A DNA stretch of 64,000 nt from Alphaproteobacteria bacterium. Lineage in GTDB: Bacteria; Pseudomonadota; Alphaproteobacteria; Caulobacterales; Hyphomonadaceae. Positions 1-64,000 of the stretch are shown one piece after another. The notes beneath the pieces are model-generated. The model did no database searches. It was not told the DNA's origin and worked only from the letters and a program-made list of their open reading frames with translations. Each line of letters opens with the position of its first letter. Position 1 is the first letter of the stretch. The stretch lies in NCBI GenBank assembly GCA_018222605.1, contig JAAEZZ010000005.1:124001-188000 (forward strand), written 5' to 3'. Position numbers and translations under genes: made by a program.

Positions 1-629
1 TTGTACATCTGCGCCGCGTGAGCTTCGGTGGAGGCGATAAAGCGCGTTCCCATCCAGACGCCGCAGGCGCCGAGAGAAAGAGCTGCGGCCAGCCCGCGTC
101 CATCATATATACCGCCTGCGGCGATCACAGGAATGTTCACCGCTTCCACAGCCTGCGCCACCAGCGGCATCGTGCCGACGAGGCCTGTATGGCCGCCGCC
201 TTCGCCACCTTGCAGGATCACGGCATCGCAGCCTGCCTGTTCGGCCTTGATGGCATGTTTCACTGCGCCGCCGACAACCATCACCTTCACATTGGCTTTC
301 TTCAGGCGCTCCATGATCGGCATCGGCACGCCGAGGCCTGCCACAAAGCTGTCCGCGCCATTATTGATGATGACGTCCACGCTCTCTTCCAGGCTTTCCG
401 GGCTGGCCGCCAGCAGGTCCACCCCGAACGGGCGGTCCGTCAGCTCACGGACGCGTTTCATCTGCCCTTCGATAAAGTCTGGTGTCGTGCCGGCCATGCC
501 CAGTACGCCATAGCCGCCTGCATTGCACATAGCGGCGCATACTTCCGCATAAGACACGCCGCCCATGCCAGCCAGCATGATCGGGTGATCGATATTCAAC
601 ATTTTAGTCAGGGCGGTTTGCAGGGCCAT
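1..629 (-). CDS. Nitronate monooxygenase / NPD-family flavoprotein, 3' part missing
   Basis: The frame opens with ATG at 629 and runs off the left edge without a stop, giving 209 residues. It reads as the FMN-binding TIM barrel of the 2-nitropropane dioxygenase/nitronate monooxygenase family (also related to FabK): an N-terminal HPIMLAGMGGVS segment, GGYGVLGMAG near residue 40, GGEGGGHTG near residue 145, then GGIYDGRGLAAAL and GVWMGTRF, the usual flavin phosphate-binding loops. The family oxidises alkyl nitronates with oxygen, but many bacterial members act on unknown enoyl or nitro substrates, so the substrate is not assigned. It is divergent from the small acidic protein gene at 815. Confidence 0.88.
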   Translation of the reverse strand, partial: MALQTALTKMLNIDHPIMLAGMGGVSYAEVCAAMCNAGGYGVLGMAGTTPDFIEGQMKRVRELTDRPFGVDLLAASPESLEESVDVIINNGADSFVAGLGVPMPIMERLKKANVKVMVVGGAVKHAIKAEQAGCDAVILQGGEGGGHTGLVGTMPLVAQAVEAVNIPVIAAGGIYDGRGLAAALSLGACGVWMGTRFIASTEAHAAQMY

Positions 630-814
630 GTCGCGTGTCTCCTCAATAGTATTATCGTGTTTTCAGGCACGGTATTCAGCCGCCCTCGCGTCAACGCAAT
701 AGGGCTTTGAGAGAAGTCTGTGGTACGTATGATGCCGCATTCTAGCCTTCCTGCTAAGGTATAGGATTGTCATCTGTCGAATGTGGCCGACAGGAAGATA
801 CAAGGGAGGTCCAC

Positions 815-1129
815 ATGAAGAGAACGCTCGCTGTAGCGGCTGTGCTGTCTGTTTTGGTTTCGCCCGCAATAGCCCGTGAACAGGGCGAAGAAGCGACAGC
901 GCCAGCCAGCCATGATGCGCTGTCTGCGGAGGTCCATGATAGTCTGGCAGAGATGACGGTGGAGGAGATCAGTTCGGCACAGCCAGCCGAGTCCGTCATG
1001 ATGACCGAGGCTGAAATGGGAGAAGAGGTTGAGATCATTGATTCTGATCAACAGGAAACAGAAGTTGAGGAAACTGGCTATTTCGAATCGGAAGTCGATG
1101 AAACAATCGTGCCCGATGATGCCGAATAA
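815..1129 (+). CDS. Small acidic exported protein of unknown function
   Basis: The product has 104 residues. A Sec-type signal peptide is clear: basic MKR, a hydrophobic stretch and an SPAIA-like cleavage site near residue 20. The mature part is very rich in Glu and Asp and has no recognisable fold. I chose the ATG at 815 because GGGAGG lies at 804-809 and because an upstream in-frame start at 767 would bury the signal peptide. Promoter-like sequence lies between this gene and the divergent nitronate monooxygenase gene. A second acidic exported protein follows at 1303. I do not recognise a family. Confidence 0.7.
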   Translation: MKRTLAVAAVLSVLVSPAIAREQGEEATAPASHDALSAEVHDSLAEMTVEEISSAQPAESVMMTEAEMGEEVEIIDSDQQETEVEETGYFESEVDETIVPDDAE

Positions 1130-1302
1130 GCATTCCGAAGCCTGCAAAACTGCCTATTAAGAGCGCTAAATCGCTTTTCGTCTTAAGGATTTAGGCGAAA
1201 TCTGGTGCGGATTGCGTCAAATTTAAATTATCTTTTCGTCATGGGCGACAGATGGTAATGATCTGCCCGGTCATTTTTGACCTCAAGTAGGGGAACTACA
1301 TT

Positions 1303-1587
1303 ATGAAACAATTCCTGATCATGGGTGCCGCTGCCCTCGTGCTTGCTGCTTGCAGCGCTGAAGAGAAGGCACCTGCCGAAGACACCACGGTGAGCGAAAG
1401 CATCGAAGATGCTGCAGATGATGCTGCTGATGCCATGGACGATGCCGCCGATGAGGTGGGTGATGCCATGGACGAAGCTGGCGACAACATGGAAGAAGCT
1501 GCTGATGACGCTGCAGACGCCATGGATGATGCCGCTGACGAAGCTGAAGAAGCTTACGAAGATGCCACCGACGGTGAGCCGGAATAA
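1303..1587 (+). CDS. Small alanine/acid-rich lipoprotein with internal repeats
   Basis: The product has 94 residues. Residues 1-16 form a lipoprotein signal with lipobox LAAC, so Cys16 is the likely lipidation site. The rest is almost only Ala, Asp, Glu and Met in repeating units of the type DDAADAMDDAADE, with hydrophobic and acidic residues spaced as in an amphipathic helix. This resembles small Lpp-like or entericidin-like envelope lipoproteins in architecture, but the charge is far more negative and I assign no function. A strong terminator follows at 1612-1641, so it is the last gene of its transcript. Confidence 0.78.
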   Translation: MKQFLIMGAAALVLAACSAEEKAPAEDTTVSESIEDAADDAADAMDDAADEVGDAMDEAGDNMEEAADDAADAMDDAADEAEEAYEDATDGEPE

Positions 1588-1611
1588 GTCTGGCTCCACT
1601 GTCAGATACTG

Positions 1612-1641
1612 AAAGGGCTGCCCCATCGGGCAGCCCTTTTT
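1612..1641 (+). terminator. Rho-independent terminator after the acidic lipoprotein
   Basis: A perfect 12-bp stem (1612-1623 with 1628-1639) with a CATC loop is followed by a T-run ending at 1641. Confidence 0.93.
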
Positions 1642-1669
1642 GTTTGGCTTGAAGTCTGGGTCAGCAGAA

Positions 1670-2455
1670 TCAGAATTTGGAATACGCCCCATCAATCAGC
1701 AGCGTGTCGCCGGAATGGAACTTCGATGCGTCCGAGGCGAGATAAACCGCAATGCCGCCAAAATCCTCCGGCTCACCCCAGCGCCGGATCGGGACGCGGG
1801 AGATGACCTTGCTGTTGAACACGTCGCTGCCTTGGCCGCCCTCGGTCATGTCGGTCGCGATCCAGCCGGGCAGAACAGAGTTCGCGCGGATTTTGTAGCG
1901 GCCATACTCGACTGCGATGGCGTTCATCATGGCGATCAGGCCGCCCTTGGTATGGCCATAAGCCTGGTTGCGCGCTGCACCTGACAGGGCCGCCAAAGAG
2001 GCTGTGCCGACCAGGCTGCCACCCGGATCACCCGCCTTGGCGCGCTTGACCATGGATTTGGCCGCCTCACGCAGCGTGAGGAAGGCGCCTTCGGAGTTGA
2101 TGCGCTGATTGAAGCGCCAGGTTTCGAGCGACATTTCTTCAAAGGAAGACGCGCCCCGGCCAACGCCTGCATTGGCGATACAGGTGTCGATACGGCCGAA
2201 TTCTTCTTCACTCTCTGCCATCGCCTTGATGACAGCGTCCTCGTCGGCCACATCGACCTGCCACGCTTTTGCCCGGCCGGTACCCAGGCCTTCCAGCTTT
2301 TTGACGGCGGCGTCATTGTCTTCTGCCTTACGGCCCCAGATGACGACATTGGCATTGGAAGCTGCGAGCGCTTCGGCCATACCCAGGCCAATGCCCTTGT
2401 TGCCGCCGGTCACGACGCAGACTTTGCCAGTCAGGTTGAAGGGGGCGTAAGTCAT
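1670..2455 (-). CDS. SDR-family NAD(P)-dependent oxidoreductase
   Basis: The 261-residue length is typical of a classical short-chain dehydrogenase. The Rossmann motif TGGNKGIG lies near residues 17-24, the NAG motif is in IANAGVG near residue 94, the catalytic Ser is in GTASLAALSG and the Tyr-x-x-x-Lys pair is in YGHTKGG. The C-terminal LPGWIATDMT and GDTLLIDGAYSKF segments are also typical of the family. SDRs reduce or oxidise alcohol, ketone or sugar groups, and the substrate cannot be read from sequence. It is the downstream member of a minus-strand set with the Nudix and glycosyltransferase genes, but a 63-bp gap separates it from them, so co-transcription is uncertain. Confidence 0.93.
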   Translation of the reverse strand: MTYAPFNLTGKVCVVTGGNKGIGLGMAEALAASNANVVIWGRKAEDNDAAVKKLEGLGTGRAKAWQVDVADEDAVIKAMAESEEEFGRIDTCIANAGVGRGASSFEEMSLETWRFNQRINSEGAFLTLREAAKSMVKRAKAGDPGGSLVGTASLAALSGAARNQAYGHTKGGLIAMMNAIAVEYGRYKIRANSVLPGWIATDMTEGGQGSDVFNSKVISRVPIRRWGEPEDFGGIAVYLASDASKFHSGDTLLIDGAYSKF

Positions 2456-2518
2456 ATGGGTCTCCTCAGATTGTCATTTTTGGTTTTGACGCACTTCAGA
2501 GGTATGACGTAAGGGCGG

Positions 2519-2968
2519 TCAAGCCCCAGCCGGATCCAGAACGATTTTCCGTGCCGCTTCTATGATGCGCCGTGTCTCGTCCCATAGCCGCAGGCTGGCG
2601 AGCTTCTCCGGGCTGATCCATTCGGCATGGGCAGCATCGTCACCCGCGCACGGTTCTCCGGCGGTCCAAATGGCGGCATAGTCGAACAAGACATAATGCC
2701 GGGTCACATCGCCGGAGGTGCGGGAATGGAATATGCCGTCCACCACATCGACCAGCCCGGCAATTCTGGCCTCGACGCAGGTTTCCTCGTGCAGCTCTCG
2801 CAAGGCGGCGTCTGCGGACCGCTCGCCGGGTTCGATTCGTCCGCCTGGCAGTGACCAGTCTCCCTTCAGGGGTTTGGTTCCTCTCTGGATCAGCAGGACA
2901 TCCTCGCCCTTGAAGCAGACAGTGCCGACCGCGGGCACAGGTTCTCTGGCTTCGCGTCCAAAGCTCAT
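2519..2968 (-). CDS. Nudix hydrolase
   Basis: The product has 149 residues. The Nudix box is GRIEPGERSADAALRELHEE, matching G-x5-E-x7-R-E-U-x-E-E, near residues 43-62. The Gly usually found two residues after the box is Cys here, a tolerated variation. The family cleaves nucleoside diphosphates linked to another group; its closest functional class (ADP-ribose pyrophosphatase or MutT-like) is not resolved. Its ATG overlaps the TGA of the upstream glycosyltransferase gene by one base (TGATG), which implies translational coupling. Confidence 0.92.
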   Translation of the reverse strand: MSFGREAREPVPAVGTVCFKGEDVLLIQRGTKPLKGDWSLPGGRIEPGERSADAALRELHEETCVEARIAGLVDVVDGIFHSRTSGDVTRHYVLFDYAAIWTAGEPCAGDDAAHAEWISPEKLASLRLWDETRRIIEAARKIVLDPAGA

Positions 2969-4008
2969 CAGGCTTCACACTGATGGCGCAGCTGTTGCAG
3001 TTCGTTTGTCAGGTCTTCATCTGTCCGTGCGAACGGATTGCCCATCATTTTCTGTACCTTGCCGAGCAGGGGCAGGCGCAAAAGCGGTAGAACAGATGGG
3101 TCCTGCCGGACCAGCCCGAGCGCCCTGATGATGTCTTTGTCCTTAAGGGCGTCAATAACGCCATCAAACACAATCGCGCGGCGAATGGACTTCAGGCGTG
3201 CGGCATGGGCGGCGGTCACTTCCGCATGCGGAGTAGGCTGGCACATCGCGGCTTCGGCAGCAGCGCGCAATGCGTCCAGGGATTTTGCATCCAGCCGATG
3301 GGAAATCGAACGGTCATGCTTGCGATAGAAATACATGGCCTCGGGCAGAGACATCATCCGTGCCCCGGCAGACAGAAGCCGTACGATCAGGTCGTAATCC
3401 TCTCCGATCCGCATGTTTTCATTGTATCGGATATTGTTCGTGTCGAGACAGCGGCGCCGGATCAGCGGCTTGGCATAGCCAAGCTGGCTGCCGCGCCCAT
3501 ACAGCATGTTGGCCTTGATATATTCGCACTCCATGATGCGTCCGGGGCGATACTTCAGGTCCCCCTCCAGCATGGTGGTAATGTCAGGCTCGCCGTCATT
3601 CTGGAAGATGGCCAAATCGTCAATCATGATGTCAGCCTTGGTGCTGATCGCGGCTTCCAGCATGTACTGCAGCCGGTGCGGCGAGATCAAATCGTCGCTG
3701 TCGACAATGGCAATCCATTCGCCGCGCGCCTGGTCCAGGGCGTGATTGCGCACCGGGGCGGGGCCGCCAAAGCGCGTGCCGCTGAACACGCGCAGCCGTG
3801 GGTCCTGACGCGCCATCTCTTCCGCCAGCGCCACACTGCCATCGCTGGAGCCATCATCCACAAGGATCAGTTCAATATTGGTCAGCGTCTGGTTCAGGAC
3901 AGACCGGATGGCGCCCTTCAGATACGCTTCGCAATTATAATTCGCCATGATGACCGAGATGGCCGGCGAGGGGGATGGCGCTTTAGACACGGTGTTTGCC
4001 CTGTTCAT
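2968..4008 (-). CDS. Family 2 glycosyltransferase
   Basis: The product has 346 residues. The GT-A fold is evident: ISVIMANYNCEAYLKGAI near residue 18, ELILVDDGSSDGS, then the metal-binding DxD-type VDSDD near residue 105 and a later GEDYD motif, probably holding the catalytic base. The C-terminal third has no recognisable domain. GT2 enzymes transfer an activated sugar to a lipid, protein or glycan acceptor at the cytoplasmic face of the membrane. Neither donor nor acceptor can be told, and there is no polysaccharide cluster nearby. It is coupled by a one-base overlap to the Nudix gene. Confidence 0.92.
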   Translation of the reverse strand: MNRANTVSKAPSPSPAISVIMANYNCEAYLKGAIRSVLNQTLTNIELILVDDGSSDGSVALAEEMARQDPRLRVFSGTRFGGPAPVRNHALDQARGEWIAIVDSDDLISPHRLQYMLEAAISTKADIMIDDLAIFQNDGEPDITTMLEGDLKYRPGRIMECEYIKANMLYGRGSQLGYAKPLIRRRCLDTNNIRYNENMRIGEDYDLIVRLLSAGARMMSLPEAMYFYRKHDRSISHRLDAKSLDALRAAAEAAMCQPTPHAEVTAAHAARLKSIRRAIVFDGVIDALKDKDIIRALGLVRQDPSVLPLLRLPLLGKVQKMMGNPFARTDEDLTNELQQLRHQCEA

Positions 4009-4193
4009 TCTGCATGATCACGCGGCTGTTATCGCAAGCCCTGTGCCAATTTCGTTCAAAATCAGGGCGACAGGGCCATATCTGCCCTTCGCAGTGCGAG
4101 CCTGTTGATACGTGTGTCATATGCGCGTGGTGAGGTCTCATTAAGACGGCGCTTGCAAGATTGGTTTGGCCAGAGAGTAACAGGGATTTCACC

Positions 4194-5198
4194 ATGGCAA
4201 AGCAGAAGCGCAAACATATCAGTCTCGCTTTGCAGGGCGGCGGCGCTCACGGGGCCTATACGTGGGGTGTGCTTGACCGCCTTTTGGACGATGAGTGCAT
4301 TGAAATATCAGCGATTTCTGCAACATCTGCAGGCGCGATCAATGCCGTCGCCTTCGCCGATGGCTTTGCGCGTGACGGGGCTCAGGGAGCAAAAGACAGG
4401 CTTGCTGCTCTATGGGAGGATGTCTCCCGCACAAGCGGCAATCTTATGCCCTTCGGCGCGCTCGGCCCTGTTGTCTTTGCCTATGCCAGCGCGATGCAGA
4501 GCCTTGCAAGCCCCTATGATCTCAACCCGTTCAATCTGAACCCCTTGCGCGAGGTACTCGACCGCAATGTCGATTTCTCGAATGTCGACGCCTCGGGCAT
4601 CCAGTTGTTTCTCTCCGCAACAAATGTGGAGAAGGGGCGTGTCAAAGTGTTCAGCGATGGAGACATCTCCCTCGATGCCGTGCTTGCCTCCGCCTGCCTG
4701 CCGCAGACCTTTCAGGCGGTCGAGATTGACGGAGATGCCTTCTGGGATGGCGGCTATATGGGCAATCCCAGCCTGTTCCCGCTGATCTATTCCGGCGCGC
4801 CGCGCGATGTGCTGTTGGTCATGTTGAACCCGATTGCGCGGGAAGGCGTGCCCAAGCAGGCCGGCGAGATTCAGGATCGGATCAACGAGATCAGCTTCAA
4901 CGCCTCCCTGATCGGAGAGCTGCGCGCCATTGCCTTTGTCCAGCACCTGATTGATGGTGGCATGCTGAAGGAATCCATAATGAAGAAATACCGCCGTCTG
5001 AACATCCATGCGATACGCGGCGGTCAGGACCTTCTGGATTTCAGCCTGCGCACCAAATACGATACCAGCTGGACCTTCCTGACACAGCTGCGCGATCTGG
5101 GGCGGGCAGCGGCAGACCAATGGGTGGGGGAGTGCTCCCACCATGTCGGGCAGAAAACCTCCAATGTTGATCTGCGCAAGGAGTTCCTGGACGGCTAG
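4194..5198 (+). CDS. Patatin-like phospholipase family protein
   Basis: The product has 334 residues. The N-terminal GGGAHG oxyanion loop (about residues 14-19), the nucleophile elbow SATSAG, and the catalytic Asp in WDGGYMGNPSLFPL are those of a Ser-Asp dyad patatin hydrolase. The elbow is A-T-S-A-G rather than the textbook G-x-S-x-G. I preferred ATG 4194 over an in-frame start at 4161 because homologues begin close to the glycine loop and the extra residues look non-coding. The substrate may be a phospholipid or another ester. It is convergent with rsmD, and the two ends overlap by 4 bp. Confidence 0.9.
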   Translation: MAKQKRKHISLALQGGGAHGAYTWGVLDRLLDDECIEISAISATSAGAINAVAFADGFARDGAQGAKDRLAALWEDVSRTSGNLMPFGALGPVVFAYASAMQSLASPYDLNPFNLNPLREVLDRNVDFSNVDASGIQLFLSATNVEKGRVKVFSDGDISLDAVLASACLPQTFQAVEIDGDAFWDGGYMGNPSLFPLIYSGAPRDVLLVMLNPIAREGVPKQAGEIQDRINEISFNASLIGELRAIAFVQHLIDGGMLKESIMKKYRRLNIHAIRGGQDLLDFSLRTKYDTSWTFLTQLRDLGRAAADQWVGECSHHVGQKTSNVDLRKEFLDG

Positions 5199-5755
5199 GC
5201 GCGCTTCAGGAACCAGATGCGGGCCGCGCCATAGTCGCGTGTTTCTATGATCGTCCAGCCATCGGGCGCGATCATCTCGTCCGCGCCGGTCTCGACAATG
5301 GCCAGCGCGTCGTCGGTCAGCCAGTTGCCGGAGACGAGGCAGGCAAGCGCAGGCCCGGCAAGATCCTTGTGATAGGGCGGGTCCAGAAAAGCCAGCGTGA
5401 ACGGGCTGCCGACGCCGGCCGGTTTTTCGCCAAGGTCTGTCGCGCTGCGCCGGTGCAGGCGGGTGTTTCCGTAAAGGCCCAGCGTTTCGATATTGTCGCG
5501 GATTGTGCCGCGCGCGCCATGATCTGTTTCCACAAACAGGCAGAAGGCTGCGCCCCGGCTCATTGCCTCCAGGCCCAGCGCGCCAGAGCCCGCGAACAGG
5601 TCGATCACCCGTGCGCCCTCAATCGCCGGCGCCCAGTCGGCATGGGCCAGCATGTTGAAGATGGATTCCCGCGCGCGGTCGCCCGTCGGCCGTGTCCCTT
5701 GACCCTTCGGCGCGGCAATGGCGCGGCCCTTGTGCTCTCCGGCGATGATACGCAT
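5195..5755 (-). CDS. rsmD: 16S rRNA (guanine(966)-N2)-methyltransferase
   Basis: The product has 186 residues, the normal RsmD length. It starts MRIIAGEHKG, the conserved RsmD N-terminus, followed by RPTGDRARESIFNML, the SAM-binding LFAGSGALGLEAMSRGA near residue 60 and the catalytic DPPY motif near residue 126. The enzyme methylates G966 of 16S rRNA in the 30S subunit. The frame stays open upstream to 6181, but that extension lies opposite tadA and has no matching domain, so I end the gene at 5755. It is divergent from tadA with about 50 bp between starts. Confidence 0.95.
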   Translation of the reverse strand: MRIIAGEHKGRAIAAPKGQGTRPTGDRARESIFNMLAHADWAPAIEGARVIDLFAGSGALGLEAMSRGAAFCLFVETDHGARGTIRDNIETLGLYGNTRLHRRSATDLGEKPAGVGSPFTLAFLDPPYHKDLAGPALACLVSGNWLTDDALAIVETGADEMIAPDGWTIIETRDYGAARIWFLKRA

Positions 5756-5806
5756 GTGGCAAACCAATCCCTTTACTTTCCGCCCGTGTAAGGCGATCCA
5801 CTCTTG

Positions 5807-6268
5807 ATGACAATTCTCGCTGATCCGATGGAGCGTGCGCTCGATCTTGCCCGGCAGGCCGCCGAGGCGGGCGAGGTGCCTGTCGGGGCCGTGATTGTTG
5901 ATCCGGAGACTGGCGCGATTGTGGGGGAAGGTTTTAACCGGCCGATTGCCGGGCATGACCCGACCGCCCATGCAGAGATTGTCGCCCTGCGCCGCGCGGC
6001 TGAGCAACTCGGCAATTACCGTCTTACGGGACTGCATCTTTATGTGACGCTTGAGCCCTGTGCCATGTGCGCAGGCGCGATCAGCCTTGCGCGCATCGGC
6101 AAGCTCGTCTTTGCTGCGTGTGATCCGAAAGGCGGGGCGGTGATTCATGGCGCGCGCTTCTTCGAGCAGCCAACATGCCATTGGCGGCCGGAAGTCGAGC
6201 AGAATGAAGCGGCGGGGGAAACTGCCAGCACGCTGCTCAAGGATTTCTTCAAGGCGCGCCGCGCCTGA
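5807..6268 (+). CDS. tadA: tRNA-specific adenosine deaminase
   Basis: The product has 153 residues. The zinc-dependent cytidine/deoxycytidylate deaminase signature is complete: His55 and Glu57 in HAE, then Cys85 and Cys88 in PCAMC. It also has the VPVGAVIVD and RIGKLVFAACDPKGGAV segments typical of TadA. It deaminates A34 to inosine in tRNA-Arg(ACG), an essential decoding step. I use ATG 5807; a TTG just before it (5804) is less likely. It is divergent from rsmD, an arrangement I recall as common in alphaproteobacteria. Confidence 0.93.
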   Translation: MTILADPMERALDLARQAAEAGEVPVGAVIVDPETGAIVGEGFNRPIAGHDPTAHAEIVALRRAAEQLGNYRLTGLHLYVTLEPCAMCAGAISLARIGKLVFAACDPKGGAVIHGARFFEQPTCHWRPEVEQNEAAGETASTLLKDFFKARRA

Positions 6269-6328
6269 GCATTATTACTCGTTCTGTCGTGCGCAGTGCG
6301 ACGATCAGAGAACAAGATGAAGGGGCAC

Positions 6329-8059
6329 ATGGCGGAGCCGGTACACGACATACTGATCAAGGATACGCTGGTCTTCCTGTTTGCGGCGGGCGTTGTCGTT
6401 CCGGTTTTTCGGTATTTGAAATTGCCTGCGGTGGTCGGCTTCATGTTGGCCGGTATCGCGCTGGGGCCCTACGCACTTGGCTCCCTGACAGGGGAGTATC
6501 ATTGGCTGGAATATGTCTCGATCTCGGAACCTGCCGCTGCGGCCCCCTTTGCGGAACTCGGCGTACTGTTCCTGCTATTCCTGCTGGGATTGGAATTCTC
6601 GTTTGAGAAACTCTGGGGGTTGAAGCGCGCCGTGTTCGGGGCGGGCGGCCTGCAGGCCGGCCTCAGTGCGCTCGCCATTGGCGGCGTAGCCTGGCTGATT
6701 GGTCTGCCGCCAGCCGCTGCCATAATCTGCGGCCTCGCACTCGCCCTGTCCTCCACCGCCATCGTGATGCAGCTGCTGATCGAGCAGAAGCAGGCGACCC
6801 AGCCTGTCGGCCGTGCAGCGCTCAGCGTCTTGCTGTTTCAGGACATTCTCGTTGCGCCGATCCTGATCTTTGTGGGCTTTGTGAACCTTGACGCTGGCGC
6901 CAACATCACAGGGGTCCTGCTGGAAGCCCTGTTCAACGGTGTCGTGGCCATTCTGGTCATTCTGGTGATCGGGCGCTTCGGCTTGCGCCGCATGTTCCGT
7001 CTCGCTGCGTCGGCTGGCGGGCGAGACTTCCTGATGGCGCTGACGCTGCTGACCGTGGTCGGCGCGGCGGCCATCACCGCAAGCGCGGGGCTGTCGCTCG
7101 CGCTGGGGGCTTTCCTGGCCGGCCTTCTGCTGGGCGAGACCGAGTTCAAGCATCAGACCGAAGTGGACCTTGAGCCCTTCAAGGGCATCTTGCTCGGCCT
7201 GTTCTTCATGACCGTGGGCATGAGTCTGGATTTGCCCTCCATCATGTCACAGCCCTTGGTCATTCTCGGCGGACTGGCGGCACTGTTGGTGGCGAAGCTG
7301 GTGATTGGCTTTGTAGCGCTGCGCTTCTTTGCCGGGCCTACGCCTATGTCTATTGAGGCGGCTTTCCTGCTCGCACCAGCCGGGGAATTTGCCTTCGTCG
7401 TCATCACTGCGGCCACCGCTATTGGCGCGCTTCCGGCTGAGCCTGCAGGCCTCATGGCGGCGATTGCAGGCCTCTCCATGCTGCTGATCCCGGTGCTGGG
7501 CAAGGCGGGCAGCCTGATAGCTGGCCGCCTGCGCGGCGCGGAACCTGCGCATGTGCTGGAAGAGGATTTCTCGGAGCTTGAGGGACACGTCATCATTGCC
7601 GGCTTTGGCCGGGTCGGGCAGGCGGTCGCGCGCATCATTGGTGCCGAAGAGGCGGAGATCGTCGCGCTGGAGCGCAGCGCCTATAATGTTGCACGGGCCC
7701 GGGATGCAGGCTGGCGGGCTTTCCTGGGGGATGCTGCCCGCCCCGAAATCCTGCACAGTGCCGGGGCTGATGGGGCCAGCCTGTTCGTGGTCACGGTGGA
7801 TGACGTCAATGATGCCGAGGCGATGGTGAGAGCCTTCCACCAGCTGCGCCCGGAAGTGCCGATCATTGCCCGCGCACGAGACCGGGAACACGCCGCTCGC
7901 CTGCAGGAGGCCGGCGCGCGCGACGTGATCCCGGATGCCATCGAGTCCGGCCTGCAAATGGCTGGCCGGACGCTGCATCAGTTTGGCTATGATGAGGAAA
8001 CTGTACGCGACCGCCTGGCGGCCGAGCGCGACGAGGAATATCGCCGCGCCTCGACCTGA
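6329..8059 (+). CDS. CPA2 cation:proton antiporter with TrkA-N (RCK) domain, KefB/KefC type
   Basis: The product has 576 residues. Residues about 10-395 hold 12-13 hydrophobic helices of the Na+/H+ exchanger fold, with the conserved FLLGLEFSF and LLGETEFKHQ segments. Residues about 410-540 are an RCK_N nucleotide-binding domain with GFGRVGQAVARI. Such proteins exchange K+ (or Na+) for protons across the inner membrane and are gated by nucleotide or glutathione binding. Possible starts are GTG 6296, ATG 6317 and ATG 6329. AAGGGG just before 6329 made me choose it, but the spacing is short and the choice is uncertain. No kefF/kefG-like ancillary gene is adjacent. Confidence 0.92.
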   Translation: MAEPVHDILIKDTLVFLFAAGVVVPVFRYLKLPAVVGFMLAGIALGPYALGSLTGEYHWLEYVSISEPAAAAPFAELGVLFLLFLLGLEFSFEKLWGLKRAVFGAGGLQAGLSALAIGGVAWLIGLPPAAAIICGLALALSSTAIVMQLLIEQKQATQPVGRAALSVLLFQDILVAPILIFVGFVNLDAGANITGVLLEALFNGVVAILVILVIGRFGLRRMFRLAASAGGRDFLMALTLLTVVGAAAITASAGLSLALGAFLAGLLLGETEFKHQTEVDLEPFKGILLGLFFMTVGMSLDLPSIMSQPLVILGGLAALLVAKLVIGFVALRFFAGPTPMSIEAAFLLAPAGEFAFVVITAATAIGALPAEPAGLMAAIAGLSMLLIPVLGKAGSLIAGRLRGAEPAHVLEEDFSELEGHVIIAGFGRVGQAVARIIGAEEAEIVALERSAYNVARARDAGWRAFLGDAARPEILHSAGADGASLFVVTVDDVNDAEAMVRAFHQLRPEVPIIARARDREHAARLQEAGARDVIPDAIESGLQMAGRTLHQFGYDEETVRDRLAAERDEEYRRAST

Positions 8060-8062
8060 GAC

Positions 8063-8638
8063 TTATCCGATCCAGCGCGCCGTCTGCGCTAGCAGCCACA
8101 GGCCGATGATCAGGAACAGCAGCGCTGCAATCATGCGCACAACATTTAGCGGCACACGCTTGATCAGTTCATGCCCGAGGAACACGGCCGGCACATTGGC
8201 CAGCATCATGCCGAGCGTCGTGCCCATCGTGACGTAGAAGATATTCTCGAACTGCGCACCCAGCGCCACGGTCGCGATCTGTGTCTTGTCGCCCATCTCG
8301 ACCAGGAAGAACGCAATTGTCGTCGTCAGGAATGCCCCGAACCGAGCCGGTTTGCTCTCCATGTCATCGTCCAGCTTGTCCGGGATCAGCGTCCAGGCCG
8401 CCATGGCGATGAATGAGATGGCCACGATGTAGCGGAACCATTGCCCATCGAGGATGGATGCAACCTGAGACCCGACCAGAGCCGCCAGAAAGTGATTGGC
8501 CACAGTCGCGACAAAGATGCCGAGAATGATGGGAACCGGCCTGCGGAATTGCGTCGCCAAGACGATGGCCAGCAATTGCGTCTTGTCGCCAATTTCGGCG
8601 AGCGTGACCACGGCAGTGGAGGTGAAAAAGGCTTCCAT
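8063..8638 (-). CDS. TMEM165/GDT1-family (UPF0016) manganese exporter
   Basis: The product has 191 residues, about six membrane helices, and two copies of the family's E-x-G-D-K/R-T motif: EIGDKTQLLA near residue 15 and EMGDKTQIAT near residue 115. The two halves form the inverted repeat typical of the family. Members export Mn2+ (MneA/MntX-like) or Ca2+/Mn2+ across the membrane, and the yybP-ykoY riboswitch directly upstream supports a role in Mn2+ efflux. The start at 8638 follows AGGAG with a 10-nt spacer; this ribosome-binding site can be buried in a long hairpin (see regulatory features). Confidence 0.94.
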   Translation of the reverse strand: MEAFFTSTAVVTLAEIGDKTQLLAIVLATQFRRPVPIILGIFVATVANHFLAALVGSQVASILDGQWFRYIVAISFIAMAAWTLIPDKLDDDMESKPARFGAFLTTTIAFFLVEMGDKTQIATVALGAQFENIFYVTMGTTLGMMLANVPAVFLGHELIKRVPLNVVRMIAALLFLIIGLWLLAQTARWIG

Positions 8639-8653
8639 ATGAACAAGTCTCCT

Positions 8654-8724
8654 GGCCGGGCAATTCTTGACGCAATGACACCTTCATCCCGTGCCCGGCC
8701 ATGAGCAGGAATGCGGTGTCATTG
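8654..8724 (-). promoter_or_regulatory. Expression platform of the Mn riboswitch: two interleaved hairpins
   Basis: In the mRNA sense the order is arm A (8724-8715), arm B (8700-8692), arm A' (8682-8673), arm B' (8662-8654), then the AGGAG ribosome-binding site. A and A' are a perfect 10-bp inverted repeat, B and B' a perfect 9-bp one. B/B' extends with one mismatch to 14 positions and then pairs CTC with the GAG of the Shine-Dalgarno sequence. The two hairpins cannot both form as simple stems. No U-run follows, so control of translation is more likely than termination. Confidence 0.7.
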
Positions 8725-8830
8725 GTCTCGCCCGAGCGGTTGCCCGCTCCCTTCGCGCCACGGTCTGCTGACCGAGTATGTTGACACGGAGGCCCGGTCT
8801 GTCGACCGACTGGCTACTCCCCAAGTGACG
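8716..8830 (-). promoter_or_regulatory. yybP-ykoY manganese riboswitch aptamer
   Basis: On the minus strand the conserved elements occur in order: TTGGGGAGTAGCC (8824-8812), GTCGACAGACCGGGCC, GTCAACATACTCG (about 8784-8772) and GGGCGAGACC (about 8733-8724). The closing helix P1 can be formed by GTCACTTGG (about 8829-8821) with CCAATGAC (about 8725-8718), with one bulged C. It lies between the lysR stop and the exporter gene. The family binds Mn2+ and usually turns on efflux genes. Confidence 0.93.
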
Positions 8831-8851
8831 GCCCCTCCTAGTGGGATCGTT

Positions 8852-9763
8852 TCAGCTTTGCAAGTCGGGATCGATTTCGGTGACGATTTTCCGGATCAGG
8901 CCGCGTAGCCAGGTCAGCGCCGGGTCCTCGGAATTCTCCCGCCGCCAGTAAAGCTCGCTGTCGAGAGCCGGAAACACATCCGGCAGGTCGAGACGCACGA
9001 GCCCATGGGTAGGGACAAGCGACGCCGGAACGGTCAGGGCCAGATCGGTCTGGCGCACGATTTCCAGCGCAGGCATGTAATGCGGCAGGCGCATGACTGG
9101 AGTGATGCGTTGCCCTTGGCTGCGGGCAACCTCCTCGACATAGGAGCGGCCCTCGCGGCGGCTGGAGACCACGATGTGGCGTAGGGTGACAAAGTCTTCC
9201 ATCGACAGTTCGCGCCCTGCCAGCGGGTGGTTCTCGGCAACAACGCAAACATAGGGCGTCGTCATCAGCGGCTCGCGCTCCAGATCGGTGCCGCGAATTC
9301 CCGGTACGTCCACGGCCAGATCCAGGCGGCCTGAGGCCAGTTCACCTGAAATGGCTCCCCGGTTCAGCTGGCTCCACGCGATGCGCACGCCCGGCGCTTG
9401 ATGCTGCAGATGGCGCGCAAGACGCGGCGCGATCATGTAGGCACCAGCATCGCGGGCAGAGATGTTGAAGACGCGGGTAGAGCGGGAGGCCTCAAACGCA
9501 GAGCGGGGCTCCAGTCCCGCACGCAGTCGGTCCAGCGCGTCGCGCACCGTCGGCATCAGGGCTTCCGCCATGGCGGTGGGTTTCACGCCGCGCCCCTCAC
9601 GCACGAATAGCGGGTCCTCGAAATGGGCGCGCAGCCGCGCCAGCGCATTGCTGACGGCTGGCTGGGTAATATGCAGCGTTTCGCTGGCCCGCGTCAGGCT
9701 GCGCTCGGCATAGACTGCTTCCAATACGGGCAACAGGTTCAGGTCCAGCGATCTCAGATTCAT
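8852..9763 (-). CDS. LysR-family transcriptional regulator
   Basis: The product has 303 residues. Residues 1-65 are the winged HTH of LysR regulators (LDLNLLPVLEAVYAERSLTR, then TQPAVSNALARLR and PLFVREGRG). The rest is a periplasmic-binding-protein-like effector domain. The NLLPVLEAVY start is typical of the NodD/LeuO/PcaQ side of the family. The effector is unknown. A 9-bp-arm palindrome just upstream (9775-9797) probably serves autoregulation. The nearest gene beyond it, the TSUP transporter, is on the same strand and upstream, so no divergent target is visible. Confidence 0.93.
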   Translation of the reverse strand: MNLRSLDLNLLPVLEAVYAERSLTRASETLHITQPAVSNALARLRAHFEDPLFVREGRGVKPTAMAEALMPTVRDALDRLRAGLEPRSAFEASRSTRVFNISARDAGAYMIAPRLARHLQHQAPGVRIAWSQLNRGAISGELASGRLDLAVDVPGIRGTDLEREPLMTTPYVCVVAENHPLAGRELSMEDFVTLRHIVVSSRREGRSYVEEVARSQGQRITPVMRLPHYMPALEIVRQTDLALTVPASLVPTHGLVRLDLPDVFPALDSELYWRRENSEDPALTWLRGLIRKIVTEIDPDLQS

Positions 9764-9774
9764 CCGCGCACTCC

Positions 9775-9797
9775 AAACATCACCAATAGTGATGTTT
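9775..9797 (-). promoter_or_regulatory. LysR-type operator palindrome
   Basis: AAACATCAC and GTGATGTTT form perfect 9-bp inverted arms around CAATA. The site contains T-N11-A and ATC-N9-GAT, the LysR and nod-box style half-site spacing. It begins 12 bp from the lysR start codon. Confidence 0.7.
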
Positions 9798-9918
9798 GTG
9801 CTTCATGCAATAAAGTTCACGAATAGTCCAGAGTGCGCTAGAAAGGGAGCAGATGAGTGGAGTTGCAATGCACACCGCAGTGAGGCCTGACACGGACAGC
9901 GTCCTGACAGCGGCTGGC

Positions 9919-10665
9919 CTAAAGCCAGCCGGCAGCCTTTATGAACATCACGATGCCGACCGCCGTCACCAGATACTTCATGCCGCGCTTGAAGTTCACA
10001 TCGCTCATCCGGTCCAGCACCTTGCCGCCCAGCGTCGTGCCCAGCATGGACAACGGCGCCGCCAGCAGGATCAGCCAGGCCGGCGGCAGTGCCTCCACAC
10101 CTGCGGCCATCAGCACCGGCACGCTCCAGAAGATGATCTTCACGAAGTGCGCCAGCACCTGCGTCACGGCCTTCGTGGCGACAATCTCGTGGCGCGTCAG
10201 ATCTGTACGCACGAAGAACTGGTCCAACAGCGGACCCGCCACACCGGCCACCGTGTTCAGCGCCTGCACGACAAAGCCCGCGCCTTCGGCCTGGAACGGC
10301 TTCTGAATGTCCAGATCAGCCACACGCTTCGGCAGCCACACCAGCAGGGTAACAAGGCCCAGCATCAGATAAACCATCTGCTTGTCGGGTCGCCAGCTGA
10401 GCGCGAAGAGCAGCAATATGGCCGTAGCAGAGCCGAGCGCATAGCGGCGGAAGATCGTCCAGTTGATGTGCCGTCGCCACAAAAAGGCGCGATAGCCATT
10501 CGAGACCATCTGTACGGCGCCGTGGATCATCATGGCCATGGCAACCGGCACCAGGGAGGTCAGCACGCCCATGAAGATGATGCCGCCCGCCATGCCGAAT
10601 ATGCCCGATATGAAGCTCGTGATGAGCACCGTGACAAGAATGATGACAGCAGCGACTGGACCCAT
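9919..10665 (-). CDS. TSUP-family (TauE/SafE) permease
   Basis: The product has 248 residues and about eight hydrophobic helices in two related halves. The first repeat has the SGIFGMAGGIIFMGVL segment and the second GTTLGGKVLDRMSD, both typical of TauE/SafE proteins. The family exports sulfite, sulfoacetate and other organic anions, but the substrate is not evident here. No sulfur gene is adjacent. It is upstream of lysR on the same strand with a 155-bp gap that contains the LysR palindrome, so it is probably a separate unit. Confidence 0.9.
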   Translation of the reverse strand: MGPVAAVIILVTVLITSFISGIFGMAGGIIFMGVLTSLVPVAMAMMIHGAVQMVSNGYRAFLWRRHINWTIFRRYALGSATAILLLFALSWRPDKQMVYLMLGLVTLLVWLPKRVADLDIQKPFQAEGAGFVVQALNTVAGVAGPLLDQFFVRTDLTRHEIVATKAVTQVLAHFVKIIFWSVPVLMAAGVEALPPAWLILLAAPLSMLGTTLGGKVLDRMSDVNFKRGMKYLVTAVGIVMFIKAAGWL

Positions 10666-10806
10666 GGCCGCTGCTTAGCGCCATTTGCCTGCCCGCGCCA
10701 TATGGCCGGACCGACACAAAAGATTGCAGAGAAAAAATTTGCGGTGACTGCGCCGCAAGGCTTACCAATGGATCCAAACAAGAAAGTCTAAGAGGAGACC
10801 CGAAAG

Positions 10807-12108
10807 ATGGCGGATACTGAAACGTCAATCGACGCCCAGAACGAACTCAATGATTTGCGCATGTCGGACGCAGCCCGTCCGCTGTATGAGCACGTCAAAG
10901 TCTTCATCCGCGATGTCGTGGAGCCGATGAGCGAGGAATTCCATCGCCTGGGCGAAAACAAGACCGACATCTGGTCCTACGCGCCCGGCCAGTTGGAAGC
11001 GCTGGAAGCAGCCAAGGACGAAGCCAAGAAGCAAGGCCTGTGGAACTTCTTCCTGCCGGATGCCGAAACCGGCGAAGGTCTGAAGAATCTCGACTATGCC
11101 TATATCGCGGCAGAACTGGGCAAGAACTCGCTCGCCTCTGAAACCATGAACTGCTCTGCGCCGGATACCGGCAATATGGAAGTTCTGGAGCGCGTGGGCA
11201 CGCCGGAGCAAAAAGAGAAATGGCTGAAGCCGCTGCTGAATGGTGAAATCCGCTCTGCCTTCGCCATGACTGAGCCGGCCCTGCCATCATCCGATGCCAA
11301 GAACGTCTCCATGAGCGCTGTGCTTGAAGGGGACGAATGGGTCATCAATGGCGAGAAATACTACATCTCCGGTGCTGGCGATCCGCGTTGCCGCATCATG
11401 ATCACCATGGTGAAAACCAGCCCTGACGCCGAGCCGAACAAGCAGCAGAGCCAGATCCTGGTACCGCTGCCGCATCCGGGTGTCACGATCCTGGGGCCGA
11501 TGCATGTCTTCGGTGATCCGGACGCGCCGCATGGCCACATGCATATCAAGTTCGAGAACGTCCGCGTTCCGAAGGAAAACATGCTGCTGGGCGAGGGCCG
11601 TGGCTTTGAGATTTCCCAGCTCCGTCTCGGGCCGGGCCGCATTCACCACTGCATGCGCTCTCTGGGCGCGGCAGAAAAAGCCCTCGACCTTATGATCCGC
11701 CGTGGCACGACGCGTGTCGCCTTTGGTCGTCCGCTGGTCAAGCTGGGTGGCAACACAGAGATCATTTCACGTGCACGGATCGATATTGAAGCCATGCGCA
11801 TGATGGTTCTGAAAGCTGCCAAGGCCATGGACGTTCTGGGCAACAAGGAAGCCCGCGTCTGGATTTCAATGGTCAAGGCCATGGTGCCAGAGCGTGTCTG
11901 CGAAATCATCGACCAGGCTATCCAGATGCACGGCGCAACGGGTGTTTCCCAATGGACCCCGCTCGCCCGCATGTATGCCAATCAGCGTACGTTGCGTCTG
12001 GCGGATGGTCCGGACGAAGTGCACCACATGGTGGTTGGCCGTCACGAGATCCGCAAATATGAAGGTGGCGAGGAAGATCCGTCCCTGGCATCCGTCTGGC
12101 GGAAATAG
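10807..12108 (+). CDS. Acyl-CoA dehydrogenase, ACAD10/11-like
   Basis: The product has 433 residues. The ACAD fold is clear: FAMTEPALPSSDAKN (flavin-proximal loop) near residue 155, WVINGEKYYISGAGDPRC near residue 178, and DGPDEVHHMVVGRHEIRKY near the C-terminus. In this subgroup the usual C-terminal YEGT catalytic motif is replaced by ADGPDEVH, which is characteristic of ACAD10/11-like enzymes. They oxidise unusual, often long or 4-hydroxy acyl-CoAs, using FAD and passing electrons to ETF. A paralogue follows at 12319 after a terminator. The start has GGAG a few bases upstream (AGAGGAGACCCGAAAG). Confidence 0.93.
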   Translation: MADTETSIDAQNELNDLRMSDAARPLYEHVKVFIRDVVEPMSEEFHRLGENKTDIWSYAPGQLEALEAAKDEAKKQGLWNFFLPDAETGEGLKNLDYAYIAAELGKNSLASETMNCSAPDTGNMEVLERVGTPEQKEKWLKPLLNGEIRSAFAMTEPALPSSDAKNVSMSAVLEGDEWVINGEKYYISGAGDPRCRIMITMVKTSPDAEPNKQQSQILVPLPHPGVTILGPMHVFGDPDAPHGHMHIKFENVRVPKENMLLGEGRGFEISQLRLGPGRIHHCMRSLGAAEKALDLMIRRGTTRVAFGRPLVKLGGNTEIISRARIDIEAMRMMVLKAAKAMDVLGNKEARVWISMVKAMVPERVCEIIDQAIQMHGATGVSQWTPLARMYANQRTLRLADGPDEVHHMVVGRHEIRKYEGGEEDPSLASVWRK

Positions 12109-12135
12109 GTTCCGGATATAAAAATCTGAGTACGG

Positions 12136-12164
12136 AAAGGGCGGTCCTTTGGATCGCCCTTTTT
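12136..12164 (+). terminator. Rho-independent terminator after the first ACAD10/11-like gene
   Basis: A 12-bp stem (12136-12147 with 12151-12162, one G-U pair), a TTT loop and a T-run to 12164. Confidence 0.92.
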
Positions 12165-12318
12165 CTTTGAAAAACAAGGCAAAACATTAGAAATATACGG
12201 GGTAACCCCTAGGGCGGACGGTGCATGTTTGGCATAGTCTGATCCTGACAGACCAGCAGTTTTTAAAAGCGCCGTTCAGGGAGCAGTCTTCCCGATGCGC
12301 ACAGTCAGGGAGCTTTAT

Positions 12319-13587
12319 ATGCATTTCGATTTCAGCGACAAAACTCAGGAATATATTGACCGCGTCACAGCCTTCATGGACAAAAATGTCTATCCGGCCA
12401 TCCCGGTTTATGAGGAACAGCACGCCAAGGATCGTTGGGGTGTTATGCCTATCCTCGAAGACCTGAAAGCCAAGGCGAAGGCCGAAGGCTTGTGGAATTT
12501 GTTCCTCCCTCCGAATGCAGAGCATGACACGGAAGAATATTGCGGCGCGGGCCTCAGCAATGCGGAATATGCTCCCCTGTCGGAAATCATGGGCCGCGTC
12601 AGCTTCGGCTCTGAAGTTTTCAACTGCTCTGCGCCGGACACGGGCAATATGGAAGTGCTGCACCGTTATGGCAGTGACGCGCAAAAGGAAGAATGGCTGC
12701 GCCCCCTTATGGCGGGCGAAATCCGCTCAGCTTTCCTTATGACAGAGCCGCTGGTTGCCTCGTCAGATGCCACAAATATCGAAACCTCGATCGTGCGGGA
12801 TGGCGACGAATATGTCATCAATGGCCGCAAATGGTGGTCGTCCGGTGTAGGCGATCCGCGCTGCAAGGTCGCCATCGTCATGGGCAAGACAGACCCGGAT
12901 GCAGAACGTCATCAGCAGCAGAGTCAGATCCTGGTCCCCATGGATGCGCCGGGCCTGAAGATCGTGCGTATGCTGCCCGTCTTCGGCTATGATGACAGCC
13001 CGCACGGTCATGCGGAAGTGCTGCTGGAGAATGTCCGCGTGCCGGCCTCCAACCTCATTTTAGGCGAAGGCCGTGGCTTTGAGATCGCGCAAGGCCGTCT
13101 GGGGCCGGGCCGCATTCACCACTGCATGCGCACCATCGGTGCCGCAGAGGTCGCGCTTGAGAAAATGGCCAAACGCCTGATGACTCGTCAGGCCTTTGGC
13201 AAGCGTGTCGCAGACCATTCCATCTGGGAGCAGCGTATGGGTGAGGCGCGTGTCGAGATCGAAATGTGCCGCCTGCTGACGCTGAAAGCCGCTTATATGA
13301 TGGACACGGTGGGCAATAAGGTCGCCAAAAACGAGATCGCCATGATCAAGGTGGCCGCCCCTCGCATGGCGCTGAAGATCATTGATGACGCCATTCAGGC
13401 CCATGGTGGCGGCGGCGTGACCAGCGATTTCGGCCTGGCGGAAAGCTATGCCAAGATCCGTACCCTGCGACTGGCCGATGGTCCGGATGAGGTGCATTTG
13501 CGGGCGATTGCACGCAATGAATTCCGCAAATACCGTGATGCGGACTATCCAACCCACAAGCCGGAAACCGGCATTCAGTGGGATTGA
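12319..13587 (+). CDS. Acyl-CoA dehydrogenase, ACAD10/11-like, paralogue
   Basis: The product has 422 residues and aligns along its length with the preceding gene (shared [16 protein letters not shown]-type and [10 protein letters not shown] segments and C-terminal [11 protein letters not shown]). I chose ATG 12319 because AGGGAG lies at 12307-12312 with a 6-nt spacer; an in-frame start at 12295 has no such signal. It is an FAD-dependent cytoplasmic enzyme that should oxidise a specific acyl-CoA, different from that of its paralogue given the terminator and separate leader between them. The leader (12165-12318) is relatively AT-rich and should hold its promoter. Confidence 0.93.
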
Positions 13588-13654
13588 TCCGCGCTGGAAT
13601 TACTTAACAGGTTCCGGGCGCGTCACGCCGTCGCCTCCAGCTCTGAAATCATCT

Positions 13655-13689
13655 GCCGTCTTCCCTCTTTGCGGGGGAGGGCGGCCTTT
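13655..13689. terminator. Possible bidirectional hairpin between convergent genes
   Basis: A 13-position stem with several G-U pairs (13655-13667 with 13673-13685) sits between the second ACAD gene and the ttcA stop. The T-run is only CTTT, so this is a weak call. Confidence 0.4.
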
Positions 13690-14581
13690 AGAACGGCACG
13701 TTCGGGTCGTCTTCGCCTGCATCGCCAATCGTCAGCCTGGCAAAGTCGAACACGCGGGCATCGTGCAGATGGCTTGGCCGCACCGTGGCCAGCGCGTGTG
13801 CCATCACTTGGCGCACACCGGGCTTCTTGCGTTCCCATTCATCCAGCATCTGCTTCATCGCCACGTGCTGCAGGCCGTCCTGACTGCCACACAGATTGCA
13901 GGGGATGATCGGGAATTCCATCGCTTCGGCAAACTTGGCGAGGTCGTCCTCCGCCGCCGTGATCAGCGGCCGCAGCACAAAACAGTCGCCCTCATCATTC
14001 AGCAGTTTTGGCGGCATCGCGGCGAGCCGTCCGCCGTGCACGAAATTCATCATGAAGGTTTCCAGGGCGTCGTCGCGGTGATGGCCCAGCACGATGGCGT
14101 CACAGCCTTCTTCCCGCGCGATGCGGTAGAGAATGCCCCGGCGTAGGCGCGAGCACATCGCGCAGAAGGTGCGCCCCTCCGGCACTTTCTCGGTGACGAT
14201 GGAATAGGTGTCCTGCGTCTCGATCCGGTATTTGACGCCCACCTTCTCCAGCCACTCCGGTAGCACATGTTTCGGAAAGCCCGGCTGGCCCTGATCCAGA
14301 TTGCAGGCGATCAGGTCCACCGGCAGCGCGCCCTGCCATTGCAAGTCCAACAGCACGGCCAGCAGGCCATAAGAGTCCTTGCCGCCTGACAGGCAGACCA
14401 GCCATTTCGGGCGTTTGGCCTCGCCGGCATCCACTGCGCGCCGGTCGACCATCTTGTAGTCGTCGATCGCCTTCAGCGCGCCGCGTACCAGCCGCTTGCG
14501 CAGCTTCTTGAAGCTGACACCGCTTGGCGCATCCGCAAACAGGGGCGGCGCCGTAGAGAAAGAGGATGCATCATCTGCCAT
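13688..14581 (-). CDS. ttcA: tRNA 2-thiocytidine(32) synthetase
   Basis: The product has 297 residues. The PP-loop ATPase motif SGGKDS is at residues 65-70. Two Cys-x-x-Cys pairs follow, CAMC and CNLC, which in TtcA hold the iron-sulfur cluster together with the thiolation site; [14 protein letters not shown] is also diagnostic of the family. The enzyme thiolates C32 in certain tRNAs with ATP activation. It is convergent with the ACAD gene and followed on the same strand, after a 121-bp gap, by the gamma-carbonic anhydrase gene upstream of it. Confidence 0.95.
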
Positions 14582-14702
14582 GCCCGCCCTATCTCATGAG
14601 ATGTCGAAAACGGGAAGACCCAGGCGCAGAAACATTGCTTCACGCCTTGCGAAGATTTGGCGGCTTGGTGCGCTTCCGGCGCAGCTGGTATATTCGCCTA
14701 TA

Positions 14703-15263
14703 TCAGATCTCGGGAGCGCTTTTCGCTAGGGATTTCAGTTCCAGTCTTTGGGCATCTGACAGGCGCTCGCGCCCGGCGTCATAGTTTCGGGCGATCATTT
14801 CGTAGAAGCGGGCGTTGAAAACCGTTTGCTTGGAGTTATCGCGCGTCGCAATCACCTTGCCGGGGACGCCGGCGATAACCGAATTTTCCGGGAAGACCTT
14901 GTTTTCACCGATCAGTGTGTGCCCGGCGACAATGGAGTTGGCGCCAATTTTTGCACCATCCATGATGGTTGCATTTATGCCGACGAGACATCGGTCGCCA
15001 ATTTCACAGCCATGCAGCGTTACATGATGCGTGATGGAGCAATCTTCTCCAATGACCGTAGGCGTGAAGTTACCCACATGTATCATGACGAAGTCCTGAA
15101 TATTGGACCGCGCTCCGATCCTGATTTCATGGGCTTCTGCACGGGTAACGACATTGGGCCAGATTGAGGCGCCGGGCCCCACATACACCTTGCCGTAAAG
15201 CCAGGCAGTTTCGTGAACAAAAGCTGGATTATCGAGTGTGACGTCCGTACCAATATGTCCCAT
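14703..15263 (-). CDS. Gamma-carbonic-anhydrase-family hexapeptide-repeat protein
   Basis: The product has 186 residues. A left-handed beta helix of hexapeptide repeats is evident (GPGASIWPNVV, GARSNIQDFVMIHV, GDRCLVGINATIMDGAKIG). The metal ligands of gamma-class enzymes can be placed on His in MIHVG and on the two His of HHVTLHG. YrdA/PaaY relatives are either carbonic anhydrases or thioesterases, so the activity is likely but not certain. The frame continues upstream, but I start at ATG 15263 because it overlaps the TAA of the upstream membrane-protein gene by one base, which implies coupling. Confidence 0.92.
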   Translation of the reverse strand: MGHIGTDVTLDNPAFVHETAWLYGKVYVGPGASIWPNVVTRAEAHEIRIGARSNIQDFVMIHVGNFTPTVIGEDCSITHHVTLHGCEIGDRCLVGINATIMDGAKIGANSIVAGHTLIGENKVFPENSVIAGVPGKVIATRDNSKQTVFNARFYEMIARNYDAGRERLSDAQRLELKSLAKSAPEI

Positions 15264-15880
15264 TATCGTGTCTCCGTTGAAGTCTGGAATTGTCTGTTTG
15301 CGAGAAGCCGGATTGTCATGATGAAGATCAGCAGACCGATCAGTGGGGTGTAGTGCCATTGCGGGTAGGGTGGCGATTTCGTCAGAAGGCTGTTGATCAG
15401 GCATGCCGTGAAGATGAACCAGACGAGGTACAGGCCGGTTGAATGCAGCAGATTCCAGGTTTTCCCCGGCATGGCTCTTCGGATGACTCTTATCGATGTC
15501 ACAGTCATCAGCATCGTGATTAAAAGACCCGGAATGCCAATGGCCAGGTCCGCGAAGCCGACAATTTCCGGCTTTTCCGGAGCATGCAGAACAAACAGCC
15601 AGATGATCAGTCCAATATGGGCGACAAGACTGATTCCGAAACACATGCCGATTGTCTTGCGTTGGCGCAGGGCCCATGCGCTGAAGGGAGAAGGCCATAA
15701 TTGGTGCAGAGGGCGGGCAACAAAGACCAGGGCGAAGAGAATGAGCGACAAGCGAGCGGTCGCGCGCAAGGCCTGCCGGGTTCCTAAGTCTCCGGTCCCG
15801 AACTCCAGAAGGACAAGCGCCATGACCAGGAAGGTGGCCGGGACGAAAAGGCGAATGCAGCGGGTCGCGAACGTGTTCAT
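15263..15880 (-). CDS. Ferric-reductase-like transmembrane protein (YedZ/MsrQ-like)
   Basis: The product has 205 residues and about six membrane helices. His in GISLVAHIGLIIW (about residue 87) and in LLHSTGLYLVWF (about residue 148) are spaced across helices as heme-b ligands in the ferric reductase/MsrQ superfamily. Length and topology match MsrQ-type membrane cytochromes, but no msrP is adjacent and the family call is by architecture, not strong motif. Its stop overlaps the start of the gamma-carbonic anhydrase gene by one base. The long AT-rich region upstream, shared with a divergent GntR gene, carries paired repeats that may be operators. Confidence 0.7.
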   Translation of the reverse strand: MNTFATRCIRLFVPATFLVMALVLLEFGTGDLGTRQALRATARLSLILFALVFVARPLHQLWPSPFSAWALRQRKTIGMCFGISLVAHIGLIIWLFVLHAPEKPEIVGFADLAIGIPGLLITMLMTVTSIRVIRRAMPGKTWNLLHSTGLYLVWFIFTACLINSLLTKSPPYPQWHYTPLIGLLIFIMTIRLLANRQFQTSTETR

Positions 15881-16114
15881 GGCTGTATGGCCGGACGATT
15901 TGTTCGTGGGAGAACTGGCGCGGGCAGCATGCTCGCCTCATCTGCAGTGAAAAGCTGGCGTCTCTTCAATCGAGTGGGGCAGAGCCGCGTCCGGCATAGA
16001 TTTGAACCTGTTGACGCGTCGCGCGCTGGGGGCGCGGTGATCTGATCAATATGGATGCGTGAAATCATGCCCGGCCCGTCTGTGTTGCTGAAGACGAGGG
16101 TTATCCACCGACAT

Positions 16115-16134
16115 ATAACATGTCAATAACATGT
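16115..16134 (-). promoter_or_regulatory. Paired repeat, probable operator (upstream copy)
   Basis: Direct repeat of ATAACATGT with an 11-bp period on the plus strand; read on the minus strand it is ATGTTAT-TGAC-ATGTTAT. It faces the membrane-protein/carbonic-anhydrase operon. Confidence 0.5.
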
Positions 16135-16344
16135 TAGATGTGAGCGCGAAGGGGCAGGCTATCCATTAGAGAGGGGACTGCAGATGCTCAGCGCATGGGA
16201 AATCAAAATTATTCTATATATATTAGCGTGTTGAGTATTTATGGGCTGGCATTTCCGGGCGCGTAGGAGGCTTTATTCTCAGCATTTTATTCTGCCGGTC
16301 GGGGCTGGCCGCAGGCATTTCACAGTGTTATTTTTGCCAAAAAG

Positions 16345-16363
16345 ATGTTATGGAAATGTTATG
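16345..16363 (+). promoter_or_regulatory. Paired repeat, probable operator (downstream copy)
   Basis: ATGTTATG occurs at 16345-16352 and 16356-16363, an 11-bp period, giving ATGTTAT-GGAA-ATGTTAT. It faces the GntR gene. It has the same spacing as the copy at 16115-16134 but in opposite orientation. Confidence 0.5.
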
Positions 16364-16520
16364 AATTTCATCAGATGATCACTTCGAATGTGTACTCCGG
16401 GAGAGGCTAGGGGCACATATGATCTGTAAGACGATGCCGGAAGTGTCCGGAAGATGTATGGAGTGTATTGAGGCGCCGGGGTACCGGACTTCTTGCCCCC
16501 CCAAACAGGCAGGCGAACCC

Positions 16521-17231
16521 ATGAGACAAAAGCGTTCAGGATCGGGCGTATCATCTGGCGGATCGCGGCAAAGCGATCAGGCCTATGATCAGGTCAAGGC
16601 TGACATCATCCAATGTCGGCTTCGTCCAGGTGAGGAGTTTACAGAGATTGAGCTTTCGGAGCGTTACCAGGCCGGGCGTGCAGCAATGCGTGCTGCCCTG
16701 ACGCGTCTTGCGGAGATTGGTCTCGTCGAACCCGTCCCGCGGCGCGGTTTCATTGTTACGCCTATCACAATCGGCTCTGTGAAGGACCTCTTTCAGGTGC
16801 GTCTGATCGTCGAACCGAAAGTTGCGGCACTTGCGACCGGGAAGGTAGATCCTGCATATCTGCGACAGATCAATCTTGCGCCTCAGGCCGCTCGCGGCGG
16901 AAAGGCGGTTCTGGATTTTCTGGACAGCAACCGGGCGTTTCATCTTGCCATCGCAGAAGCAACGGGCAATGCGAGGCTCATCTTTCTGATGGAATCGCTT
17001 GCGGACGAAATGGCGCGCCTTGTCGCGCTGGGGCTGTTCGGATCAGGCCGTACCGAGACGGATATGGCAGCGGATCAGGTCGCGCAGGATCAGCAACACG
17101 AGGCCTTGATCGCGGCGTTCGAAGCTAATGACAGAGACGCCGCAGAAGACGCGGCACGCACTCACATAGAGCATTCCAGGCATCTCGCCATGAGCCAGAT
17201 ATTTGACGGCAATTTTGATCTGAAGATGTAG
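16521..17231 (+). CDS. GntR-family transcriptional regulator, FadR/FCD type
   Basis: The product has 236 residues from ATG 16521. Residues about 15-85 are a GntR winged HTH (AYDQVKADIIQCRLRPGEEF, LSERYQAGRAAMRAAL, then PRRGFIV). The rest is an FCD effector domain with the metal-site His in NRAFHLAIAEATGN and the late HEALIAAF and THIEHSR segments. FCD regulators usually respond to small organic acids. The frame is open from ATG 16419, but those residues are unlike the family N-terminus. It is divergent from the membrane-protein operon and may bind the ATGTTAT repeats in the shared region; this is inference. Confidence 0.88.
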   Translation: MRQKRSGSGVSSGGSRQSDQAYDQVKADIIQCRLRPGEEFTEIELSERYQAGRAAMRAALTRLAEIGLVEPVPRRGFIVTPITIGSVKDLFQVRLIVEPKVAALATGKVDPAYLRQINLAPQAARGGKAVLDFLDSNRAFHLAIAEATGNARLIFLMESLADEMARLVALGLFGSGRTETDMAADQVAQDQQHEALIAAFEANDRDAAEDAARTHIEHSRHLAMSQIFDGNFDLKM

Positions 17232-17324
17232 ATTGCCTCTAATTCTCCAAAGCGGGCCGAGCGGCGAGCCAAAGAACGGAATGCGGAATCAGCGCTTGGT
17301 CTGCCTGCGCGCACCGCACCCGCG

Positions 17325-17786
17325 TCATTTCCCCATGCCCACTTCCCGCTCATAGCGATAGGTCAGCTCCACGATGGCTACTGTCAGCGCGTGGCCGGCG
17401 AAGCCTACGGTCCACCAGATGGTTGGCCACAGCATCACATAATGGTCGCCGCCTATGCCCAGGCTGATGCTGGCGAACAGCAGCATGCCGAACAGATAGC
17501 TGCCCAGATGGATGAAGAAGGCCAGCCGCATGCCAGCGGTCACCTTGGCCTGTTTCTGGCGCACCAGCGCTTCGGCCTCTGTCTTCGCGTCGAGTGTCAG
17601 CGCCATGACGTCGACATTGAACGCTGCCGCCAGCGCCTTCAGGGACTCGCCGGAGGCCTTGTCGCCGCGTTCGATGCGCTGCACCGTTCTCAGGCCAATC
17701 CCGGCGAGGTCCGCAAGGTGTTCCTGCGACCAGTGGCGCTCTTCTCTCCAGCGTTTGATCTTGTTGGCGTCGGCCTGAAATTGCAT
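17325..17786 (-). CDS. XRE-type HTH protein with 2TM domain
   Basis: The product has 153 residues. Residues about 5-60 form an XRE helix-turn-helix (KIKRWREERHWSQEHLADLA then GLRTVQRIERGDKASGESL). After a short linker, residues about 85-150 contain two hydrophobic helices with LGSYLFGMLLFASISL and ending YRYEREVGMGK, a match to the 2TM domain. This would be a membrane-anchored DNA-binding protein; its target is unknown. I chose ATG 17786 because GGAG lies upstream with a short spacer and an upstream start at 17870 adds no domain. It lies in reverse between the GntR gene and a GIY-YIG gene. Confidence 0.85.
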   Translation of the reverse strand: MQFQADANKIKRWREERHWSQEHLADLAGIGLRTVQRIERGDKASGESLKALAAAFNVDVMALTLDAKTEAEALVRQKQAKVTAGMRLAFFIHLGSYLFGMLLFASISLGIGGDHYVMLWPTIWWTVGFAGHALTVAIVELTYRYEREVGMGK

Positions 17787-17947
17787 CTGTCTTGTCTCCA
17801 GCGCGGGGTGAAACTTACCCCATCCAGACAGCGGAAAAACCCCTGACTGGCCACGCCATGTATGCGCCACGTGCCCGCCAGCACCACGCCGCGAGCCTGC
17901 CAGTTGCCTGAAATATCACGAAAACCGCGTTTGCAGGAGTCGGCAGC

Positions 17948-18370
17948 CTAACCAAAGAACGGGATGCGGAACCAGCGCTTGATCTTCCACCAGCGGCGCA
18001 GGCGAGGATTGTTCGGGCCGTCATGGGTGCCGCGCGGGATCAGGATGTCATTCATGCGCGGCTGATAGTTGCGGATCAGATCCTCTTCGACGCGTGCCCG
18101 GTCTCCAGGCTTCTTGATGACCAGCACGTGCCGCTCGGTCGCGCCGCGCTTCCACCAGGCTTCCCACCAGCGTTCATGCCCGATCAGCCGCGATTTGAAG
18201 TTCGTCGCCTTGCCGATATAGAGCGGGAACAGGAAGAACACGAAACGGCGCCGCACGAACACATAGATGCCGCCGCCATCGGGCAGGCCGTTCTTTGTCA
18301 GCGTGATCTTGAATCGGTACGGCCGCCCGGATTCCCCCCACCAGGTATGCCAGCCAAAAAGAATCCACAT
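17948..18370 (-). CDS. GIY-YIG domain protein
   Basis: The product has 140 residues. GGIYVF is followed after a short gap by LYIGKA, the two strands that name the GIY-YIG nuclease fold, then the conserved Arg in FKSRLIGHERW and the metal-binding Glu in ARVEEDLIRNYQPRMN. The key residues are present, so a nuclease activity is possible. Such stand-alone proteins in bacteria include UvrC-like, SLX1-like and homing-type members, and I cannot choose among them. It has no selfish-element context. A CtrA-type box lies 42-56 bp upstream of the start (18412-18426). Confidence 0.85.
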   Translation of the reverse strand: MWILFGWHTWWGESGRPYRFKITLTKNGLPDGGGIYVFVRRRFVFFLFPLYIGKATNFKSRLIGHERWWEAWWKRGATERHVLVIKKPGDRARVEEDLIRNYQPRMNDILIPRGTHDGPNNPRLRRWWKIKRWFRIPFFG

Positions 18371-18411
18371 CGCGTGTCCCTCCAGATATGCGGGAAGCTC
18401 TACCGCCTTGG

Positions 18412-18426
18412 TTAATCAGGGGTTAA
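18412..18426. promoter_or_regulatory. CtrA-type box TTAA-N7-TTAA
   Basis: TTAA-TCAGGGG-TTAA, an exact match to the CtrA full-site spacing, between rnhB and the GIY-YIG gene and upstream of the latter. By base composition an exact 8-base match should occur less than once in a window this size by chance. Confidence 0.55.
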
Positions 18427-18502
18427 AATGTGGCTGTTTCCGGGCCTTGCTTGGGTCAATTCCTTACAAGTTTGCCCAATTTGTTAAGCCCGGCTGGCGC
18501 GC

Positions 18503-19087
18503 TTAGGCGTTTTGCAGGGCGCGTTTGACCGGCGCAAAACTCATCCGGTGATGCGGGCAGGGGCCGTGCAGGGTCAGCGCTGCGGCATGGGCCGCCGTGC
18601 CATAGCCCTTGTGTCCGGCAAAGCCATAGGCCGGGAAGGCGGTGTCCATCTCGCGCATCAGGGCGTCCCGCGCCGTCTTCGCCAGAATCGAGGCCGCAGA
18701 GATCGCAGGCTCCGTCAGATCGCCCTTCACGATCGCCGTTGCCGGGCAGGGCAGGGCCTTCGGCAGGGCATTGCCATCGATCAGGATCTCTTCCGGCGCA
18801 AGGCCAAGGCCCTCAATCGCGCGGACCATCGCCAGGAAAGTCGCCTCGCGAATGTTCAGCCGGTCGATCTCTTCCGGGCTGGCATGGGCGACACACCAGG
18901 CCGCCGCCCGCTCGCGGATGATCGGGGCCAGCGCTTCGCGGCGTTTCTCGGTCAGCTTCTTCGAATCGGTCAGGCCCTCGATCGGCCGTGCCGGGTCCAG
19001 GATCACCGCGCCCGCCGTCACCGGTCCGGCCCAAGGGCCCCGGCCCGCCTCATCGACGCCCGCCACAAGAAGAAGACTGCCATTCAT
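18503..19087 (-). CDS. rnhB: Ribonuclease HII
   Basis: The product has 194 residues. [13 protein letters not shown] near residue 10 holds the first two acidic catalytic residues. Further motifs are [17 protein letters not shown] (third Asp) and [11 protein letters not shown] (fourth Asp), with HKGYGTAAH near the C-terminus. RNase HII cleaves the RNA strand in RNA:DNA hybrids and removes single ribonucleotides. The frame continues upstream; ATG 19150 is an alternative that would overlap the start codon of the divergent quinone oxidoreductase gene. I use 19087 because the family usually starts a few residues before the [11 protein letters not shown] motif. Confidence 0.94.
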
Positions 19088-19148
19088 CTCGCCACAGAAA
19101 CGCGAGTCGCTCTTGCGCTCCAGCGCGCTCCGCGCTTCAACTGCAGGC

Positions 19149-20120
19149 ATGACACATCCATATCGCATCCAGATGCATGAGACCGGCGGGCCGGAAGTCC
19201 TGAAGGTTGAAGAGTTTGAGCCCCGCAAGCCCGGCGCTGGCGAAGTCCTTGTCCGCCAGAGCGCCTCCGGCCTTAATTTCATCGACACCTATCACCGCAC
19301 CGGGCTGTATCCCGTGCGCCTGCCCTTTACGCCGGGCCAGGAGGGCGCAGGCATTGTGCAGGAAGTGGGCGAGGGCGTTACCCGCCTGAAGCCCGGCGAT
19401 GCGGTCGCCTATCTCGGTGCTGGCACCTATGCCAGCCACTTCACCGGCCCGGCAGAGCGTATGCTGGCCCTGCCGGCGGAAGTGCCACCGCAAGAGGCTG
19501 CTGCCGTTCTGCTGAAAGGCCTGACGGCCTGGGCCCTGCTGTTTGAGGTGCGCGCGATTCAGGCGGGCGAGACGGCGCTGGTCTGGGCTCCGGTCGGCGG
19601 CGTCGGCAGCCTGCTTGTGCCATGGGCGGCCAGCCTCGGCGCGCGAGTCATCGCCGTCACCTCGACCGATGAGAAGGCCGAGAAGGCCAGGGCGCTCGGC
19701 GCGTCAGACGTGATTGTCGGCTATGAAGGCGTCGCGCGGAAAGTGCGTGATTTGACGGATGGGCGCGGCGTGGATGTCGCCTATGACAGTGTCGGCAAGA
19801 TCAGCGCGGAAGAAAGCCTGTCCAGCCTGCGCACGGCGGGCTGGTTCGTCACCTATGGTAATGCTTCGGGGCCGGTAGACCCGATCCCGCCGGGGCGGCT
19901 CGCGCAAGGCGGATCGCTCGTCATGACGCGGCCGACTTTGTTCAGCTTCATTCAGACCCCGGAAAGCCTCGCCCGCGGCGCCAGCCTGCTCTTCAGTGCC
20001 CTGAAGGCCGGAACCATAGAAGCCGACATCGGCCAACGCTTCCCCCTCACAGACGCCGCCAAGGCTCACGAGGCCATAGAAAGCGGCACAACGACAGGCG
20101 CAACGATATTAATCCCGTAG
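19149..20120 (+). CDS. NADPH:quinone oxidoreductase (zinc-independent MDR)
   Basis: The product has 323 residues, the standard length. It begins [18 protein letters not shown], has the GroES-like domain with [16 protein letters not shown], and a Rossmann fold with [19 protein letters not shown] near residue 145. No structural or catalytic zinc Cys are present. Such enzymes reduce quinones or enones with NADPH. The frame is open upstream to 18642, but that part lies opposite rnhB and has no domain. Its start almost coincides with an alternative rnhB start, so its promoter must lie in the 5' end of rnhB. Confidence 0.93.
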
Positions 20121-20126
20121 GGCGGG

Positions 20127-20918
20127 TCATGACCCGCCAATAACCCCTCTATCCACGCCCACTTTCACCACAGCACCCTCCCGTCTCCCGCCGCTGAGCA
20201 TGCGGCGGGTGAGGCGTTCGTAATGGGCGATGAAGTTCCGTACCCAGTCTTTTCGTGCCTCCGGCAAGTCGGCGAGTGTCACGCCCTGGTTCTGCGCTTC
20301 CTGCTCGGTTCGCCAGCGCAGTACGCAGTCAAAACCCGGCGCGTCGAAATGACAGAACGCATCCGCCCTGTCCCATAGCGCCGCATAGGGCCCAGCCAGC
20401 TGTTCCTCCTGCCAGCGCCGCCAGGCGAGCGCGCCCGGCGCAGCCTCCACCGCGTTTAGCGGAGGCGTCTCCAGAGAGGCAAAATCCGCCAGCACGCCCA
20501 TCATCCAGCCTTCAACGAGGATCGCATCCGGCCGCGCGGGCAGGGCGCGCCACTCTTCTGTAGGCAGACGGTCATCCCGCCGCTTGTCGAACACCGGCAC
20601 AGGCACACCCCCACTGCCATGCCGCAGGGCGTCCAGCGTTTGCCCCAGCAGCGCCACATCATGCGTACCGGGCGGGCCGCGAGTTCCACTGAGAGGGTGC
20701 ACGCTTTCCGACAATCGCGCGCGCTCGGCGCGGGTCAGATAGAAATCATCCAGACTCATGCCGGCAATCCGGTGCGGCGCGCTGTCGATCACGCGCTGCA
20801 GCGCCGTGGACTTGCCGATGCCCTGCGCGCCCGACACAAACAGGATCGGTACCGCGCCGCCCGCCTGTGGGATGGCGCGCGCCACAAAGGCGCTCAAATG
20901 GTCTGCCATAGTCCGCAT
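20127..20918 (-). CDS. P-loop kinase, D-glycerate 3-kinase (GLYK/Tda10)-like
   Basis: The product has 263 residues. The Walker A motif is SGAQGIGKST near residue 30, followed by SLDDFYLTRAERARL, RGPPGTHD and VPVFDKRRDDRLP, a set of motifs shared by plant glycerate kinase and yeast Tda10 proteins. Glycerate 3-kinase phosphorylates D-glycerate to 3-phosphoglycerate. Bacterial members are mostly annotated from homology, so the substrate is not proven. It is convergent with the quinone oxidoreductase gene with a 6-bp gap. No photorespiratory genes are nearby. Confidence 0.82.
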   Translation of the reverse strand: MRTMADHLSAFVARAIPQAGGAVPILFVSGAQGIGKSTALQRVIDSAPHRIAGMSLDDFYLTRAERARLSESVHPLSGTRGPPGTHDVALLGQTLDALRHGSGGVPVPVFDKRRDDRLPTEEWRALPARPDAILVEGWMMGVLADFASLETPPLNAVEAAPGALAWRRWQEEQLAGPYAALWDRADAFCHFDAPGFDCVLRWRTEQEAQNQGVTLADLPEARKDWVRNFIAHYERLTRRMLSGGRREGAVVKVGVDRGVIGGS

Positions 20919-21010
20919 TTGGGGCCTTTCAGCGGCTGCCGGGGAAAGGGCTTTCCGGCGAAGATCATAAACTTATCCTACCCCGCGCAAGTTGAGTCTA
21001 TGCTTACCTC

Positions 21011-21733
21011 ATGTTCGAGATGCACCCCGTAACGCGCCGATGGCTGGAGAAAGCCTGGCCCTTTGTGGCCGGGCTGCTCGCACAGCTGCGCGAGCGTCTG
21101 GGGGATGGCAGCGGTCTCGTTCCGTATGCGGTCTACTATGGCGCACGGCGAAAGCTGCGCATTCTGGAATCTCTGGTGCGGCGCATGATCTATCTGCGCG
21201 CCATGGAGATTGAGGTGACATGGAGCCCGCCCAAGCCTTCCGCCGGGCAGGCCGCGCGCCGCCCTCATGCTGCGCCGGTCCAGACATCGGCCACGCCGAA
21301 AGGGCCGGGCCAATTGGCGACGGCGGATACGTGGCCGCTCTATATACCTGGGCAGCGCAGCTCGATTGATTATAGCGCCCGCCCATCCATCTGGGTGTTC
21401 GGCACGCCCCGCGCGCCAGAGCCCGAAGCCCCGCAGATGCCGGAGGAGATGGAGGCAGGTGGCCTGATCCGCCGGCTCGCCCGGCTGGAAGCCTCCTGCG
21501 AAGACCCGGAAAAGGCCGCACGCCGCATGGCCTTGTGGCAGGCGCGGCGTGTTCAGGTGATACGGCAAAAGCCATGTCGCACGCATCCGCTGCGCGTCGG
21601 GCGACCGCCCGGTTATTGTCGGCGGCTAAGGCGGAAAGACCCGCTACAGGGAAAACTCTATGATGCCTGGTGTTTCTGCCATTGGGCGGACCTGGACGCC
21701 TATAAGCCGCCGCCCCGGCCTGCCAGTGGCTAG
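21011..21733 (+). CDS. Conserved hypothetical protein, basic/proline-rich
   Basis: The product has 240 residues. The N-terminal 70 residues are helical (WPFVAGLLAQLRERLG, LESLVRRMIYLRAMEIE). A proline-rich linker follows, then a C-terminal part with LIRRLARLEASCEDPEKAA and a Cys-containing end. I do not recognise a domain. Open frames also exist on the opposite strand, but this frame has the codon use of its neighbours and a plausible protein composition, so I take it as the coding one. Its downstream 236-bp region carries only a minus-strand terminator. Confidence 0.65.
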   Translation: MFEMHPVTRRWLEKAWPFVAGLLAQLRERLGDGSGLVPYAVYYGARRKLRILESLVRRMIYLRAMEIEVTWSPPKPSAGQAARRPHAAPVQTSATPKGPGQLATADTWPLYIPGQRSSIDYSARPSIWVFGTPRAPEPEAPQMPEEMEAGGLIRRLARLEASCEDPEKAARRMALWQARRVQVIRQKPCRTHPLRVGRPPGYCRRLRRKDPLQGKLYDAWCFCHWADLDAYKPPPRPASG

Positions 21734-21761
21734 GGACGCGTCGTCCTGTTTTGCGAAAATG

Positions 21762-21807
21762 AAAAACCGCCCACCCCGCCTTTTCTGATGGAGCGCGGGG
21801 CGGGCGG
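21762..21807 (-). terminator. Terminator for the M23 peptidase transcript
   Basis: A 13-position stem with one mismatch (21767-21779 with 21795-21807) is followed on the minus strand by a run of five T (A at 21762-21766). It lies about 160 bp beyond the M23 stop codon. Confidence 0.65.
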
Positions 21808-21969
21808 CGTTGGGCGGGCAAAAGCGGGAAATGCGCGCCGCCCTTCAGGCCTCTGTTTTCTTCCCTGTCGAGGTGCAGAATGCCCTCAGCCCGTGAAGAC
21901 TGAGTGAGCAAAATCGGTCAGTTTTGAAGGGGCCGGTTCAGCCGAGGCTAACCATGCCTGGGCGGGCCG

Positions 21970-22863
21970 TCAGTCCGTCACCGGCAGGTCCAGCAGCAGG
22001 GCCGGGTCAATATAGAAATCCCCGTCGCGGCTTTTGCTTTCGGGGTTCCGCCACTTCACCGCCCAGTGAAGGTGCGGCCCGGTCGTGCGGCCGGTATTGC
22101 CGGTCTTGGCCAGCAGGTCTCCGCGCTGAACCGTATTGCCGGGTGTCACGTCCACTTCGGACAAGTGCATGAAGACAGAGACCAGCCCGTGGCCGTGGTC
22201 CAGAAAAACGGTGCCACCTTCATAATAAAGGTCCGGATCGGCCAGGATCACGGTGCCCGCCGCAGGCGCGACCACCTCCGTCCCCACCGGGGCAGCCATG
22301 TCATAGCCGCGATGGACCGAGACCTTCTCGCAGGCCTCGCCCGTCACTTTGGAGACGCCGGTATATTTCCGCGTCGGGCCGAACGGCGATGAGGTCGGGG
22401 CGTCAGACGGCTTGATAAATCCGGTGCCCGCGCCCGGACCGGGATTGAAGCTGGCAAAGGCGTCCTGCTTCTTCACCCAGCTGCGACCGGCATGGGCCTT
22501 CTGCTCTTCAGAGCGGGCATCCACCTTGTCACAGTCAAAGCCGTTGATTTCGCGATACTCATCCTGGCGTTCGGCAATCTTGAGGTCGCCATAAGCGCCG
22601 CTCTCATGCGACCAGCCGATTACGCTCGGCGCATCGGTCGACAGGCCGAACTGGGCCGTGCCACTGTCATCGGTGGTGAGCTTTACGCCCGCCACAGTGA
22701 AAACGGTATCTGCGGGGCCCTGGCAAATTACCAGCCCGCCTTGGGTCAGCACGCCGCCACACTCGGGCGCAGGCATCTGGGCAGTTTCATCCTTGACCGG
22801 GGCTTCTGCCGTGGCGCAGGCTGCGCCCATGGCCGCCAGCGCAAACAGAAGGGCGTGGCGCAT
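21970..22863 (-). CDS. M23-family peptidase, exported lipoprotein
   Basis: The product has 297 residues from ATG 22863, which overlaps the DUF2093 stop by one base (TGATG). Residues 1-17 are a signal peptide with lipobox MGAAC. The C-terminal third is a LytM/M23 domain with HRGYDMAAPVGTEV (zinc His and Asp), VFMHLSEV and the HLH motif of GPHLHWAV, so the zinc site is complete. Such enzymes cut peptidoglycan cross-links in the periplasm. The middle has no recognised domain. The last stop is near a minus-strand terminator at 21762-21807. Confidence 0.92.
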   Translation of the reverse strand: MRHALLFALAAMGAACATAEAPVKDETAQMPAPECGGVLTQGGLVICQGPADTVFTVAGVKLTTDDSGTAQFGLSTDAPSVIGWSHESGAYGDLKIAERQDEYREINGFDCDKVDARSEEQKAHAGRSWVKKQDAFASFNPGPGAGTGFIKPSDAPTSSPFGPTRKYTGVSKVTGEACEKVSVHRGYDMAAPVGTEVVAPAAGTVILADPDLYYEGGTVFLDHGHGLVSVFMHLSEVDVTPGNTVQRGDLLAKTGNTGRTTGPHLHWAVKWRNPESKSRDGDFYIDPALLLDLPVTD

Positions 22864-23075
22864 CAATCCTCCGCCTGTATCATGCGGGAATTTGCAGCTT
22901 CCGCATCCCAATAGGCTTCCTGAAGGTCCACGCTCCAATAGCGCAGCGCGCGGATCGGAATTTTCCGGCCGGTCACCGCGCAGACAACATAATCGCCCGG
23001 CGTGATAACTTCGACGTCGGCATCGAGATAGCGAAGGCGCGCTTCGCCGCTTGGGGAAGAGGAACGTGTCAGCAT
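22863..23075 (-). CDS. DUF2093 domain protein
   Basis: The product has 70 residues and matches DUF2093 along its length: ARLRYLDADVEVITPGDYV, then CAVTGRKIPIRALRYWSV and QEAYWDAE. The Cys in this central motif is conserved. The function is unknown; the family is confined to alphaproteobacteria as far as I recall. It is translationally coupled to the M23 peptidase gene by a one-base overlap, and its start faces the recA promoter, so the two genes share an upstream region. Confidence 0.9.
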   Translation of the reverse strand: MLTRSSSPSGEARLRYLDADVEVITPGDYVVCAVTGRKIPIRALRYWSVDLQEAYWDAEAANSRMIQAED

Positions 23076-23127
23076 GTCTTCATCATGCCTGATCGTTTGG
23101 GCAATGAAAAGATGCTGCGAACATAAA

Positions 23128-23153
23128 GTTTCTGCTTTGTTCCGCGGAACAAA
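23128..23153 (+). promoter_or_regulatory. recA operator region: SOS-like box and 18-bp palindrome
   Basis: GTTT-N7-GTTC (23128-23142) is one mismatch from the alphaproteobacterial LexA box GTTC-N7-GTTC. The right half is inside a perfect 18-bp palindrome, TTTGTTCCGCGGAACAAA (23136-23153). The mirror arrangement GAAC-N7-GTAC follows. Confidence 0.6.
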
Positions 23154-23231
23154 TATGGTACATGCGAGTCAAGACCGGCAATCGGGGGCTTTGCCAAATC
23201 AGCCCTCATGGTAGACCTAAGGAGACGACTC

Positions 23232-24323
23232 ATGGCCAAAGCGGCGCTACAACTCGTGGACAAGGATTCAGGCGTGGATAAGCAGAAAGCTCTCGAGACA
23301 GCGCTGGGCAATATTGAACGTTCTTTCGGCAAAGGCTCGGTCATGCGCCTTGGCGACAAGAAGGTGATGGATGTTGAGGCCGTCTCAACCGGATCACTGG
23401 GGCTCGATATCGCCCTCGGCATTGGCGGACTTCCGAAAGGCCGGATCATTGAGATCTACGGCCCGGAAAGTTCTGGCAAGACAACGCTATCGCTGCACAG
23501 CGTGGCAGAGGCCCAGAAGAATGGCGGTGTGTGCGCCTTTATTGATGCAGAGCACGCGCTGGACCCGGTCTATGCCGGCAAGCTGGGCGTTGATCTGGAC
23601 GATCTCCTCGTGTCGCAGCCTGATACGGGCGAGCAGGCGCTGGAGATTGCTGACACGCTTGTGCGTTCCGGCGCGGTGGACCTTCTGGTCATCGACTCCG
23701 TGGCGGCGCTGACCCCGCGGGCCGAACTTGAAGGCGAGATGGGGGATTCCCTGCCGGGCCTGCAGGCGCGTCTGATGAGCCAGGCTCTGCGTAAGCTGAC
23801 CGGCTCGATTTCCAAGTCTAAATGTATGGTGATCTTCATCAACCAGATCCGGATGAAGATTGGCGTCATGTTCGGCAGCCCGGAGACGACGACCGGTGGT
23901 AACGCCTTGAAGTTCTATGCGTCTGTGCGTCTGGACATCCGCCGTATCGGCGCAATCAAGGATCGCGATGAGGTGATCGGCAACCAGACGCGCGTGAAAG
24001 TGGTCAAGAACAAGGTCGCCCCGCCTTTCCGGCAGGTCGAGTTCGATATCCTCTATGGTGAAGGCATTTCCAAGACAGGCGAACTGATCGATCTGGGCGT
24101 CAAGGCTGATGTCATCGAGAAATCGGGCTCCTGGTACTCCTACAATGGTGAGCGGATCGGCCAGGGCCGTGAGAAGACACGCACCTTCCTGAAGGAAAAC
24201 CCGGCGATTGCCGATGAGATCGAAGATGCCGTGCGCCGGAATGCCGGGCTTCTGGCGGATGAATTGCTGAATGCCGGCATGGAATCCGAGGAAGACGATA
24301 CGCCGGACGCTGCGGAAGCCTGA
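23232..24323 (+). CDS. recA: Recombinase RecA
   Basis: The product has 363 residues, starting [12 protein letters not shown] at ATG 23232 after AAGGAG. Walker A is [10 protein letters not shown] near residue 72; other RecA motifs are [21 protein letters not shown], the L1 loop region EGEMGD and L2 [22 protein letters not shown]. The acidic C-terminal tail ([10 protein letters not shown]) is typical. RecA forms filaments on single-stranded DNA for homologous recombination and triggers LexA cleavage. The SOS-like box at 23128 suggests damage induction. An in-frame start at 23208 is not used because it lacks a ribosome-binding site. Confidence 0.98.
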
Positions 24324-24398
24324 TCCCGACCAGACCTTTTTTACGCCGGGCGGCATGGGTTTGCCCGGCGTCATACCTCACTCTCTCACCTGCAAACT

Positions 24399-24440
24399 GC
24401 CCCTTTGTGGTGCCACCTCCTTGGCGTGCCGCAAAGGGGC
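24399..24440 (+). terminator. Hairpin downstream of recA, probable terminator
   Basis: Perfect 9-bp arms (24399-24407 with 24432-24440) extended inward by further pairs, followed by the weak CTTTATAT tract. An earlier hairpin at 24343-24371 (ACGCCGGGC/GCCCGGCGT) has no T-run after it. Confidence 0.55.
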
Positions 24441-24518
24441 CTTTATATCGCCATTGTAATATAGGTGCCGGGTGACTCGGTATCAGATCACTGGATTGCA
24501 AGGATTTGAGAGCTGCAC

Positions 24519-27158
24519 ATGACGAGCGTTAACGATATTCGCGAAGGCTATCTCTCCTTTTTCGAGAAAAAGGGGCACGCGCGCCAGCCTTCCGCGCCGC
24601 TCATTCCGCAGAATGACCCGACACTCCTGTTTGTAAATGCAGGTATGGTGCCCTTCAAGAATATCTTCACCGGCGCCGAAACTCCGCCAGCTCCGCGCGC
24701 CACTACGTCCCAGAAATGCGTGCGCGCCGGCGGCAAGCATAATGATCTCGACAATGTCGGCTATACGGCTCGTCACCATACATTCTTCGAAATGCTCGGC
24801 AATTTCTCTTTTGGCGATTATTTCAAGGATGAAGCGATCGCATTTGCGTGGGAGCTTTGCACCAAGGAATTCGGCCTGGACCCCGCGCGCCTTTTGGTGA
24901 CCGTCTATGCAGAGGACGATGAAGCGGCCGACATCTGGAAGAAGGTGGCGGGCTTCAATGATTCCAAGATTATACGGATCGGCACGTCCGACAATTTCTG
25001 GTCCATGGGCGATACCGGTCCCTGCGGCCCGTGCTCGGAAATCTTCTTCGACCATGGCGAAGATGTCGCCGGTGGCCCTCCCGGCAGTCCGGATGAGGAT
25101 GGCGACCGGTTTATCGAGATCTGGAATCTGGTCTTCATGCAATTCAATCAGCTGGCAGATGGCACGCGTGAAAACCTGCCCAAGCCGTCCATCGATACGG
25201 GTATGGGCCTGGAGCGGATTGCTGCCGTTCTGCAAGGCGTGCACAATAATTATGATATCGATCTGTTCCGTTCACTGATCGCTGCAGAAGAAGACCTTTA
25301 TGGCGCGAAAGCCGATGGGGACAAGCTCGCATCATTCCGCGTGATTGCGGACCACCTCCGCACAGCGGCCTTCCTGATTTCCGATGGCGTTCTGCCATCC
25401 AATGAGGGCCGTGGATATGTGCTGCGCCGCATTATGCGCCGCGCCATGCGTCATGGTCATCTTCTTGGTGCGCGCGAGCCGCTGATGTACAAGCTGACCC
25501 CCGCGCTGATCGGGGAGATGGGTAAGGCCTATCCGGAACTTGGCCGCGCGAAGGCTGCCATCGAATCCGCTCTTGAACAGGAAGAGGCCCGGTTCCAGCG
25601 CACACTTGGCAATGGACTGTCCCTGCTGGACAAGGAAACGGAAAACATGTCCGCCGGAGACTCCCTGCCGGGGCAGGTCGCCTTCAAACTGTCAGACACT
25701 TACGGCTTCCCGCTGGATTTGACGCAGGACATTCTGCGCAGTCGTGACATGACGGTCGATGTGGAGGGCTTTGAGGCTGCGTTGGAGGAGCAGCGCGCCG
25801 GCAGCCGTGTTGGCGGTTTCTCCTCAGGAGATCAGGCAACAGAAGAAATCTGGTTCCGCGTGCGGGATGAGGCTGGCCGGACAAATTTCGGCGGCTATTC
25901 CGGAACGGAAGGCAAAGGCAAGCTGGTCGCCATCGCGGTTGGTGGCAAGCTGACGGACACGCTTCAGGCCGGCGCCGCAGAGCTCGTCTTCAATGAAACG
26001 CCTTTCTATGCTGAATCCGGTGGTCAGTCTGCTGACCATGGCGAGATCGTGTTTGATGGCGGCGCACGCTTTATCGTGCGTGACGTGCAAAAAAGGGCAG
26101 GCGATCTACATGTGCATATCGGGGAGCTCGTCTCCGGTGAGGTAAAGGTTGGCGAAACGGCCTCGCTTCATGTCGATGGTGAGCGCCGCAAGGCCATTAT
26201 GGCCAATCACTCCGCTACGCATTTGATGCATGCTGCGCTACGCAAGGTTCTGGGTGAGCATGTCACGCAGAAAGGCTCTCTCGTTGAGGCTGACCGTTTC
26301 CGCTTTGACTTCTCCCACAATGGTCCACTCACTGCGGCCGAAATTGAGGCTGTGGAAGATGAGGTCAATGCTCAGATCCGTGCAAACCTCGAGACGGGCA
26401 TTCAGGTGACTACCCCGGAAAAGGCCATCGAGGCGGGTGCGCTGGCGCTGTTTGGCGAGAAGTATGGCGATGAAGTCCGTGTGCTGTCCATGGGGACAGG
26501 CGATGATAAACGCTATTCGGTGGAGCTTTGCGGCGGCACGCATGTCGAGCGTTCGGGCGACATCGCCGTCTTTGTCATCACGTCCGAAAGCGGCGTGTCC
26601 GCTGGCGTGCGTCGGATCGAGGCGGCGACAGGTGCTGAGGCGCTGGCATATCTGAAAGGCCGCGCGCAGATCGCAGCTGATCTGGCCGAGCAGATGAAAG
26701 TTCCGCTCAAGGATGTTCCGCGCCGTGTCGCGGCTCTGGGTGATGAGCGTCGTAGCCTGGAGAAGGAGCTGGCCGAAGCCAAGCGCAAGCTGGCCATGGG
26801 CGGTGGGGGCTCTGCGCCTGCTGGTCCGGAAGAAATCAATGGTATCAAGCTTCTGGCCCGTGTGGCTGAAGGTGTTGGCGGCAAGGAGCTGCGCACTCTG
26901 GTCGATGAGGCCAAGGCGCAGATTGGCTCCGGCATCGTGGCCTTTGTTGGCGTGGCTGATGGCAAGGCAGGCGCGGCCGTGGGTGTGACAAAGGATCTGA
27001 CCGACAGATTTTCCGCTGTGGATCTGGTCAAGGCGGCTAGCGAGGCGCTGGGCGGTAAGGGCGGCGGAGGCCGTCCGGATATGGCTCAGGCGGGTGGTCC
27101 CGATACGGACAAGGCCGAAGAAGCTCTGGAGGCTGTCCGGGATCTGATCAAAGGGTAA
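24519..27158 (+). CDS. alaS: Alanyl-tRNA synthetase
   Basis: The product has 879 residues. The class II catalytic core is N-terminal ([38 protein letters not shown]). The editing domain has [16 protein letters not shown] and [10 protein letters not shown] with the zinc-binding His and Cys, near residues 567-671. A Gly-rich C-Ala domain closes the protein (RPDMAQAGG). The enzyme charges tRNA-Ala and hydrolyses mischarged Ser/Gly. The spacing from recA and the large hairpin upstream suggest independent transcription. Confidence 0.98.
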
Positions 27159-27297
27159 GGTGCGTCAACCGCGCCGCGATTGAACGAAGGAGATTTATAC
27201 GCAGGAAAAAATGAGGCCCGCCCCGGCGGAACGACACGCCCGTGACGGGGCATGCTTTTTTATGCGTGTAGATCTTTTTATTCAATCGGAGGGTTCG

Positions 27298-27762
27298 GTG
27301 AAGACGGCCCAAATAGAAATCCGTCCCTATAGGGCGGAAGATAATGATATTTTGAGCGACATCTGGCTGCGGGCTTCCCGTCTTGTGCATGGCTTTCTAC
27401 CGGATCAGTATCTGGTGGCACAGCAGGCGCTTGTGGCAAGCATATATCTGCCCGAAGGGGATACGTATGTGGCCGTGCAGAGCGGCAGACCTGTGGGTTT
27501 CATTGGCCTCAGAGGGGCTTATGTGGGCGGACTGTTTGTCGACCCTGCCTCGCAACGTAAGGGGACAGGCCGACGCCTGCTGGCCCGTGCCTTTGAGGCC
27601 CGCGCGTTCCTCACCCTTGGGGTTTATGCGCTGAATGATCAGGCGCGGCGCTTCTATAAATCCATCGGGTTTGAGGAAGTGGGGCGCAGCGGGACGGATG
27701 ACCAGGGCATGCCGTTTGAGGTGATCACGCTGCGCTGTGAGCGTGAAGCGGCGCGCCTCTGA
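27298..27762 (+). CDS. GNAT-family N-acetyltransferase
   Basis: The product has 154 residues. GNAT motif A is seen in GLFVDPASQRKGTGRRLLARA near residue 78, and motif B in LGVYALNDQARRFYKSIGFEEVG. The N-terminal IEIRPYRAEDNDILSDIW is typical of YafP/YiiD-like members. It transfers an acetyl group from acetyl-CoA to an amine of unknown identity. I prefer GTG 27298 because GGAGGG lies just before it; ATG 27211 or ATG 27262 in the same frame are alternatives and would add unlikely leader residues. Confidence 0.87.
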   Translation: MKTAQIEIRPYRAEDNDILSDIWLRASRLVHGFLPDQYLVAQQALVASIYLPEGDTYVAVQSGRPVGFIGLRGAYVGGLFVDPASQRKGTGRRLLARAFEARAFLTLGVYALNDQARRFYKSIGFEEVGRSGTDDQGMPFEVITLRCEREAARL

Positions 27763-27810
27763 TACGGGGCTGTACCTCGCACCGGGCATTGGCCCGGTAC
27801 ACGCTGGCAA

Positions 27811-27838
27811 TTGACTTGAGCCACGGGGCGCTTATGTA
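27811..27838 (+). promoter_or_regulatory. Probable metA promoter
   Basis: TTGACT at 27811-27816 and TATGTA at 27833-27838 with a 16-bp spacer. Transcription would start near the first base of the SAM-II aptamer. An inverted repeat CCACGGGGC / GCCCCGTGG (27821-27829 and 27841-27849) overlaps the promoter and the 5' strand of the aptamer. Confidence 0.5.
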
Positions 27839-27844
27839 AGGCCC

Positions 27845-27898
27845 CGTGGTGATTTGGTCGGTCGGCTTGCAGCCACGTTAAATAAGTTGCTAAAAGGC
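27845..27898 (+). promoter_or_regulatory. SAM-II riboswitch
   Basis: The conserved SAM-II sequence is readable: CGTGGTGATTTGG, GGCTTGCAGCCACG and AAGTTGCTAAAA, with P1 CGTGG/CCACG and the pseudoknot partner near the 3' end. It sits 70 bp before the metA start, where this S-adenosylmethionine sensor is usual in alphaproteobacteria, and should lower expression when SAM is high. Confidence 0.93.
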
Positions 27899-27967
27899 TG
27901 CGCGGTTACTCCGAACACCCTGTTGGCAAGCCTAATGTCGGCCAGAAATGTTCGTGGAGTCTTGCTT

Positions 27968-28912
27968 ATGCCCATTCGAATTCCTGACGGATTGCCCGCC
28001 CGTGACGCGCTGGTACGCGAGGGTGTGCAGGTGCTGGATGAGTCCATCGCGACGCGTCAGGATATCCGGCCCATGCAAATCGGCCTGCTAAATCTGATGC
28101 CGAACAAAATCGAGACGGAAACGCAAATCGCCCGCCTTGTTGGCGCGACGCCCCTGCAGGTGGAACTGACGCTGGTGCGTATCGGCAGCCATGTGGCGCG
28201 AAATACGTCTGAGGAGCATTTGATCTCTTTCTATCACACTTGGGAAGAGGTGAAGGATCGCAAGTTTGACGGCTTCATCATCACCGGCGCGCCGATTGAA
28301 AAACTTCCCTATGAGGAGGTTTCCTATTGGGATGAGCTGACGGAGATCTTCGAGTGGACGAAGACGCATGTGCATTCCAGCTTTTTCATCTGCTGGGGCG
28401 CGATGGCGGCGGTCAGCTATTTTCATGATGTGCCAAAGCACGTGCTGGAGCATAAGGCCTTTGGTGTTTACCGGCACCATAATCGCAAACCGGAATCGCC
28501 TTTCCTTACAGGGTTCTCGGATGATTTTTCCATCTCCGTATCCCGCTGGACTGAAGTGCGCCGGGAGGATCTGCCGAGCGATGGCTCGCTGGATGTTCTG
28601 ATGGAAAGCGACGAGACGGGGCTTTGCCTGTTGCAGGAAAATCAAGGCAACCGGCTCTATATCTTCAATCACATCGAATATGATTCCACCTCTCTTGAGG
28701 CAGAGTATCGACGCGATGTGGCGGCGGGCAAGGATATCTCCGTGCCGGCGAATTACTTCCCTGAGGATGATCCTACACGCACGCCGAAAAATCGCTGGCG
28801 GTCTCATGCTTTCCTGCTATTCGGCAACTGGATCAATCAGATGTACCAGACGACGCCGTATAATCTGGAAGATATCGGTACGGAGCAGGCGGGGGACAGT
28901 AAGGTTCGCTAG
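27968..28912 (+). CDS. metA: Homoserine O-acyltransferase, predicted acetyl-CoA type
   Basis: The product has 314 residues from ATG 27968, giving [13 protein letters not shown] as in other MetA proteins. Catalytic Cys142 is in FICWGA, and His235 and Glu237 in FNHIEYD, exactly at the family's numbering. Residue 111 is Glu (GAPIEKLP); in the published MetA comparison Glu111 marks acetyl-CoA use and Gly111 succinyl-CoA use. It makes O-acetylhomoserine, the first committed step to methionine. The SAM-II riboswitch upstream fits. An in-frame ATG at 27854 lies inside the riboswitch and is rejected. Confidence 0.96.
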
Positions 28913-28915
28913 GCT

Positions 28916-29863
28916 TTATGCTCGCAGGGCCAAAAGGGGTTTGCGGCTGCCCGGTCTGGCATAGGCGGAAAGCGCGGATTGCCAGTCTTCCAAGGTGTAT
29001 ATATCCGTATCCGGCATGTTTGCTTCACGAAGCATGGGCCACAAATTCTGAAACAGGGTTTGCCAGATTTGCGGCGTGATCAGCCCCAGACTTTCGCGCA
29101 TGTGGAAGCGGGTGTGCGTCTCGCGTGCATGGGCCTCTGCCATGACCGGCTTGCCAGAGAGAAGGCCGTAGCTGACAAAGGCGCCGCCTGCAGGCATGGC
29201 ATTCAGGATGATGGAGCCAGTCTCACCGCCAAGCGCGTCTAAGGTGAGGTCAGCTTTTTCGGCGGCGGCCCTGATGCGGCTGGCATCGACAAGCGAAACA
29301 GGTTCCACGCCCATTGCCTCCAGCTCTGCCTTGCGGCTATCGGAGCGGTAGACGCCGGTAACACTCCGTGCGCCGTCTCTCCAGGCCCATTGGGCCAGCA
29401 GGCTGGCGCAGGTGGAGCCCGCCCCGGTCAGCAGGACGTGACGGTCTTTGACGGGCCATGCCTTCAACATCAAATGTACCGCAAGCGGATTAATGTAGGC
29501 GCGCGCCGCCAGAACATCCGGGATGTCATCCGGCACCGGAATCGCGAGGGCCGGGGCGGCATCGATATGTGTTTGCCATGTGCCATTCCCGCGCAGGGGC
29601 AGGACGCGCCGGCCGATCAGATGCTGATATGCCGCCGGCGCATCGGCCACATGACCAACGCCTTCATAGCCTGCGACTTGGGGTGGCTGCACGCGGTGGC
29701 GATAGGCGCCGGTAATCGGGATCAGGTCCGATGGGTTAACCGGCGCCAGCCGCATTTCAACGCGCAGCGCCCCCTCCGGACGCGGGCCAAGCGGCGCGCT
29801 CTCCAGAGACAAGCAGTCTTGCGGCGGGCCAAAATTTCGATACCAGAGGGCGCGATGTTCCAT
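28916..29863 (-). CDS. Zinc-free MDR-family oxidoreductase, enoyl reductase-like
   Basis: The product has 315 residues. The GroES-like N-terminus (LAPVNPSDLIPITGAYRHR, then AGYEGVGHV) and a Rossmann fold with LLTGAGSTCASLLAQWAW place it in the medium-chain dehydrogenase/reductase family. The motif pattern resembles mitochondrial trans-2-enoyl-CoA reductase (MECR) and quinone oxidoreductases, and no zinc site is present. The substrate is unknown. It is convergent with metA, with 3 bp between stops. Confidence 0.85.
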   Translation of the reverse strand: MEHRALWYRNFGPPQDCLSLESAPLGPRPEGALRVEMRLAPVNPSDLIPITGAYRHRVQPPQVAGYEGVGHVADAPAAYQHLIGRRVLPLRGNGTWQTHIDAAPALAIPVPDDIPDVLAARAYINPLAVHLMLKAWPVKDRHVLLTGAGSTCASLLAQWAWRDGARSVTGVYRSDSRKAELEAMGVEPVSLVDASRIRAAAEKADLTLDALGGETGSIILNAMPAGGAFVSYGLLSGKPVMAEAHARETHTRFHMRESLGLITPQIWQTLFQNLWPMLREANMPDTDIYTLEDWQSALSAYARPGSRKPLLALRA

Positions 29864-29940
29864 GCGCCGGGTGTAGCTGCCTGCCGAGGGGAAACCAAGC
29901 CGGTCTTTCCTAAGTGGTCAGTTTCGCCTGGCGCGTTGTT

Positions 29941-31320
29941 TTAGAGGGGCTGGCCCTCCGTCTTGGGTGTGGCCCGAAACAGGGAGAGTAAAATCGGGAT
30001 GGCCAGGCAGACGATCAGCATGTCCGAGATCGGGAAGGCATACCAGATGGCCTGTGCGCCTGCGGTCGCCGCCAGGGCCGCGATCAGGACAGGCAGCAGC
30101 AGAAAGGATTTTGTCAGCGTCAGAAGGGCGGCCTTTTCCGGGCGACCAATTGCCTGGCAATAGAGGGCGAGTACCAGAATGGGTCCGGTCAGGAAATAGA
30201 TCGCGGCCATGTAGCGGAGAATGCTCGCGACCTGGGTCATGACAGCTTCGTCCTGAATGAACAGCCCTGCTATGGAGTGCCCGGCAAACTGGAATAGCAA
30301 TTCCATGCCGATGCAATAGACAAAGCCGGTCAGTATGGCAAACTTCAAAGCGCTCTGTGCACGACTTATTTGATCGGCGCCCCAATTATTCCCGGCGACA
30401 CTTTGCAAGGCCAGGGCAAAGGCCATGTTAGGCAGGAAAGCAAACCCCATGACACGCGTCACGATGCCATAGGCGGCAATCGTATCGGCATAGGCTTCAG
30501 TCGCGGTCAGCCGCAAGGCGAGGATCACGCAGAAGGAAACAAGCGCCATGCCGATGAAGCTGAGGCTGAGCGGCGCGCCGAGGGCAAGGATGTTCGCCCA
30601 GCCTCCTCTCCAGCTTTTGGTGAGCAGGCTGGAGATGGGAAGCGTACCCATCCCGCTTGCGCGGAGGAACAGGAGCAGGCCGAGCCCCGCGCCCTGCGCC
30701 AGCACAGTGCCCCAGGCTGAGCCTGCAACGCCCATATTCAGCTGTCTGATCAAGATATAGTTCAAGACAATGTTCGCGAAAGTCACGCCCACCGATAGCA
30801 GGGCCACCAGTCCGGCGCGGCCTTCATTACGCCAGGTGTCTGCGTGCAGACCGAGGGCAAACTGAAGTGGTGTGCCGGCGACCGTGATGCCAAGATAGAC
30901 AAGTGCCATCTGTGCGACGCGCTCGTTTTGGGCCGCGAGCTGTTCCATCAGACCGGGCCCAAGGCAGGCGAAGATCAGTATCGTGATGGCTGACAGGGCA
31001 AGGGCCAGGCCATGGGCGCGCGCGAACGTGGAACCTGCCGCGTCAGTCTCCCCCGCGCCGAGCTGGCGTGCGAGGAGACTGGACATGCCGCCGCTGACAA
31101 GTGCCGACATGGCAATCAGAACCATGATGACCGGGAAAGCGAGGCCAATGGCCGTCATCGCGTCTGCGCCCACGAATTGGCCCAGAAAGGCGGCATCAAT
31201 GATGTTTTGCAGGCCGTTCATCAGCATGATCAGCATCATGGGCAAGGCGTTTGCCATGAAGACGCGCAGCGGCGGCTGGTGCAGAAATGTATTATCGGGT
31301 GATGGTCTCAAAGACATCAC
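29941..31320 (-). CDS. MATE-family efflux transporter
   Basis: The product has 459 residues with 12 predicted membrane helices in two related six-helix halves (for example NALPMMLIMLMNGLQNIIDA in the first and ILALGAPLSLSFIGMALVSF in the second). Segments such as AAFLGQFVGADAMTAIGLAF and SLLARQLGAGETDAA are characteristic of MATE proteins. They export cationic drugs or toxic metabolites in exchange for Na+ or H+. Two adjacent in-frame ATG codons open the frame. The 336-bp upstream region contains no recognised regulatory RNA. Confidence 0.93.
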   Translation of the reverse strand: MMSLRPSPDNTFLHQPPLRVFMANALPMMLIMLMNGLQNIIDAAFLGQFVGADAMTAIGLAFPVIMVLIAMSALVSGGMSSLLARQLGAGETDAAGSTFARAHGLALALSAITILIFACLGPGLMEQLAAQNERVAQMALVYLGITVAGTPLQFALGLHADTWRNEGRAGLVALLSVGVTFANIVLNYILIRQLNMGVAGSAWGTVLAQGAGLGLLLFLRASGMGTLPISSLLTKSWRGGWANILALGAPLSLSFIGMALVSFCVILALRLTATEAYADTIAAYGIVTRVMGFAFLPNMAFALALQSVAGNNWGADQISRAQSALKFAILTGFVYCIGMELLFQFAGHSIAGLFIQDEAVMTQVASILRYMAAIYFLTGPILVLALYCQAIGRPEKAALLTLTKSFLLLPVLIAALAATAGAQAIWYAFPISDMLIVCLAIPILLSLFRATPKTEGQPL

Positions 31321-31656
31321 TCACTCCTCAAGAGCGCATTCCGATCATGATGGGGGCCTGCATTGCCCACCGCCGAAATGCTTCGAGGGTGAGGGAGGGG
31401 AGATCATCTTGTGACTGAACTTCACCGGGACATATGTCTGCAGGCGGCAGGTGTTCAGAACCTTCGCTGGGCCAGTAGGCCGGAACGTGGGGGATGTCAA
31501 TTGGGGACCGGAGAGATCTTTCGCGGGTGTTCAATCATTTATTGACGGGAATGGCTCTCGTCTCCGTGACGAGCTAAGCTCGGCCTCGGTCAAGCGGAGG
31601 AGGGGGGGGCGGCATGCTCAGGACCCCGCCGCAATTTGGCTCTGGGTCTCGGTCGG
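31321..31656. other. Intergenic region between MATE gene and low-GC patch
   Basis: About 336 bases without a supported gene. A short TTG-started frame on the minus strand and an ATG-started frame on the plus strand lack convincing signals or protein character. A run of eight G lies at about 31602-31609. I see no repeat of the tRNA-Pro 3' end. Confidence 0.5.
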
Positions 31657-32421
31657 TCAGACCTTGAACGTCTCCATTCCGCCATCCAACAGTCTTAAAA
31701 GCTCATCTGAAACGGGCGATGGCTTGCTTATGTCGAATACATGAAGATCAATTCCAATATCAGCGACTGGCCTGACCAATATCTCGGCATTCTCAGCCTC
31801 GAAAAAATACACGTCTCTGCCCAATTCAGCCGGAGCGCCAAAACACTGGCAAGCTTCGGCAAAAAACGCCTCTGCATCAGAGGAGTCCGAACTCAGGGCA
31901 CGACCTGCCTTCGTCAATTTTTGTCCGAAGAAGCGCAAGGCGAAGGAAATGAGGCTGAGATCGCCATATGGGCTACGCGTGAGCTCTTGCTTCCCCTTGA
32001 CCCTATGCAGCGAATAGTTTGCTGTTGGACAGGGCGAATATGCTTGCTGCGACGCCAGAATTGAAAAGTATGATCGAAAACTTCGAGTTTCCATAAAAGT
32101 GAGCCCTTCATACAAAGGGTCGATGTCGTTCAAATCCCTTAACTCCAAGCGATACTGGCAGGGATCCGTTGGCTTCAGTTTTCCTTTCTCACCGGCCAGC
32201 GCCTCGAAAACTTCGCTGGCAGCGACATCTGCGATGAACCTCAAAAACGATTTAACCTCTTGCCCCAGCGGAGCTTTGAAAACGGTTTCTGCCTTATGCC
32301 AAATCTCTGCACGCTTGTGGCTTGCGGATATCGTAACCCCGTATTTTGCCTCCACCATGTCATGTAGCGCATTGAAATGTCCGTCATGATCATCTGCGCC
32401 CAGGCCCGTAAAATAACCCAC
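31657..32421 (-). CDS. Hypothetical protein in low-GC patch
   Basis: The product has 254 residues, soluble, with no signal peptide, helix pair or domain that I recognise. It starts MGYFTGLGADDHDGHFNAL. Base composition is clearly more A/T than neighbours (28 of 60 G+C in one counted line), which with the unknown content suggests transfer. It lies downstream of another unknown gene on the same strand and then of tRNA-Pro. Homology search would be needed to say anything on function. Confidence 0.65.
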   Translation of the reverse strand: MGYFTGLGADDHDGHFNALHDMVEAKYGVTISASHKRAEIWHKAETVFKAPLGQEVKSFLRFIADVAASEVFEALAGEKGKLKPTDPCQYRLELRDLNDIDPLYEGLTFMETRSFRSYFSILASQQAYSPCPTANYSLHRVKGKQELTRSPYGDLSLISFALRFFGQKLTKAGRALSSDSSDAEAFFAEACQCFGAPAELGRDVYFFEAENAEILVRPVADIGIDLHVFDISKPSPVSDELLRLLDGGMETFKV

Positions 32422-32480
32422 TGAAAAGCACCTTGTTGCTGCGTTGCGTTTGGTTCAAGCCGAGCGATTATCCGCTGTTT

Positions 32481-33008
32481 TCATTGCTCGGACTTCAGGA
32501 GCTTTCCAAACGACATATGTATCTTGCGATCTCTATCGGACATCGTGTCGCCTTTGCGCCAAGTGGATACGCGCATGGTTTTCGTTGGACCCACGGAGAC
32601 CGTAGTCACATGGATATAGGATATGCCATCCCGAGACACGCGTGCTGCGTATACGACGTTTCCAGACGGCAGCCTTCCTATCTTCAAAACAGCGAAGTCG
32701 TCGGTTTTTTCTCTGTCTGAATTGGATATGATACGCGCTGCGCGCTCGCTGTCCCAGCCGTCATTTGTTCCCCCATCATAAAATATTACGCTAGCGGCAA
32801 AATCCTCCGGGGTGTTGTAGAAGGTGTGCGTATCCCCCTCGGCTTTACGCAACTCCCATGGCGTACCGTCGACACATATCGACATACCCAGTGGCTTGTT
32901 GAGAGGCGTACAAGCTAAAGCAGATTGTAAGGGCAGGCATAGACAGCACGCAGTGAACGCTAGCTTCGGAAGGCAGGTTTTCTCGACTATTGAGTTCAAA
33001 AAAAACAT
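32481..33008 (-). CDS. Hypothetical exported protein in low-GC patch
   Basis: The product has 175 residues from ATG 33008. A hydrophobic stretch (KLAFTACCLCLPLQSALA) followed by Cys forms a signal peptide or lipoprotein-like leader near residues 15-35. The mature part is soluble with no domain I recognise. The frame is open to 33143; the extra residues lack a sensible leader, but ATG 33068 also exists and the start is uncertain. Codon use and A/T content resemble the downstream unknown gene. It lies immediately beyond the 3' end of tRNA-Pro. Confidence 0.55.
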   Translation of the reverse strand: MFFLNSIVEKTCLPKLAFTACCLCLPLQSALACTPLNKPLGMSICVDGTPWELRKAEGDTHTFYNTPEDFAASVIFYDGGTNDGWDSERAARIISNSDREKTDDFAVLKIGRLPSGNVVYAARVSRDGISYIHVTTVSVGPTKTMRVSTWRKGDTMSDRDRKIHMSFGKLLKSEQ

Positions 33009-33186
33009 TTTAGGTGACGTACATTGCACAAAACCGAAGAACAGCTTGAGGCGCCGGAGTATCATCATCGTGACGCCCCGGCAATTTGTGTTGGTGTTTG
33101 GCACATCATCCACGATGTCCGCTCGTCCGCGCGCATTATGCACGTTTCTCCCCGGATTGGGGATTTGGAAAAGCGTAATGAAAACA

Positions 33187-33263
33187 TGGTCGGAGTGAGA
33201 GGATTCGAACCTCCGGCCCCTGCCTCCCGAAGACAGTGCTCTACCAGGCTGAGCTACACTCCG
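33187..33263 (-). tRNA. tRNA-Pro (CGG)
   Basis: The 77-nt minus-strand gene begins CGGAGTGTAGCTCAGC and ends CACTCCGACCA with CCA encoded. Acceptor, D, anticodon, variable and T arms fold as expected (GGTTCGAATCC T loop). The anticodon loop is TT-CGG-GA, giving anticodon CGG. Confidence 0.96.
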
Positions 33264-33330
33264 TGCCGAAGAACGGGGTGTTTACGCCTGCGTGCGGAAT
33301 TTGCAAGGGGGCAATCTGAGTTTCGGTGGT

Positions 33331-33999
33331 TTAGCCGACAACAGGAAGCAGTGGCTCGTCCGCGCCGGGGCTCCAGGGTTCGTATTTTGTCATGATACCC
33401 TTGAAGAGATGGCTCTGCTTGTGGCCCTCAAGCCAGGCCTGGACATAGGGCAGGGGCTGGTCATTGAACCAGTCCATATCGGTATGGGCGAACTGGCGCA
33501 CGAAGGGGAAGATTGCGATATCGGCCAGGCTGCGCGTCTTGCGGACGAGCTGTCCGCCATTCGCGGCGATACGCGAGTCGAGGTCAGCGAGCACTTCCAG
33601 CCCTTCCGAGCGTGCGGCGCCCGGCACGAGGCTCTCGGCCGCATAGCGGTTTGGGTATTTGTAGCGGTCCAGCGCCTGCTTGAAGCGGCCGTCATTGCGG
33701 GCGATCAGCTCTGCGGTCGTCTGCGGGTCTGCGGCTGTCCAGCCTTCGGGGTCATTTTGTGCGAGGGCCCAGCGCATGACGTCCAGGCTCTCATCGACGA
33801 CGGTGCCAGACAGGGTGACAAGAACCGGCACAGTGCCTTTCGGGCTCGCCTCAAGCATCTCAGCGGGCTTGTCTTTCAGCACAATTTCGCGGACGCGGAC
33901 GGGAATTCCGGCCATGGACAGGCCCATACGGGCGCGCATGGCATAGGGGCAGCGGCGGAAACTGTAGAGAGTATGCGGGGCGGCGGAGTCTGGCGTCAT
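33331..33999 (-). CDS. Glutathione S-transferase family protein
   Basis: The product has 222 residues. The thioredoxin-like N-terminal domain carries RRCPYAMRAR near residue 16, where Cys is the likely thiol-active residue. The cis-Pro is in GTVPVL near residue 57, then the DESLDVMRWAL segment. The C-terminal helical domain follows with NGGQLVRKTRSLADIAIFPF. Cys at the active site points to an Omega/Beta-like or glutaredoxin-like GST. The start overlaps the upstream GFA gene by 4 bp (ATGA). Confidence 0.9.
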   Translation of the reverse strand: MTPDSAAPHTLYSFRRCPYAMRARMGLSMAGIPVRVREIVLKDKPAEMLEASPKGTVPVLVTLSGTVVDESLDVMRWALAQNDPEGWTAADPQTTAELIARNDGRFKQALDRYKYPNRYAAESLVPGAARSEGLEVLADLDSRIAANGGQLVRKTRSLADIAIFPFVRQFAHTDMDWFNDQPLPYVQAWLEGHKQSHLFKGIMTKYEPWSPGADEPLLPVVG

Positions 34000-34397
34000 T
34001 TCGTGGGGAATCCTTCCGGAAATTCCGGAAGCTGCTGTTTCGGATCATACCAACTGGCGCAATCTGACCGCCAGATATGGCCCAGCGCATTGCCCTCGAT
34101 CTCGGTATCGAGACAGCCGAGCCGCAACAGCACGACGGGCTGGTCCATCCGCTCCGCCATGATTTGCGAGCCGCATTTGCTACAGAAGTTCCGGAACTTG
34201 CCTGCACTTGATTCAAAGCGGTTCAGCGCTTCCTTGCCTACGGTCCAGCGGAAGGCGCTGCGCGGCACGGGCATGACCGAGGAAAATGCCGTTCCATGTG
34301 CCTTCCGGCATGTCTGGCAATGACAATGAACAATCGGGCTGGCTTCGGTGTCCACTTCGTAGCGGACGACGCCGCAGAGACAGCTGCCTTCAAGCAT
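33996..34397 (-). CDS. GFA-family protein, predicted zinc-binding
   Basis: The product has 133 residues. All the family Cys are present: [12 protein letters not shown] near residue 4, [11 protein letters not shown] and [10 protein letters not shown], forming the zinc sites of the Gfa fold (glutathione-dependent formaldehyde-activating enzyme). Most members have not been shown to act on formaldehyde. The ATG at 34397 overlaps the end of trhO by 8 bp; the frame is open further upstream but that part lies inside trhO. It overlaps the GST gene at the other end, so the three form one tight operon. Confidence 0.93.
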
Positions 34398-35373
34398 TCT
34401 CGGTTCTGGCCTCTTCTTCGGTTTTGCCGGTGTCCTCGCTTCGGCGGGCCTCCGCCTCTGGTCCCATATGTTGCTGGCCGCGCTTGCGGGCAAGGTCGAT
34501 CTGTTTTTGGCGCTCGGCAAAACGGGCGCGCTGTTCGTCCGTCATCTCGTCCACGCAGTGCGGGCAGGAGACGCCCGGCACATAGGCGGCGGCCTGCTTG
34601 TCTTCCTCGGTGATCGGGCGCTTGCAGGCATGGCACATGTCATAGCTGCCGGGGGTGAGATCATGCTTTACGGAGACGCGCTCATCAAAGACGAAGCACT
34701 CCCCGCGCCACAGGCTTTTCTCTTCCGGCACGGTTTCGAGGTATTTCAGGATGCCGCCATTGAGATGGTAGACATCGTCAATACCTTCGGCCTTCACAAA
34801 GCTGGTCGCCTTCTCACAGCGGATGCCGCCGGTGCAGAACATGGCGATCTTCGGCGTGCGGCCTTCGGATTCGAGCTTGCTCCGGAAGTCGCGGAACCAG
34901 TCCGGGAATTCGCGGAAGGTCTTGGTGCGGGGGTCGATCGCGCCTTCGAACGTGCCGATGGCATATTCGTAATCATTGCGCGTATCGATCAGCACAGTGT
35001 CGGGATCTGAGATCAACTCGTTCCAGGCGTCCGGGTCCAGATAGGTGCCGACCAGGGCATTCGGATCTGTGCCCGGGATACCCATGGTGACAATCTCTTT
35101 CTTCAGGCGCACTTTCAGGCGCAGGAAAGGCATCTCGTCCGCCTGAGAAAATTTCGCTTCAAGTGTCTCGGCGCCGGGCAAGGCGCGCAGCGTGGCAAGC
35201 GCGGTCTCGATGCCCTCGGCAGGGCCGGCAATCGTGCCGTTCACGCCCTCGGCCGCGATCAGGACTGTGCCCTTCACGCCAGCCGCGTCCAGCGTGTCCG
35301 CCAGTCGGGCGCGATGGGACTCAAAGTCCGGAAAGGAAAAGAATTTGTAGAAGGCGGCAATCGTGTAGGTCAT
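34390..35373 (-). CDS. trhO: tRNA uridine(34) hydroxylase
   Basis: The product has 327 residues. The N-terminal UPF0176 domain ([16 protein letters not shown]), then a rhodanese domain with [15 protein letters not shown] near residue 177 whose first Cys is the likely active residue, and a Cys-rich end ([18 protein letters not shown]). TrhO (YceA/YbfQ) makes 5-hydroxyuridine at position 34 of tRNAs in an oxygen-dependent way. The Cys-rich C-terminus may bind zinc. It is followed by GFA and GST genes on the same strand with overlaps. Confidence 0.94.
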
Positions 35374-35438
35374 GGCGGTACTTATGGCAGATTACGGGGC
35401 GAATTTGAATGATACGGTACAGAGCCCCTGTGGTGAGC

Positions 35439-36398
35439 TCAGGCCTTTTCAGGCTCTGACAGGATACGCGGCAGCTTGAAGGTGACGGTCTCGCGGGCGG
35501 TTTCGACGCTGTCGAGCGTGACGTCGAAACGCTCCCGGCAGGCATTGATGACGCCCTGAACCAGATCTTCCGGCGCGCTGGCCCCGGCGGTCAGGCCCAG
35601 CAGGTTTACGCCCTCAAACCAGTCCCAGTTGATATTCTCGGCGCTGGCGATCAGTTCGGAGCGGCTGGCCCCGGCGCGTACGGCCACTTCAACCAGGCGC
35701 TTGGAATTGGAGCTGGTCTCTGCGCCGATCACCAGCACGAGGTCTGCACCCTGGCCGATCACCTTGACCGCGTCCTGGCGGTTGGTGGTGGCGTAGCAGA
35801 TGTCTTCCTTGTGGGGGCTGGCAATGCCGGGGAAGCGGGCCTGAAGCGCAGCGACGATGTCTGCCGTATCATCCACAGACAGCGTGGTCTGGGTGACGAA
35901 GGCGACATTGGCCGGGTCCCTCGGCTCAAAGCTTTCGACGTCTTCCACGGTTTCGATCAGGGTGATCGTGTCATTCGGCAGCTGGCCCATCGTGCCGATG
36001 ACTTCCGGGTGGCCGGCATGGCCGATCAGGACGATCTCGCGGCCCTCACGGTGATGGCGCTCGGCTTCGACATGCACCTTGGAGACCAGCGGACAGGTCG
36101 CGTCGACAAAGATCATATTGCGGCGCTGGGCCTCGGCGGGCACGGATTTCGGCACGCCATGAGCGGAAAAGATGACCGGGCGGTCTTCCGGGCATTCATC
36201 CAGCTCTTCCACGAAGACAGCGCCCATTTCCTCCAGCCGGGAGACGACATGGGCATTATGGACAATCTCGTGACGCACATAGACGGGCGCACCCCATTTG
36301 CCGAGCGCTTCCTCGACAATCTGGATGGCGCGGTCGACCCCGGCGCAGAATCCCCGTGGGGCGGCCAGGCGTATGATAAGGGGGCGGCGATCGATCAT
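35439..36398 (-). CDS. ispH: 4-hydroxy-3-methylbut-2-enyl diphosphate reductase
   Basis: The product has 319 residues. The three iron-sulfur Cys are visible: Cys18 in [12 protein letters not shown], one in [11 protein letters not shown] and one in [11 protein letters not shown]. Conserved His-containing segments are [12 protein letters not shown] and [10 protein letters not shown]. IspH is the last enzyme of the MEP pathway and makes IPP and DMAPP from HMBPP. It is divergent from the lipoprotein gene at 36511. Confidence 0.96.
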
Positions 36399-36510
36399 TT
36401 CATCCAGTCTCCTGCCTGCAGGCGTTGCGCCGAGGCGATTGGGCCTTTAACACATCTCCACCAACACATGGACACGCCATTGCACAAGGCCAAGAAGGAC
36501 TCGCCGACGC

Positions 36511-37068
36511 ATGATCAAATATGCCCCACTTCTCGCCGCGGCCATTCTTACGACAGGTTGTACCAGCAAAATCGCTGAAAGCCTTGATACACGCCAGAAT
36601 GCAGGCCCGTGCCCTTCGGTCGCTGCGCTATATGATTCTGCCCGTTATGTAGAATTTGACGACGACGGAAAACTTTACAGCGACATTGAATATACAGGGG
36701 AAATCATCGGCGCGCGGCTGTATTGCCGCTATGTCGGCGATAATCCGCTGGAAGCCGAAGTCGAGCTTGATTTCGCCTTCGGCAAGGGCCCGGCGGCGAC
36801 TTCTGACGAGCATGTCTATCCGTATTATGTGGCTGTGACCCGCCGGAACGGCAAAGTGCTGGCGAAGAAATATTTCAGCGTCAGCGCGGATTTCAACGGC
36901 GGAAAGCTGGATGGCAAGACCGAGGTGGTCAACAAGATCAAGATCCCGCGCGTTGACGAATCAATCTCCGGATCGAACTTCGAAGTCATCGTCGGATATG
37001 ACCTGACGCCGGAACAGCTGGAGTTCAACCGCGCGGGCAATCGCTTCCGCCTGGATGCCGGACAGTAA
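36511..37068 (+). CDS. Hypothetical lipoprotein upstream of argS
   Basis: The product has 185 residues. A lipoprotein signal ends at the TTGC lipobox, with Cys17 as the acylation site. The rest is soluble and periplasmic, with ARYVEFDDDGKLYSDIEYTG and KIPRVDESISGSNFEVIVGY near the C-terminus. Proteins of this kind occur next to argS in other alphaproteobacteria, as far as I recall, but I do not know the function. Its stop is 2 bp before the argS start, so co-transcription and coupling are likely. Confidence 0.85.
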   Translation: MIKYAPLLAAAILTTGCTSKIAESLDTRQNAGPCPSVAALYDSARYVEFDDDGKLYSDIEYTGEIIGARLYCRYVGDNPLEAEVELDFAFGKGPAATSDEHVYPYYVAVTRRNGKVLAKKYFSVSADFNGGKLDGKTEVVNKIKIPRVDESISGSNFEVIVGYDLTPEQLEFNRAGNRFRLDAGQ

Positions 37069-37070
37069 TC

Positions 37071-38879
37071 ATGGCCAGCCTTACGAAAGACCTGACGGCG
37101 GCCGCGAGTGCCGCCTTTGAGGCATTGGGCTTTGAGGCGCGGTGGGGCGAGGTGCGCCGGTCCGACAAGCCTGAATTTGCGGATTTCCAATGCAATGGCG
37201 CGATGGGTGCGGCGAAATCTGCCGGTAAGAATCCGCGCGAAGTGGCCAGCGAAGTGGCCGCCACGCTGAAGGCCTATCCTTTCGTACTGTCTGCCGAAGT
37301 GGCAGGGCCCGGCTTCATCAATATCCGCGTGTCGGACGAGGCGCTGGCCGAGCGGGCCATCAATGTGCTGACCAGCGAGCTGGCGGGCGGCGAGCCTGCG
37401 GCGGACCCGAAAGTCACGGTGATCGATTTTGGTGGCCCGAACGTGGCCAAGCCCATGCATGTCGGCCATCTGCGTTCTGCCGTGATCGGCGATACGCTGG
37501 TGCGCCTGCTGCGCTTTCTGGGCGATCATGTCACCGGCGATACGCATCTGGGCGACTGGGGCCTGCAGATGGGCCATCTGGTGACGGAACTGTATGATGA
37601 GCAACCGGACCTGATCTATTTCGATGCGAGCTATGAAGGCCCGTATCCTGAAGAGCCGCCAGTGACGATTGAAGACCTGGCCCGGATGTATCCGGCCGCC
37701 AGCGCCAAGGCGAAGGAAGACACGTCGCGGCTGGAGCGCAGCCAGAAGGCCGTTGCGGAGCTGCAGGCGGGGCGCCCCGGCTATCGCGCGCTGCTGAAGC
37801 ATTTTATCGACGTTTCGGTCGCCGCGCTGAAAGTCGATTATGAATTTCTGAACGTGCATTTCGACCTGTGGAAGGGCGAAAGCGATGTCGATCATCTGAT
37901 CCCCGGCCTGATTGAGAAGTTCAAGGCGGCGGACCTTGCGCGCGAGGATGATGGTGCCTGGATTGTCGACGTGGCCCGCGAGTGCGAGAACGTGCCGGTC
38001 GAGAAGGATGGCAAGGTCAATCTGAAGAATCCGATGCCGCCGATCATGCTGGTCAATAGCCGCGGCGGAACAGGCTATCACACGACGGACCTCGCAACGA
38101 TTGAAGACCGGATGGAAAATCTGGAGCCGACGCCGGAACTGATGCTCTACGTCGTGGACCAGCGACAGGCGCTGCATTTCACGCAGGTGTTCCGCGCGGC
38201 AGAAAAGCTGGGCCTGATCGACGAAGGCCATCTCGAACATATCGGCTTCGGCACGGTGAACGGCCCGGACGGCAAGCCCTTCAAGACCCGCGAAGGCGGC
38301 ATGCTGCGGCTCGCTGATCTGAACGCGATGGCGCTTGAAGAGGCGCAGAAGAAAATTGCCGAGGCAAACAAGCTTCCGGAGGATATGCCGGAAGATGAGC
38401 GCCTCGATGTCGCGAAGAAAGTCGCGCTGGCGGCGCTGCGCTTCTCTGACCTGCAGAATACGCGGACCGGAAATTACGTGTTCGATCTGGATCGCTTCAC
38501 CAGCTTTGAAGGCAAGACCGGACCCTACCTGCTTTACGCAGCGGTGCGGGTGAAATCCCTGCTGCGCCGGGCGCAGGAAGAGGGGCTGGAGCAGGGCGAG
38601 ATCGTGATCGGCCATGACGCCGAACGCGCGCTGGTGCTGCAGCTGGACGGCTTCGCGCTGGCCCTGCTGCAGGCCCGCGAAAAACGGATGCCGCATATTC
38701 TGTGCGAGCATGTCTACAATCTGGCGCAGGCCTTCAGCGCGTTCTACGCGGCGGTGCCGATTGCGTCTGAAACGGACCCGGCCCTGCGCGCGAGTCGCCT
38801 GTCCCTGTCAGCTGCCGTGCTGAACCAACTGGAAGCGGGCCTTGGCATTCTGGGCATCAAGATTCCGGAACGCATGTAG
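37071..38879 (+). CDS. argS: Arginyl-tRNA synthetase
   Basis: The product has 602 residues. Class I motifs: HIGH as KPMHVGHLRSAV near residue 128 and the KMSK-like site at KTREGGMLRL near residue 407 (Lys is lost, as in many ArgRS). The N-terminal Add-1 domain and the C-terminal DALR anticodon-binding domain (LSAAVLNQLEAGLGILGI) are present. The enzyme charges tRNA-Arg. It follows the lipoprotein gene by 2 bp. Long frames on the other strand here are shadows. Confidence 0.97.
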   Translation: MASLTKDLTAAASAAFEALGFEARWGEVRRSDKPEFADFQCNGAMGAAKSAGKNPREVASEVAATLKAYPFVLSAEVAGPGFINIRVSDEALAERAINVLTSELAGGEPAADPKVTVIDFGGPNVAKPMHVGHLRSAVIGDTLVRLLRFLGDHVTGDTHLGDWGLQMGHLVTELYDEQPDLIYFDASYEGPYPEEPPVTIEDLARMYPAASAKAKEDTSRLERSQKAVAELQAGRPGYRALLKHFIDVSVAALKVDYEFLNVHFDLWKGESDVDHLIPGLIEKFKAADLAREDDGAWIVDVARECENVPVEKDGKVNLKNPMPPIMLVNSRGGTGYHTTDLATIEDRMENLEPTPELMLYVVDQRQALHFTQVFRAAEKLGLIDEGHLEHIGFGTVNGPDGKPFKTREGGMLRLADLNAMALEEAQKKIAEANKLPEDMPEDERLDVAKKVALAALRFSDLQNTRTGNYVFDLDRFTSFEGKTGPYLLYAAVRVKSLLRRAQEEGLEQGEIVIGHDAERALVLQLDGFALALLQAREKRMPHILCEHVYNLAQAFSAFYAAVPIASETDPALRASRLSLSAAVLNQLEAGLGILGIKIPERM

Positions 38880-38973
38880 GCCCGTCACACTACGGCCTGT
38901 CAGCGGCGGGATGTTCGATTCCGCCTGATGCCTCTAAGCTGTTATCTGAAACAGCCCATGGAGGAGTTCAGAC

Positions 38974-40104
38974 ATGGCCACGCAGGTTCCTAAAGTTCCA
39001 GACGCAGCTGCGCGCCCCGCGCCGGAATGGGAGTTTGCCTCGCAATGGGCGAAGGCCTGGCGGGTGATCAAATGGTCCGGCTTTGCCCTGTTGACGCTGG
39101 CCTTCCTGACGGTGATCGGACAGGGCTTTCTGTTCTACCGACTGTTTGATGAAGTGCACCCTTTCCTGGGCTATGGCTTCATCCTGCTGCTGGCAGCGCT
39201 GCTGATCCTGCTGGTGGGGCGGCCGGTCGCGTCTTTCCTGTCGATGCCGGTTGCGGCCAAGCCGCCGCACACGCTGTTCGATATTGAAGATCCGGACATC
39301 CTGATCCTGTCGGACCGGCTGAAATATGATCTCAAATATCTGAACATGCTGAAGCGCAATCCGCTGCTGAAAGAGGAATTGCCGGCCATGCAGGATGGCC
39401 TGATCGAGGGCCGGGCCCTGCTGGCGCGCATGGGCAAGGCGCAGCTGAGCGAGGCGGCGGAGCTGGCCAAGGCGCTGGAGGCCTTTCAGCAGGCGCATAT
39501 CGAGGGGCATCTGCGTAAGCTGGACGCGCGGGTGGACAAGCTGATCCATTCCGAAGCGGTCGGCGTGGGCGTCGCCACGGCGTTCTCCATGAATGGTACG
39601 GTCGATGCGTTCATCGTGCTGTGGCGCAATGTGAATCTGGTGGCAAAGATTTCCCAGATCTATTTCGGGCGGCCGCATCTGGGCGGCACGCTGCTGATCC
39701 TGCGCGATGTGATGGCCATTGTCGTGATCAGCCGCGCGCTGGAAGACGTGACCGATATGACCGGCGATGTGATCGGCGGATTGCTGGGGCGCATGGGCGG
39801 GCTGATCGCCGGGCCGGTGATGGATGGCGCGGTGAACGCCATGCTGACGCTGAAGCTCGGCTATCTGGCCAAGCGCCGCTGCCGCGCCTTCAAGGGCTGG
39901 TCGGCGCGTCAGGCGCGGTCAATCTCCGCCGAGGCGCTGGAGCGGGTGAAGCGGGAATCCGGCTCGGTCGCGACCGATTTGCTGAAGGCCTGTGGGGGGC
40001 TGACTTCCCGGGCGGCCTGGGCAGCGGAGCGGACGATGTCTGGCTCTCGCAATGCCTGGTCGCTGGTGCAGAGTTGGTTTGGGGGAAAGCCATCAAGCGC
40101 CTGA
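38974..40104 (+). CDS. Membrane protein, DUF697/YcjF-like
   Basis: The product has 376 residues. Two hydrophobic helices (about residues 34-55 and 65-85) come first. The middle is helical and soluble. Residues about 200-290 (FSMNGTVDAFIVLWRNVNLV, ISQIYFGRPHLGGTLLILRD) resemble the DUF697 region of YcjF proteins. The C-terminal end is basic. The match is moderate. Neighbours are argS upstream and another membrane protein downstream, with a 111-bp gap. No YcjX is adjacent. Confidence 0.65.
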   Translation: MATQVPKVPDAAARPAPEWEFASQWAKAWRVIKWSGFALLTLAFLTVIGQGFLFYRLFDEVHPFLGYGFILLLAALLILLVGRPVASFLSMPVAAKPPHTLFDIEDPDILILSDRLKYDLKYLNMLKRNPLLKEELPAMQDGLIEGRALLARMGKAQLSEAAELAKALEAFQQAHIEGHLRKLDARVDKLIHSEAVGVGVATAFSMNGTVDAFIVLWRNVNLVAKISQIYFGRPHLGGTLLILRDVMAIVVISRALEDVTDMTGDVIGGLLGRMGGLIAGPVMDGAVNAMLTLKLGYLAKRRCRAFKGWSARQARSISAEALERVKRESGSVATDLLKACGGLTSRAAWAAERTMSGSRNAWSLVQSWFGGKPSSA

Positions 40105-40215
40105 TGAAGCGCGGGAGCCGTTGCCACCGCCGTTTTCGTCCCCCGATTGCCTGACGTCAGTTTCCTTGGCACAAAGTCAGACGGGCTTGGTGGACCTATA
40201 GAGGAGGGGCGCAGG

Positions 40216-41229
40216 ATGATCCTGTTTGTAGGCTGGGCAATTGCGGTGATTACCGTGGCGATCGGATATGTCATCGCCGGGCCGATCTGGGTGAAGCGGC
40301 ATTCGCTGCGCTTCCGGGTGGGTCATACGCTGCGCCGGTGCAGCGGCATGTATGGCGAGATCGCGCTGGTGACGTTTGGTGCCATGCTGGTCTACCTGAT
40401 CGATCAGTCGAGCCCCAGCACAACGGTGGATGAACTGGTCATGGCGAGGCCCATGGTCTCGCTCGGCGCGCTGATCCTTGTCGCGCTGGTCGTATATGTG
40501 CACGGTATCCGCACCGCGATGGCTGCCGAGACCGGAGAGCGCGGGCGCCTCGGCTTCACCTATTCGATTTACGGCGTGTTCAGCACAGTCTTCTTTGCGG
40601 GCGGTCTCGCCCTGATCGCGCTGGTCGTGACGCAGGCGCTGGCCGATGCGAGTAATTTTTCCGAACTGTCGAAAGCGGCCATCGCGCAGCTGCCAATGTC
40701 TGGCGCAGCAGATACGGACACGCTTCAGCGCGGGCTGGAGCTGTCCTATCTGGACACGCAATTGCTGTTGTCGAAAGCCGAGGACAGCATGTCGCCGGTC
40801 TTCGTGTTCATGGCGGGCATTTTCGCGATCAATCTGGCGATCCGCCTTACGCCGCTACGCAGCCTGTTCATCAACAATGCCGTGCTGCTGACTATGGTAA
40901 CGACCATCATTGGCGTGATTGCCGTGCTGGTGGTCGGCGCGTGGACCTATATCGGCTATTACTCCTCCTTCATTAATGACTATCTGGCTGCGCTGGAGGA
41001 GTTTCGTGGCTTCATCGTGAAGGCCAACCCGGACGCGCTGGAGCGATATTCCGATATTTATGTCGAGATGATCGATCAGAAGGCCTTGCTGGGCTTTGTG
41101 ACGCGGATCAGCAATGAATGGGGCGGTGTCGCCGCCGTCCTCGGTGTGACACAGTGGATTGTGGAACAGTTCAATCGTCCCGAGCAGGAGGAAAGCCCGG
41201 CCCATGCCCATGAGCCGGCGGAGGCATGA
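40216..41229 (+). CDS. Hypothetical multi-pass membrane protein
   Basis: The product has 337 residues from ATG 40216, preceded by the GAGGAGG-like purine run near 40200. It has at least four hydrophobic helices (FVGWAIAVITVAIGYVIAG, YGVFSTVFFAGGLALIALVV, SLGALILVALVVYVHGI, LLTMVTTIIGVIAVLVVGAW), separated by a long soluble loop. I recognise no domain. Its stop overlaps the start of the EEP-family gene by 4 bp (ATGA), so the two are translated together, and the product probably works in the same membrane-side process. Confidence 0.7.
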   Translation: MILFVGWAIAVITVAIGYVIAGPIWVKRHSLRFRVGHTLRRCSGMYGEIALVTFGAMLVYLIDQSSPSTTVDELVMARPMVSLGALILVALVVYVHGIRTAMAAETGERGRLGFTYSIYGVFSTVFFAGGLALIALVVTQALADASNFSELSKAAIAQLPMSGAADTDTLQRGLELSYLDTQLLLSKAEDSMSPVFVFMAGIFAINLAIRLTPLRSLFINNAVLLTMVTTIIGVIAVLVVGAWTYIGYYSSFINDYLAALEEFRGFIVKANPDALERYSDIYVEMIDQKALLGFVTRISNEWGGVAAVLGVTQWIVEQFNRPEQEESPAHAHEPAEA

Positions 41230-42278
41230 TGCGGAAACTCTATATACCGACCATCGCGATTGGCTTAGCCATCGTCTATCTGGCGCTAGCGGGGTGTGTG
41301 ACCTTGACCGACAAATCCATTCCTGTTCAGCAGGCCAGCGCTGCGATCGCGCTGAAGCCAGCGAGCGAGCCGCTGACCATCATGACGTGGAATATCGGCT
41401 ATTCGGGCCTGGGCAAGGAATCGGATTTCAAGGCCGATGGCGGCTCTATGCTGCGCCCGCCGAGCAAGGCGATCGTCCGCAAGAATCTGGAGGGCATTCA
41501 GGGTGTCCTGCGCGAGCAGCAGCCGGATGTCGTGCTGATGCAGGAACTGGCCGGGCCGGGCTTTCTCACGTTCGGCGTGAATGTACTGGGCGGCGTGAAG
41601 CAGGCGCTGCCAGACCATTCCATGTTCTTCTCCTCAGACATTCGCACGCGCCTGTTTCCGGGGCCGCTATCGCTGAAGCACGGGCTGGGCACGTTTCTGA
41701 GTGTCGAGAATGACGGCACGCATATCGAACGTATTCCGGAAGAACCGGAAGCGATGATGGGCCTCGTCCGTCGCCGCTATCATGTGCAGGTGACGGAGCT
41801 GACGGCGGATGGGCGGGACTGGGCGCTGATCAATGTGCATTTGTCTGCCTTCGATGAAGGCGCAAACACGCGGATGGAGCAGCTGACCGCTGTGCTGAAC
41901 CTGGCGCAGTCATACTACGCAGCTGGCAAGGCGGTGGCCGTGGGCGGCGACTGGAACATGCGCCTTGCGCCGACAGATTATGCCTATACCGCTGACGATT
42001 CCGCGCAGTTCTGGATCCATGACTTCCCGCGCGACGAACTGGATGAAGGCTGGCAGGTCGCGGTCGACACGAGTGTACCGAGCGTACGCACCAATGAGCA
42101 GCCCTATACGCCCGGCGTGAACTACACGACCAATATCGACGGGCTGGTCGTGTCGCCGAATGTCGAGATCGTCTCGGCTGAGGGGCTGGACCTCGGTTTT
42201 GAGTATACAGACCACCAGCCTGTAATCCTGAAATTGCGTCATCGCGACCAGGCTGGAGCGCCCGCCAGCGCGCAATAA
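41226..42278 (+). CDS. Endonuclease/exonuclease/phosphatase (EEP) family protein, exported
   Basis: The product has 350 residues. A signal peptide with lipobox LALAGC precedes residue 25. The EEP fold motifs are present: MTWNIGYSG near residue 54, QELAGPG, NVHLSAFDEG, the GGDWNM metal site and DHQPV at the C-terminus. The family hydrolyses phosphodiester or phosphomonoester bonds in nucleic acids, phosphoinositides or sphingomyelin. With export, a phospholipid or extracellular nucleotide substrate is plausible, but unproven. It is coupled to the upstream membrane protein by a 4-bp overlap. Confidence 0.87.
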   Translation: MMRKLYIPTIAIGLAIVYLALAGCVTLTDKSIPVQQASAAIALKPASEPLTIMTWNIGYSGLGKESDFKADGGSMLRPPSKAIVRKNLEGIQGVLREQQPDVVLMQELAGPGFLTFGVNVLGGVKQALPDHSMFFSSDIRTRLFPGPLSLKHGLGTFLSVENDGTHIERIPEEPEAMMGLVRRRYHVQVTELTADGRDWALINVHLSAFDEGANTRMEQLTAVLNLAQSYYAAGKAVAVGGDWNMRLAPTDYAYTADDSAQFWIHDFPRDELDEGWQVAVDTSVPSVRTNEQPYTPGVNYTTNIDGLVVSPNVEIVSAEGLDLGFEYTDHQPVILKLRHRDQAGAPASAQ

Positions 42279-42375
42279 TGCCCATCGGGCTGGCAGGTGG
42301 CAGTTTACGACAGATATTTGGCGAAGACGCGCTTGCTGATGTCAGGAATCCGCGCTAACCGAAGCGCAGAGTAAG

Positions 42376-42563
42376 CTTCCTCCCGGGAGAGAGCGGGTAT
42401 CAAGTCCCGCCGCCGAAGGCGCAACCGCCCCGGAAACGCTCAGGCAAAAGGGCCGGGAGAGAAGGAAACACGCTGGAAAGAGACGGGCGAGAAGCGCCGT
42501 CTCGCCGAAGGAGCAAGCCCGTATACCGGGCGGAATCTCTCAGGCGCCCAAGACAGCGGGGGC
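42376..42563 (+). promoter_or_regulatory. Tandem glycine riboswitch
   Basis: Two consecutive aptamers: the first about 42376-42460 with CCCGGGAGAGAGCGGG, GCCGCCGAAGGCGCAA and CGCTCAGGCAAAAG; the second about 42470-42563 with GCTGGAAAGAGACGGG, TCTCGCCGAAGGAGCAA and ATCTCTCAGGCGCCCAAG. The paired arms of each stem are readable. They lie 50 bp before gcvT, where glycine usually turns on the cleavage operon. Confidence 0.96.
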
Positions 42564-42610
42564 GACGAAGTGCAGCCATGGGGCTGCTCCGTCACCTATG
42601 AAAGGGCGTC

Positions 42611-43768
42611 ATGTCTGACCCGACGACAGAGAACCTGAAGCGCACACCGCTATACGATGTGCATGTGGAACATGGCGCGAAACTGGTGCCGTTCGCAGGC
42701 TATGAAATGCCTGTGCAATACCCGATGGGCGTGAAGGACGAACATCTGTGGACCCGCGAGCAAGCCGGTCTGTTTGATGTCTCTCATATGGGCCCATGCT
42801 TCCTGTCCCTGGAAGACGGGATTGGCGGCGGAGACGAGGCGCATGCGAAGATCGCGGCGCTGGTCGAGACGCTGGTGCCGTCAGACATTGCCGGTCTGAA
42901 GGAAGGCCAGGCCCGCCTGACCGTTCTGCTGAACGAGGATGGCGGCATTCTGGATGATTTGATCATCACCCGTCCGATCGGTGAGGCGGCTCAAGGCTCT
43001 CTCTACATTGTCGTCAACGGCGCGGTGAAGGATGCCGACTGGGCGCTCTTTGAGCGGAGCTTTCAGGGCAAGGCTGTGCTGACGCGCGCCGATGACCGCA
43101 TTCTGTTCGCCCTGCAGGGGCCCAAAGCCGTCGACGTGATGAGCGATTTCTTCCCCGGTTGCGAGGAGTTGAAATTCATGCATCACATGCCGTTCGAACT
43201 GAGTGGCACGAGCTGCATCGTGTCCCGCTGCGGCTATACGGGCGAAGACGGCTTTGAAGTGCTGGTCAAGCCTGAGGCCGGCCTGCCGCTGGTGAAGGAA
43301 ATGCTGACGGATGAGCGCGTGAAGCCGATTGGCCTTGGCGCGCGGGACTCCCTGCGCCTTGAGGCCGGGCTGTGCCTTTACGGCCATGACATGGACCCGA
43401 CCCGCGACCCGGTGGAAGCAGACCTTGCCTGGGTAATCCAGAAAGTTCGCCGTGAGCGCGCAGACTTTCCGGGGGCGGAGCGTATCCTGAAGGCCCGCGC
43501 TGAAGGCCCGGCCGAGAAGCGTGTAGGCATTCGCCCGCTGGAGCGCGCCCCGGCCCGTGAAGGCACAATGATCGAAGTGGATGGGCAGCCGGTTGGCATC
43601 GTCACATCAGGTGGCTTTGGCCCCAGCGTCGATCACCCGGTGGCGATGGGCTATGTGCGCAGCGATCTGGCAGAACCCGGCACGAAGATTGATCTCATGG
43701 TGCGTGGCAAGGCCCGCCCGGCGGAAGTGGTTTCGCTTCCATTTGTTCCACATAATTACAAGCGATAG
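42611..43768 (+). CDS. gcvT: Glycine cleavage T-protein, aminomethyltransferase
   Basis: The product has 385 residues. The GcvT fold is visible: RTPLYDVHVEHGAKLVPFAG, GLFDVSHMG, ITRPIG, CGYTGEDGFEVLV and RDSLRLEAGLCLYGHDMD. It transfers the methylene group from the H-protein to tetrahydrofolate, releasing ammonia. Folate-binding and H-protein contact residues are in the expected segments. First gene of the operon after the riboswitch, spacing 48 bp to the last paired base. Confidence 0.97.
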   Translation: MSDPTTENLKRTPLYDVHVEHGAKLVPFAGYEMPVQYPMGVKDEHLWTREQAGLFDVSHMGPCFLSLEDGIGGGDEAHAKIAALVETLVPSDIAGLKEGQARLTVLLNEDGGILDDLIITRPIGEAAQGSLYIVVNGAVKDADWALFERSFQGKAVLTRADDRILFALQGPKAVDVMSDFFPGCEELKFMHHMPFELSGTSCIVSRCGYTGEDGFEVLVKPEAGLPLVKEMLTDERVKPIGLGARDSLRLEAGLCLYGHDMDPTRDPVEADLAWVIQKVRRERADFPGAERILKARAEGPAEKRVGIRPLERAPAREGTMIEVDGQPVGIVTSGGFGPSVDHPVAMGYVRSDLAEPGTKIDLMVRGKARPAEVVSLPFVPHNYKR

Positions 43769-43779
43769 GAGCGTCCCTC

Positions 43780-44169
43780 ATGACCCGCTATACTCAGCCT
43801 ACCACCTTCTACACTAAGGAACATGAATGGGTGACCGTTCATAACGATCTCGCTACAGTCGGCATCACGCATTACGCAGAGAACCAGCTGGGCGACATCG
43901 TGTTCGTCGAACTGCCGGACGTCGGCGCCGAGTTCGCGACTGGCGATGACATGGCCGTCGTCGAAAGCGTGAAGGCTGCATCTGACGTGTACGCGCCAAT
44001 CGCCGGAAAGGTGGTCGAAGTGAACGCTGTGCTGGCAGACAAGCCGGAGACGGTGAACGAGTCCCCGCGCGAAAAAGGCTGGTTCTGTGTCCTGGAAATC
44101 AAGGATGGCGCTGAGATCGCCAGCCTGATGGATGAAGAAGCCTACAAGGCATTCTGCGAAGGCCTGTAA
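43780..44169 (+). CDS. gcvH: Glycine cleavage H-protein
   Basis: The product has 129 residues, the normal length. The lipoylated Lys is Lys65 in VESVKAASDVYAP. The lipoyl fold starts YTKEHEWVTVHND, and GWFCVLEI is also family-typical. It shuttles the aminomethyl group between P- and T-proteins. It follows gcvT by 11 bp and precedes gcvPA by 30 bp. Confidence 0.97.
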   Translation: MTRYTQPTTFYTKEHEWVTVHNDLATVGITHYAENQLGDIVFVELPDVGAEFATGDDMAVVESVKAASDVYAPIAGKVVEVNAVLADKPETVNESPREKGWFCVLEIKDGAEIASLMDEEAYKAFCEGL

Positions 44170-44199
44170 GGCCCCTGTCACTCTGACGGAGTTACGAGT

Positions 44200-45543
44200 A
44201 TGAGATACCTCCCCCTGAGCCCGGAAGACCGTGCCGAGATGCTGGATGTCATCGGCGCCAAATCCGTTGATGAGTTCTACGCTGATGTGCCGGAGGCCGC
44301 CCGCCTGAAAGGCACCATCGAAGGCCTGCCGAACCATCAGGGGGAGCTGGCCGTTGAGCGTCACCTGTCGAAGCTGGCGGCGAAGAACCGCTCTGCCTCT
44401 TCCGGTCCGTTCTTCGTCGGCGCTGGTGCGTATCAGCACCACGTGCCGGCAACGGTCGACATGATCATTCAGCGTTCGGAATTCCTGACGACCTATACAC
44501 CTTACCAGCCGGAAATCGCGCAGGGCACCTTGCAGACCCTGTTCGAATTCCAGACGCAGGTTGCGGCCATGACGGCGATGGATGTGGCCAACGCCTCCAT
44601 GTATGATGGCTCCACCGCCTGCGCCGAGGCCGCTATCATGGCGACCCGCGTGACGCGCCGCAAGAAGGTGATCCTGTCCGGTGGCCTGCACCCGCACTAT
44701 GCCGCCGCCACCAAAATGGTGTGCGAGGCACAGGGCTTTGAAGTGGTTCAGCTGCCGGTAGCGATCGATGATGAAAACGCGCTGGCCGAGGCTGTCGATG
44801 ATGCAACGGCCTGTGTGATTGGTCAGAGCCCGAACGTTTTCGGAACGGTGACGGATCTCTCCAAATCTGCCGACGCCGCGCACGAAAAAGGCGCGCTGCT
44901 GGTATCTGTCTTCACCGAAGCGGTGTCGCTGGGCCTGGTGACGCCTCCGGGTGAAATGGGCGCTGACATTGCGGTTGGCGAAGGCCAGTCTATCGGCAAT
45001 GGCCTGAATTTTGGCGGGCCCTATGTAGGCCTCTTTGCCTGCACGCAGAAACTGGTTCGCCAGATGCCGGGCCGCCTGTGCGGCGAGACAGAAGATGCCG
45101 ACGGCAAGCGCGGTTTCGTGCTGACGCTGTCGACGCGTGAGCAGCATATCCGCCGCGACAAGGCGACCTCCAATATCTGTACGAATTCCGGCCTCTGCGC
45201 ACTGGCCTTTACGGCGCACATGACACTGCTGGGCGGCAAGGGCCTGGAGCAGATGGCCCTGCTGAACCATGAAGCGGCCTGCGACCTGGCCGACGCGCTG
45301 GACGCGATTGACGGGGTCGAAATCCTGACGCCGCGTTTCTTCAACGAGTTTGCCTTCCGCACGCCGATGGATGCCGAAGCCGTGCTTGCCATGCTGGACG
45401 AAGCCGGCGTGGTTGGCGGGGTTCGCGCCAGCCGTCTGTTCCCGGACGGTCATATGGGCGACGTGATCCTCTGCGCCGCCACCGAATGCACAACGCCTGA
45501 AGACATCGCTGCCTATGCCGCAGCGCTGAAGGAGATTATCTGA
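44200..45543 (+). CDS. gcvPA: Glycine dehydrogenase (decarboxylating) subunit 1
   Basis: The product has 447 residues. It carries the fold of the N-terminal half of P-protein, without the PLP Lys: [49 protein letters not shown], the [14 protein letters not shown] segment and [18 protein letters not shown]. Together with subunit 2 (gcvPB) it forms the PLP-dependent glycine decarboxylase. Its TGA overlaps the start of a 108-residue gene by one base, a tight coupling that breaks the usual direct gcvPA-gcvPB adjacency. Confidence 0.96.
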
Positions 45544-45869
45544 TGAGGGATGTCTTCGTTGAGCGTGAGATCGAATGCGCTACGGGAGATGGTTTGAAAA
45601 AGGGATATATTCAGATTTTCAAACCCGTGCAGGATCAGGATGACTGGCGGTGTGACTATTCCCTCAAATGGGCTGACTATGAAAAGTCATTCTATGCGAT
45701 GGGGGTAGATTCCTTTCAGTCACTTCAATTGGCACTGTACATCGTGCCCACCGTCGTATCGATATCCCAGGATTTCAAAGATGGCCGTTTGCAGTTTTTA
45801 GGCGAACCGCTGACCAATGAAAACCTGAGAGATGCTTTTGAAATCAAATGGCCTGGAGAACTATCATGA
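45543..45869 (+). CDS. Hypothetical protein, DUF6968-like, between gcvPA and gcvPB
   Basis: The product has 108 residues, soluble, no signal. Segments such as SLKWADYEKSFYAMGVDSFQ and LYIVPTVVSISQDFKDGRL resemble the DUF6968 family as I remember it; the label is tentative and the function is unknown. Start and stop overlap both neighbours (1 bp with gcvPA, 4 bp ATGA with gcvPB), so it is translated in the same operon. The gene is richer in A/T than its neighbours (27 of 60 G+C in two counted lines), suggesting insertion. Confidence 0.8.
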   Translation: MRDVFVEREIECATGDGLKKGYIQIFKPVQDQDDWRCDYSLKWADYEKSFYAMGVDSFQSLQLALYIVPTVVSISQDFKDGRLQFLGEPLTNENLRDAFEIKWPGELS

Positions 45870-47440
45870 CCATGAACAATCACGGCCGCCCTACGTCTCC
45901 TGATCATGTTCCGTCTGACCGGAATGTCGAGACTGTCTCCGGCTCTCGCGGATTGCTGCAGCATGAGGGTCTGATCTTCGAGGTCGGCACCCCTGAGACG
46001 ACCGGCGTGGACCTGCCCAAGCCGAAGAACCGTACCGGCCGCCTCGGCGGTGTTGCGCGCAAGAAAGGCACCGGCCTGCCGGGCCTGTCCGAGCCGCAGG
46101 CGGTGCGTCACTATATGCGCCTGTCCCAGAAGAACTATGCCATCGATCTTGGCCTGTTCCCGCTGGGCAGCTGCACGATGAAGCACAATCCGCGCCTGAA
46201 TGAAAAGCTGGCCCGCCTGCCGGGCTTTGCCGACATTCACCCGCTGCAACCGCAAGCCACCGTACAGGGCGCACTGGAGCTGATCGACGAACTAGCCACC
46301 TGGCTGAAGACGCTGACCGGTATGCCGGCTGTGGCGATGAGCCCGAAGGCAGGCGCGCATGGCGAGTTCTGCGGCATGATGGCGATCCGTCAGGCCCTGA
46401 TCGCGCGTGGCGAGGGGGAAACCCGCAAGCGGGTTCTGGTGCCGGCCTCCGCTCACGGAACAAATCCGGCGACGGCAGTGCAGTGCGGCTTCATCGTTGA
46501 CGAGATCAAGGCGAATGAGCGTGGCCGCGTGAACATGGAACAGCTGCGCGAGAAGCTGCAGAATGCCGACGACATTGCTGGCATCATGCTGACCAATCCC
46601 AATACGTGCGGCCTGTTCGAAAGCGACATTCGCGAGATTGCCGACCTGATCCATGAGGTGGGCGGCTATTTCTATTGCGATGGCGCGAACTTCAACGCCA
46701 TTGTCGGCCGGGTGCGTCCGGGCGATCTGGGTGTCGATGCGATGCACATCAATCTGCACAAGACCTTCTCCACCCCGCATGGCGGCGGCGGCCCCGGCTC
46801 TGGCCCGACTGTGCTGTCCGAAGCGCTGGCGCCCTATGCGCCGGTGCCATTCGTGGTGAAGGATGAGGACGGCGTATTCCGTCTGGTCGAGGATGTGGAT
46901 GGCGATGCCAGCGAAAGCTTTGGCCGCATGGTGGCCTTCCATGGCCAGATGGGCATGTTCGTGCGCGCGCTGACCTATATTCTCAGCCATGGCGCAGATG
47001 GTCTGAAGCAGGCCTCCGAGGATGCCGTGCTGAATGCCAACTACATCCAGGCACGTCTGAAGTCTGTCATGACGCCGGCCTTTGATGGTTATTGCATGCA
47101 TGAGGCGCTGTTCTCAGACGCGTTCACGGCAGAGGGCATCGAGACCATCGATATTGCGAAGTCGCTGATCGATGAGGGCTATCACCCGATGACGATGTAC
47201 TTCCCGCTGGTGGTGCATGGCGCGATGCTGATCGAGCCGACGGAGTCCGAATCTAAGGCTGAGCTGGATCGCTTCTGCGACTCTCTGGAGTCCATTGCCC
47301 GCCGTGCAGCCCAGGGCGACGAGACGCTGAAAGGTGCGCCATACCTTGCCCCGATGCGGCGTCTGGATGAGACCAAAGCCGCCCGGAAGCCCATTCTCAA
47401 ATGGGTGGAAGCGAACGCGGACAGCGTTGCTGCGGAATAG
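45866..47440 (+). CDS. gcvPB: Glycine dehydrogenase (decarboxylating) subunit 2
   Basis: The product has 524 residues from ATG 45866, which overlaps the previous stop (ATGA). The PLP-binding Lys is in INLHKTFSTPHGGGG near residue 300. Other conserved parts are FPLGSCTMKHNPR, ASAHGTNPATAVQCGF and NPNTCGLFE. It is the catalytic half of glycine decarboxylase, releasing CO2 and loading the aminomethyl group on the H-protein. It is convergent with the acyltransferase gene, with 3 bp between stops. Confidence 0.97.
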   Translation: MTMNNHGRPTSPDHVPSDRNVETVSGSRGLLQHEGLIFEVGTPETTGVDLPKPKNRTGRLGGVARKKGTGLPGLSEPQAVRHYMRLSQKNYAIDLGLFPLGSCTMKHNPRLNEKLARLPGFADIHPLQPQATVQGALELIDELATWLKTLTGMPAVAMSPKAGAHGEFCGMMAIRQALIARGEGETRKRVLVPASAHGTNPATAVQCGFIVDEIKANERGRVNMEQLREKLQNADDIAGIMLTNPNTCGLFESDIREIADLIHEVGGYFYCDGANFNAIVGRVRPGDLGVDAMHINLHKTFSTPHGGGGPGSGPTVLSEALAPYAPVPFVVKDEDGVFRLVEDVDGDASESFGRMVAFHGQMGMFVRALTYILSHGADGLKQASEDAVLNANYIQARLKSVMTPAFDGYCMHEALFSDAFTAEGIETIDIAKSLIDEGYHPMTMYFPLVVHGAMLIEPTESESKAELDRFCDSLESIARRAAQGDETLKGAPYLAPMRRLDETKAARKPILKWVEANADSVAAE

Positions 47441-47443
47441 ATA

Positions 47444-48823
47444 TCAGGCTGTGGCAGGCTCAGCGAGTTCGCGCTTGTCACGGCCAAACATCTTCTTGCG
47501 AAGCCGTCCGAACAGAATGATGCACGGCTTCTCATAGAATTTATAGGCGAGGGCGGCTGAGGCAATGCTGACGGCAAGGCCAATCACCACGAAGGTGATA
47601 TTGTCGAGCGGGCCCGGATGCCCCAGCTGGAACAGCGGGGCCAGAGGGCCAATCCTGCCTAGCATTTCGAAGACATGTCGCAGAAGGCTCAGGACGAGCA
47701 TGTGGCAGAGATAGAGCGAGAATGACCAGTCCCCGAGGCGCACGAAGGCGCCGAGTGCCTTGTTCAGCGGTCCTTTCATCGCAAGCATCCGTTCCGGTAT
47801 GGACTGCCCAGCCAACCAGCCGAGCCAGATCGTCACCATCATTGTGATTGCGCCGACGATGGTCGCCAATATGGTTGCGCTCTGCCGCAGGGCGTCTGCG
47901 CTTTTGTCATCCAGGCCATAGAGCTGGTAAATCACCGTACAGGCGATGATGCCGACTGCGGCAGGTACGAGCCAGGCAAGACGCTGCTGCAGGTCCAGCA
48001 TGGCCAGGCCGTAGATCAGCGCGGCACTGGGCAGGCCGAACCACATGACCCGGCCCCATTCCAGCGTATGTGTCGTTTCCAGACCCTGGAAACAGAGCGC
48101 CGCCATCAGCCACAGCGTGGCCAGAAGCGTCACCGCCCCCGCCCGCCAATGCAGGCCAGACATGACGATCAGGCCAACGGCCGCACCAAGGATGAACTCC
48201 ATCGTCATCGGGTAAAAGAACAGGGCAGGCAGATCGACGGCCAGTGGGCCCGACAGGCCCAACAGGGAACCGGCGATCACCCAGCCGCCCCAGATCAGCA
48301 GCAGGGCAGGCAGCCACCGCCGCGGCAGCAGCAGAAGGAAGGTGAAGACGAAGTAGAAGTAGACTTCATGCACCAGCGTCCAGCCAACGCCGAGAATTGG
48401 GTGCTCGTGCTGTGGCAGCAGGGCAAATGACTTCAGCAGGTATGGAATCAGCGGCTCGCTGCGAGAGATGGCCTGCCAACCCTGGCCATGGCCCGAGAGG
48501 CCATGCATCCACACCATGTACACGGTCATCATGCCGGCAAACAGCCACCAGACCGGATAGATGCGGGTAATTCGCGCAAACAGGAAGTCGGTGGCGCTTT
48601 TTACGCCTGCTGTCAGGTCACTGGTCACATAGACCATGATGAAACCGGAGATGACAAAGAACAGGTCCACGCCGGCATAGCCATTGGAGAAGATGCCGCT
48701 GACAATGCCATGTTCGGTCAGGCCATTGGCTTGGATGCCGAGACTTTCCAGAGACCGAATATGGTAGAGAACGACGAGAAGGGCAGCCAGACCTCTCAAT
48801 ACCTGTATGGACTGCAGCTTCAT
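47444..48823 (-). CDS. Membrane acyltransferase, acyltransferase-3 (OafA-like) family
   Basis: The product has 459 residues from ATG 48823. The family start motif QVLRGLAALLVVLYHI near residue 6 has the catalytic His, followed by DLFFVISGFIM. Ten or so hydrophobic helices fill the rest. The family acetylates sugars of O-antigen, capsule or peptidoglycan, and related groups on the periplasmic side of the inner membrane. The substrate is unknown. A further in-frame ATG at 48835 adds only a few residues. It is divergent from a small membrane protein gene. Confidence 0.92.
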   Translation of the reverse strand: MKLQSIQVLRGLAALLVVLYHIRSLESLGIQANGLTEHGIVSGIFSNGYAGVDLFFVISGFIMVYVTSDLTAGVKSATDFLFARITRIYPVWWLFAGMMTVYMVWMHGLSGHGQGWQAISRSEPLIPYLLKSFALLPQHEHPILGVGWTLVHEVYFYFVFTFLLLLPRRWLPALLLIWGGWVIAGSLLGLSGPLAVDLPALFFYPMTMEFILGAAVGLIVMSGLHWRAGAVTLLATLWLMAALCFQGLETTHTLEWGRVMWFGLPSAALIYGLAMLDLQQRLAWLVPAAVGIIACTVIYQLYGLDDKSADALRQSATILATIVGAITMMVTIWLGWLAGQSIPERMLAMKGPLNKALGAFVRLGDWSFSLYLCHMLVLSLLRHVFEMLGRIGPLAPLFQLGHPGPLDNITFVVIGLAVSIASAALAYKFYEKPCIILFGRLRKKMFGRDKRELAEPATA

Positions 48824-48957
48824 TCGGGGCCTCACGCAACTAGGTCTCCACTCGGGAGTTCGGTCTGGTGTAGCAATCAGGTAACGTCCACGCCAGAGTT
48901 TGAAGCCAACCTGCTGTTTTATGTGGCGCGGTCCGTTACGAATATCATATTTCCAGA

Positions 48958-49308
48958 ATGGTGGACGACGAGACTTCCTTGGATAATCAGCAGACTACAG
49001 CCACAGCCAAACCGATTAGCCCCCTGCGCAACGGGGTGCATGTAGCCTTCCGCCAGCTATTGGCCTTGCTGGGCCTGATCATGATTGCCGTGGCCATACC
49101 AATCGCCTTTTTGACGCCGGTGATTCCGGTGGGCCTGCCCATCGCGATCCTTGGAGTTGTTCTGCTGGGTCGTAATGCCATGTGGGGCCGCCGCTGGATG
49201 GAGAACGTGCTGGCGCGTCATCCACGGGTGGAGCGCTTCGCCCCCAACTGGCTGATGCGGCTGGTATTCGGGCGCGAGAAGAAAGATGTGCAGCCAGACA
49301 GCAAATAG
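48958..49308 (+). CDS. Small membrane protein, PGPGW-like
   Basis: The product has 116 residues. Two adjacent hydrophobic segments (residues about 33-55 and 58-72: LLALLGLIMIAVAIPIAF, then PVIPVGLPIAILGVVLLG), followed by a basic C-terminus with NAMWGRRWMENVLARHPRVE. It resembles small envelope proteins annotated as PGPGW family or as hypothetical membrane proteins in alphaproteobacteria; this is tentative. Divergent from the acyltransferase gene and followed by the amidohydrolase pair 127 bp downstream. Confidence 0.75.
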   Translation: MVDDETSLDNQQTTATAKPISPLRNGVHVAFRQLLALLGLIMIAVAIPIAFLTPVIPVGLPIAILGVVLLGRNAMWGRRWMENVLARHPRVERFAPNWLMRLVFGREKKDVQPDSK

Positions 49309-49435
49309 TGTCTGATGTCTCACTACGGCGCCCATTCATCCGCCGGATGCAGAGCCGGGCAACTGTGACACTTGCGATAGTTCCAAATGTAAGCACTATA
49401 GCCGCAGCATTGCGGTTATACGGGGCTCAGACGAG

Positions 49436-50851
49436 ATGAGAATATCACACCGACTGGTCGCCGGCGTGGCGGCAGCACTTGTGCTGTCGGCTTGCGGTGG
49501 CGGTAAGGACAAACCTGCGGAGAAGAAGGACGCGGAAATTGCGTTCGACAAGAACCCGTATCCTTCCACTTATTCACCCTATCCCAACGCGCCAGTTTTG
49601 ATCACCAACGCCACCATCATGGATGGAGAGGGCGCACGGATTGAGAATGGCAGCCTGTTGCTGGAAGATGGCAAGATTTCCGCGATTGGCAGCGACCTGA
49701 AGGCGCCGGAAGGGGCAACGACGATTGATGCGTCAGGCCGCTGGGTAACCCCGGGTATTATCGACAATCACAGTCATCTGGGCGTATATCCGTCACCGGG
49801 CGTCAGCGCGCATGGCGATGGCAACGAGATTTCCGCACCGGTAACGGCTGAGGTCTGGTCAGAACATGGCGTCTGGCCGCAGGACCCCGGCTTCACCCGC
49901 GCGCTGGCTGGCGGCATCACGTCCCTGCAGATTCTGCCTGGCAGTGCGAACCTGATCGGCGGCCGTGGTGTGATCGTGAAGAACGTGCCGAGCCGCACCG
50001 TGCAGGGCATGAAATTCCCCGATGCGCCCTACACGCTGAAAATGGCATGCGGCGAGAACCCGAAGCGCGTCTATGGCTATGGCAATGGCTCATTTCCCGG
50101 CGGTGCACCTTATTCCCGCATGGGCAATATGGCGGGCTATCGCACGGCCTGGATCCGCGCCACGGAATACAAGCGCAAATGGGACAAGTATGAGAAAGAG
50201 GGCGGCGAGCCGCCGGCCCGCGACCTGGAGCTGGACACGCTGGCGGGCGTGCTGAATGGTGACATTCTGGTGCATATGCATTGCTACCGCGCCGACGAGA
50301 TGGCCCAGATCATGGATATGTCAAAGGAGTTTGGCTACAAGGTCACCTCCTTCCACCACGCTGTCGAAAGCTACAAGATTGCCGACAAGCTGGCCGAGTA
50401 TGGCGCGTGTTCCTCCATGTGGGCGGACTGGTGGGGCTTCAAGATGGAAGCCTATGACGGCATTCGCGAAAACATTCCGCTGGTCCACAAGGCAGGCGCC
50501 TGTGCGATTGTACACTCTGACAGCGATGTGGGGATCCAGCGCCTGAACCAGGAAGCCGCCAAGGCATGGTCTGATGGTCGCAAGATCGGCATCGATATTC
50601 CGGAGGAGGAGGCTTGGACCTGGCTGTCTCTAAACCCGGCGAAGTCTCTTGGAATTGACGACCGCACCGGCAGCCTGAAGCCGGGTAAAATGGCCGATGT
50701 GGTGATCTGGTCCGGCGATCCGTTCAGCGTCTACACAAAGGCGGATCAGGTCTTCATTGACGGAGCCCTGATGTACGACCGCAGCAACCCTGAGGCTGAT
50801 CCGGTGATGGATTTTGAAATTGGCCAACCTGGTGAAGGAGACCGCAAATGA
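49436..50851 (+). CDS. Exported amidohydrolase-family lipoprotein, active-site complete
   Basis: The product has 471 residues. Signal peptide with lipobox LSAC at residues 17-20. The amidohydrolase TIM barrel has the metal His pair in GIIDNHSHLG near residue 110, a second pair in LVHMHCYRAD and SFHHAVESY, and a probable Asp in VHSDSDVG, so the metal site looks complete, as in imidazolonepropionase-like or prolidase-like members. The C-terminal MADVVIWSGDPFSVYTKA is typical of the composite domain. It may act on a peptide or cyclic amide in the periplasm. The stop overlaps the next start by 4 bp. Confidence 0.88.
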   Translation: MRISHRLVAGVAAALVLSACGGGKDKPAEKKDAEIAFDKNPYPSTYSPYPNAPVLITNATIMDGEGARIENGSLLLEDGKISAIGSDLKAPEGATTIDASGRWVTPGIIDNHSHLGVYPSPGVSAHGDGNEISAPVTAEVWSEHGVWPQDPGFTRALAGGITSLQILPGSANLIGGRGVIVKNVPSRTVQGMKFPDAPYTLKMACGENPKRVYGYGNGSFPGGAPYSRMGNMAGYRTAWIRATEYKRKWDKYEKEGGEPPARDLELDTLAGVLNGDILVHMHCYRADEMAQIMDMSKEFGYKVTSFHHAVESYKIADKLAEYGACSSMWADWWGFKMEAYDGIRENIPLVHKAGACAIVHSDSDVGIQRLNQEAAKAWSDGRKIGIDIPEEEAWTWLSLNPAKSLGIDDRTGSLKPGKMADVVIWSGDPFSVYTKADQVFIDGALMYDRSNPEADPVMDFEIGQPGEGDRK

Positions 50852-52119
50852 GGAAGAGTCTTGCAACAGCCCTCGCGGCCTTTACCTGCCTGACCGCGCC
50901 AGCTCTGGCGGACACATATGTCGTTCGTGGAGAGAATGTGTGGACCGGCACGAGCCAGGGCACCATCAAGAACGGCGTTGTTGTGATCGAGGATGATCGC
51001 ATTACGGCCGTTGGCGGCGCCAGCACGGCTGTGCCGGATGGAGCCTCGGAGATTTCCGCAAAATGGGTAACTCCGGGCCTGATCTCTGCCTATTCGCAAA
51101 CCGGGCTGGTAGAGGTTGGCGCAGAAGACCCGACCAATGATGCTATGGCGGCGGCGTCTGCTTATTCCATCTCGCTTAATGCTGCAGACGGATTCAACCC
51201 GGATGCCACCGCGATTGATGTGACCCGTATCGAAGGATTTACGCGACTGGCCGTGGCACCGCAGACTGGCAACACGATGTTCGGCGGGCAGGGGTTTATC
51301 GCTGACACCAGTGGTGATCTCGACACGCCGCTGAAGGAGAAGGCCTTCACCGTCATCGCGCTTGGCGAGGCCGGAGCAGGGCTGACAGGTGGCTCGCGCG
51401 CGTCTGCGATGGCGACGCTCAAGGCTGCGCTGGATGATGGCCGCGCCTATCCGGCACGTTACATCGCCAATACCGAAGGCGATGCGTTGAAGCGTCTGGA
51501 TGCCCAGGCTTTCAGCCAGGCAGCGCGGGGTCAACAGCTGATCATGGTGCGGGCGCATCGCGCGAGTGACCTTAACGCCGTCATGGATCTGGCGGAAGAA
51601 CAGCCCAATCTGAAATTCGTCATTGTGGGCGCAGATGAGGGCTGGCGTGTTGCGCCGCGCCTGGCGGAACTTGATATTCCGGTCATCGTGGACGCATTCT
51701 CCAATCTGCCTTCCAGCTTCGAACGTCTGGCAGCAACGTCAGAGAATGCCAGTCGGCTGGCCGAAGCGGGCGTCACCTTTGCGATTGCGAATGTCGGCGA
51801 TTCTGTCGAGCAGGCCCGCTTGGCGAGCCAGATTGCTGGCAATGCCGTGGCCAATGGGCTGGACTTTGATGATGCGCTGGCGGCCCTAACCGTCGCGCCG
51901 GCCGAGATCTTCAACATGACCGGATACGGAACGCTTGCGCCGGGCGGCCATGCAGACGTCGTCGCCTGGGATGGGGATCCGCTGGAAGTTACATCCAGCC
52001 CTGTCGCCGTCATCATTGACGGGGAGACGCAGTCTCTTGAATCCCGCCAGACGCGTTTGCGGGACCGGTATCTGAATCTGGATGAGAGTGAGCGCCCGAT
52101 GGCGTATCACAAACCCTGA
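50848..52119 (+). CDS. Exported amidohydrolase-family protein lacking metal ligands
   Basis: The product has 423 residues. Signal peptide ending in PALA, near residue 21. It keeps the barrel outline of the preceding gene (TYVVRGENVWTGTSQGTIKN, then WVTPGLISAYSQTG and GGHADVVAWDGDPLEVTSSP), but the HxH motif is replaced by SAYS and the other ligand positions by Arg or non-metal residues. It is therefore likely an inactive partner or regulator of the upstream enzyme. Start and stop of the pair overlap by 4 bp, which argues for a complex. The pattern is seen by comparison of both sequences. Confidence 0.85.
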   Translation: MRKSLATALAAFTCLTAPALADTYVVRGENVWTGTSQGTIKNGVVVIEDDRITAVGGASTAVPDGASEISAKWVTPGLISAYSQTGLVEVGAEDPTNDAMAAASAYSISLNAADGFNPDATAIDVTRIEGFTRLAVAPQTGNTMFGGQGFIADTSGDLDTPLKEKAFTVIALGEAGAGLTGGSRASAMATLKAALDDGRAYPARYIANTEGDALKRLDAQAFSQAARGQQLIMVRAHRASDLNAVMDLAEEQPNLKFVIVGADEGWRVAPRLAELDIPVIVDAFSNLPSSFERLAATSENASRLAEAGVTFAIANVGDSVEQARLASQIAGNAVANGLDFDDALAALTVAPAEIFNMTGYGTLAPGGHADVVAWDGDPLEVTSSPVAVIIDGETQSLESRQTRLRDRYLNLDESERPMAYHKP

Positions 52120-52141
52120 CAGATCAAAGGCTCAGCGCGGG

Positions 52142-55100
52142 TTAGGCGCCTGCGTTGAGTTGCTCGATCAGTTCTTGCGTCACGTGGCCTGTGGCGGCAA
52201 GTCCGGTGTCGGACTGGTATTCGCGGATCGCTGCGGCTGTGCCAGCCCCGAGAATGCCATCCGGAGTGCCGGCGTTGTAGCCCATCGTGTTCAGGGCGGC
52301 CTGAATGGCTTTTACCTGCTGCGGGTTCCCCAGCTGCCAGGACTGAAGCTCGAACCGGCCATTTGCTGCAGCATTGGCCGGGGCAGCATTCCACAGATCC
52401 GCGCGGTTCAGGGCGCGTGCGTCGGCTTCCGGTGAAACCTTGGTGCTCAGCTCACGTACTTTCGCCGGCGCGCCTGCGTCGCCATTGCGGGCGGCCACGT
52501 TGAACCAGTAGAGCGCTTCTTCCAGATCGGGGCTGATGCCGAGTCCTTCCTCGTACAGGATTCCGAGATTGTACTGGCTATCGACGATGCCATATTCCGC
52601 ACCCTGACGGAACCATTCAACCGCGCCGGCATAGCTTTGCGACCCGCCATCGCCCTGTGCCATGTAGACGGCATAGTCGTGCATGGCATTAATGTTGCCA
52701 TTCTCGGCTGCGCGCTTTGTCCATTGGCGTGCAAGGGAGAGGTCCTTGGGAACGCCTGTGCCTTTTTCGTGCAGCTTGGAAAGTCTGTACTGCGCAATGG
52801 CTAGCCCGCCGACAGCCGCTTCCTGCATGAGGTCTGCGCCGTCCTGAAGCCTACCTTCGGCGAGATATGCCTGCGCTAGTGTGTAGCGTGCGACGGGGTT
52901 TCCTGCTGCGGCGGCGCCTTTCAGCGTGCCTGTGTCCGGGATCGGCTCATAGGCGGGGGCCTTCTGGACAATCGTTGCAGACATGATCGACGGGTTTTCG
53001 GCCTTCGTGGAAGGATCGGTCTCGATGGTGGCTTCTGGGCTGGTTTCCGTACTGGCTTCAGAGGTAGGCGCCGTTTCCGCTTCACGGCCAAACAGCATGT
53101 CTTCCATATCGACATTGGCGGGCACCGCCTCAGCCTCTGTTCCTGCGGCCTCGGGCAAGCCTGCCTCAAAAGCCATGTCGTCTCCCTGCGGAGCAGTCTC
53201 TTCAGAGGCCGGCGTGGCCGCAGAAGGCGCTACGGGCGTTGCGGCTGTCGACACATGAGGCGCGTCCTGAGTGCCACGCAGGTACAAGTATCCACCGACA
53301 GCAGCGCCGGTGATTACGACTGCAGACGCAGCCGCATAGAGCGGCATCTTGCTGTTGGAGCGGCTTCCCTTTGCGGGCGCCATCTTGTCCTTGCGCGCAG
53401 AGGGTGCGCCGTTAGAGGCCGCAATCGCCGCGCGGCGTGCCATTGCGATATAATTTTCCGTCTCTTCTGTCTCTTCAGTCTCGGCCACAGCTTCGGGCTC
53501 GGATGTCGGCTCTTCGGTGTCCTGAACCTCTTGGATGAAGCTGTGCAGATCGGCCTCGCTGTCGAAGTCCTCGGCATCGAAGATGTCTGAATCGCGGGCT
53601 TCAGTATGGCTGTCGTCCAGGCCGATGAGGGCAGACAGGGGGTCTGTTGCTCCGGTCCCTTCTTCGCCTTCAACTGCATCCATTTGAATGCCGAAATCGG
53701 AAGTCGTCTCAAAGAAGCTGAGATCGTCATCGTTGTCTTCATCTTCGTCCAGTTCGACGAATGGGGAGTCATCGTCTGCGGACTCATAGAGAGATGATGT
53801 CTGCCGAGGGGGCGATGCCTGTTCCGATTGGCTGTCCCGAAGGACCTCTTCCTGTTCTTCCCCTGTGAAGTCCGCATCCGGAAGACCAGGTTCAAAGTCC
53901 TCTTCGAACACAGAGTCTTCAATCTCGACTATTTCATCGTTATCCGTTGCAAACAGGTTTTCCGGCGCGTCATCAGCCACGCCGGGGGCAACAGAAGATG
54001 GCTCTGAATTCCGGCCGGCATACGCGGGCGCGGTGAAGTCTTCCAGGCTTTCAAGGCGCGTCGCCAGAGAGGTGATTGCCTTCTGAAGCGGTGAGAGCGA
54101 GGATGTGGTCTGGGTCTGAATTTGCTCAAGGCGTTCAGATACATTGGATAGGGCATCGGACAGGCGATTGTCCGAATGCTTGCGGTTTTCATCGATTTGC
54201 GTTGCCAGGGTCTGCAGGGCCTTGTCCTGGCGCACCTGCAGGCGCGTGGCGACCTTGGCCACCTGATCCCCAATCTGAGAGATGGCGTCAGCGCTGCGCT
54301 GTTCGCTTTCCTTGACGCGCCGGTCTACATGGCCCGCCATTTCGTCCATGCGTTCACTGACCATATCGCCAAATTGGCCAATCTCTTCGCGGATGGCATC
54401 GCTGGTCAGCGCGTCATCGCGGTTTTCGATGTCCTGCAGTCGCTGATCAAAGCTGGACGACAGCTCGCCGATCTGGCCGGAGACATTTTCGATGGCGCGG
54501 CTCTGGCGTTCTTCACTGTACGTGAGGCGTTCCTCCACAGTGCTCAGCTGTGTGCGCAGCTCGTCGACGGCTTCGGAGGAATCCGCAGAGGCTGCGCGTG
54601 AAATCTCTTCCACCAGTTCCTGGCGTGCCTTGTCGACCGTTTCGCGCACGGAGCGTGTGATGTCTTCAAAGCGCGCATTGAATTCCTCGCGCAGCTTCCG
54701 GGCAATGTCTGGGTCAACGCTTTCAGACAGAGCTCCGATCTTCTCGTCGAGTTGGCTGTAGGTCGCTTCCAGGCTCTGCAGAGCTGTGTCCGTGGCTGTT
54801 TCGGCGCGGTTGAGGCGGTCCTGAATGCCTTCTATCTTGGAATCCATGGAGTCCACGGCCTCGGAAATCCGGGCATTTACCACCTCCATGTCCGGGGCGG
54901 CATTGCCAGGATGCGCAATATCCTGATTGACCCGACCTTCCAGTGTAGTGAGCCGGTCGGACAGGTGACGCGCGGCGCCCTCGGCGCGCAGCTCGGCCTG
55001 CTCGACAGCCTTTTCCACGCGGGCGGCTGCTTGGGAAAGTGTGTCTTCCACCCGTGTTTCGATACCTTCAACGCGGTCGGTAAGATCGGTGAAGCCAGCT

Positions 55101-55642
55101 TCCACGCGGCCCTTGATGGCCTGGGCCTCATGGTGGGCGAGTTCATTTTCCTCGAAGACATGGCTGGCGAGTTTACCGAGGGCCTCTTCCAGAGATTTCA
55201 GCGCCTCAAGATTCTCGCGGGCAGAATTGTCCTGCTCCATGCGCCGCACCTTGGCCTGCAGGGCCTCATGCGTTTCGCGCAATTCTTCCAGCAAGCCCTC
55301 GACATGGCCTGTCATGGAGGCGGTATTGTGCTCGGATTCCTCAAGCCGGGCGACAAGGCCAAGGATTGTGTGGTCCATTCCGGTGATGGCCAAGGTTGAG
55401 CGCGCCTCTGTCGCCTCGATACGCTTGGTCAGCTTGTCGATGGTGCTGGAGGCCGCGTCAGGTCTCGGACGGCGGCTCTCGTACGGTGCGTAGACTTCGT
55501 TCGGCCGCGGCGCTTCGGCCGACATCAGGAGGCGGTTCAGATATTCCCCAAGCGTCAGACCTTCCGCACTGGCGGCCTCCCGCGCGGCATCTCTTGCGCG
55601 CTGGTCGATCCCTTTAACGCTCCAGGGCCCTGTCTGGCTCAT
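52142..55642 (-). CDS. podJ: PodJ-like polar localisation protein
   Basis: The product has 1166 residues. It begins with PWSVKGIDQRARDAAREAA, the PodJ N-terminal motif, followed by GLTLGEYLNRLL. Residues about 70-560 are long coiled coils, then an acidic spacer, one membrane helix near residues 765-785, SEL1-like repeats (about 900-1070) and a C-terminal peptidoglycan-binding domain (about 1095-1166, QVKAIQAALNTMGYN). In Caulobacter PodJ recruits pole-organising proteins. I start at ATG 55642: AGGAG has 6 nt spacing to it, while the earlier ATG at 55648 overlaps the ribosome-binding site. A CtrA-type box and two GANTC sites lie upstream. Confidence 0.9.
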   Translation of the reverse strand: MSQTGPWSVKGIDQRARDAAREAASAEGLTLGEYLNRLLMSAEAPRPNEVYAPYESRRPRPDAASSTIDKLTKRIEATEARSTLAITGMDHTILGLVARLEESEHNTASMTGHVEGLLEELRETHEALQAKVRRMEQDNSARENLEALKSLEEALGKLASHVFEENELAHHEAQAIKGRVEAGFTDLTDRVEGIETRVEDTLSQAAARVEKAVEQAELRAEGAARHLSDRLTTLEGRVNQDIAHPGNAAPDMEVVNARISEAVDSMDSKIEGIQDRLNRAETATDTALQSLEATYSQLDEKIGALSESVDPDIARKLREEFNARFEDITRSVRETVDKARQELVEEISRAASADSSEAVDELRTQLSTVEERLTYSEERQSRAIENVSGQIGELSSSFDQRLQDIENRDDALTSDAIREEIGQFGDMVSERMDEMAGHVDRRVKESEQRSADAISQIGDQVAKVATRLQVRQDKALQTLATQIDENRKHSDNRLSDALSNVSERLEQIQTQTTSSLSPLQKAITSLATRLESLEDFTAPAYAGRNSEPSSVAPGVADDAPENLFATDNDEIVEIEDSVFEEDFEPGLPDADFTGEEQEEVLRDSQSEQASPPRQTSSLYESADDDSPFVELDEDEDNDDDLSFFETTSDFGIQMDAVEGEEGTGATDPLSALIGLDDSHTEARDSDIFDAEDFDSEADLHSFIQEVQDTEEPTSEPEAVAETEETEETENYIAMARRAAIAASNGAPSARKDKMAPAKGSRSNSKMPLYAAASAVVITGAAVGGYLYLRGTQDAPHVSTAATPVAPSAATPASEETAPQGDDMAFEAGLPEAAGTEAEAVPANVDMEDMLFGREAETAPTSEASTETSPEATIETDPSTKAENPSIMSATIVQKAPAYEPIPDTGTLKGAAAAGNPVARYTLAQAYLAEGRLQDGADLMQEAAVGGLAIAQYRLSKLHEKGTGVPKDLSLARQWTKRAAENGNINAMHDYAVYMAQGDGGSQSYAGAVEWFRQGAEYGIVDSQYNLGILYEEGLGISPDLEEALYWFNVAARNGDAGAPAKVRELSTKVSPEADARALNRADLWNAAPANAAANGRFELQSWQLGNPQQVKAIQAALNTMGYNAGTPDGILGAGTAAAIREYQSDTGLAATGHVTQELIEQLNAGA

Positions 55643-55662
55643 CCCCATCTCCTAAACAGGCT

Positions 55663-55747
55663 GAATCCCCCATCGGGATTAACCGACCGGGCAGATTCGT
55701 TCACATTTAGATCGTTGATGACAGGCGCCGTGTTAAAAGTGGGTTAA
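55663..55747 (-). promoter_or_regulatory. podJ promoter region: CtrA-type box and GANTC sites
   Basis: TTAA-AAGTGGG-TTAA at 55733-55747 is an exact CtrA full-site. GAATC at 55663-55667 and GATTC at 55694-55698 are GANTC methylation sites used by CcrM and GcrA in Caulobacter. They lie 21-105 bp upstream of the start. In Caulobacter podJ transcription is cell-cycle controlled. Confidence 0.6.
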
Positions 55748-55818
55748 ACGTAAAGAAAATCAGAGAAATTGGTAATACTCTCGCGGAGATGAGGCCGCCG
55801 TTTCGGGGCGAATAAAAG

Positions 55819-55839
55819 TTTACGTTGACGTTCGCGTAA
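55819..55839 (+). promoter_or_regulatory. TTACGT-type operator before the MerR gene
   Basis: TTTACGTTGACGTTCGCGTAA contains TTACGT, ACGT and GCGTAA in an imperfect inverted arrangement, similar to the perfect site TTACGT-GA-ACGTAA at 58363-58376. Likely autoregulation by the MerR protein. Confidence 0.55.
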
Positions 55840-55860
55840 GGTCTGATCTAGATTTGCAGC

Positions 55861-56340
55861 ATGACCAACAAGCTCTCCAAAATTTCCGCAGCGGATTCTC
55901 GCACCTACACAATTTCCGAGCTTGCTCGCGAGTTCGGCGTAACGCCCAGGGCGCTACGGTTCTATGAAGACAAGGACATGCTCCACCCGGCAAGGGATGG
56001 CATGACCCGTGTCTATTCGAATAGGGACCGGGCCCGGCTCACCATCATCGTCAGGCTGAAACGGCTCGGCCTGCCGCTCGCGGATATCCGCGAAATCCTT
56101 GATCTTTACGTTCTGGATGACGGCCAGCGGGCGCAGATGCGCATGTCGCTGGAGAAATTCCGCAAGCAGGCCAAGGAACTGGAAATTCAACGCAGCGACA
56201 TCGACACCGCTCTGACGGAGCTGCGCAAGGGCATCGCCTGGCTGGAAACGCAAATTGCAAACACCGGTCCGTCTGATGAGAACAAGCGGCAGCTGGCCGC
56301 ATATGACGAGATTGCCCGCAGGCAACTTGACGAGGTTTAG
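55861..56340 (+). CDS. MerR-family regulator, likely of acyl-CoA metabolism (LiuR-like)
   Basis: The product has 159 residues. The MerR HTH is clear: YTISELAREFGVTPRALRFY near residue 16, then EDKDMLHPARDGM and RVYSNRDRARLTIIVRLKRL. A dimerising coiled-coil follows; no metal-binding Cys are seen. The genomic position before acyl-CoA dehydrogenase, thioesterase, thiolase and hydroxyacyl-CoA dehydrogenase genes matches LiuR-type regulators of branched-chain or fatty acid use. TTACGT-type sites before it and before the second dehydrogenase gene suggest that it controls both. Confidence 0.88.
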   Translation: MTNKLSKISAADSRTYTISELAREFGVTPRALRFYEDKDMLHPARDGMTRVYSNRDRARLTIIVRLKRLGLPLADIREILDLYVLDDGQRAQMRMSLEKFRKQAKELEIQRSDIDTALTELRKGIAWLETQIANTGPSDENKRQLAAYDEIARRQLDEV

Positions 56341-56450
56341 GGCCTTGGCTGCCTTCTATTTGCGGAAGGCAGTGGTCTCTAGAACGACTTTTCCAGAATG
56401 GCACGCTATTCAGCGTAGCCATTCATTCCATACTTAACAGGAAAATTTTC

Positions 56451-58235
56451 ATGCCCCGTTATGATGCTCCCGTCCGTGATATGAAGTTCATCCTGCAGGA
56501 GATGCTGCAGATTCAGAATTACTCAAATCTGCCGGGCTTTGAAGAAGCCACGCCAGACCTGATCAACGCCATTCTGGAAGAGGGTGGCAAGTTTGCCAAA
56601 GAGGTTCTCTTCCCGTTGAACGCTGTGGGGGACCATCAGGGCTGCAAGCGCAATGACGATGCCAGCGTGAAAACGCCGGACGGCTTTCCGGACGCGTACC
56701 GCCAATTGGTGGAAGGTGGCTGGCCGCTGCTGTCTACCACGCCGGAAATGGGCGGGCAGGGGCTGCCGCATGTCGTCAACATTGCGTGGACCGAGATGGT
56801 GTCCTCTTCGAACATGGCTTTTGGCATGTATCCGGGCCTCACTCATGGTGCGTTTCAGGCGCTTATGGCCGGCGGCTCTGATGAACTGAAGCAGAAATAC
56901 GGGCCCAAGATGGCATCTGCCGAATGGGCCGGCACCATGAATCTGACCGAGCCGCAATGCGGTACGGACCTTGGCCTGATCAAGACCAAGGCGGTGCCCC
57001 AGCCTGACGGCTCCTACAAGCTGACCGGTCAGAAAATCTGGATTTCCGGTGGCGAGCAGGACCTGACTGAAAATATCATTCACCTCGTGTTGGCGCGGAT
57101 CGAGGGTGCTCCGGAGGGCATCAAGGGTATCTCGCTGTTCCTCGTTCCGAAATACATGGTGGGCGAAGACGGTTCACTGGGCGAGCGTAATGCGTGCTCC
57201 TGTGGCGGCCTGGAAGAGAAAATGGGCATTCACGGCAATGCCACCTGCGTCATGAACTATGATGGCGCGACGGGCTGGCTCGTCGGCGAAGAGCATAAAG
57301 GCATGCGCACTATGTTCGTCATGATGAACGAAGCACGTCTCGGCGTTGGCCTGCAGGGCTTGGCGCAAGCCTCAATTGCCTATCAGAACGCCGTAGACTT
57401 TGCGAAAGATCGCCTTCAGGGCCGCTCCCTGACTGGCGCGAAAGAGCCGGAGAAGGCTGCAGACCCGATCATCGTGCACCCGGATGTGCGCCGCATGTTG
57501 ATGGACCAGAAGGCCTTTATTGAAGGCGCGCGCGCCTTTGCCTACTGGACTGCCTTTCAGGGCGACCTGCAGCACAAGTCTCCGGACGAGAAAGTGCGTG
57601 AGAAAGCGGGCGACTACATGGCTCTGCTGACGCCGGTCGTGAAGGCCTATCTGACTCATAAAGGCTTTGAGACAGCCAATCAGGGGCTGCAACTGCATGG
57701 CGGCTCTGGCTTCACCCGCGAGTGGGGCCTGGAGCAGATTGTTCGCGATTGCCGCATCACGCTGATCTATGAAGGCACGAATGGCATTCAGGCACTGGAC
57801 CTGGTGGGGCGCAAACTGGCCGCGAATGGCGGCCGCGCGGTCTTCAGCTTCTTTGCCGAGCTGGATGACTTTGCCAATGATATCGAGGGCAATGAAGAGC
57901 TGAAGCCCTTTGCGGACGGTCTGGCGGAAGTGAAAGGCCAGCTGCAGGAAGCCACAACCTGGCTGATGCAGAACGGCATGACGGACTTCAACAATGCCGG
58001 CGCATCCAGCCATGACTATCTGCACCTCTTCGGCATTACGGCGCTGGCCTATATGTGGGCCCGCATGGCGAAGGTTGCCGTGGAACAGAAAAATTCCGGC
58101 GATCCATATTATGAGGAAAAGCTTGCCACCGGCCGCTACTTCCTGGACCGGATGCTGCCGGACGCGGCCGCTCATCTCGCAAAGGTGAAAACGGGTGCCG
58201 CTTCCATGATGGCTCTGCCGGCAGACGTTTTCTGA
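56451..58235 (+). CDS. Acyl-CoA dehydrogenase, long form (DmdC/AcdA-type)
   Basis: The product has 594 residues. It has the AcylCoA_DH N-terminal, middle (NLTEPQCGTDLGLIKTKAVP) and C-terminal domains, with the catalytic Glu in IYEGTNGIQALDLVGRKL near residue 440. The extra C-terminal part (about residues 465-594) is the acetyl-CoA dehydrogenase-like domain that marks this long subgroup. FAD-dependent oxidation of an acyl-CoA, electrons to ETF. It begins 110 bp after the MerR gene, so the two could share one transcript. Confidence 0.93.
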   Translation: MPRYDAPVRDMKFILQEMLQIQNYSNLPGFEEATPDLINAILEEGGKFAKEVLFPLNAVGDHQGCKRNDDASVKTPDGFPDAYRQLVEGGWPLLSTTPEMGGQGLPHVVNIAWTEMVSSSNMAFGMYPGLTHGAFQALMAGGSDELKQKYGPKMASAEWAGTMNLTEPQCGTDLGLIKTKAVPQPDGSYKLTGQKIWISGGEQDLTENIIHLVLARIEGAPEGIKGISLFLVPKYMVGEDGSLGERNACSCGGLEEKMGIHGNATCVMNYDGATGWLVGEEHKGMRTMFVMMNEARLGVGLQGLAQASIAYQNAVDFAKDRLQGRSLTGAKEPEKAADPIIVHPDVRRMLMDQKAFIEGARAFAYWTAFQGDLQHKSPDEKVREKAGDYMALLTPVVKAYLTHKGFETANQGLQLHGGSGFTREWGLEQIVRDCRITLIYEGTNGIQALDLVGRKLAANGGRAVFSFFAELDDFANDIEGNEELKPFADGLAEVKGQLQEATTWLMQNGMTDFNNAGASSHDYLHLFGITALAYMWARMAKVAVEQKNSGDPYYEEKLATGRYFLDRMLPDAAAHLAKVKTGAASMMALPADVF

Positions 58236-58362
58236 TAAACTTCCAGTCCTGGGGGCGGGTGAAACGAGCAGCTCATCCGCCACCACACAAAAATTTCATG
58301 TAGTTCCAGCCGTTTTGACGCAAGGGGAGGGCTGGGAAAAGGCCGGACCAGTCGCTACATCT

Positions 58363-58376
58363 TTACGTGAACGTAA
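58363..58376 (+). promoter_or_regulatory. TTACGT-GA-ACGTAA palindrome before the second dehydrogenase gene
   Basis: A perfect 6-bp-arm inverted repeat with a 2-bp spacer, 39 bp before the start at 58415. The form matches MerR-type operators. It is likely a binding site for the regulator at 55861. Confidence 0.6.
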
Positions 58377-58414
58377 GCGGCAAGGCTAGGCCGGATAAAG
58401 TACTGGAGGAAAAT

Positions 58415-59581
58415 ATGCACGAGAGCCCATTGGATGTCCCGAAGCCAGCCTGGCGTCAGGAAGAGGAACTCGACATATTCTCCGATGCGGTCGGCCAGTT
58501 CTTCGAGAAAGAATGTGTGCCGCATGTCCAGCAATGGCGCAAGGACGGCAAAGTGCCGCTCGAAATCTGGAAGAAGGCTGGCGAGATGGGCCTGCTCGGC
58601 GCGTCCGTGCCGGAAGAGTATGGCGGCGCGGGCGGTGATTTCCGTCACGAGGCGATCATCATTGAGCAGCAGCAATGGAAGGGCGTCGATGGCTTCGGCA
58701 TTACGCTGCACAATGCGATCATCGCGCCCTACATTACGGCCTATGGCACGGAAGATCAGAAACGCCGCTGGCTGCCGGGCATTTGCACGGGCGACATTGT
58801 TACAGCGATTGCGATGACCGAGCCGGGTGCAGGCTCTGACCTTCAAGGCATGAAGACGACGGCCAAGCGCGACGGCGATGACTATGTCATTAATGGCTCA
58901 AAGACTTTCATTTCAAATGGCCAGTCGGCCAATCTGATCCTGCTGTGTGTAAAGACCGATCCGACCCAGGGCGCCAAGGGTATATCCATTATCGGCGTTG
59001 AAACCGACAAGGTGGAAGGTTTCCGCCGTGGTCGGAACCTGGAAAAAGTCGGCCAGCATGCAGCCGATACGTCCGAGCTGTTCTTTGATGATGTGCGCGT
59101 GCCGGCCTCCAATTTGCTGGGCGAAGTGGAAGGCAAAGGCTTTATCCAGCTGATGCAGAAATTGCCTCAGGAGCGTCACATCATCGGCCTTCAGGGCGTT
59201 GGCATGATTGAGCGCGCCATCCATGAGACCGTGGAGTATGTGAAGGGCCGCAAGGCTTTCGGCGGTACGATCTTCGACTTCCAGAACACCCAGTTCACGT
59301 TGGCCGAATGCAAGACCGAGGCGACCGTCGCCAAAGTATTTGCTGATCACTGTACGGAGCGCCTCCTGAAGGAGGAGCTGGACGCCGCAACGGCATCCAT
59401 GTCGAAATACTGGATCTCTGATCTGCAGTGCAAGATCATAGACGAGTGCCTGCAGCTGCATGGCGGCTTCGGTTATATGGACGAGTATCCGATTGCCCAG
59501 ATGTATGCTGACGCCCGCGTCCAGCGTATCTATGGCGGCGCGAATGAAGTGATGAAAATGTTGATCGCGAGGACGCTTTAA
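58415..59581 (+). CDS. Acyl-CoA dehydrogenase, LCAD/IVD-like
   Basis: The product has 388 residues from ATG 58415; GGAGG at 58405-58409 decides the start over an in-frame ATG at 58367. Signature MTEPGAGSDLQGMKT near residue 146 and YVKGRKAFGGTIFDFQNTQ. The C-terminal motif is RIYGGANEVMKML, with Gly where many ACADs have the catalytic Glu; in long-chain and isovaleryl-type enzymes the base is the Glu of HETVEYVKGRKAFG, which is present here. Branched-chain or long-chain acyl-CoA is the likely substrate. Confidence 0.93.
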   Translation: MHESPLDVPKPAWRQEEELDIFSDAVGQFFEKECVPHVQQWRKDGKVPLEIWKKAGEMGLLGASVPEEYGGAGGDFRHEAIIIEQQQWKGVDGFGITLHNAIIAPYITAYGTEDQKRRWLPGICTGDIVTAIAMTEPGAGSDLQGMKTTAKRDGDDYVINGSKTFISNGQSANLILLCVKTDPTQGAKGISIIGVETDKVEGFRRGRNLEKVGQHAADTSELFFDDVRVPASNLLGEVEGKGFIQLMQKLPQERHIIGLQGVGMIERAIHETVEYVKGRKAFGGTIFDFQNTQFTLAECKTEATVAKVFADHCTERLLKEELDAATASMSKYWISDLQCKIIDECLQLHGGFGYMDEYPIAQMYADARVQRIYGGANEVMKMLIARTL

Positions 59582-59587
59582 GTTCCG

Positions 59588-60016
59588 ATGCCTGATAAAG
59601 ACCTCATCCGCGATGTCTTTCCTACGCCAAGTCCCAGCTCGACGTCTCTTGGCTTTGAGTTGCTGGCCCTGGACATGAAGGAATTGATGACGCGGGTGCG
59701 GTTTGAAGGCCGCCCGGAATTTTGCAATCCCGCAGGTGTTATCCAGGGCGGGTATCTTGTCGCCATGATGGATGATACAATCGGTATGTTGGCTGGCATG
59801 AAAGCTGGCAAGACCAAGCTACCCTCGACGGTAGATCTGCATACGCACTTCCTGCGCCCGGTTCGCAAGGGCGAGATTGAAGTTGTTGCGCGCCTCAGAA
59901 ATGTAGGCCGCGCCATGCTGTTTGCCGAAGCAGAGCTTTATGATTCCCGCGGCAAGGAAGCGGCCCGCTCTTCCGCGAGTTTGACACTGAACCCGGTACT
60001 GAAGCCGGCCAAATGA
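59588..60016 (+). CDS. PaaI-family hotdog thioesterase
   Basis: The product has 142 residues. Motif FCNPAGVIQGGYLVAMMDDT holds the active-site region of 4HBT/PaaI-type hotdog enzymes (Asn, Gly-Gly and Asp). It hydrolyses an acyl-CoA thioester; the exact acyl group is unknown. It starts 7 bp after the dehydrogenase stop, in the beta-oxidation cluster, perhaps to relieve a CoA-trapping intermediate. Confidence 0.9.
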   Translation: MPDKDLIRDVFPTPSPSSTSLGFELLALDMKELMTRVRFEGRPEFCNPAGVIQGGYLVAMMDDTIGMLAGMKAGKTKLPSTVDLHTHFLRPVRKGEIEVVARLRNVGRAMLFAEAELYDSRGKEAARSSASLTLNPVLKPAK

Positions 60017-60043
60017 TTACCAGTTCTAGAAGGAGCCTCTCCA

Positions 60044-61249
60044 ATGACTGAAGCATATATTTACGACGCGGTGCGCACGCCCCGCGGCAAGGGCAAATCC
60101 TCCGGCGCGCTGCACGAGATCACATCGCTGAGCCTCGCTACGCAGGTTCTGCAGGCGATCCGTGATCGGAACGATCTGGACACGTCCAAGGTGGACGACG
60201 TCGTTCTCGGCTGCGTCAGCCCGGTAGGCGAGCAGGGCGCAGACATTGCGCGCGTTGCTGTGCTCAACGCAGACTATGCAGAAACCACGGCCGGTGTGCA
60301 GGTGGACCGCTTCTGCGCGTCTGGCCTGGAAGCCTGCAACATGGCTGCTTCCAAGGTGATGACGGGTGAAGCTGACATGGCCATTGGCGGCGGCGTCGAA
60401 AGCATGAGCCGCGTGCCGATGGGCGCGTCCGGTGGTGCCTGGTCTTCTGACCCGCAAGTCGCGCTGAAAACCTATTTTGCGCCGCAGGGCATTGGCGCCG
60501 ACACGATTGCCACCAAATATGGCTTCTCCCGTGACGATGTGGACGCCTTCGCTGTCGAAAGCCAGAAGCGCGCCGCCACGGCCTGGAAGGAAGGTCGCTT
60601 CGCCAAGTCCATTGTTCCGGTCAAGGATCAGATGGGTGGCATTCGCCTCGACCATGACGAGCATATGCGCCCTGACGCAGACATGCAGTCTCTGGCCGGC
60701 CTGAACCCGTCTTTCGCCGGCATGGGCGCGATGGGCTTTGATGAAGTTATCAAGCAGCGCTACCCGGAACTCGAAAAGATCAACCATGTGCACCACGCCG
60801 GTAACTCGTCCGGGATTGTGGACGGTGCGTCTGCCGTGCTGTTCGGCTCCAAGGAAATGGGTGAAGCCTTTGGACTCAAACCACGTGCACGCATCAAGGC
60901 GATGGCCTCCATCGGCTCCGAGCCGGGCATCATGCTGACCGGTCCGACCTATGTGTCGCAGAAGGTTCTGAAGAAGGCTGGCATGAACCCGGAAGACATC
61001 GACCTGTATGAGCTGAACGAAGCCTTCGCGTCGGTCGTTCTGCTGATGATGCAGAACCTCAACATCCCGCACGACAAGATGAATGTGAATGGTGGCGCGA
61101 TCGCCATGGGGCACCCATTGGGCGCGACTGGCGGCATGATCCTCGGTACAATGGTCGACGAGCTTGAGCGGGCCGACAAGGAAACCGCGCTTATCACGCT
61201 GTGTGTCGGTGCCGGCATGGGCACGGCCACGATCATCGAACGCGTTTAA
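60044..61249 (+). CDS. Acetyl-CoA C-acyltransferase (thiolase)
   Basis: The product has 401 residues. The nucleophile is Cys91 in [11 protein letters not shown]. The second set of catalytic residues is in [16 protein letters not shown] (His) and [11 protein letters not shown] (Cys). It catalyses thiolytic cleavage of 3-ketoacyl-CoA, the last step of beta-oxidation, in the direction expected from the neighbouring dehydrogenase and multifunctional genes. AGGAG precedes the start at 60044. Confidence 0.95.
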
Positions 61250-61277
61250 TCAAATACAGACGAACGGAATATACGAT

Positions 61278-63509
61278 ATGAAACTCGAAACATTCGGTTG
61301 GGACGTCGATGTTGACGGCATTGCGCACGCAGTCTTTGACGTGCCGGGCCGCAGCATGAACACGCTGACGGCGAAAGCTGTCGCAGACATCATCGCGATC
61401 TCTCAGGAAGTCGCTTCCAATGACGCCATCAAGGGCCTCGTCATCTCCTCCGGAAAGCCAAGCGGCTTCTGTGCAGGGGCTGATCTGGGCGAAATGAATG
61501 AGCGGTCTGGTGGCGGCAAGAAGGAAGACCTGTCCGAGGCTGAACTGAAAAAGAAACAGTTCGACCAGGGCTTCTCGCTCAACAAGACGCTCCGTGAGCT
61601 GGAAACCTGCGGCAAGCCTGTGGCCATCGCGCTGAACGGTCTGGCGCTTGGCGGCGGTCTCGAAGTGGCGCTCGCCTGTCACTACCGCGTGGCGGCGAAC
61701 GACAATCCGAAGCTGCAATTCGGTCTGCCGGAAGCCAAGATCGGCCTTCTGCCGGGCGCCGGTGGCACGCAGCGCCTGCCGCGTCTTGTCGGCGTGCAGG
61801 CGGCTCTGCCGCTGATCCTGCAGGGCGAAAGCTTCAATGCCGAGAAGGCGCTCTCAATGGGCGTGGTGCAAGAGCTCGCGCCGTCCTCCGAGACGGTCGG
61901 CAAGGCCAAGGCATGGGTGAAGGCAAACCCGACGGCAAAAGCGCCGTGGGATGTCAAAGGCTTCAAGGTTCCTGGCGGTGTGCCGCACAGAAGCCCCGGC
62001 GCCGGTCAGGTCGCAACCATGGCAAACGCCATGCTGGCGTCCAAGACCTATGGCAACTATCCGGCCCAGAAGAACATTCTTTCCTGTGTTTATGAAGGCA
62101 TCCAGGTGCCGATCGATGCCGCTTTGCGCATTGAGACACGCTATTTTATCAACACCCAGCAACGCCCTGAAGCGAAAGCGATGATCCGCTCTCTCTTCCT
62201 GTCGATGCAGGAACTGTCCAAGGGCGGCAACCGCCCGGCAGGTTATCCGAAGACGGAGTTCAAGAAGATTGCCGTCATCGGAGCGGGCCTGATGGGCGCA
62301 GGCATTGCCTATGTTCAGGCAAAGGCCGGTATCCCGACAGTTCTGGTCGATGTCTCCAAGGAGAACGCCGAGAAGGGCAAGGATTACTCCCGCCGTCTCG
62401 TGGAGAAGGATGTATCCCGTGGCAAGTCCACTCAGGAGAAAGGCGACAAGCTGCTCGACCTGATCACGACCACGGACAATTATGACGATGTCAAAGGCGC
62501 TGATCTTGTCATTGAAGCCGTGTTCGAGAATGAAGAGCTGAAGGCCAAGATCACCGGCATGGCCGAGGCTGTGCTGGACGAGACTGCGGTGTTCGGCTCC
62601 AACACATCAACGCTGCCAATCACGGGTCTGGCGAAAGCCTCCAAGCGCCCTGAGAACTTCATCGGCATTCACTTCTTCTCACCGGTTGAGCGGATGGGGC
62701 TCGTGGAGATCATCAGTGGTGAGAAGACCAGTGAAGAGACGCTCGCCAAGGCGGTCGACTATGTGCTGGCCATTCGCAAGACGCCGATTGCTGTCAATGA
62801 TAGCCGCGGCTTCTACACGTCCCGCTGTTTCGGCACTTATACCCGCGAAGGTATGGAAATGCTGGCGGAAGGTATCAAGCCGGCCATCATCGAGAATGTT
62901 GGTCGTCAGTCCGGCATGCCGATGGGGCCGCTGGAAGTCTCTGACTCGGTCGGTCTCGATACGGCCCTGAAAGTGACGCGCGCAACCGCTGAAGCGGCAG
63001 GCATCGATCTGCAGACAGATGATCGTACGCAGTTCCTGGCATGGCTGGTCGAAGACCAGGGGCGCGTTGGCCGCAAGGCTGGCAAAGGCTTCTACGACTA
63101 TAATGAGAAGGGCCGTCCGGACCAGCTCTGGCCTGACCTGAACACCCGCCTCGAAGTGAAAGTGGACGAATGTCCGCCGGACCTGAAGCAGGAGCTGAAG
63201 AACCGCTTCCTCGTGCGTCAGGCAATCGAAGTGGCTCGCTGCTTTGACGAAGGCGTCATAACCGATGCACGCGATGCCGACATTGGCTCCATCCTGGCTT
63301 GGGGCTTTGCGCCGTACACTGGCGGCTGCTGTTCCTATGTGGATCTCATTTGGGGCATCAAGGAATTCGTGGCCGAAGCAGATCGTCTGGCCAAGAAGTA
63401 TGGTGAACGGTTTGAGCCGCCAGCCCTGCTGCGCGACATGGCCGAAAAAGGCGAAGGTTTCTACGATCGCTTCCCGCCTGCTGGTAAGGCTGAGAAAGTA
63501 GCTGCGTAA
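61278..63509 (+). CDS. Multifunctional enoyl-CoA hydratase / 3-hydroxyacyl-CoA dehydrogenase (FadJ/FadB-type)
   Basis: The product has 743 residues from ATG 61278. The N-terminal crotonase domain has SGFCAGADLGEM, the catalytic Glu of GGGLEVAL (E119-type) and LPEAKIGLLPGAGGTQRL (E139-type). The 3HCDH domain begins with VIGAGLMGAGIAY, the NAD-binding motif, and the catalytic His is in GIHFFSPVERMGLVEII. It converts enoyl-CoA to 3-ketoacyl-CoA in two steps. The frame upstream to 61164 lies inside the thiolase gene and is not used. A strong terminator follows. Confidence 0.95.
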   Translation: MKLETFGWDVDVDGIAHAVFDVPGRSMNTLTAKAVADIIAISQEVASNDAIKGLVISSGKPSGFCAGADLGEMNERSGGGKKEDLSEAELKKKQFDQGFSLNKTLRELETCGKPVAIALNGLALGGGLEVALACHYRVAANDNPKLQFGLPEAKIGLLPGAGGTQRLPRLVGVQAALPLILQGESFNAEKALSMGVVQELAPSSETVGKAKAWVKANPTAKAPWDVKGFKVPGGVPHRSPGAGQVATMANAMLASKTYGNYPAQKNILSCVYEGIQVPIDAALRIETRYFINTQQRPEAKAMIRSLFLSMQELSKGGNRPAGYPKTEFKKIAVIGAGLMGAGIAYVQAKAGIPTVLVDVSKENAEKGKDYSRRLVEKDVSRGKSTQEKGDKLLDLITTTDNYDDVKGADLVIEAVFENEELKAKITGMAEAVLDETAVFGSNTSTLPITGLAKASKRPENFIGIHFFSPVERMGLVEIISGEKTSEETLAKAVDYVLAIRKTPIAVNDSRGFYTSRCFGTYTREGMEMLAEGIKPAIIENVGRQSGMPMGPLEVSDSVGLDTALKVTRATAEAAGIDLQTDDRTQFLAWLVEDQGRVGRKAGKGFYDYNEKGRPDQLWPDLNTRLEVKVDECPPDLKQELKNRFLVRQAIEVARCFDEGVITDARDADIGSILAWGFAPYTGGCCSYVDLIWGIKEFVAEADRLAKKYGERFEPPALLRDMAEKGEGFYDRFPPAGKAEKVAA

Positions 63510-63551
63510 GCTTCTTTAGGCGAGTTCTTCAGGAGTATTTTCCCGCAATAG

Positions 63552-63591
63552 AGAAGGCTGTCACGAGTATTGTGTGACAGCCTTCTTTTTT
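63552..63591 (+). terminator. Rho-independent terminator of the beta-oxidation cluster
   Basis: A perfect 13-bp stem (63552-63564 with 63574-63586), a 9-nt loop and a T-run to 63591. Confidence 0.94.
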
Positions 63592-63668
63592 ATGTTGACT
63601 TTAGAAACTGTAGATAGAATTACATTTCTACGATCAGATGGGTCGTGGGGAATAACTGGGAGAATTCC

Positions 63669-64000
63669 ATGTTGAAGTATCTTGCGGTCGCGGTTGCCGC
63701 GTTATCGCTTTGCGCGTGTGAGACGACATCTAGCCGTCCGTATACGCCATCTACTCAGAATATTATGGCATTTCAGTCTGCGCTAGATGCAGACGATCAG
63801 AAGGTCCAGCTTTCTACTTTCGAAACGGCTGCAGATCTGGATGCGAATCTGACTTGCCGTGCACTAGGCGCCCTAGAGGTGGCTCCCGGTAAAACTCCGG
63901 TAAGTTTTATCGAAGGTGCTATGCGTGACGAGCTTTTTGCGGCTGGCGCGTATGATCAAGCGGACGGTAAAGTTATCCAGGGTGAAGTTACCCAACTGAG
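63669..64000 (+). CDS. Hypothetical lipoprotein, C-terminus cut by the window end
   Basis: The frame starts at ATG 63669 after GGGAGA and stays open to the edge, about 110 residues. The first 17 residues are a lipoprotein signal with lipobox SLCAC; the final Cys is followed by ETTSSR. The rest is soluble, with one further Cys near residue 59 (LTCRALGALEV). No domain can be named from this part. Following the strong terminator at 63552-63591, it belongs to a new transcript. Confidence 0.72.
   Translation, partial: MLKYLAVAVAALSLCACETTSSRPYTPSTQNIMAFQSALDADDQKVQLSTFETAADLDANLTCRALGALEVAPGKTPVSFIEGAMRDELFAAGAYDQADGKVIQGEVTQL

Follow-up and report, generated by a model that had tools for sequence, protein, structure and literature searches.

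The window analysed here, a 64,000-nucleotide stretch of a Hyphomonas genome, carries at 8063 to 8638 on its minus strand a gene for a 191-residue cation antiporter of the GDT1 (TMEM165/UPF0016, MneA-type) family. The translation matches PF01169 with 154 bits and holds both E-x-G-D-K-T motifs (EIGDKT and EMGDKT, within AEIGDKTQ and VEMGDKTQ), its closest named relative is a Hyphomonas pacifica protein with 99% identity, and the product is most likely a Mn exporter. The start codon lies at 8636 to 8638 on the minus strand, and the leader in front of it, in the region of 8654 to 8835 on the same strand, is very probably, to judge by its letters, a yybP-ykoY (RF00080) manganese riboswitch. Upstream of the leader there is a LysR-type gene with its stop at 8852, which has in turn a TauE/SafE permease gene upstream of it on the same strand (9919 to 10665). 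A Na/H exchanger gene with a TrkA_N domain (6296 to 8059, plus strand) stands tail to tail with the GDT1 gene, with 3 bases between the ends. Elsewhere in the window are a SAM_alpha riboswitch (27836 to 27913, plus strand, 74 bits) and a glycine riboswitch aptamer (42374 to 42465, plus strand, 68.2 bits).

In a search of 501 bases, the RF00080 covariance model matches positions 8654 to 8824 of the minus strand with 40.3 bits (E 1.5e-9). This falls short of the gathering score of 45, and a search of the whole window at that score did not return the leader aptamer among its matches. It is the sole RF00080 match found in the whole genome. Orthologous leaders do score above the gathering value (47.8 bits in G044 and 46.8 in G038, the closest orthologues, and 56.2 in G067), and the first-pass annotation, which had called a yybP-ykoY aptamer of the Mn type, is borne out on this point. 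The conserved cores of L1, GGGGAGUAG, and of L3, CAACAUACU, are both present in the RF00080 alignment, the former within the segment GGGGAGUAGCC (8812 to 8822), which we take to be L1 and the 5' strand of P1.2, and the latter within P3/L3 (8757 to 8785). These are followed by a P4 hairpin in the minimum free energy (MFE) fold (GAGCGG GCAA CCGCUC, 8734 to 8749) and by the 3' side of P1.2/L1, GGGCGAGA (8726 to 8733), so that the closing helix P1 and the stems P2 to P4 can all be placed from the alignment and the MFE fold. The 5' strand of P1, GUCACUUGG (8821 to 8829), pairs as GUCA(C)UUGG with the 3' strand CCAAUGAC (8718 to 8725), with 7 pairs counted. In a family alignment of 36 leaders, 34 from the same genus and two (L007 and L036) from the same family, the L1 motif is invariant, and P1 is conserved rather than proven by covariation, with 89.7% of its cells paired and no double changes. 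The leader would be expected to bind Mn2+.

The messenger RNA probably starts close to the aptamer itself. A -35-like element, CTTGCA (8859 to 8864, minus strand), is followed after 16 nt by a -10-like ACTAGG (8837 to 8842, minus strand). Among the 36 family leaders, CTTGC recurs at this position in 28 and TTG in 35, and CTAA- or CTAG-like letters stand 16 nt past CTTGC in these leaders (relatives read TCTAAC, GATAAT and GCTAAT at the -10 position), giving a pattern of CTTGC-n16-NNTAA/G that corresponds to 8837 to 8864 of the minus strand in the window. Because the position of CTTGC is conserved and these letters follow it, we place the likely transcription start near 8830 on the minus strand, at the 5' strand of P1. 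A promoter scan with an E. coli-type model matched no promoter at CTTGCA/ACTAGG. The promoter-like letters run into the end of the LysR gene upstream.

Between the aptamer and the start codon the leader holds four arms in the order A-B-A'-B', all on the minus strand and where the first-pass annotation had put them. Arm A, CAAUGACACC (8715 to 8724), pairs over 10 of 10 positions with A', GGUGUCAUUG (8673 to 8682), and arm B, GGCCGGGCA (8692 to 8700), over 9 of 9 with B', UGCCCGGCC (8654 to 8662); with the 5' extension of B, CUCAU (8701 to 8705), which reaches the GAG of the Shine-Dalgarno (SD) sequence, the second helix has 13 of 14 pairs. Arm A shares bases with the P1 3' strand and is thus common to P1 and to A/A', and A' resembles the 5' strand of P1. 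The SD itself, AGGAG (8649 to 8653), lies 10 nt before the AUG and just beyond the limit of 8654 that had been given for the element; pairing of the extension with it, also claimed at first, stands as a partial overlap, but the extension is weak.

That these arms are merely the chance complementarity of a GC-rich leader is barely credible. The arms are indeed GC-rich, and arms swapped between species still pair, with means of -12.5 and -21.5 kcal/mol for A and B. Against this, the leader as a whole folds at -98.1 kcal/mol (z -4.09), a value that none of 200 shuffles reached, and the covariation of the arms among Hyphomonadaceae homologues, proposed as a check in the first-pass annotation, was found for both helices in the 36 leaders. 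For A/A', 92.5% of the cells are paired compared with at most 62% when the strands are slid, and 16 cells are double-changed compared with 6.2 in shuffles (0 of 500 as many); the count of 4 pairs with double changes was reached by 51 of 500 shuffles and that of further pair types by 61. For B/B' with its SD extension, 93.5% of the cells are paired and 22 are double-changed compared with 4.4 in shuffles (0 of 500), the 5 pairs with double changes being reached by 22 of 500 shuffles and the 11 further pair types by 416, in shuffles that, as for A/A', do not keep the relatedness of the leaders. Within the extension, 14 of the 36 leaders lack the UA pair at alignment columns 138/197.

A wider sample gave the same picture. 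From 143 leaders (of Hyphomonas, Caulobacter, sphingomonads, Betaproteobacteria and others, including three mis-anchored ones, L015, L092 and L141) we retained 79, one of them the mis-anchored L141, so that relatedness is thinned rather than modelled, and compared the pairing of each arm with its own partner and with partners swapped between leaders. Arm A was paired with the whole downstream region, since an A' picked with its own A would bias the choice. With its own downstream region A reached -17.7 compared with -12.5 kcal/mol when swapped (z -17.1), and the B region reached -25.9 with its own B' compared with -21.5 kcal/mol (z -11.8), whereas the SD window gained far less from its own middle region (-14.4 compared with -13.1, z -4.8); in all three cases 0 of 10,000 permutations were as low. 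In letter shuffles the native value lay under the shuffle mean in 77 of the 79 leaders for A and in 73 for B, with median z values of -2.1 for A, -2.0 for B and -0.8 for the SD, and of -3.0, -3.7 and -0.2 in the window leader (-0.22 for its SD to the second decimal). On these results A/A' and B/B' are secure and the SD pairing is weak.

The arms also emerged from an unguided RNAalifold consensus of 32 of the 36 family leaders, from which L013 and L015 were excluded as mis-anchored and L027 and L028 as repeats. This consensus consists of A/A' and two further helices, C and E, with 6 of its 19 pairs changed on both sides. Helix E joins GGGC (8730 to 8733) on the 3' side of P1.2/L1 to GCCC (8658 to 8661) within B' and forms the base of a long hairpin; all four of its pairs are invariant in the 32 leaders and so carry no covariation. 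Helix C pairs CAUUCC-UGCUC (8703 to 8713), of which the CUC also pairs with the GAG of the SD in the B/B' state, with GGGCA-C-GGGAUG (8685 to 8696), a strand that overlaps arm B and occupies half of it. Neither helix C nor the GGGC/GCCC base was part of the first-pass annotation. The MFE fold of the window leader has in addition a GAC/GUC step below A/A', which is kept, pair by pair, in 20 to 32 of the 36 leaders.

The description of A/A' and B/B' as mutually exclusive was an assumption, since an A-B-A'-B' order is also the topology of an H-type pseudoknot. Both helices might coexist without Mn and lock the SD, a lock that Mn would loosen by withdrawing A, and such an arrangement would yield a Mn-ON output. 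The linker of 10 nt between A' and B' in the window makes this possible on paper, and for 31 of 92 leaders a crude estimate puts the pseudoknot ahead of the nested metal-free fold; the median estimate, however, is 3.3 kcal/mol worse than the nested fold (with an assumed penalty of 8.1), and the pseudoknot cannot form together with the GGGC/GCCC base found in the consensus fold. In Caulobacter, where the linkers are as short as 3 nt (L149) and 5 nt (L146 and L142) and were judged too short for a stem of ∼12 bp, the pseudoknot is unlikely and exclusivity is favoured. Overall we consider the coexistence of the two helices quite improbable.

Folding energies, which are nearest-neighbor estimates without Mn, docking or pseudoknots, place the metal-free leader on the side of A/A'. 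The fold with P1 closed costs 7.3 kcal/mol in the window leader and a median of 9.4 over 91 leaders, of which 80 pay more than 3 and 4 less than 0, and a similar price is paid in the E. coli mntP leader (10.4 kcal/mol) and in that of alx (11.4 kcal/mol). In these tallies, as in that of the pseudoknot estimate above and in those of B/B' and of the segment and full-length folds given below, three leaders anchored on an earlier AGACC (L013, L015 and L092) are still counted. In a scan of the nascent window leader, P1 has an advantage of at most 2.5 kcal/mol as long as A' is not yet out; A' emerges ∼39 nt ahead of the start codon, and from there on P1 is disfavored, at first by up to 18.7 and then, once B' is out, by 6 to 8 kcal/mol. 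Because P1 is favored in the nascent RNA until A' emerges, a metal-stabilized P1 would have a window of ∼40 nt in which to win.

The kinetics and the regulatory output of the leader are inferences, and it is best explained as a switch that would work by strand exchange. Arm A, the 3' strand of P1, would pair either with the 5' strand of P1, completing the Mn site, or with the downstream look-alike A'. In the metal-free RNA, a single long hairpin (E, A/A' and C) would form, in which A' and the GCCC of B' occupy the 3' side of P1, and the aptamer would be dismantled. If Mn2+ were bound while RNA polymerase sits in the ∼40 nt between A and A', P1 would be held closed and A' excluded, leaving B free for B' or for helix C. 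How the ribosome site would then open has two candidate answers: helix C may hold B away from B' once P1 is closed, or the gene may escape Rho termination through coupling of transcription and translation.

The direction in which Mn flips this switch cannot be read from the sequence. According to the first-pass annotation, the simplest wiring would hide the ribosome-binding site when Mn is present, and folds of just the RNA after P1 agree with this: in the window leader it costs 8.5 kcal/mol to open the SD with the 8-nt P1 strand removed and 5.8 with 3 nt removed, compared with 2.9 without P1, the SD being weakly held in the metal-free fold. The difference nearly vanishes at full length (4.0 compared with 3.4 kcal/mol). 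Among 91 leaders (L001, from the same locus, L039, masked upstream, and L005, which has no aptamer, were excluded) the segment folds made SD opening dearer with P1 in 48 and cheaper in 10, or in 46 and 10 of 88 without the mis-anchored L013, L015 and L092, with medians of 5.5 and 4.7 kcal/mol compared with 4.3 without P1; L090 has no SD-like match, here and in the full-length folds. With P1 enforced in full-length folds, SD opening was higher in 31 of 90 leaders, lower in 20 and within 1 kcal/mol in 39, and in the 36 family leaders it was higher in 16 and lower in 4, although this test is lenient, as just two inner P1 pairs were enforced and A/A' could still form beyond them. Taken as a whole, the secondary structure computations lean to Mn-OFF.

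Such an output would come about if Mn closed P1 and excluded A', so that B paired with B', the extension covered the SD and GDT1 translation fell, whereas in the absence of Mn the A/A' hairpin would hold B back and leave the SD open. Besides the two sets of folds, the conservation of B/B' fits this scheme, as does its advantage over free B' once P1 is closed (a median of 12.1 kcal/mol, with a gap of at most 2 in none of 92 leaders), and swapping the middle region weakens the pairing of the SD window. Against it stand the near balance of the full-length folds and the small difference in the window leader, the weak complementarity of the SD when set against shuffles, and the wrong sign that both sets of folds yield for alx, where the SD is dearer with P1 both in segments (3.6 to 5.9 compared with 1.9 kcal/mol) and at full length (4.1 compared with 2.3). 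For E. coli mntP, in a segment calculation run separately, SD opening hardly differs between the states. As mntP and alx are both reported to be raised by Mn (PMC9603457), the SD-opening calculation is wrong for one and does not separate the states of the other, which makes it a poor guide to the sign. The apparent sign problem, moreover, is not specific to the locus in the window, because E. coli mntP shares the arm order, as do leaders of Alpha- and Betaproteobacteria.

The published relatives point the other way, and the genes concerned belong to exporter families. mntP has also been reported as Mn-ON (PMC11647493), mneA RNA of Vibrio parahaemolyticus rises ∼39-fold with Mn (PMC13274385), mneA of Vibrio cholerae is Mn-induced (PMC7380456), and so is BP3410 of Bordetella pertussis, with an aptamer mutant as the control (PMC8546581); leader sequences were compared here for mntP and alx only. 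Given that the published relatives are Mn-ON and that the folds fail to give the sign of mntP and alx, Mn-ON is kept, by analogy, as the likelier output, and Mn-OFF we regard as unlikely. We are just as doubtful of its general form, in which the Alpha- and Betaproteobacterial arrangement, with a near-copy of the P1 strand downstream, would itself set the sign and be a Mn-OFF (or a two-step, concentration-gated) exporter switch, inverted here.

An output other than SD access has also to be considered. The leader has no intrinsic terminator, as the first-pass annotation had stated: a pattern scan found 0 terminator-like sites in 8550 to 8950. A terminator at A/A' in the window is ruled out by the same scan and by the 2 U in the 9 nt after A'. 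The mean over leaders is 2.4 U in these 9 nt, with at least 5 in 12 rows out of 143; mntP and alx are among these 143 rows, of which L013, L015, L041, L055, L076, L092, L141 and L171 look mis-anchored. The main output might instead be Rho-dependent termination within the untranslated leader at low Mn, the arms setting the coupling of transcription and translation rather than SD access alone. This has been published for E. coli mntP (PMC11647493), a short leader transcript (BprK) is described without Mn in B. pertussis (PMC8546581), and the lack of an intrinsic terminator in the window leader is in keeping with it; for Hyphomonas the case is one of analogy with mntP and B. pertussis, and we hold it to be a tentative possibility, somewhat better placed than Mn-OFF. 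It is compatible with strand exchange and does not exclude it. The reading that we prefer, with a probability of about 0.7, is that of a translational, terminator-less yybP-ykoY Mn riboswitch on a GDT1-type gene, working by strand exchange and with its output taken as Mn-ON.

Judged by sequence, the leader belongs with the yybP-ykoY riboswitches on GDT1 genes and would work like them. This pairing is already known: of 333 screened strains with a UPF0016 gene, 328 are reported to have it under such a riboswitch (PMC7380456). The leader resembles RF00080 members in its GGGGAGUAG and CAACAUACU cores, its Rfam-type stems and the adjoining Mn transporter-type gene, and a Mn-stabilized switch helix, P1.1, has been described for a transcriptional yybP RNA (PMC11087558); it differs in scoring 40.3 bits, under the gathering value of 45, and in having no terminator. 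The closest parallel in arm order, by reading, is the translational leader of E. coli mntP, reported as Mn-ON, in which A, GCACAUCA, lies beside the P1 3' strand CCAUAU and is followed by B (GCUGGGG), A' (UGAUGUGU) and B' (CCCCGGU) directly before the SD; unlike in the window, B of mntP lies outside the inner hairpin and B/B' ends beside the SD. In the E. coli alx leader, too, zipping of the P1 3' strand with a sequence farther downstream is possible (AGACCUUGCC/GGCGAGGUCU), but alx has an extra SD-proximal hairpin and other downstream helices; alx is reportedly also raised by alkaline pH. The yoaB riboswitch of Lactococcus lactis, built on the same class of aptamer, is an ON switch specific for Mn (PMC9190785), for which, in contrast to the window leader with its lack of a U tract, an intrinsic terminator at low Mn has been proposed (PMC11647493). 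For the strand exchange of the Alpha- and Betaproteobacterial leaders, with A' as a mimic of P1, no description was found in the searched yybP-ykoY literature as far as its accessible text goes, and it may be known for mntP.

The element is widespread among relatives. RF00080 matches at E 0.001 or better occur in 110 of 299 genomes of the order (81 above the cut-off); within a betaproteobacterial order, 94 of the 250 genomes carry RF00080. Of 105 family genomes, 52 have a GDT1-like match, which is strong in 41 (E at most 1e-46). The aptamer motif lies at most 330 nt upstream in 58 of 80 named GDT1 loci, and by eye the A-B-A'-B' order can be made out in front of GDT1 genes in Alpha- and Betaproteobacteria. 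Similar leaders, again with the arm order read by eye, precede MntP genes (L065 and L071) and a Na/Ca exchanger-type gene (L043), B/B' being read by eye in these and A/A' computed. In L043 the exchanger-type gene (1690 to 2673, plus strand) stands behind a leader with six U after A', as if A/A' were a terminator. One GDT1 gene of the same genus (L005, in G036), 79% identical, has no aptamer upstream. The betaproteobacterial genomes G397 (L203) and G345 (L196, L201 and L202) have three RF00080 matches each, two of those in G397 being 20 kb apart with equal scores.

The useful part of these findings is an arrangement of arms, backed by covariation, that extends over Hyphomonas, Caulobacter, sphingomonads and Betaproteobacteria and the sign of which folding does not predict. 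A single strand exchange, between the 5' strand of P1 and A', should decide its state, and this makes the opening of the ribosome site in translational Mn riboswitches directly testable. Should the output prove to be Mn-OFF, a large group would no longer obey the rule that exporters are turned on by yybP-ykoY switches.
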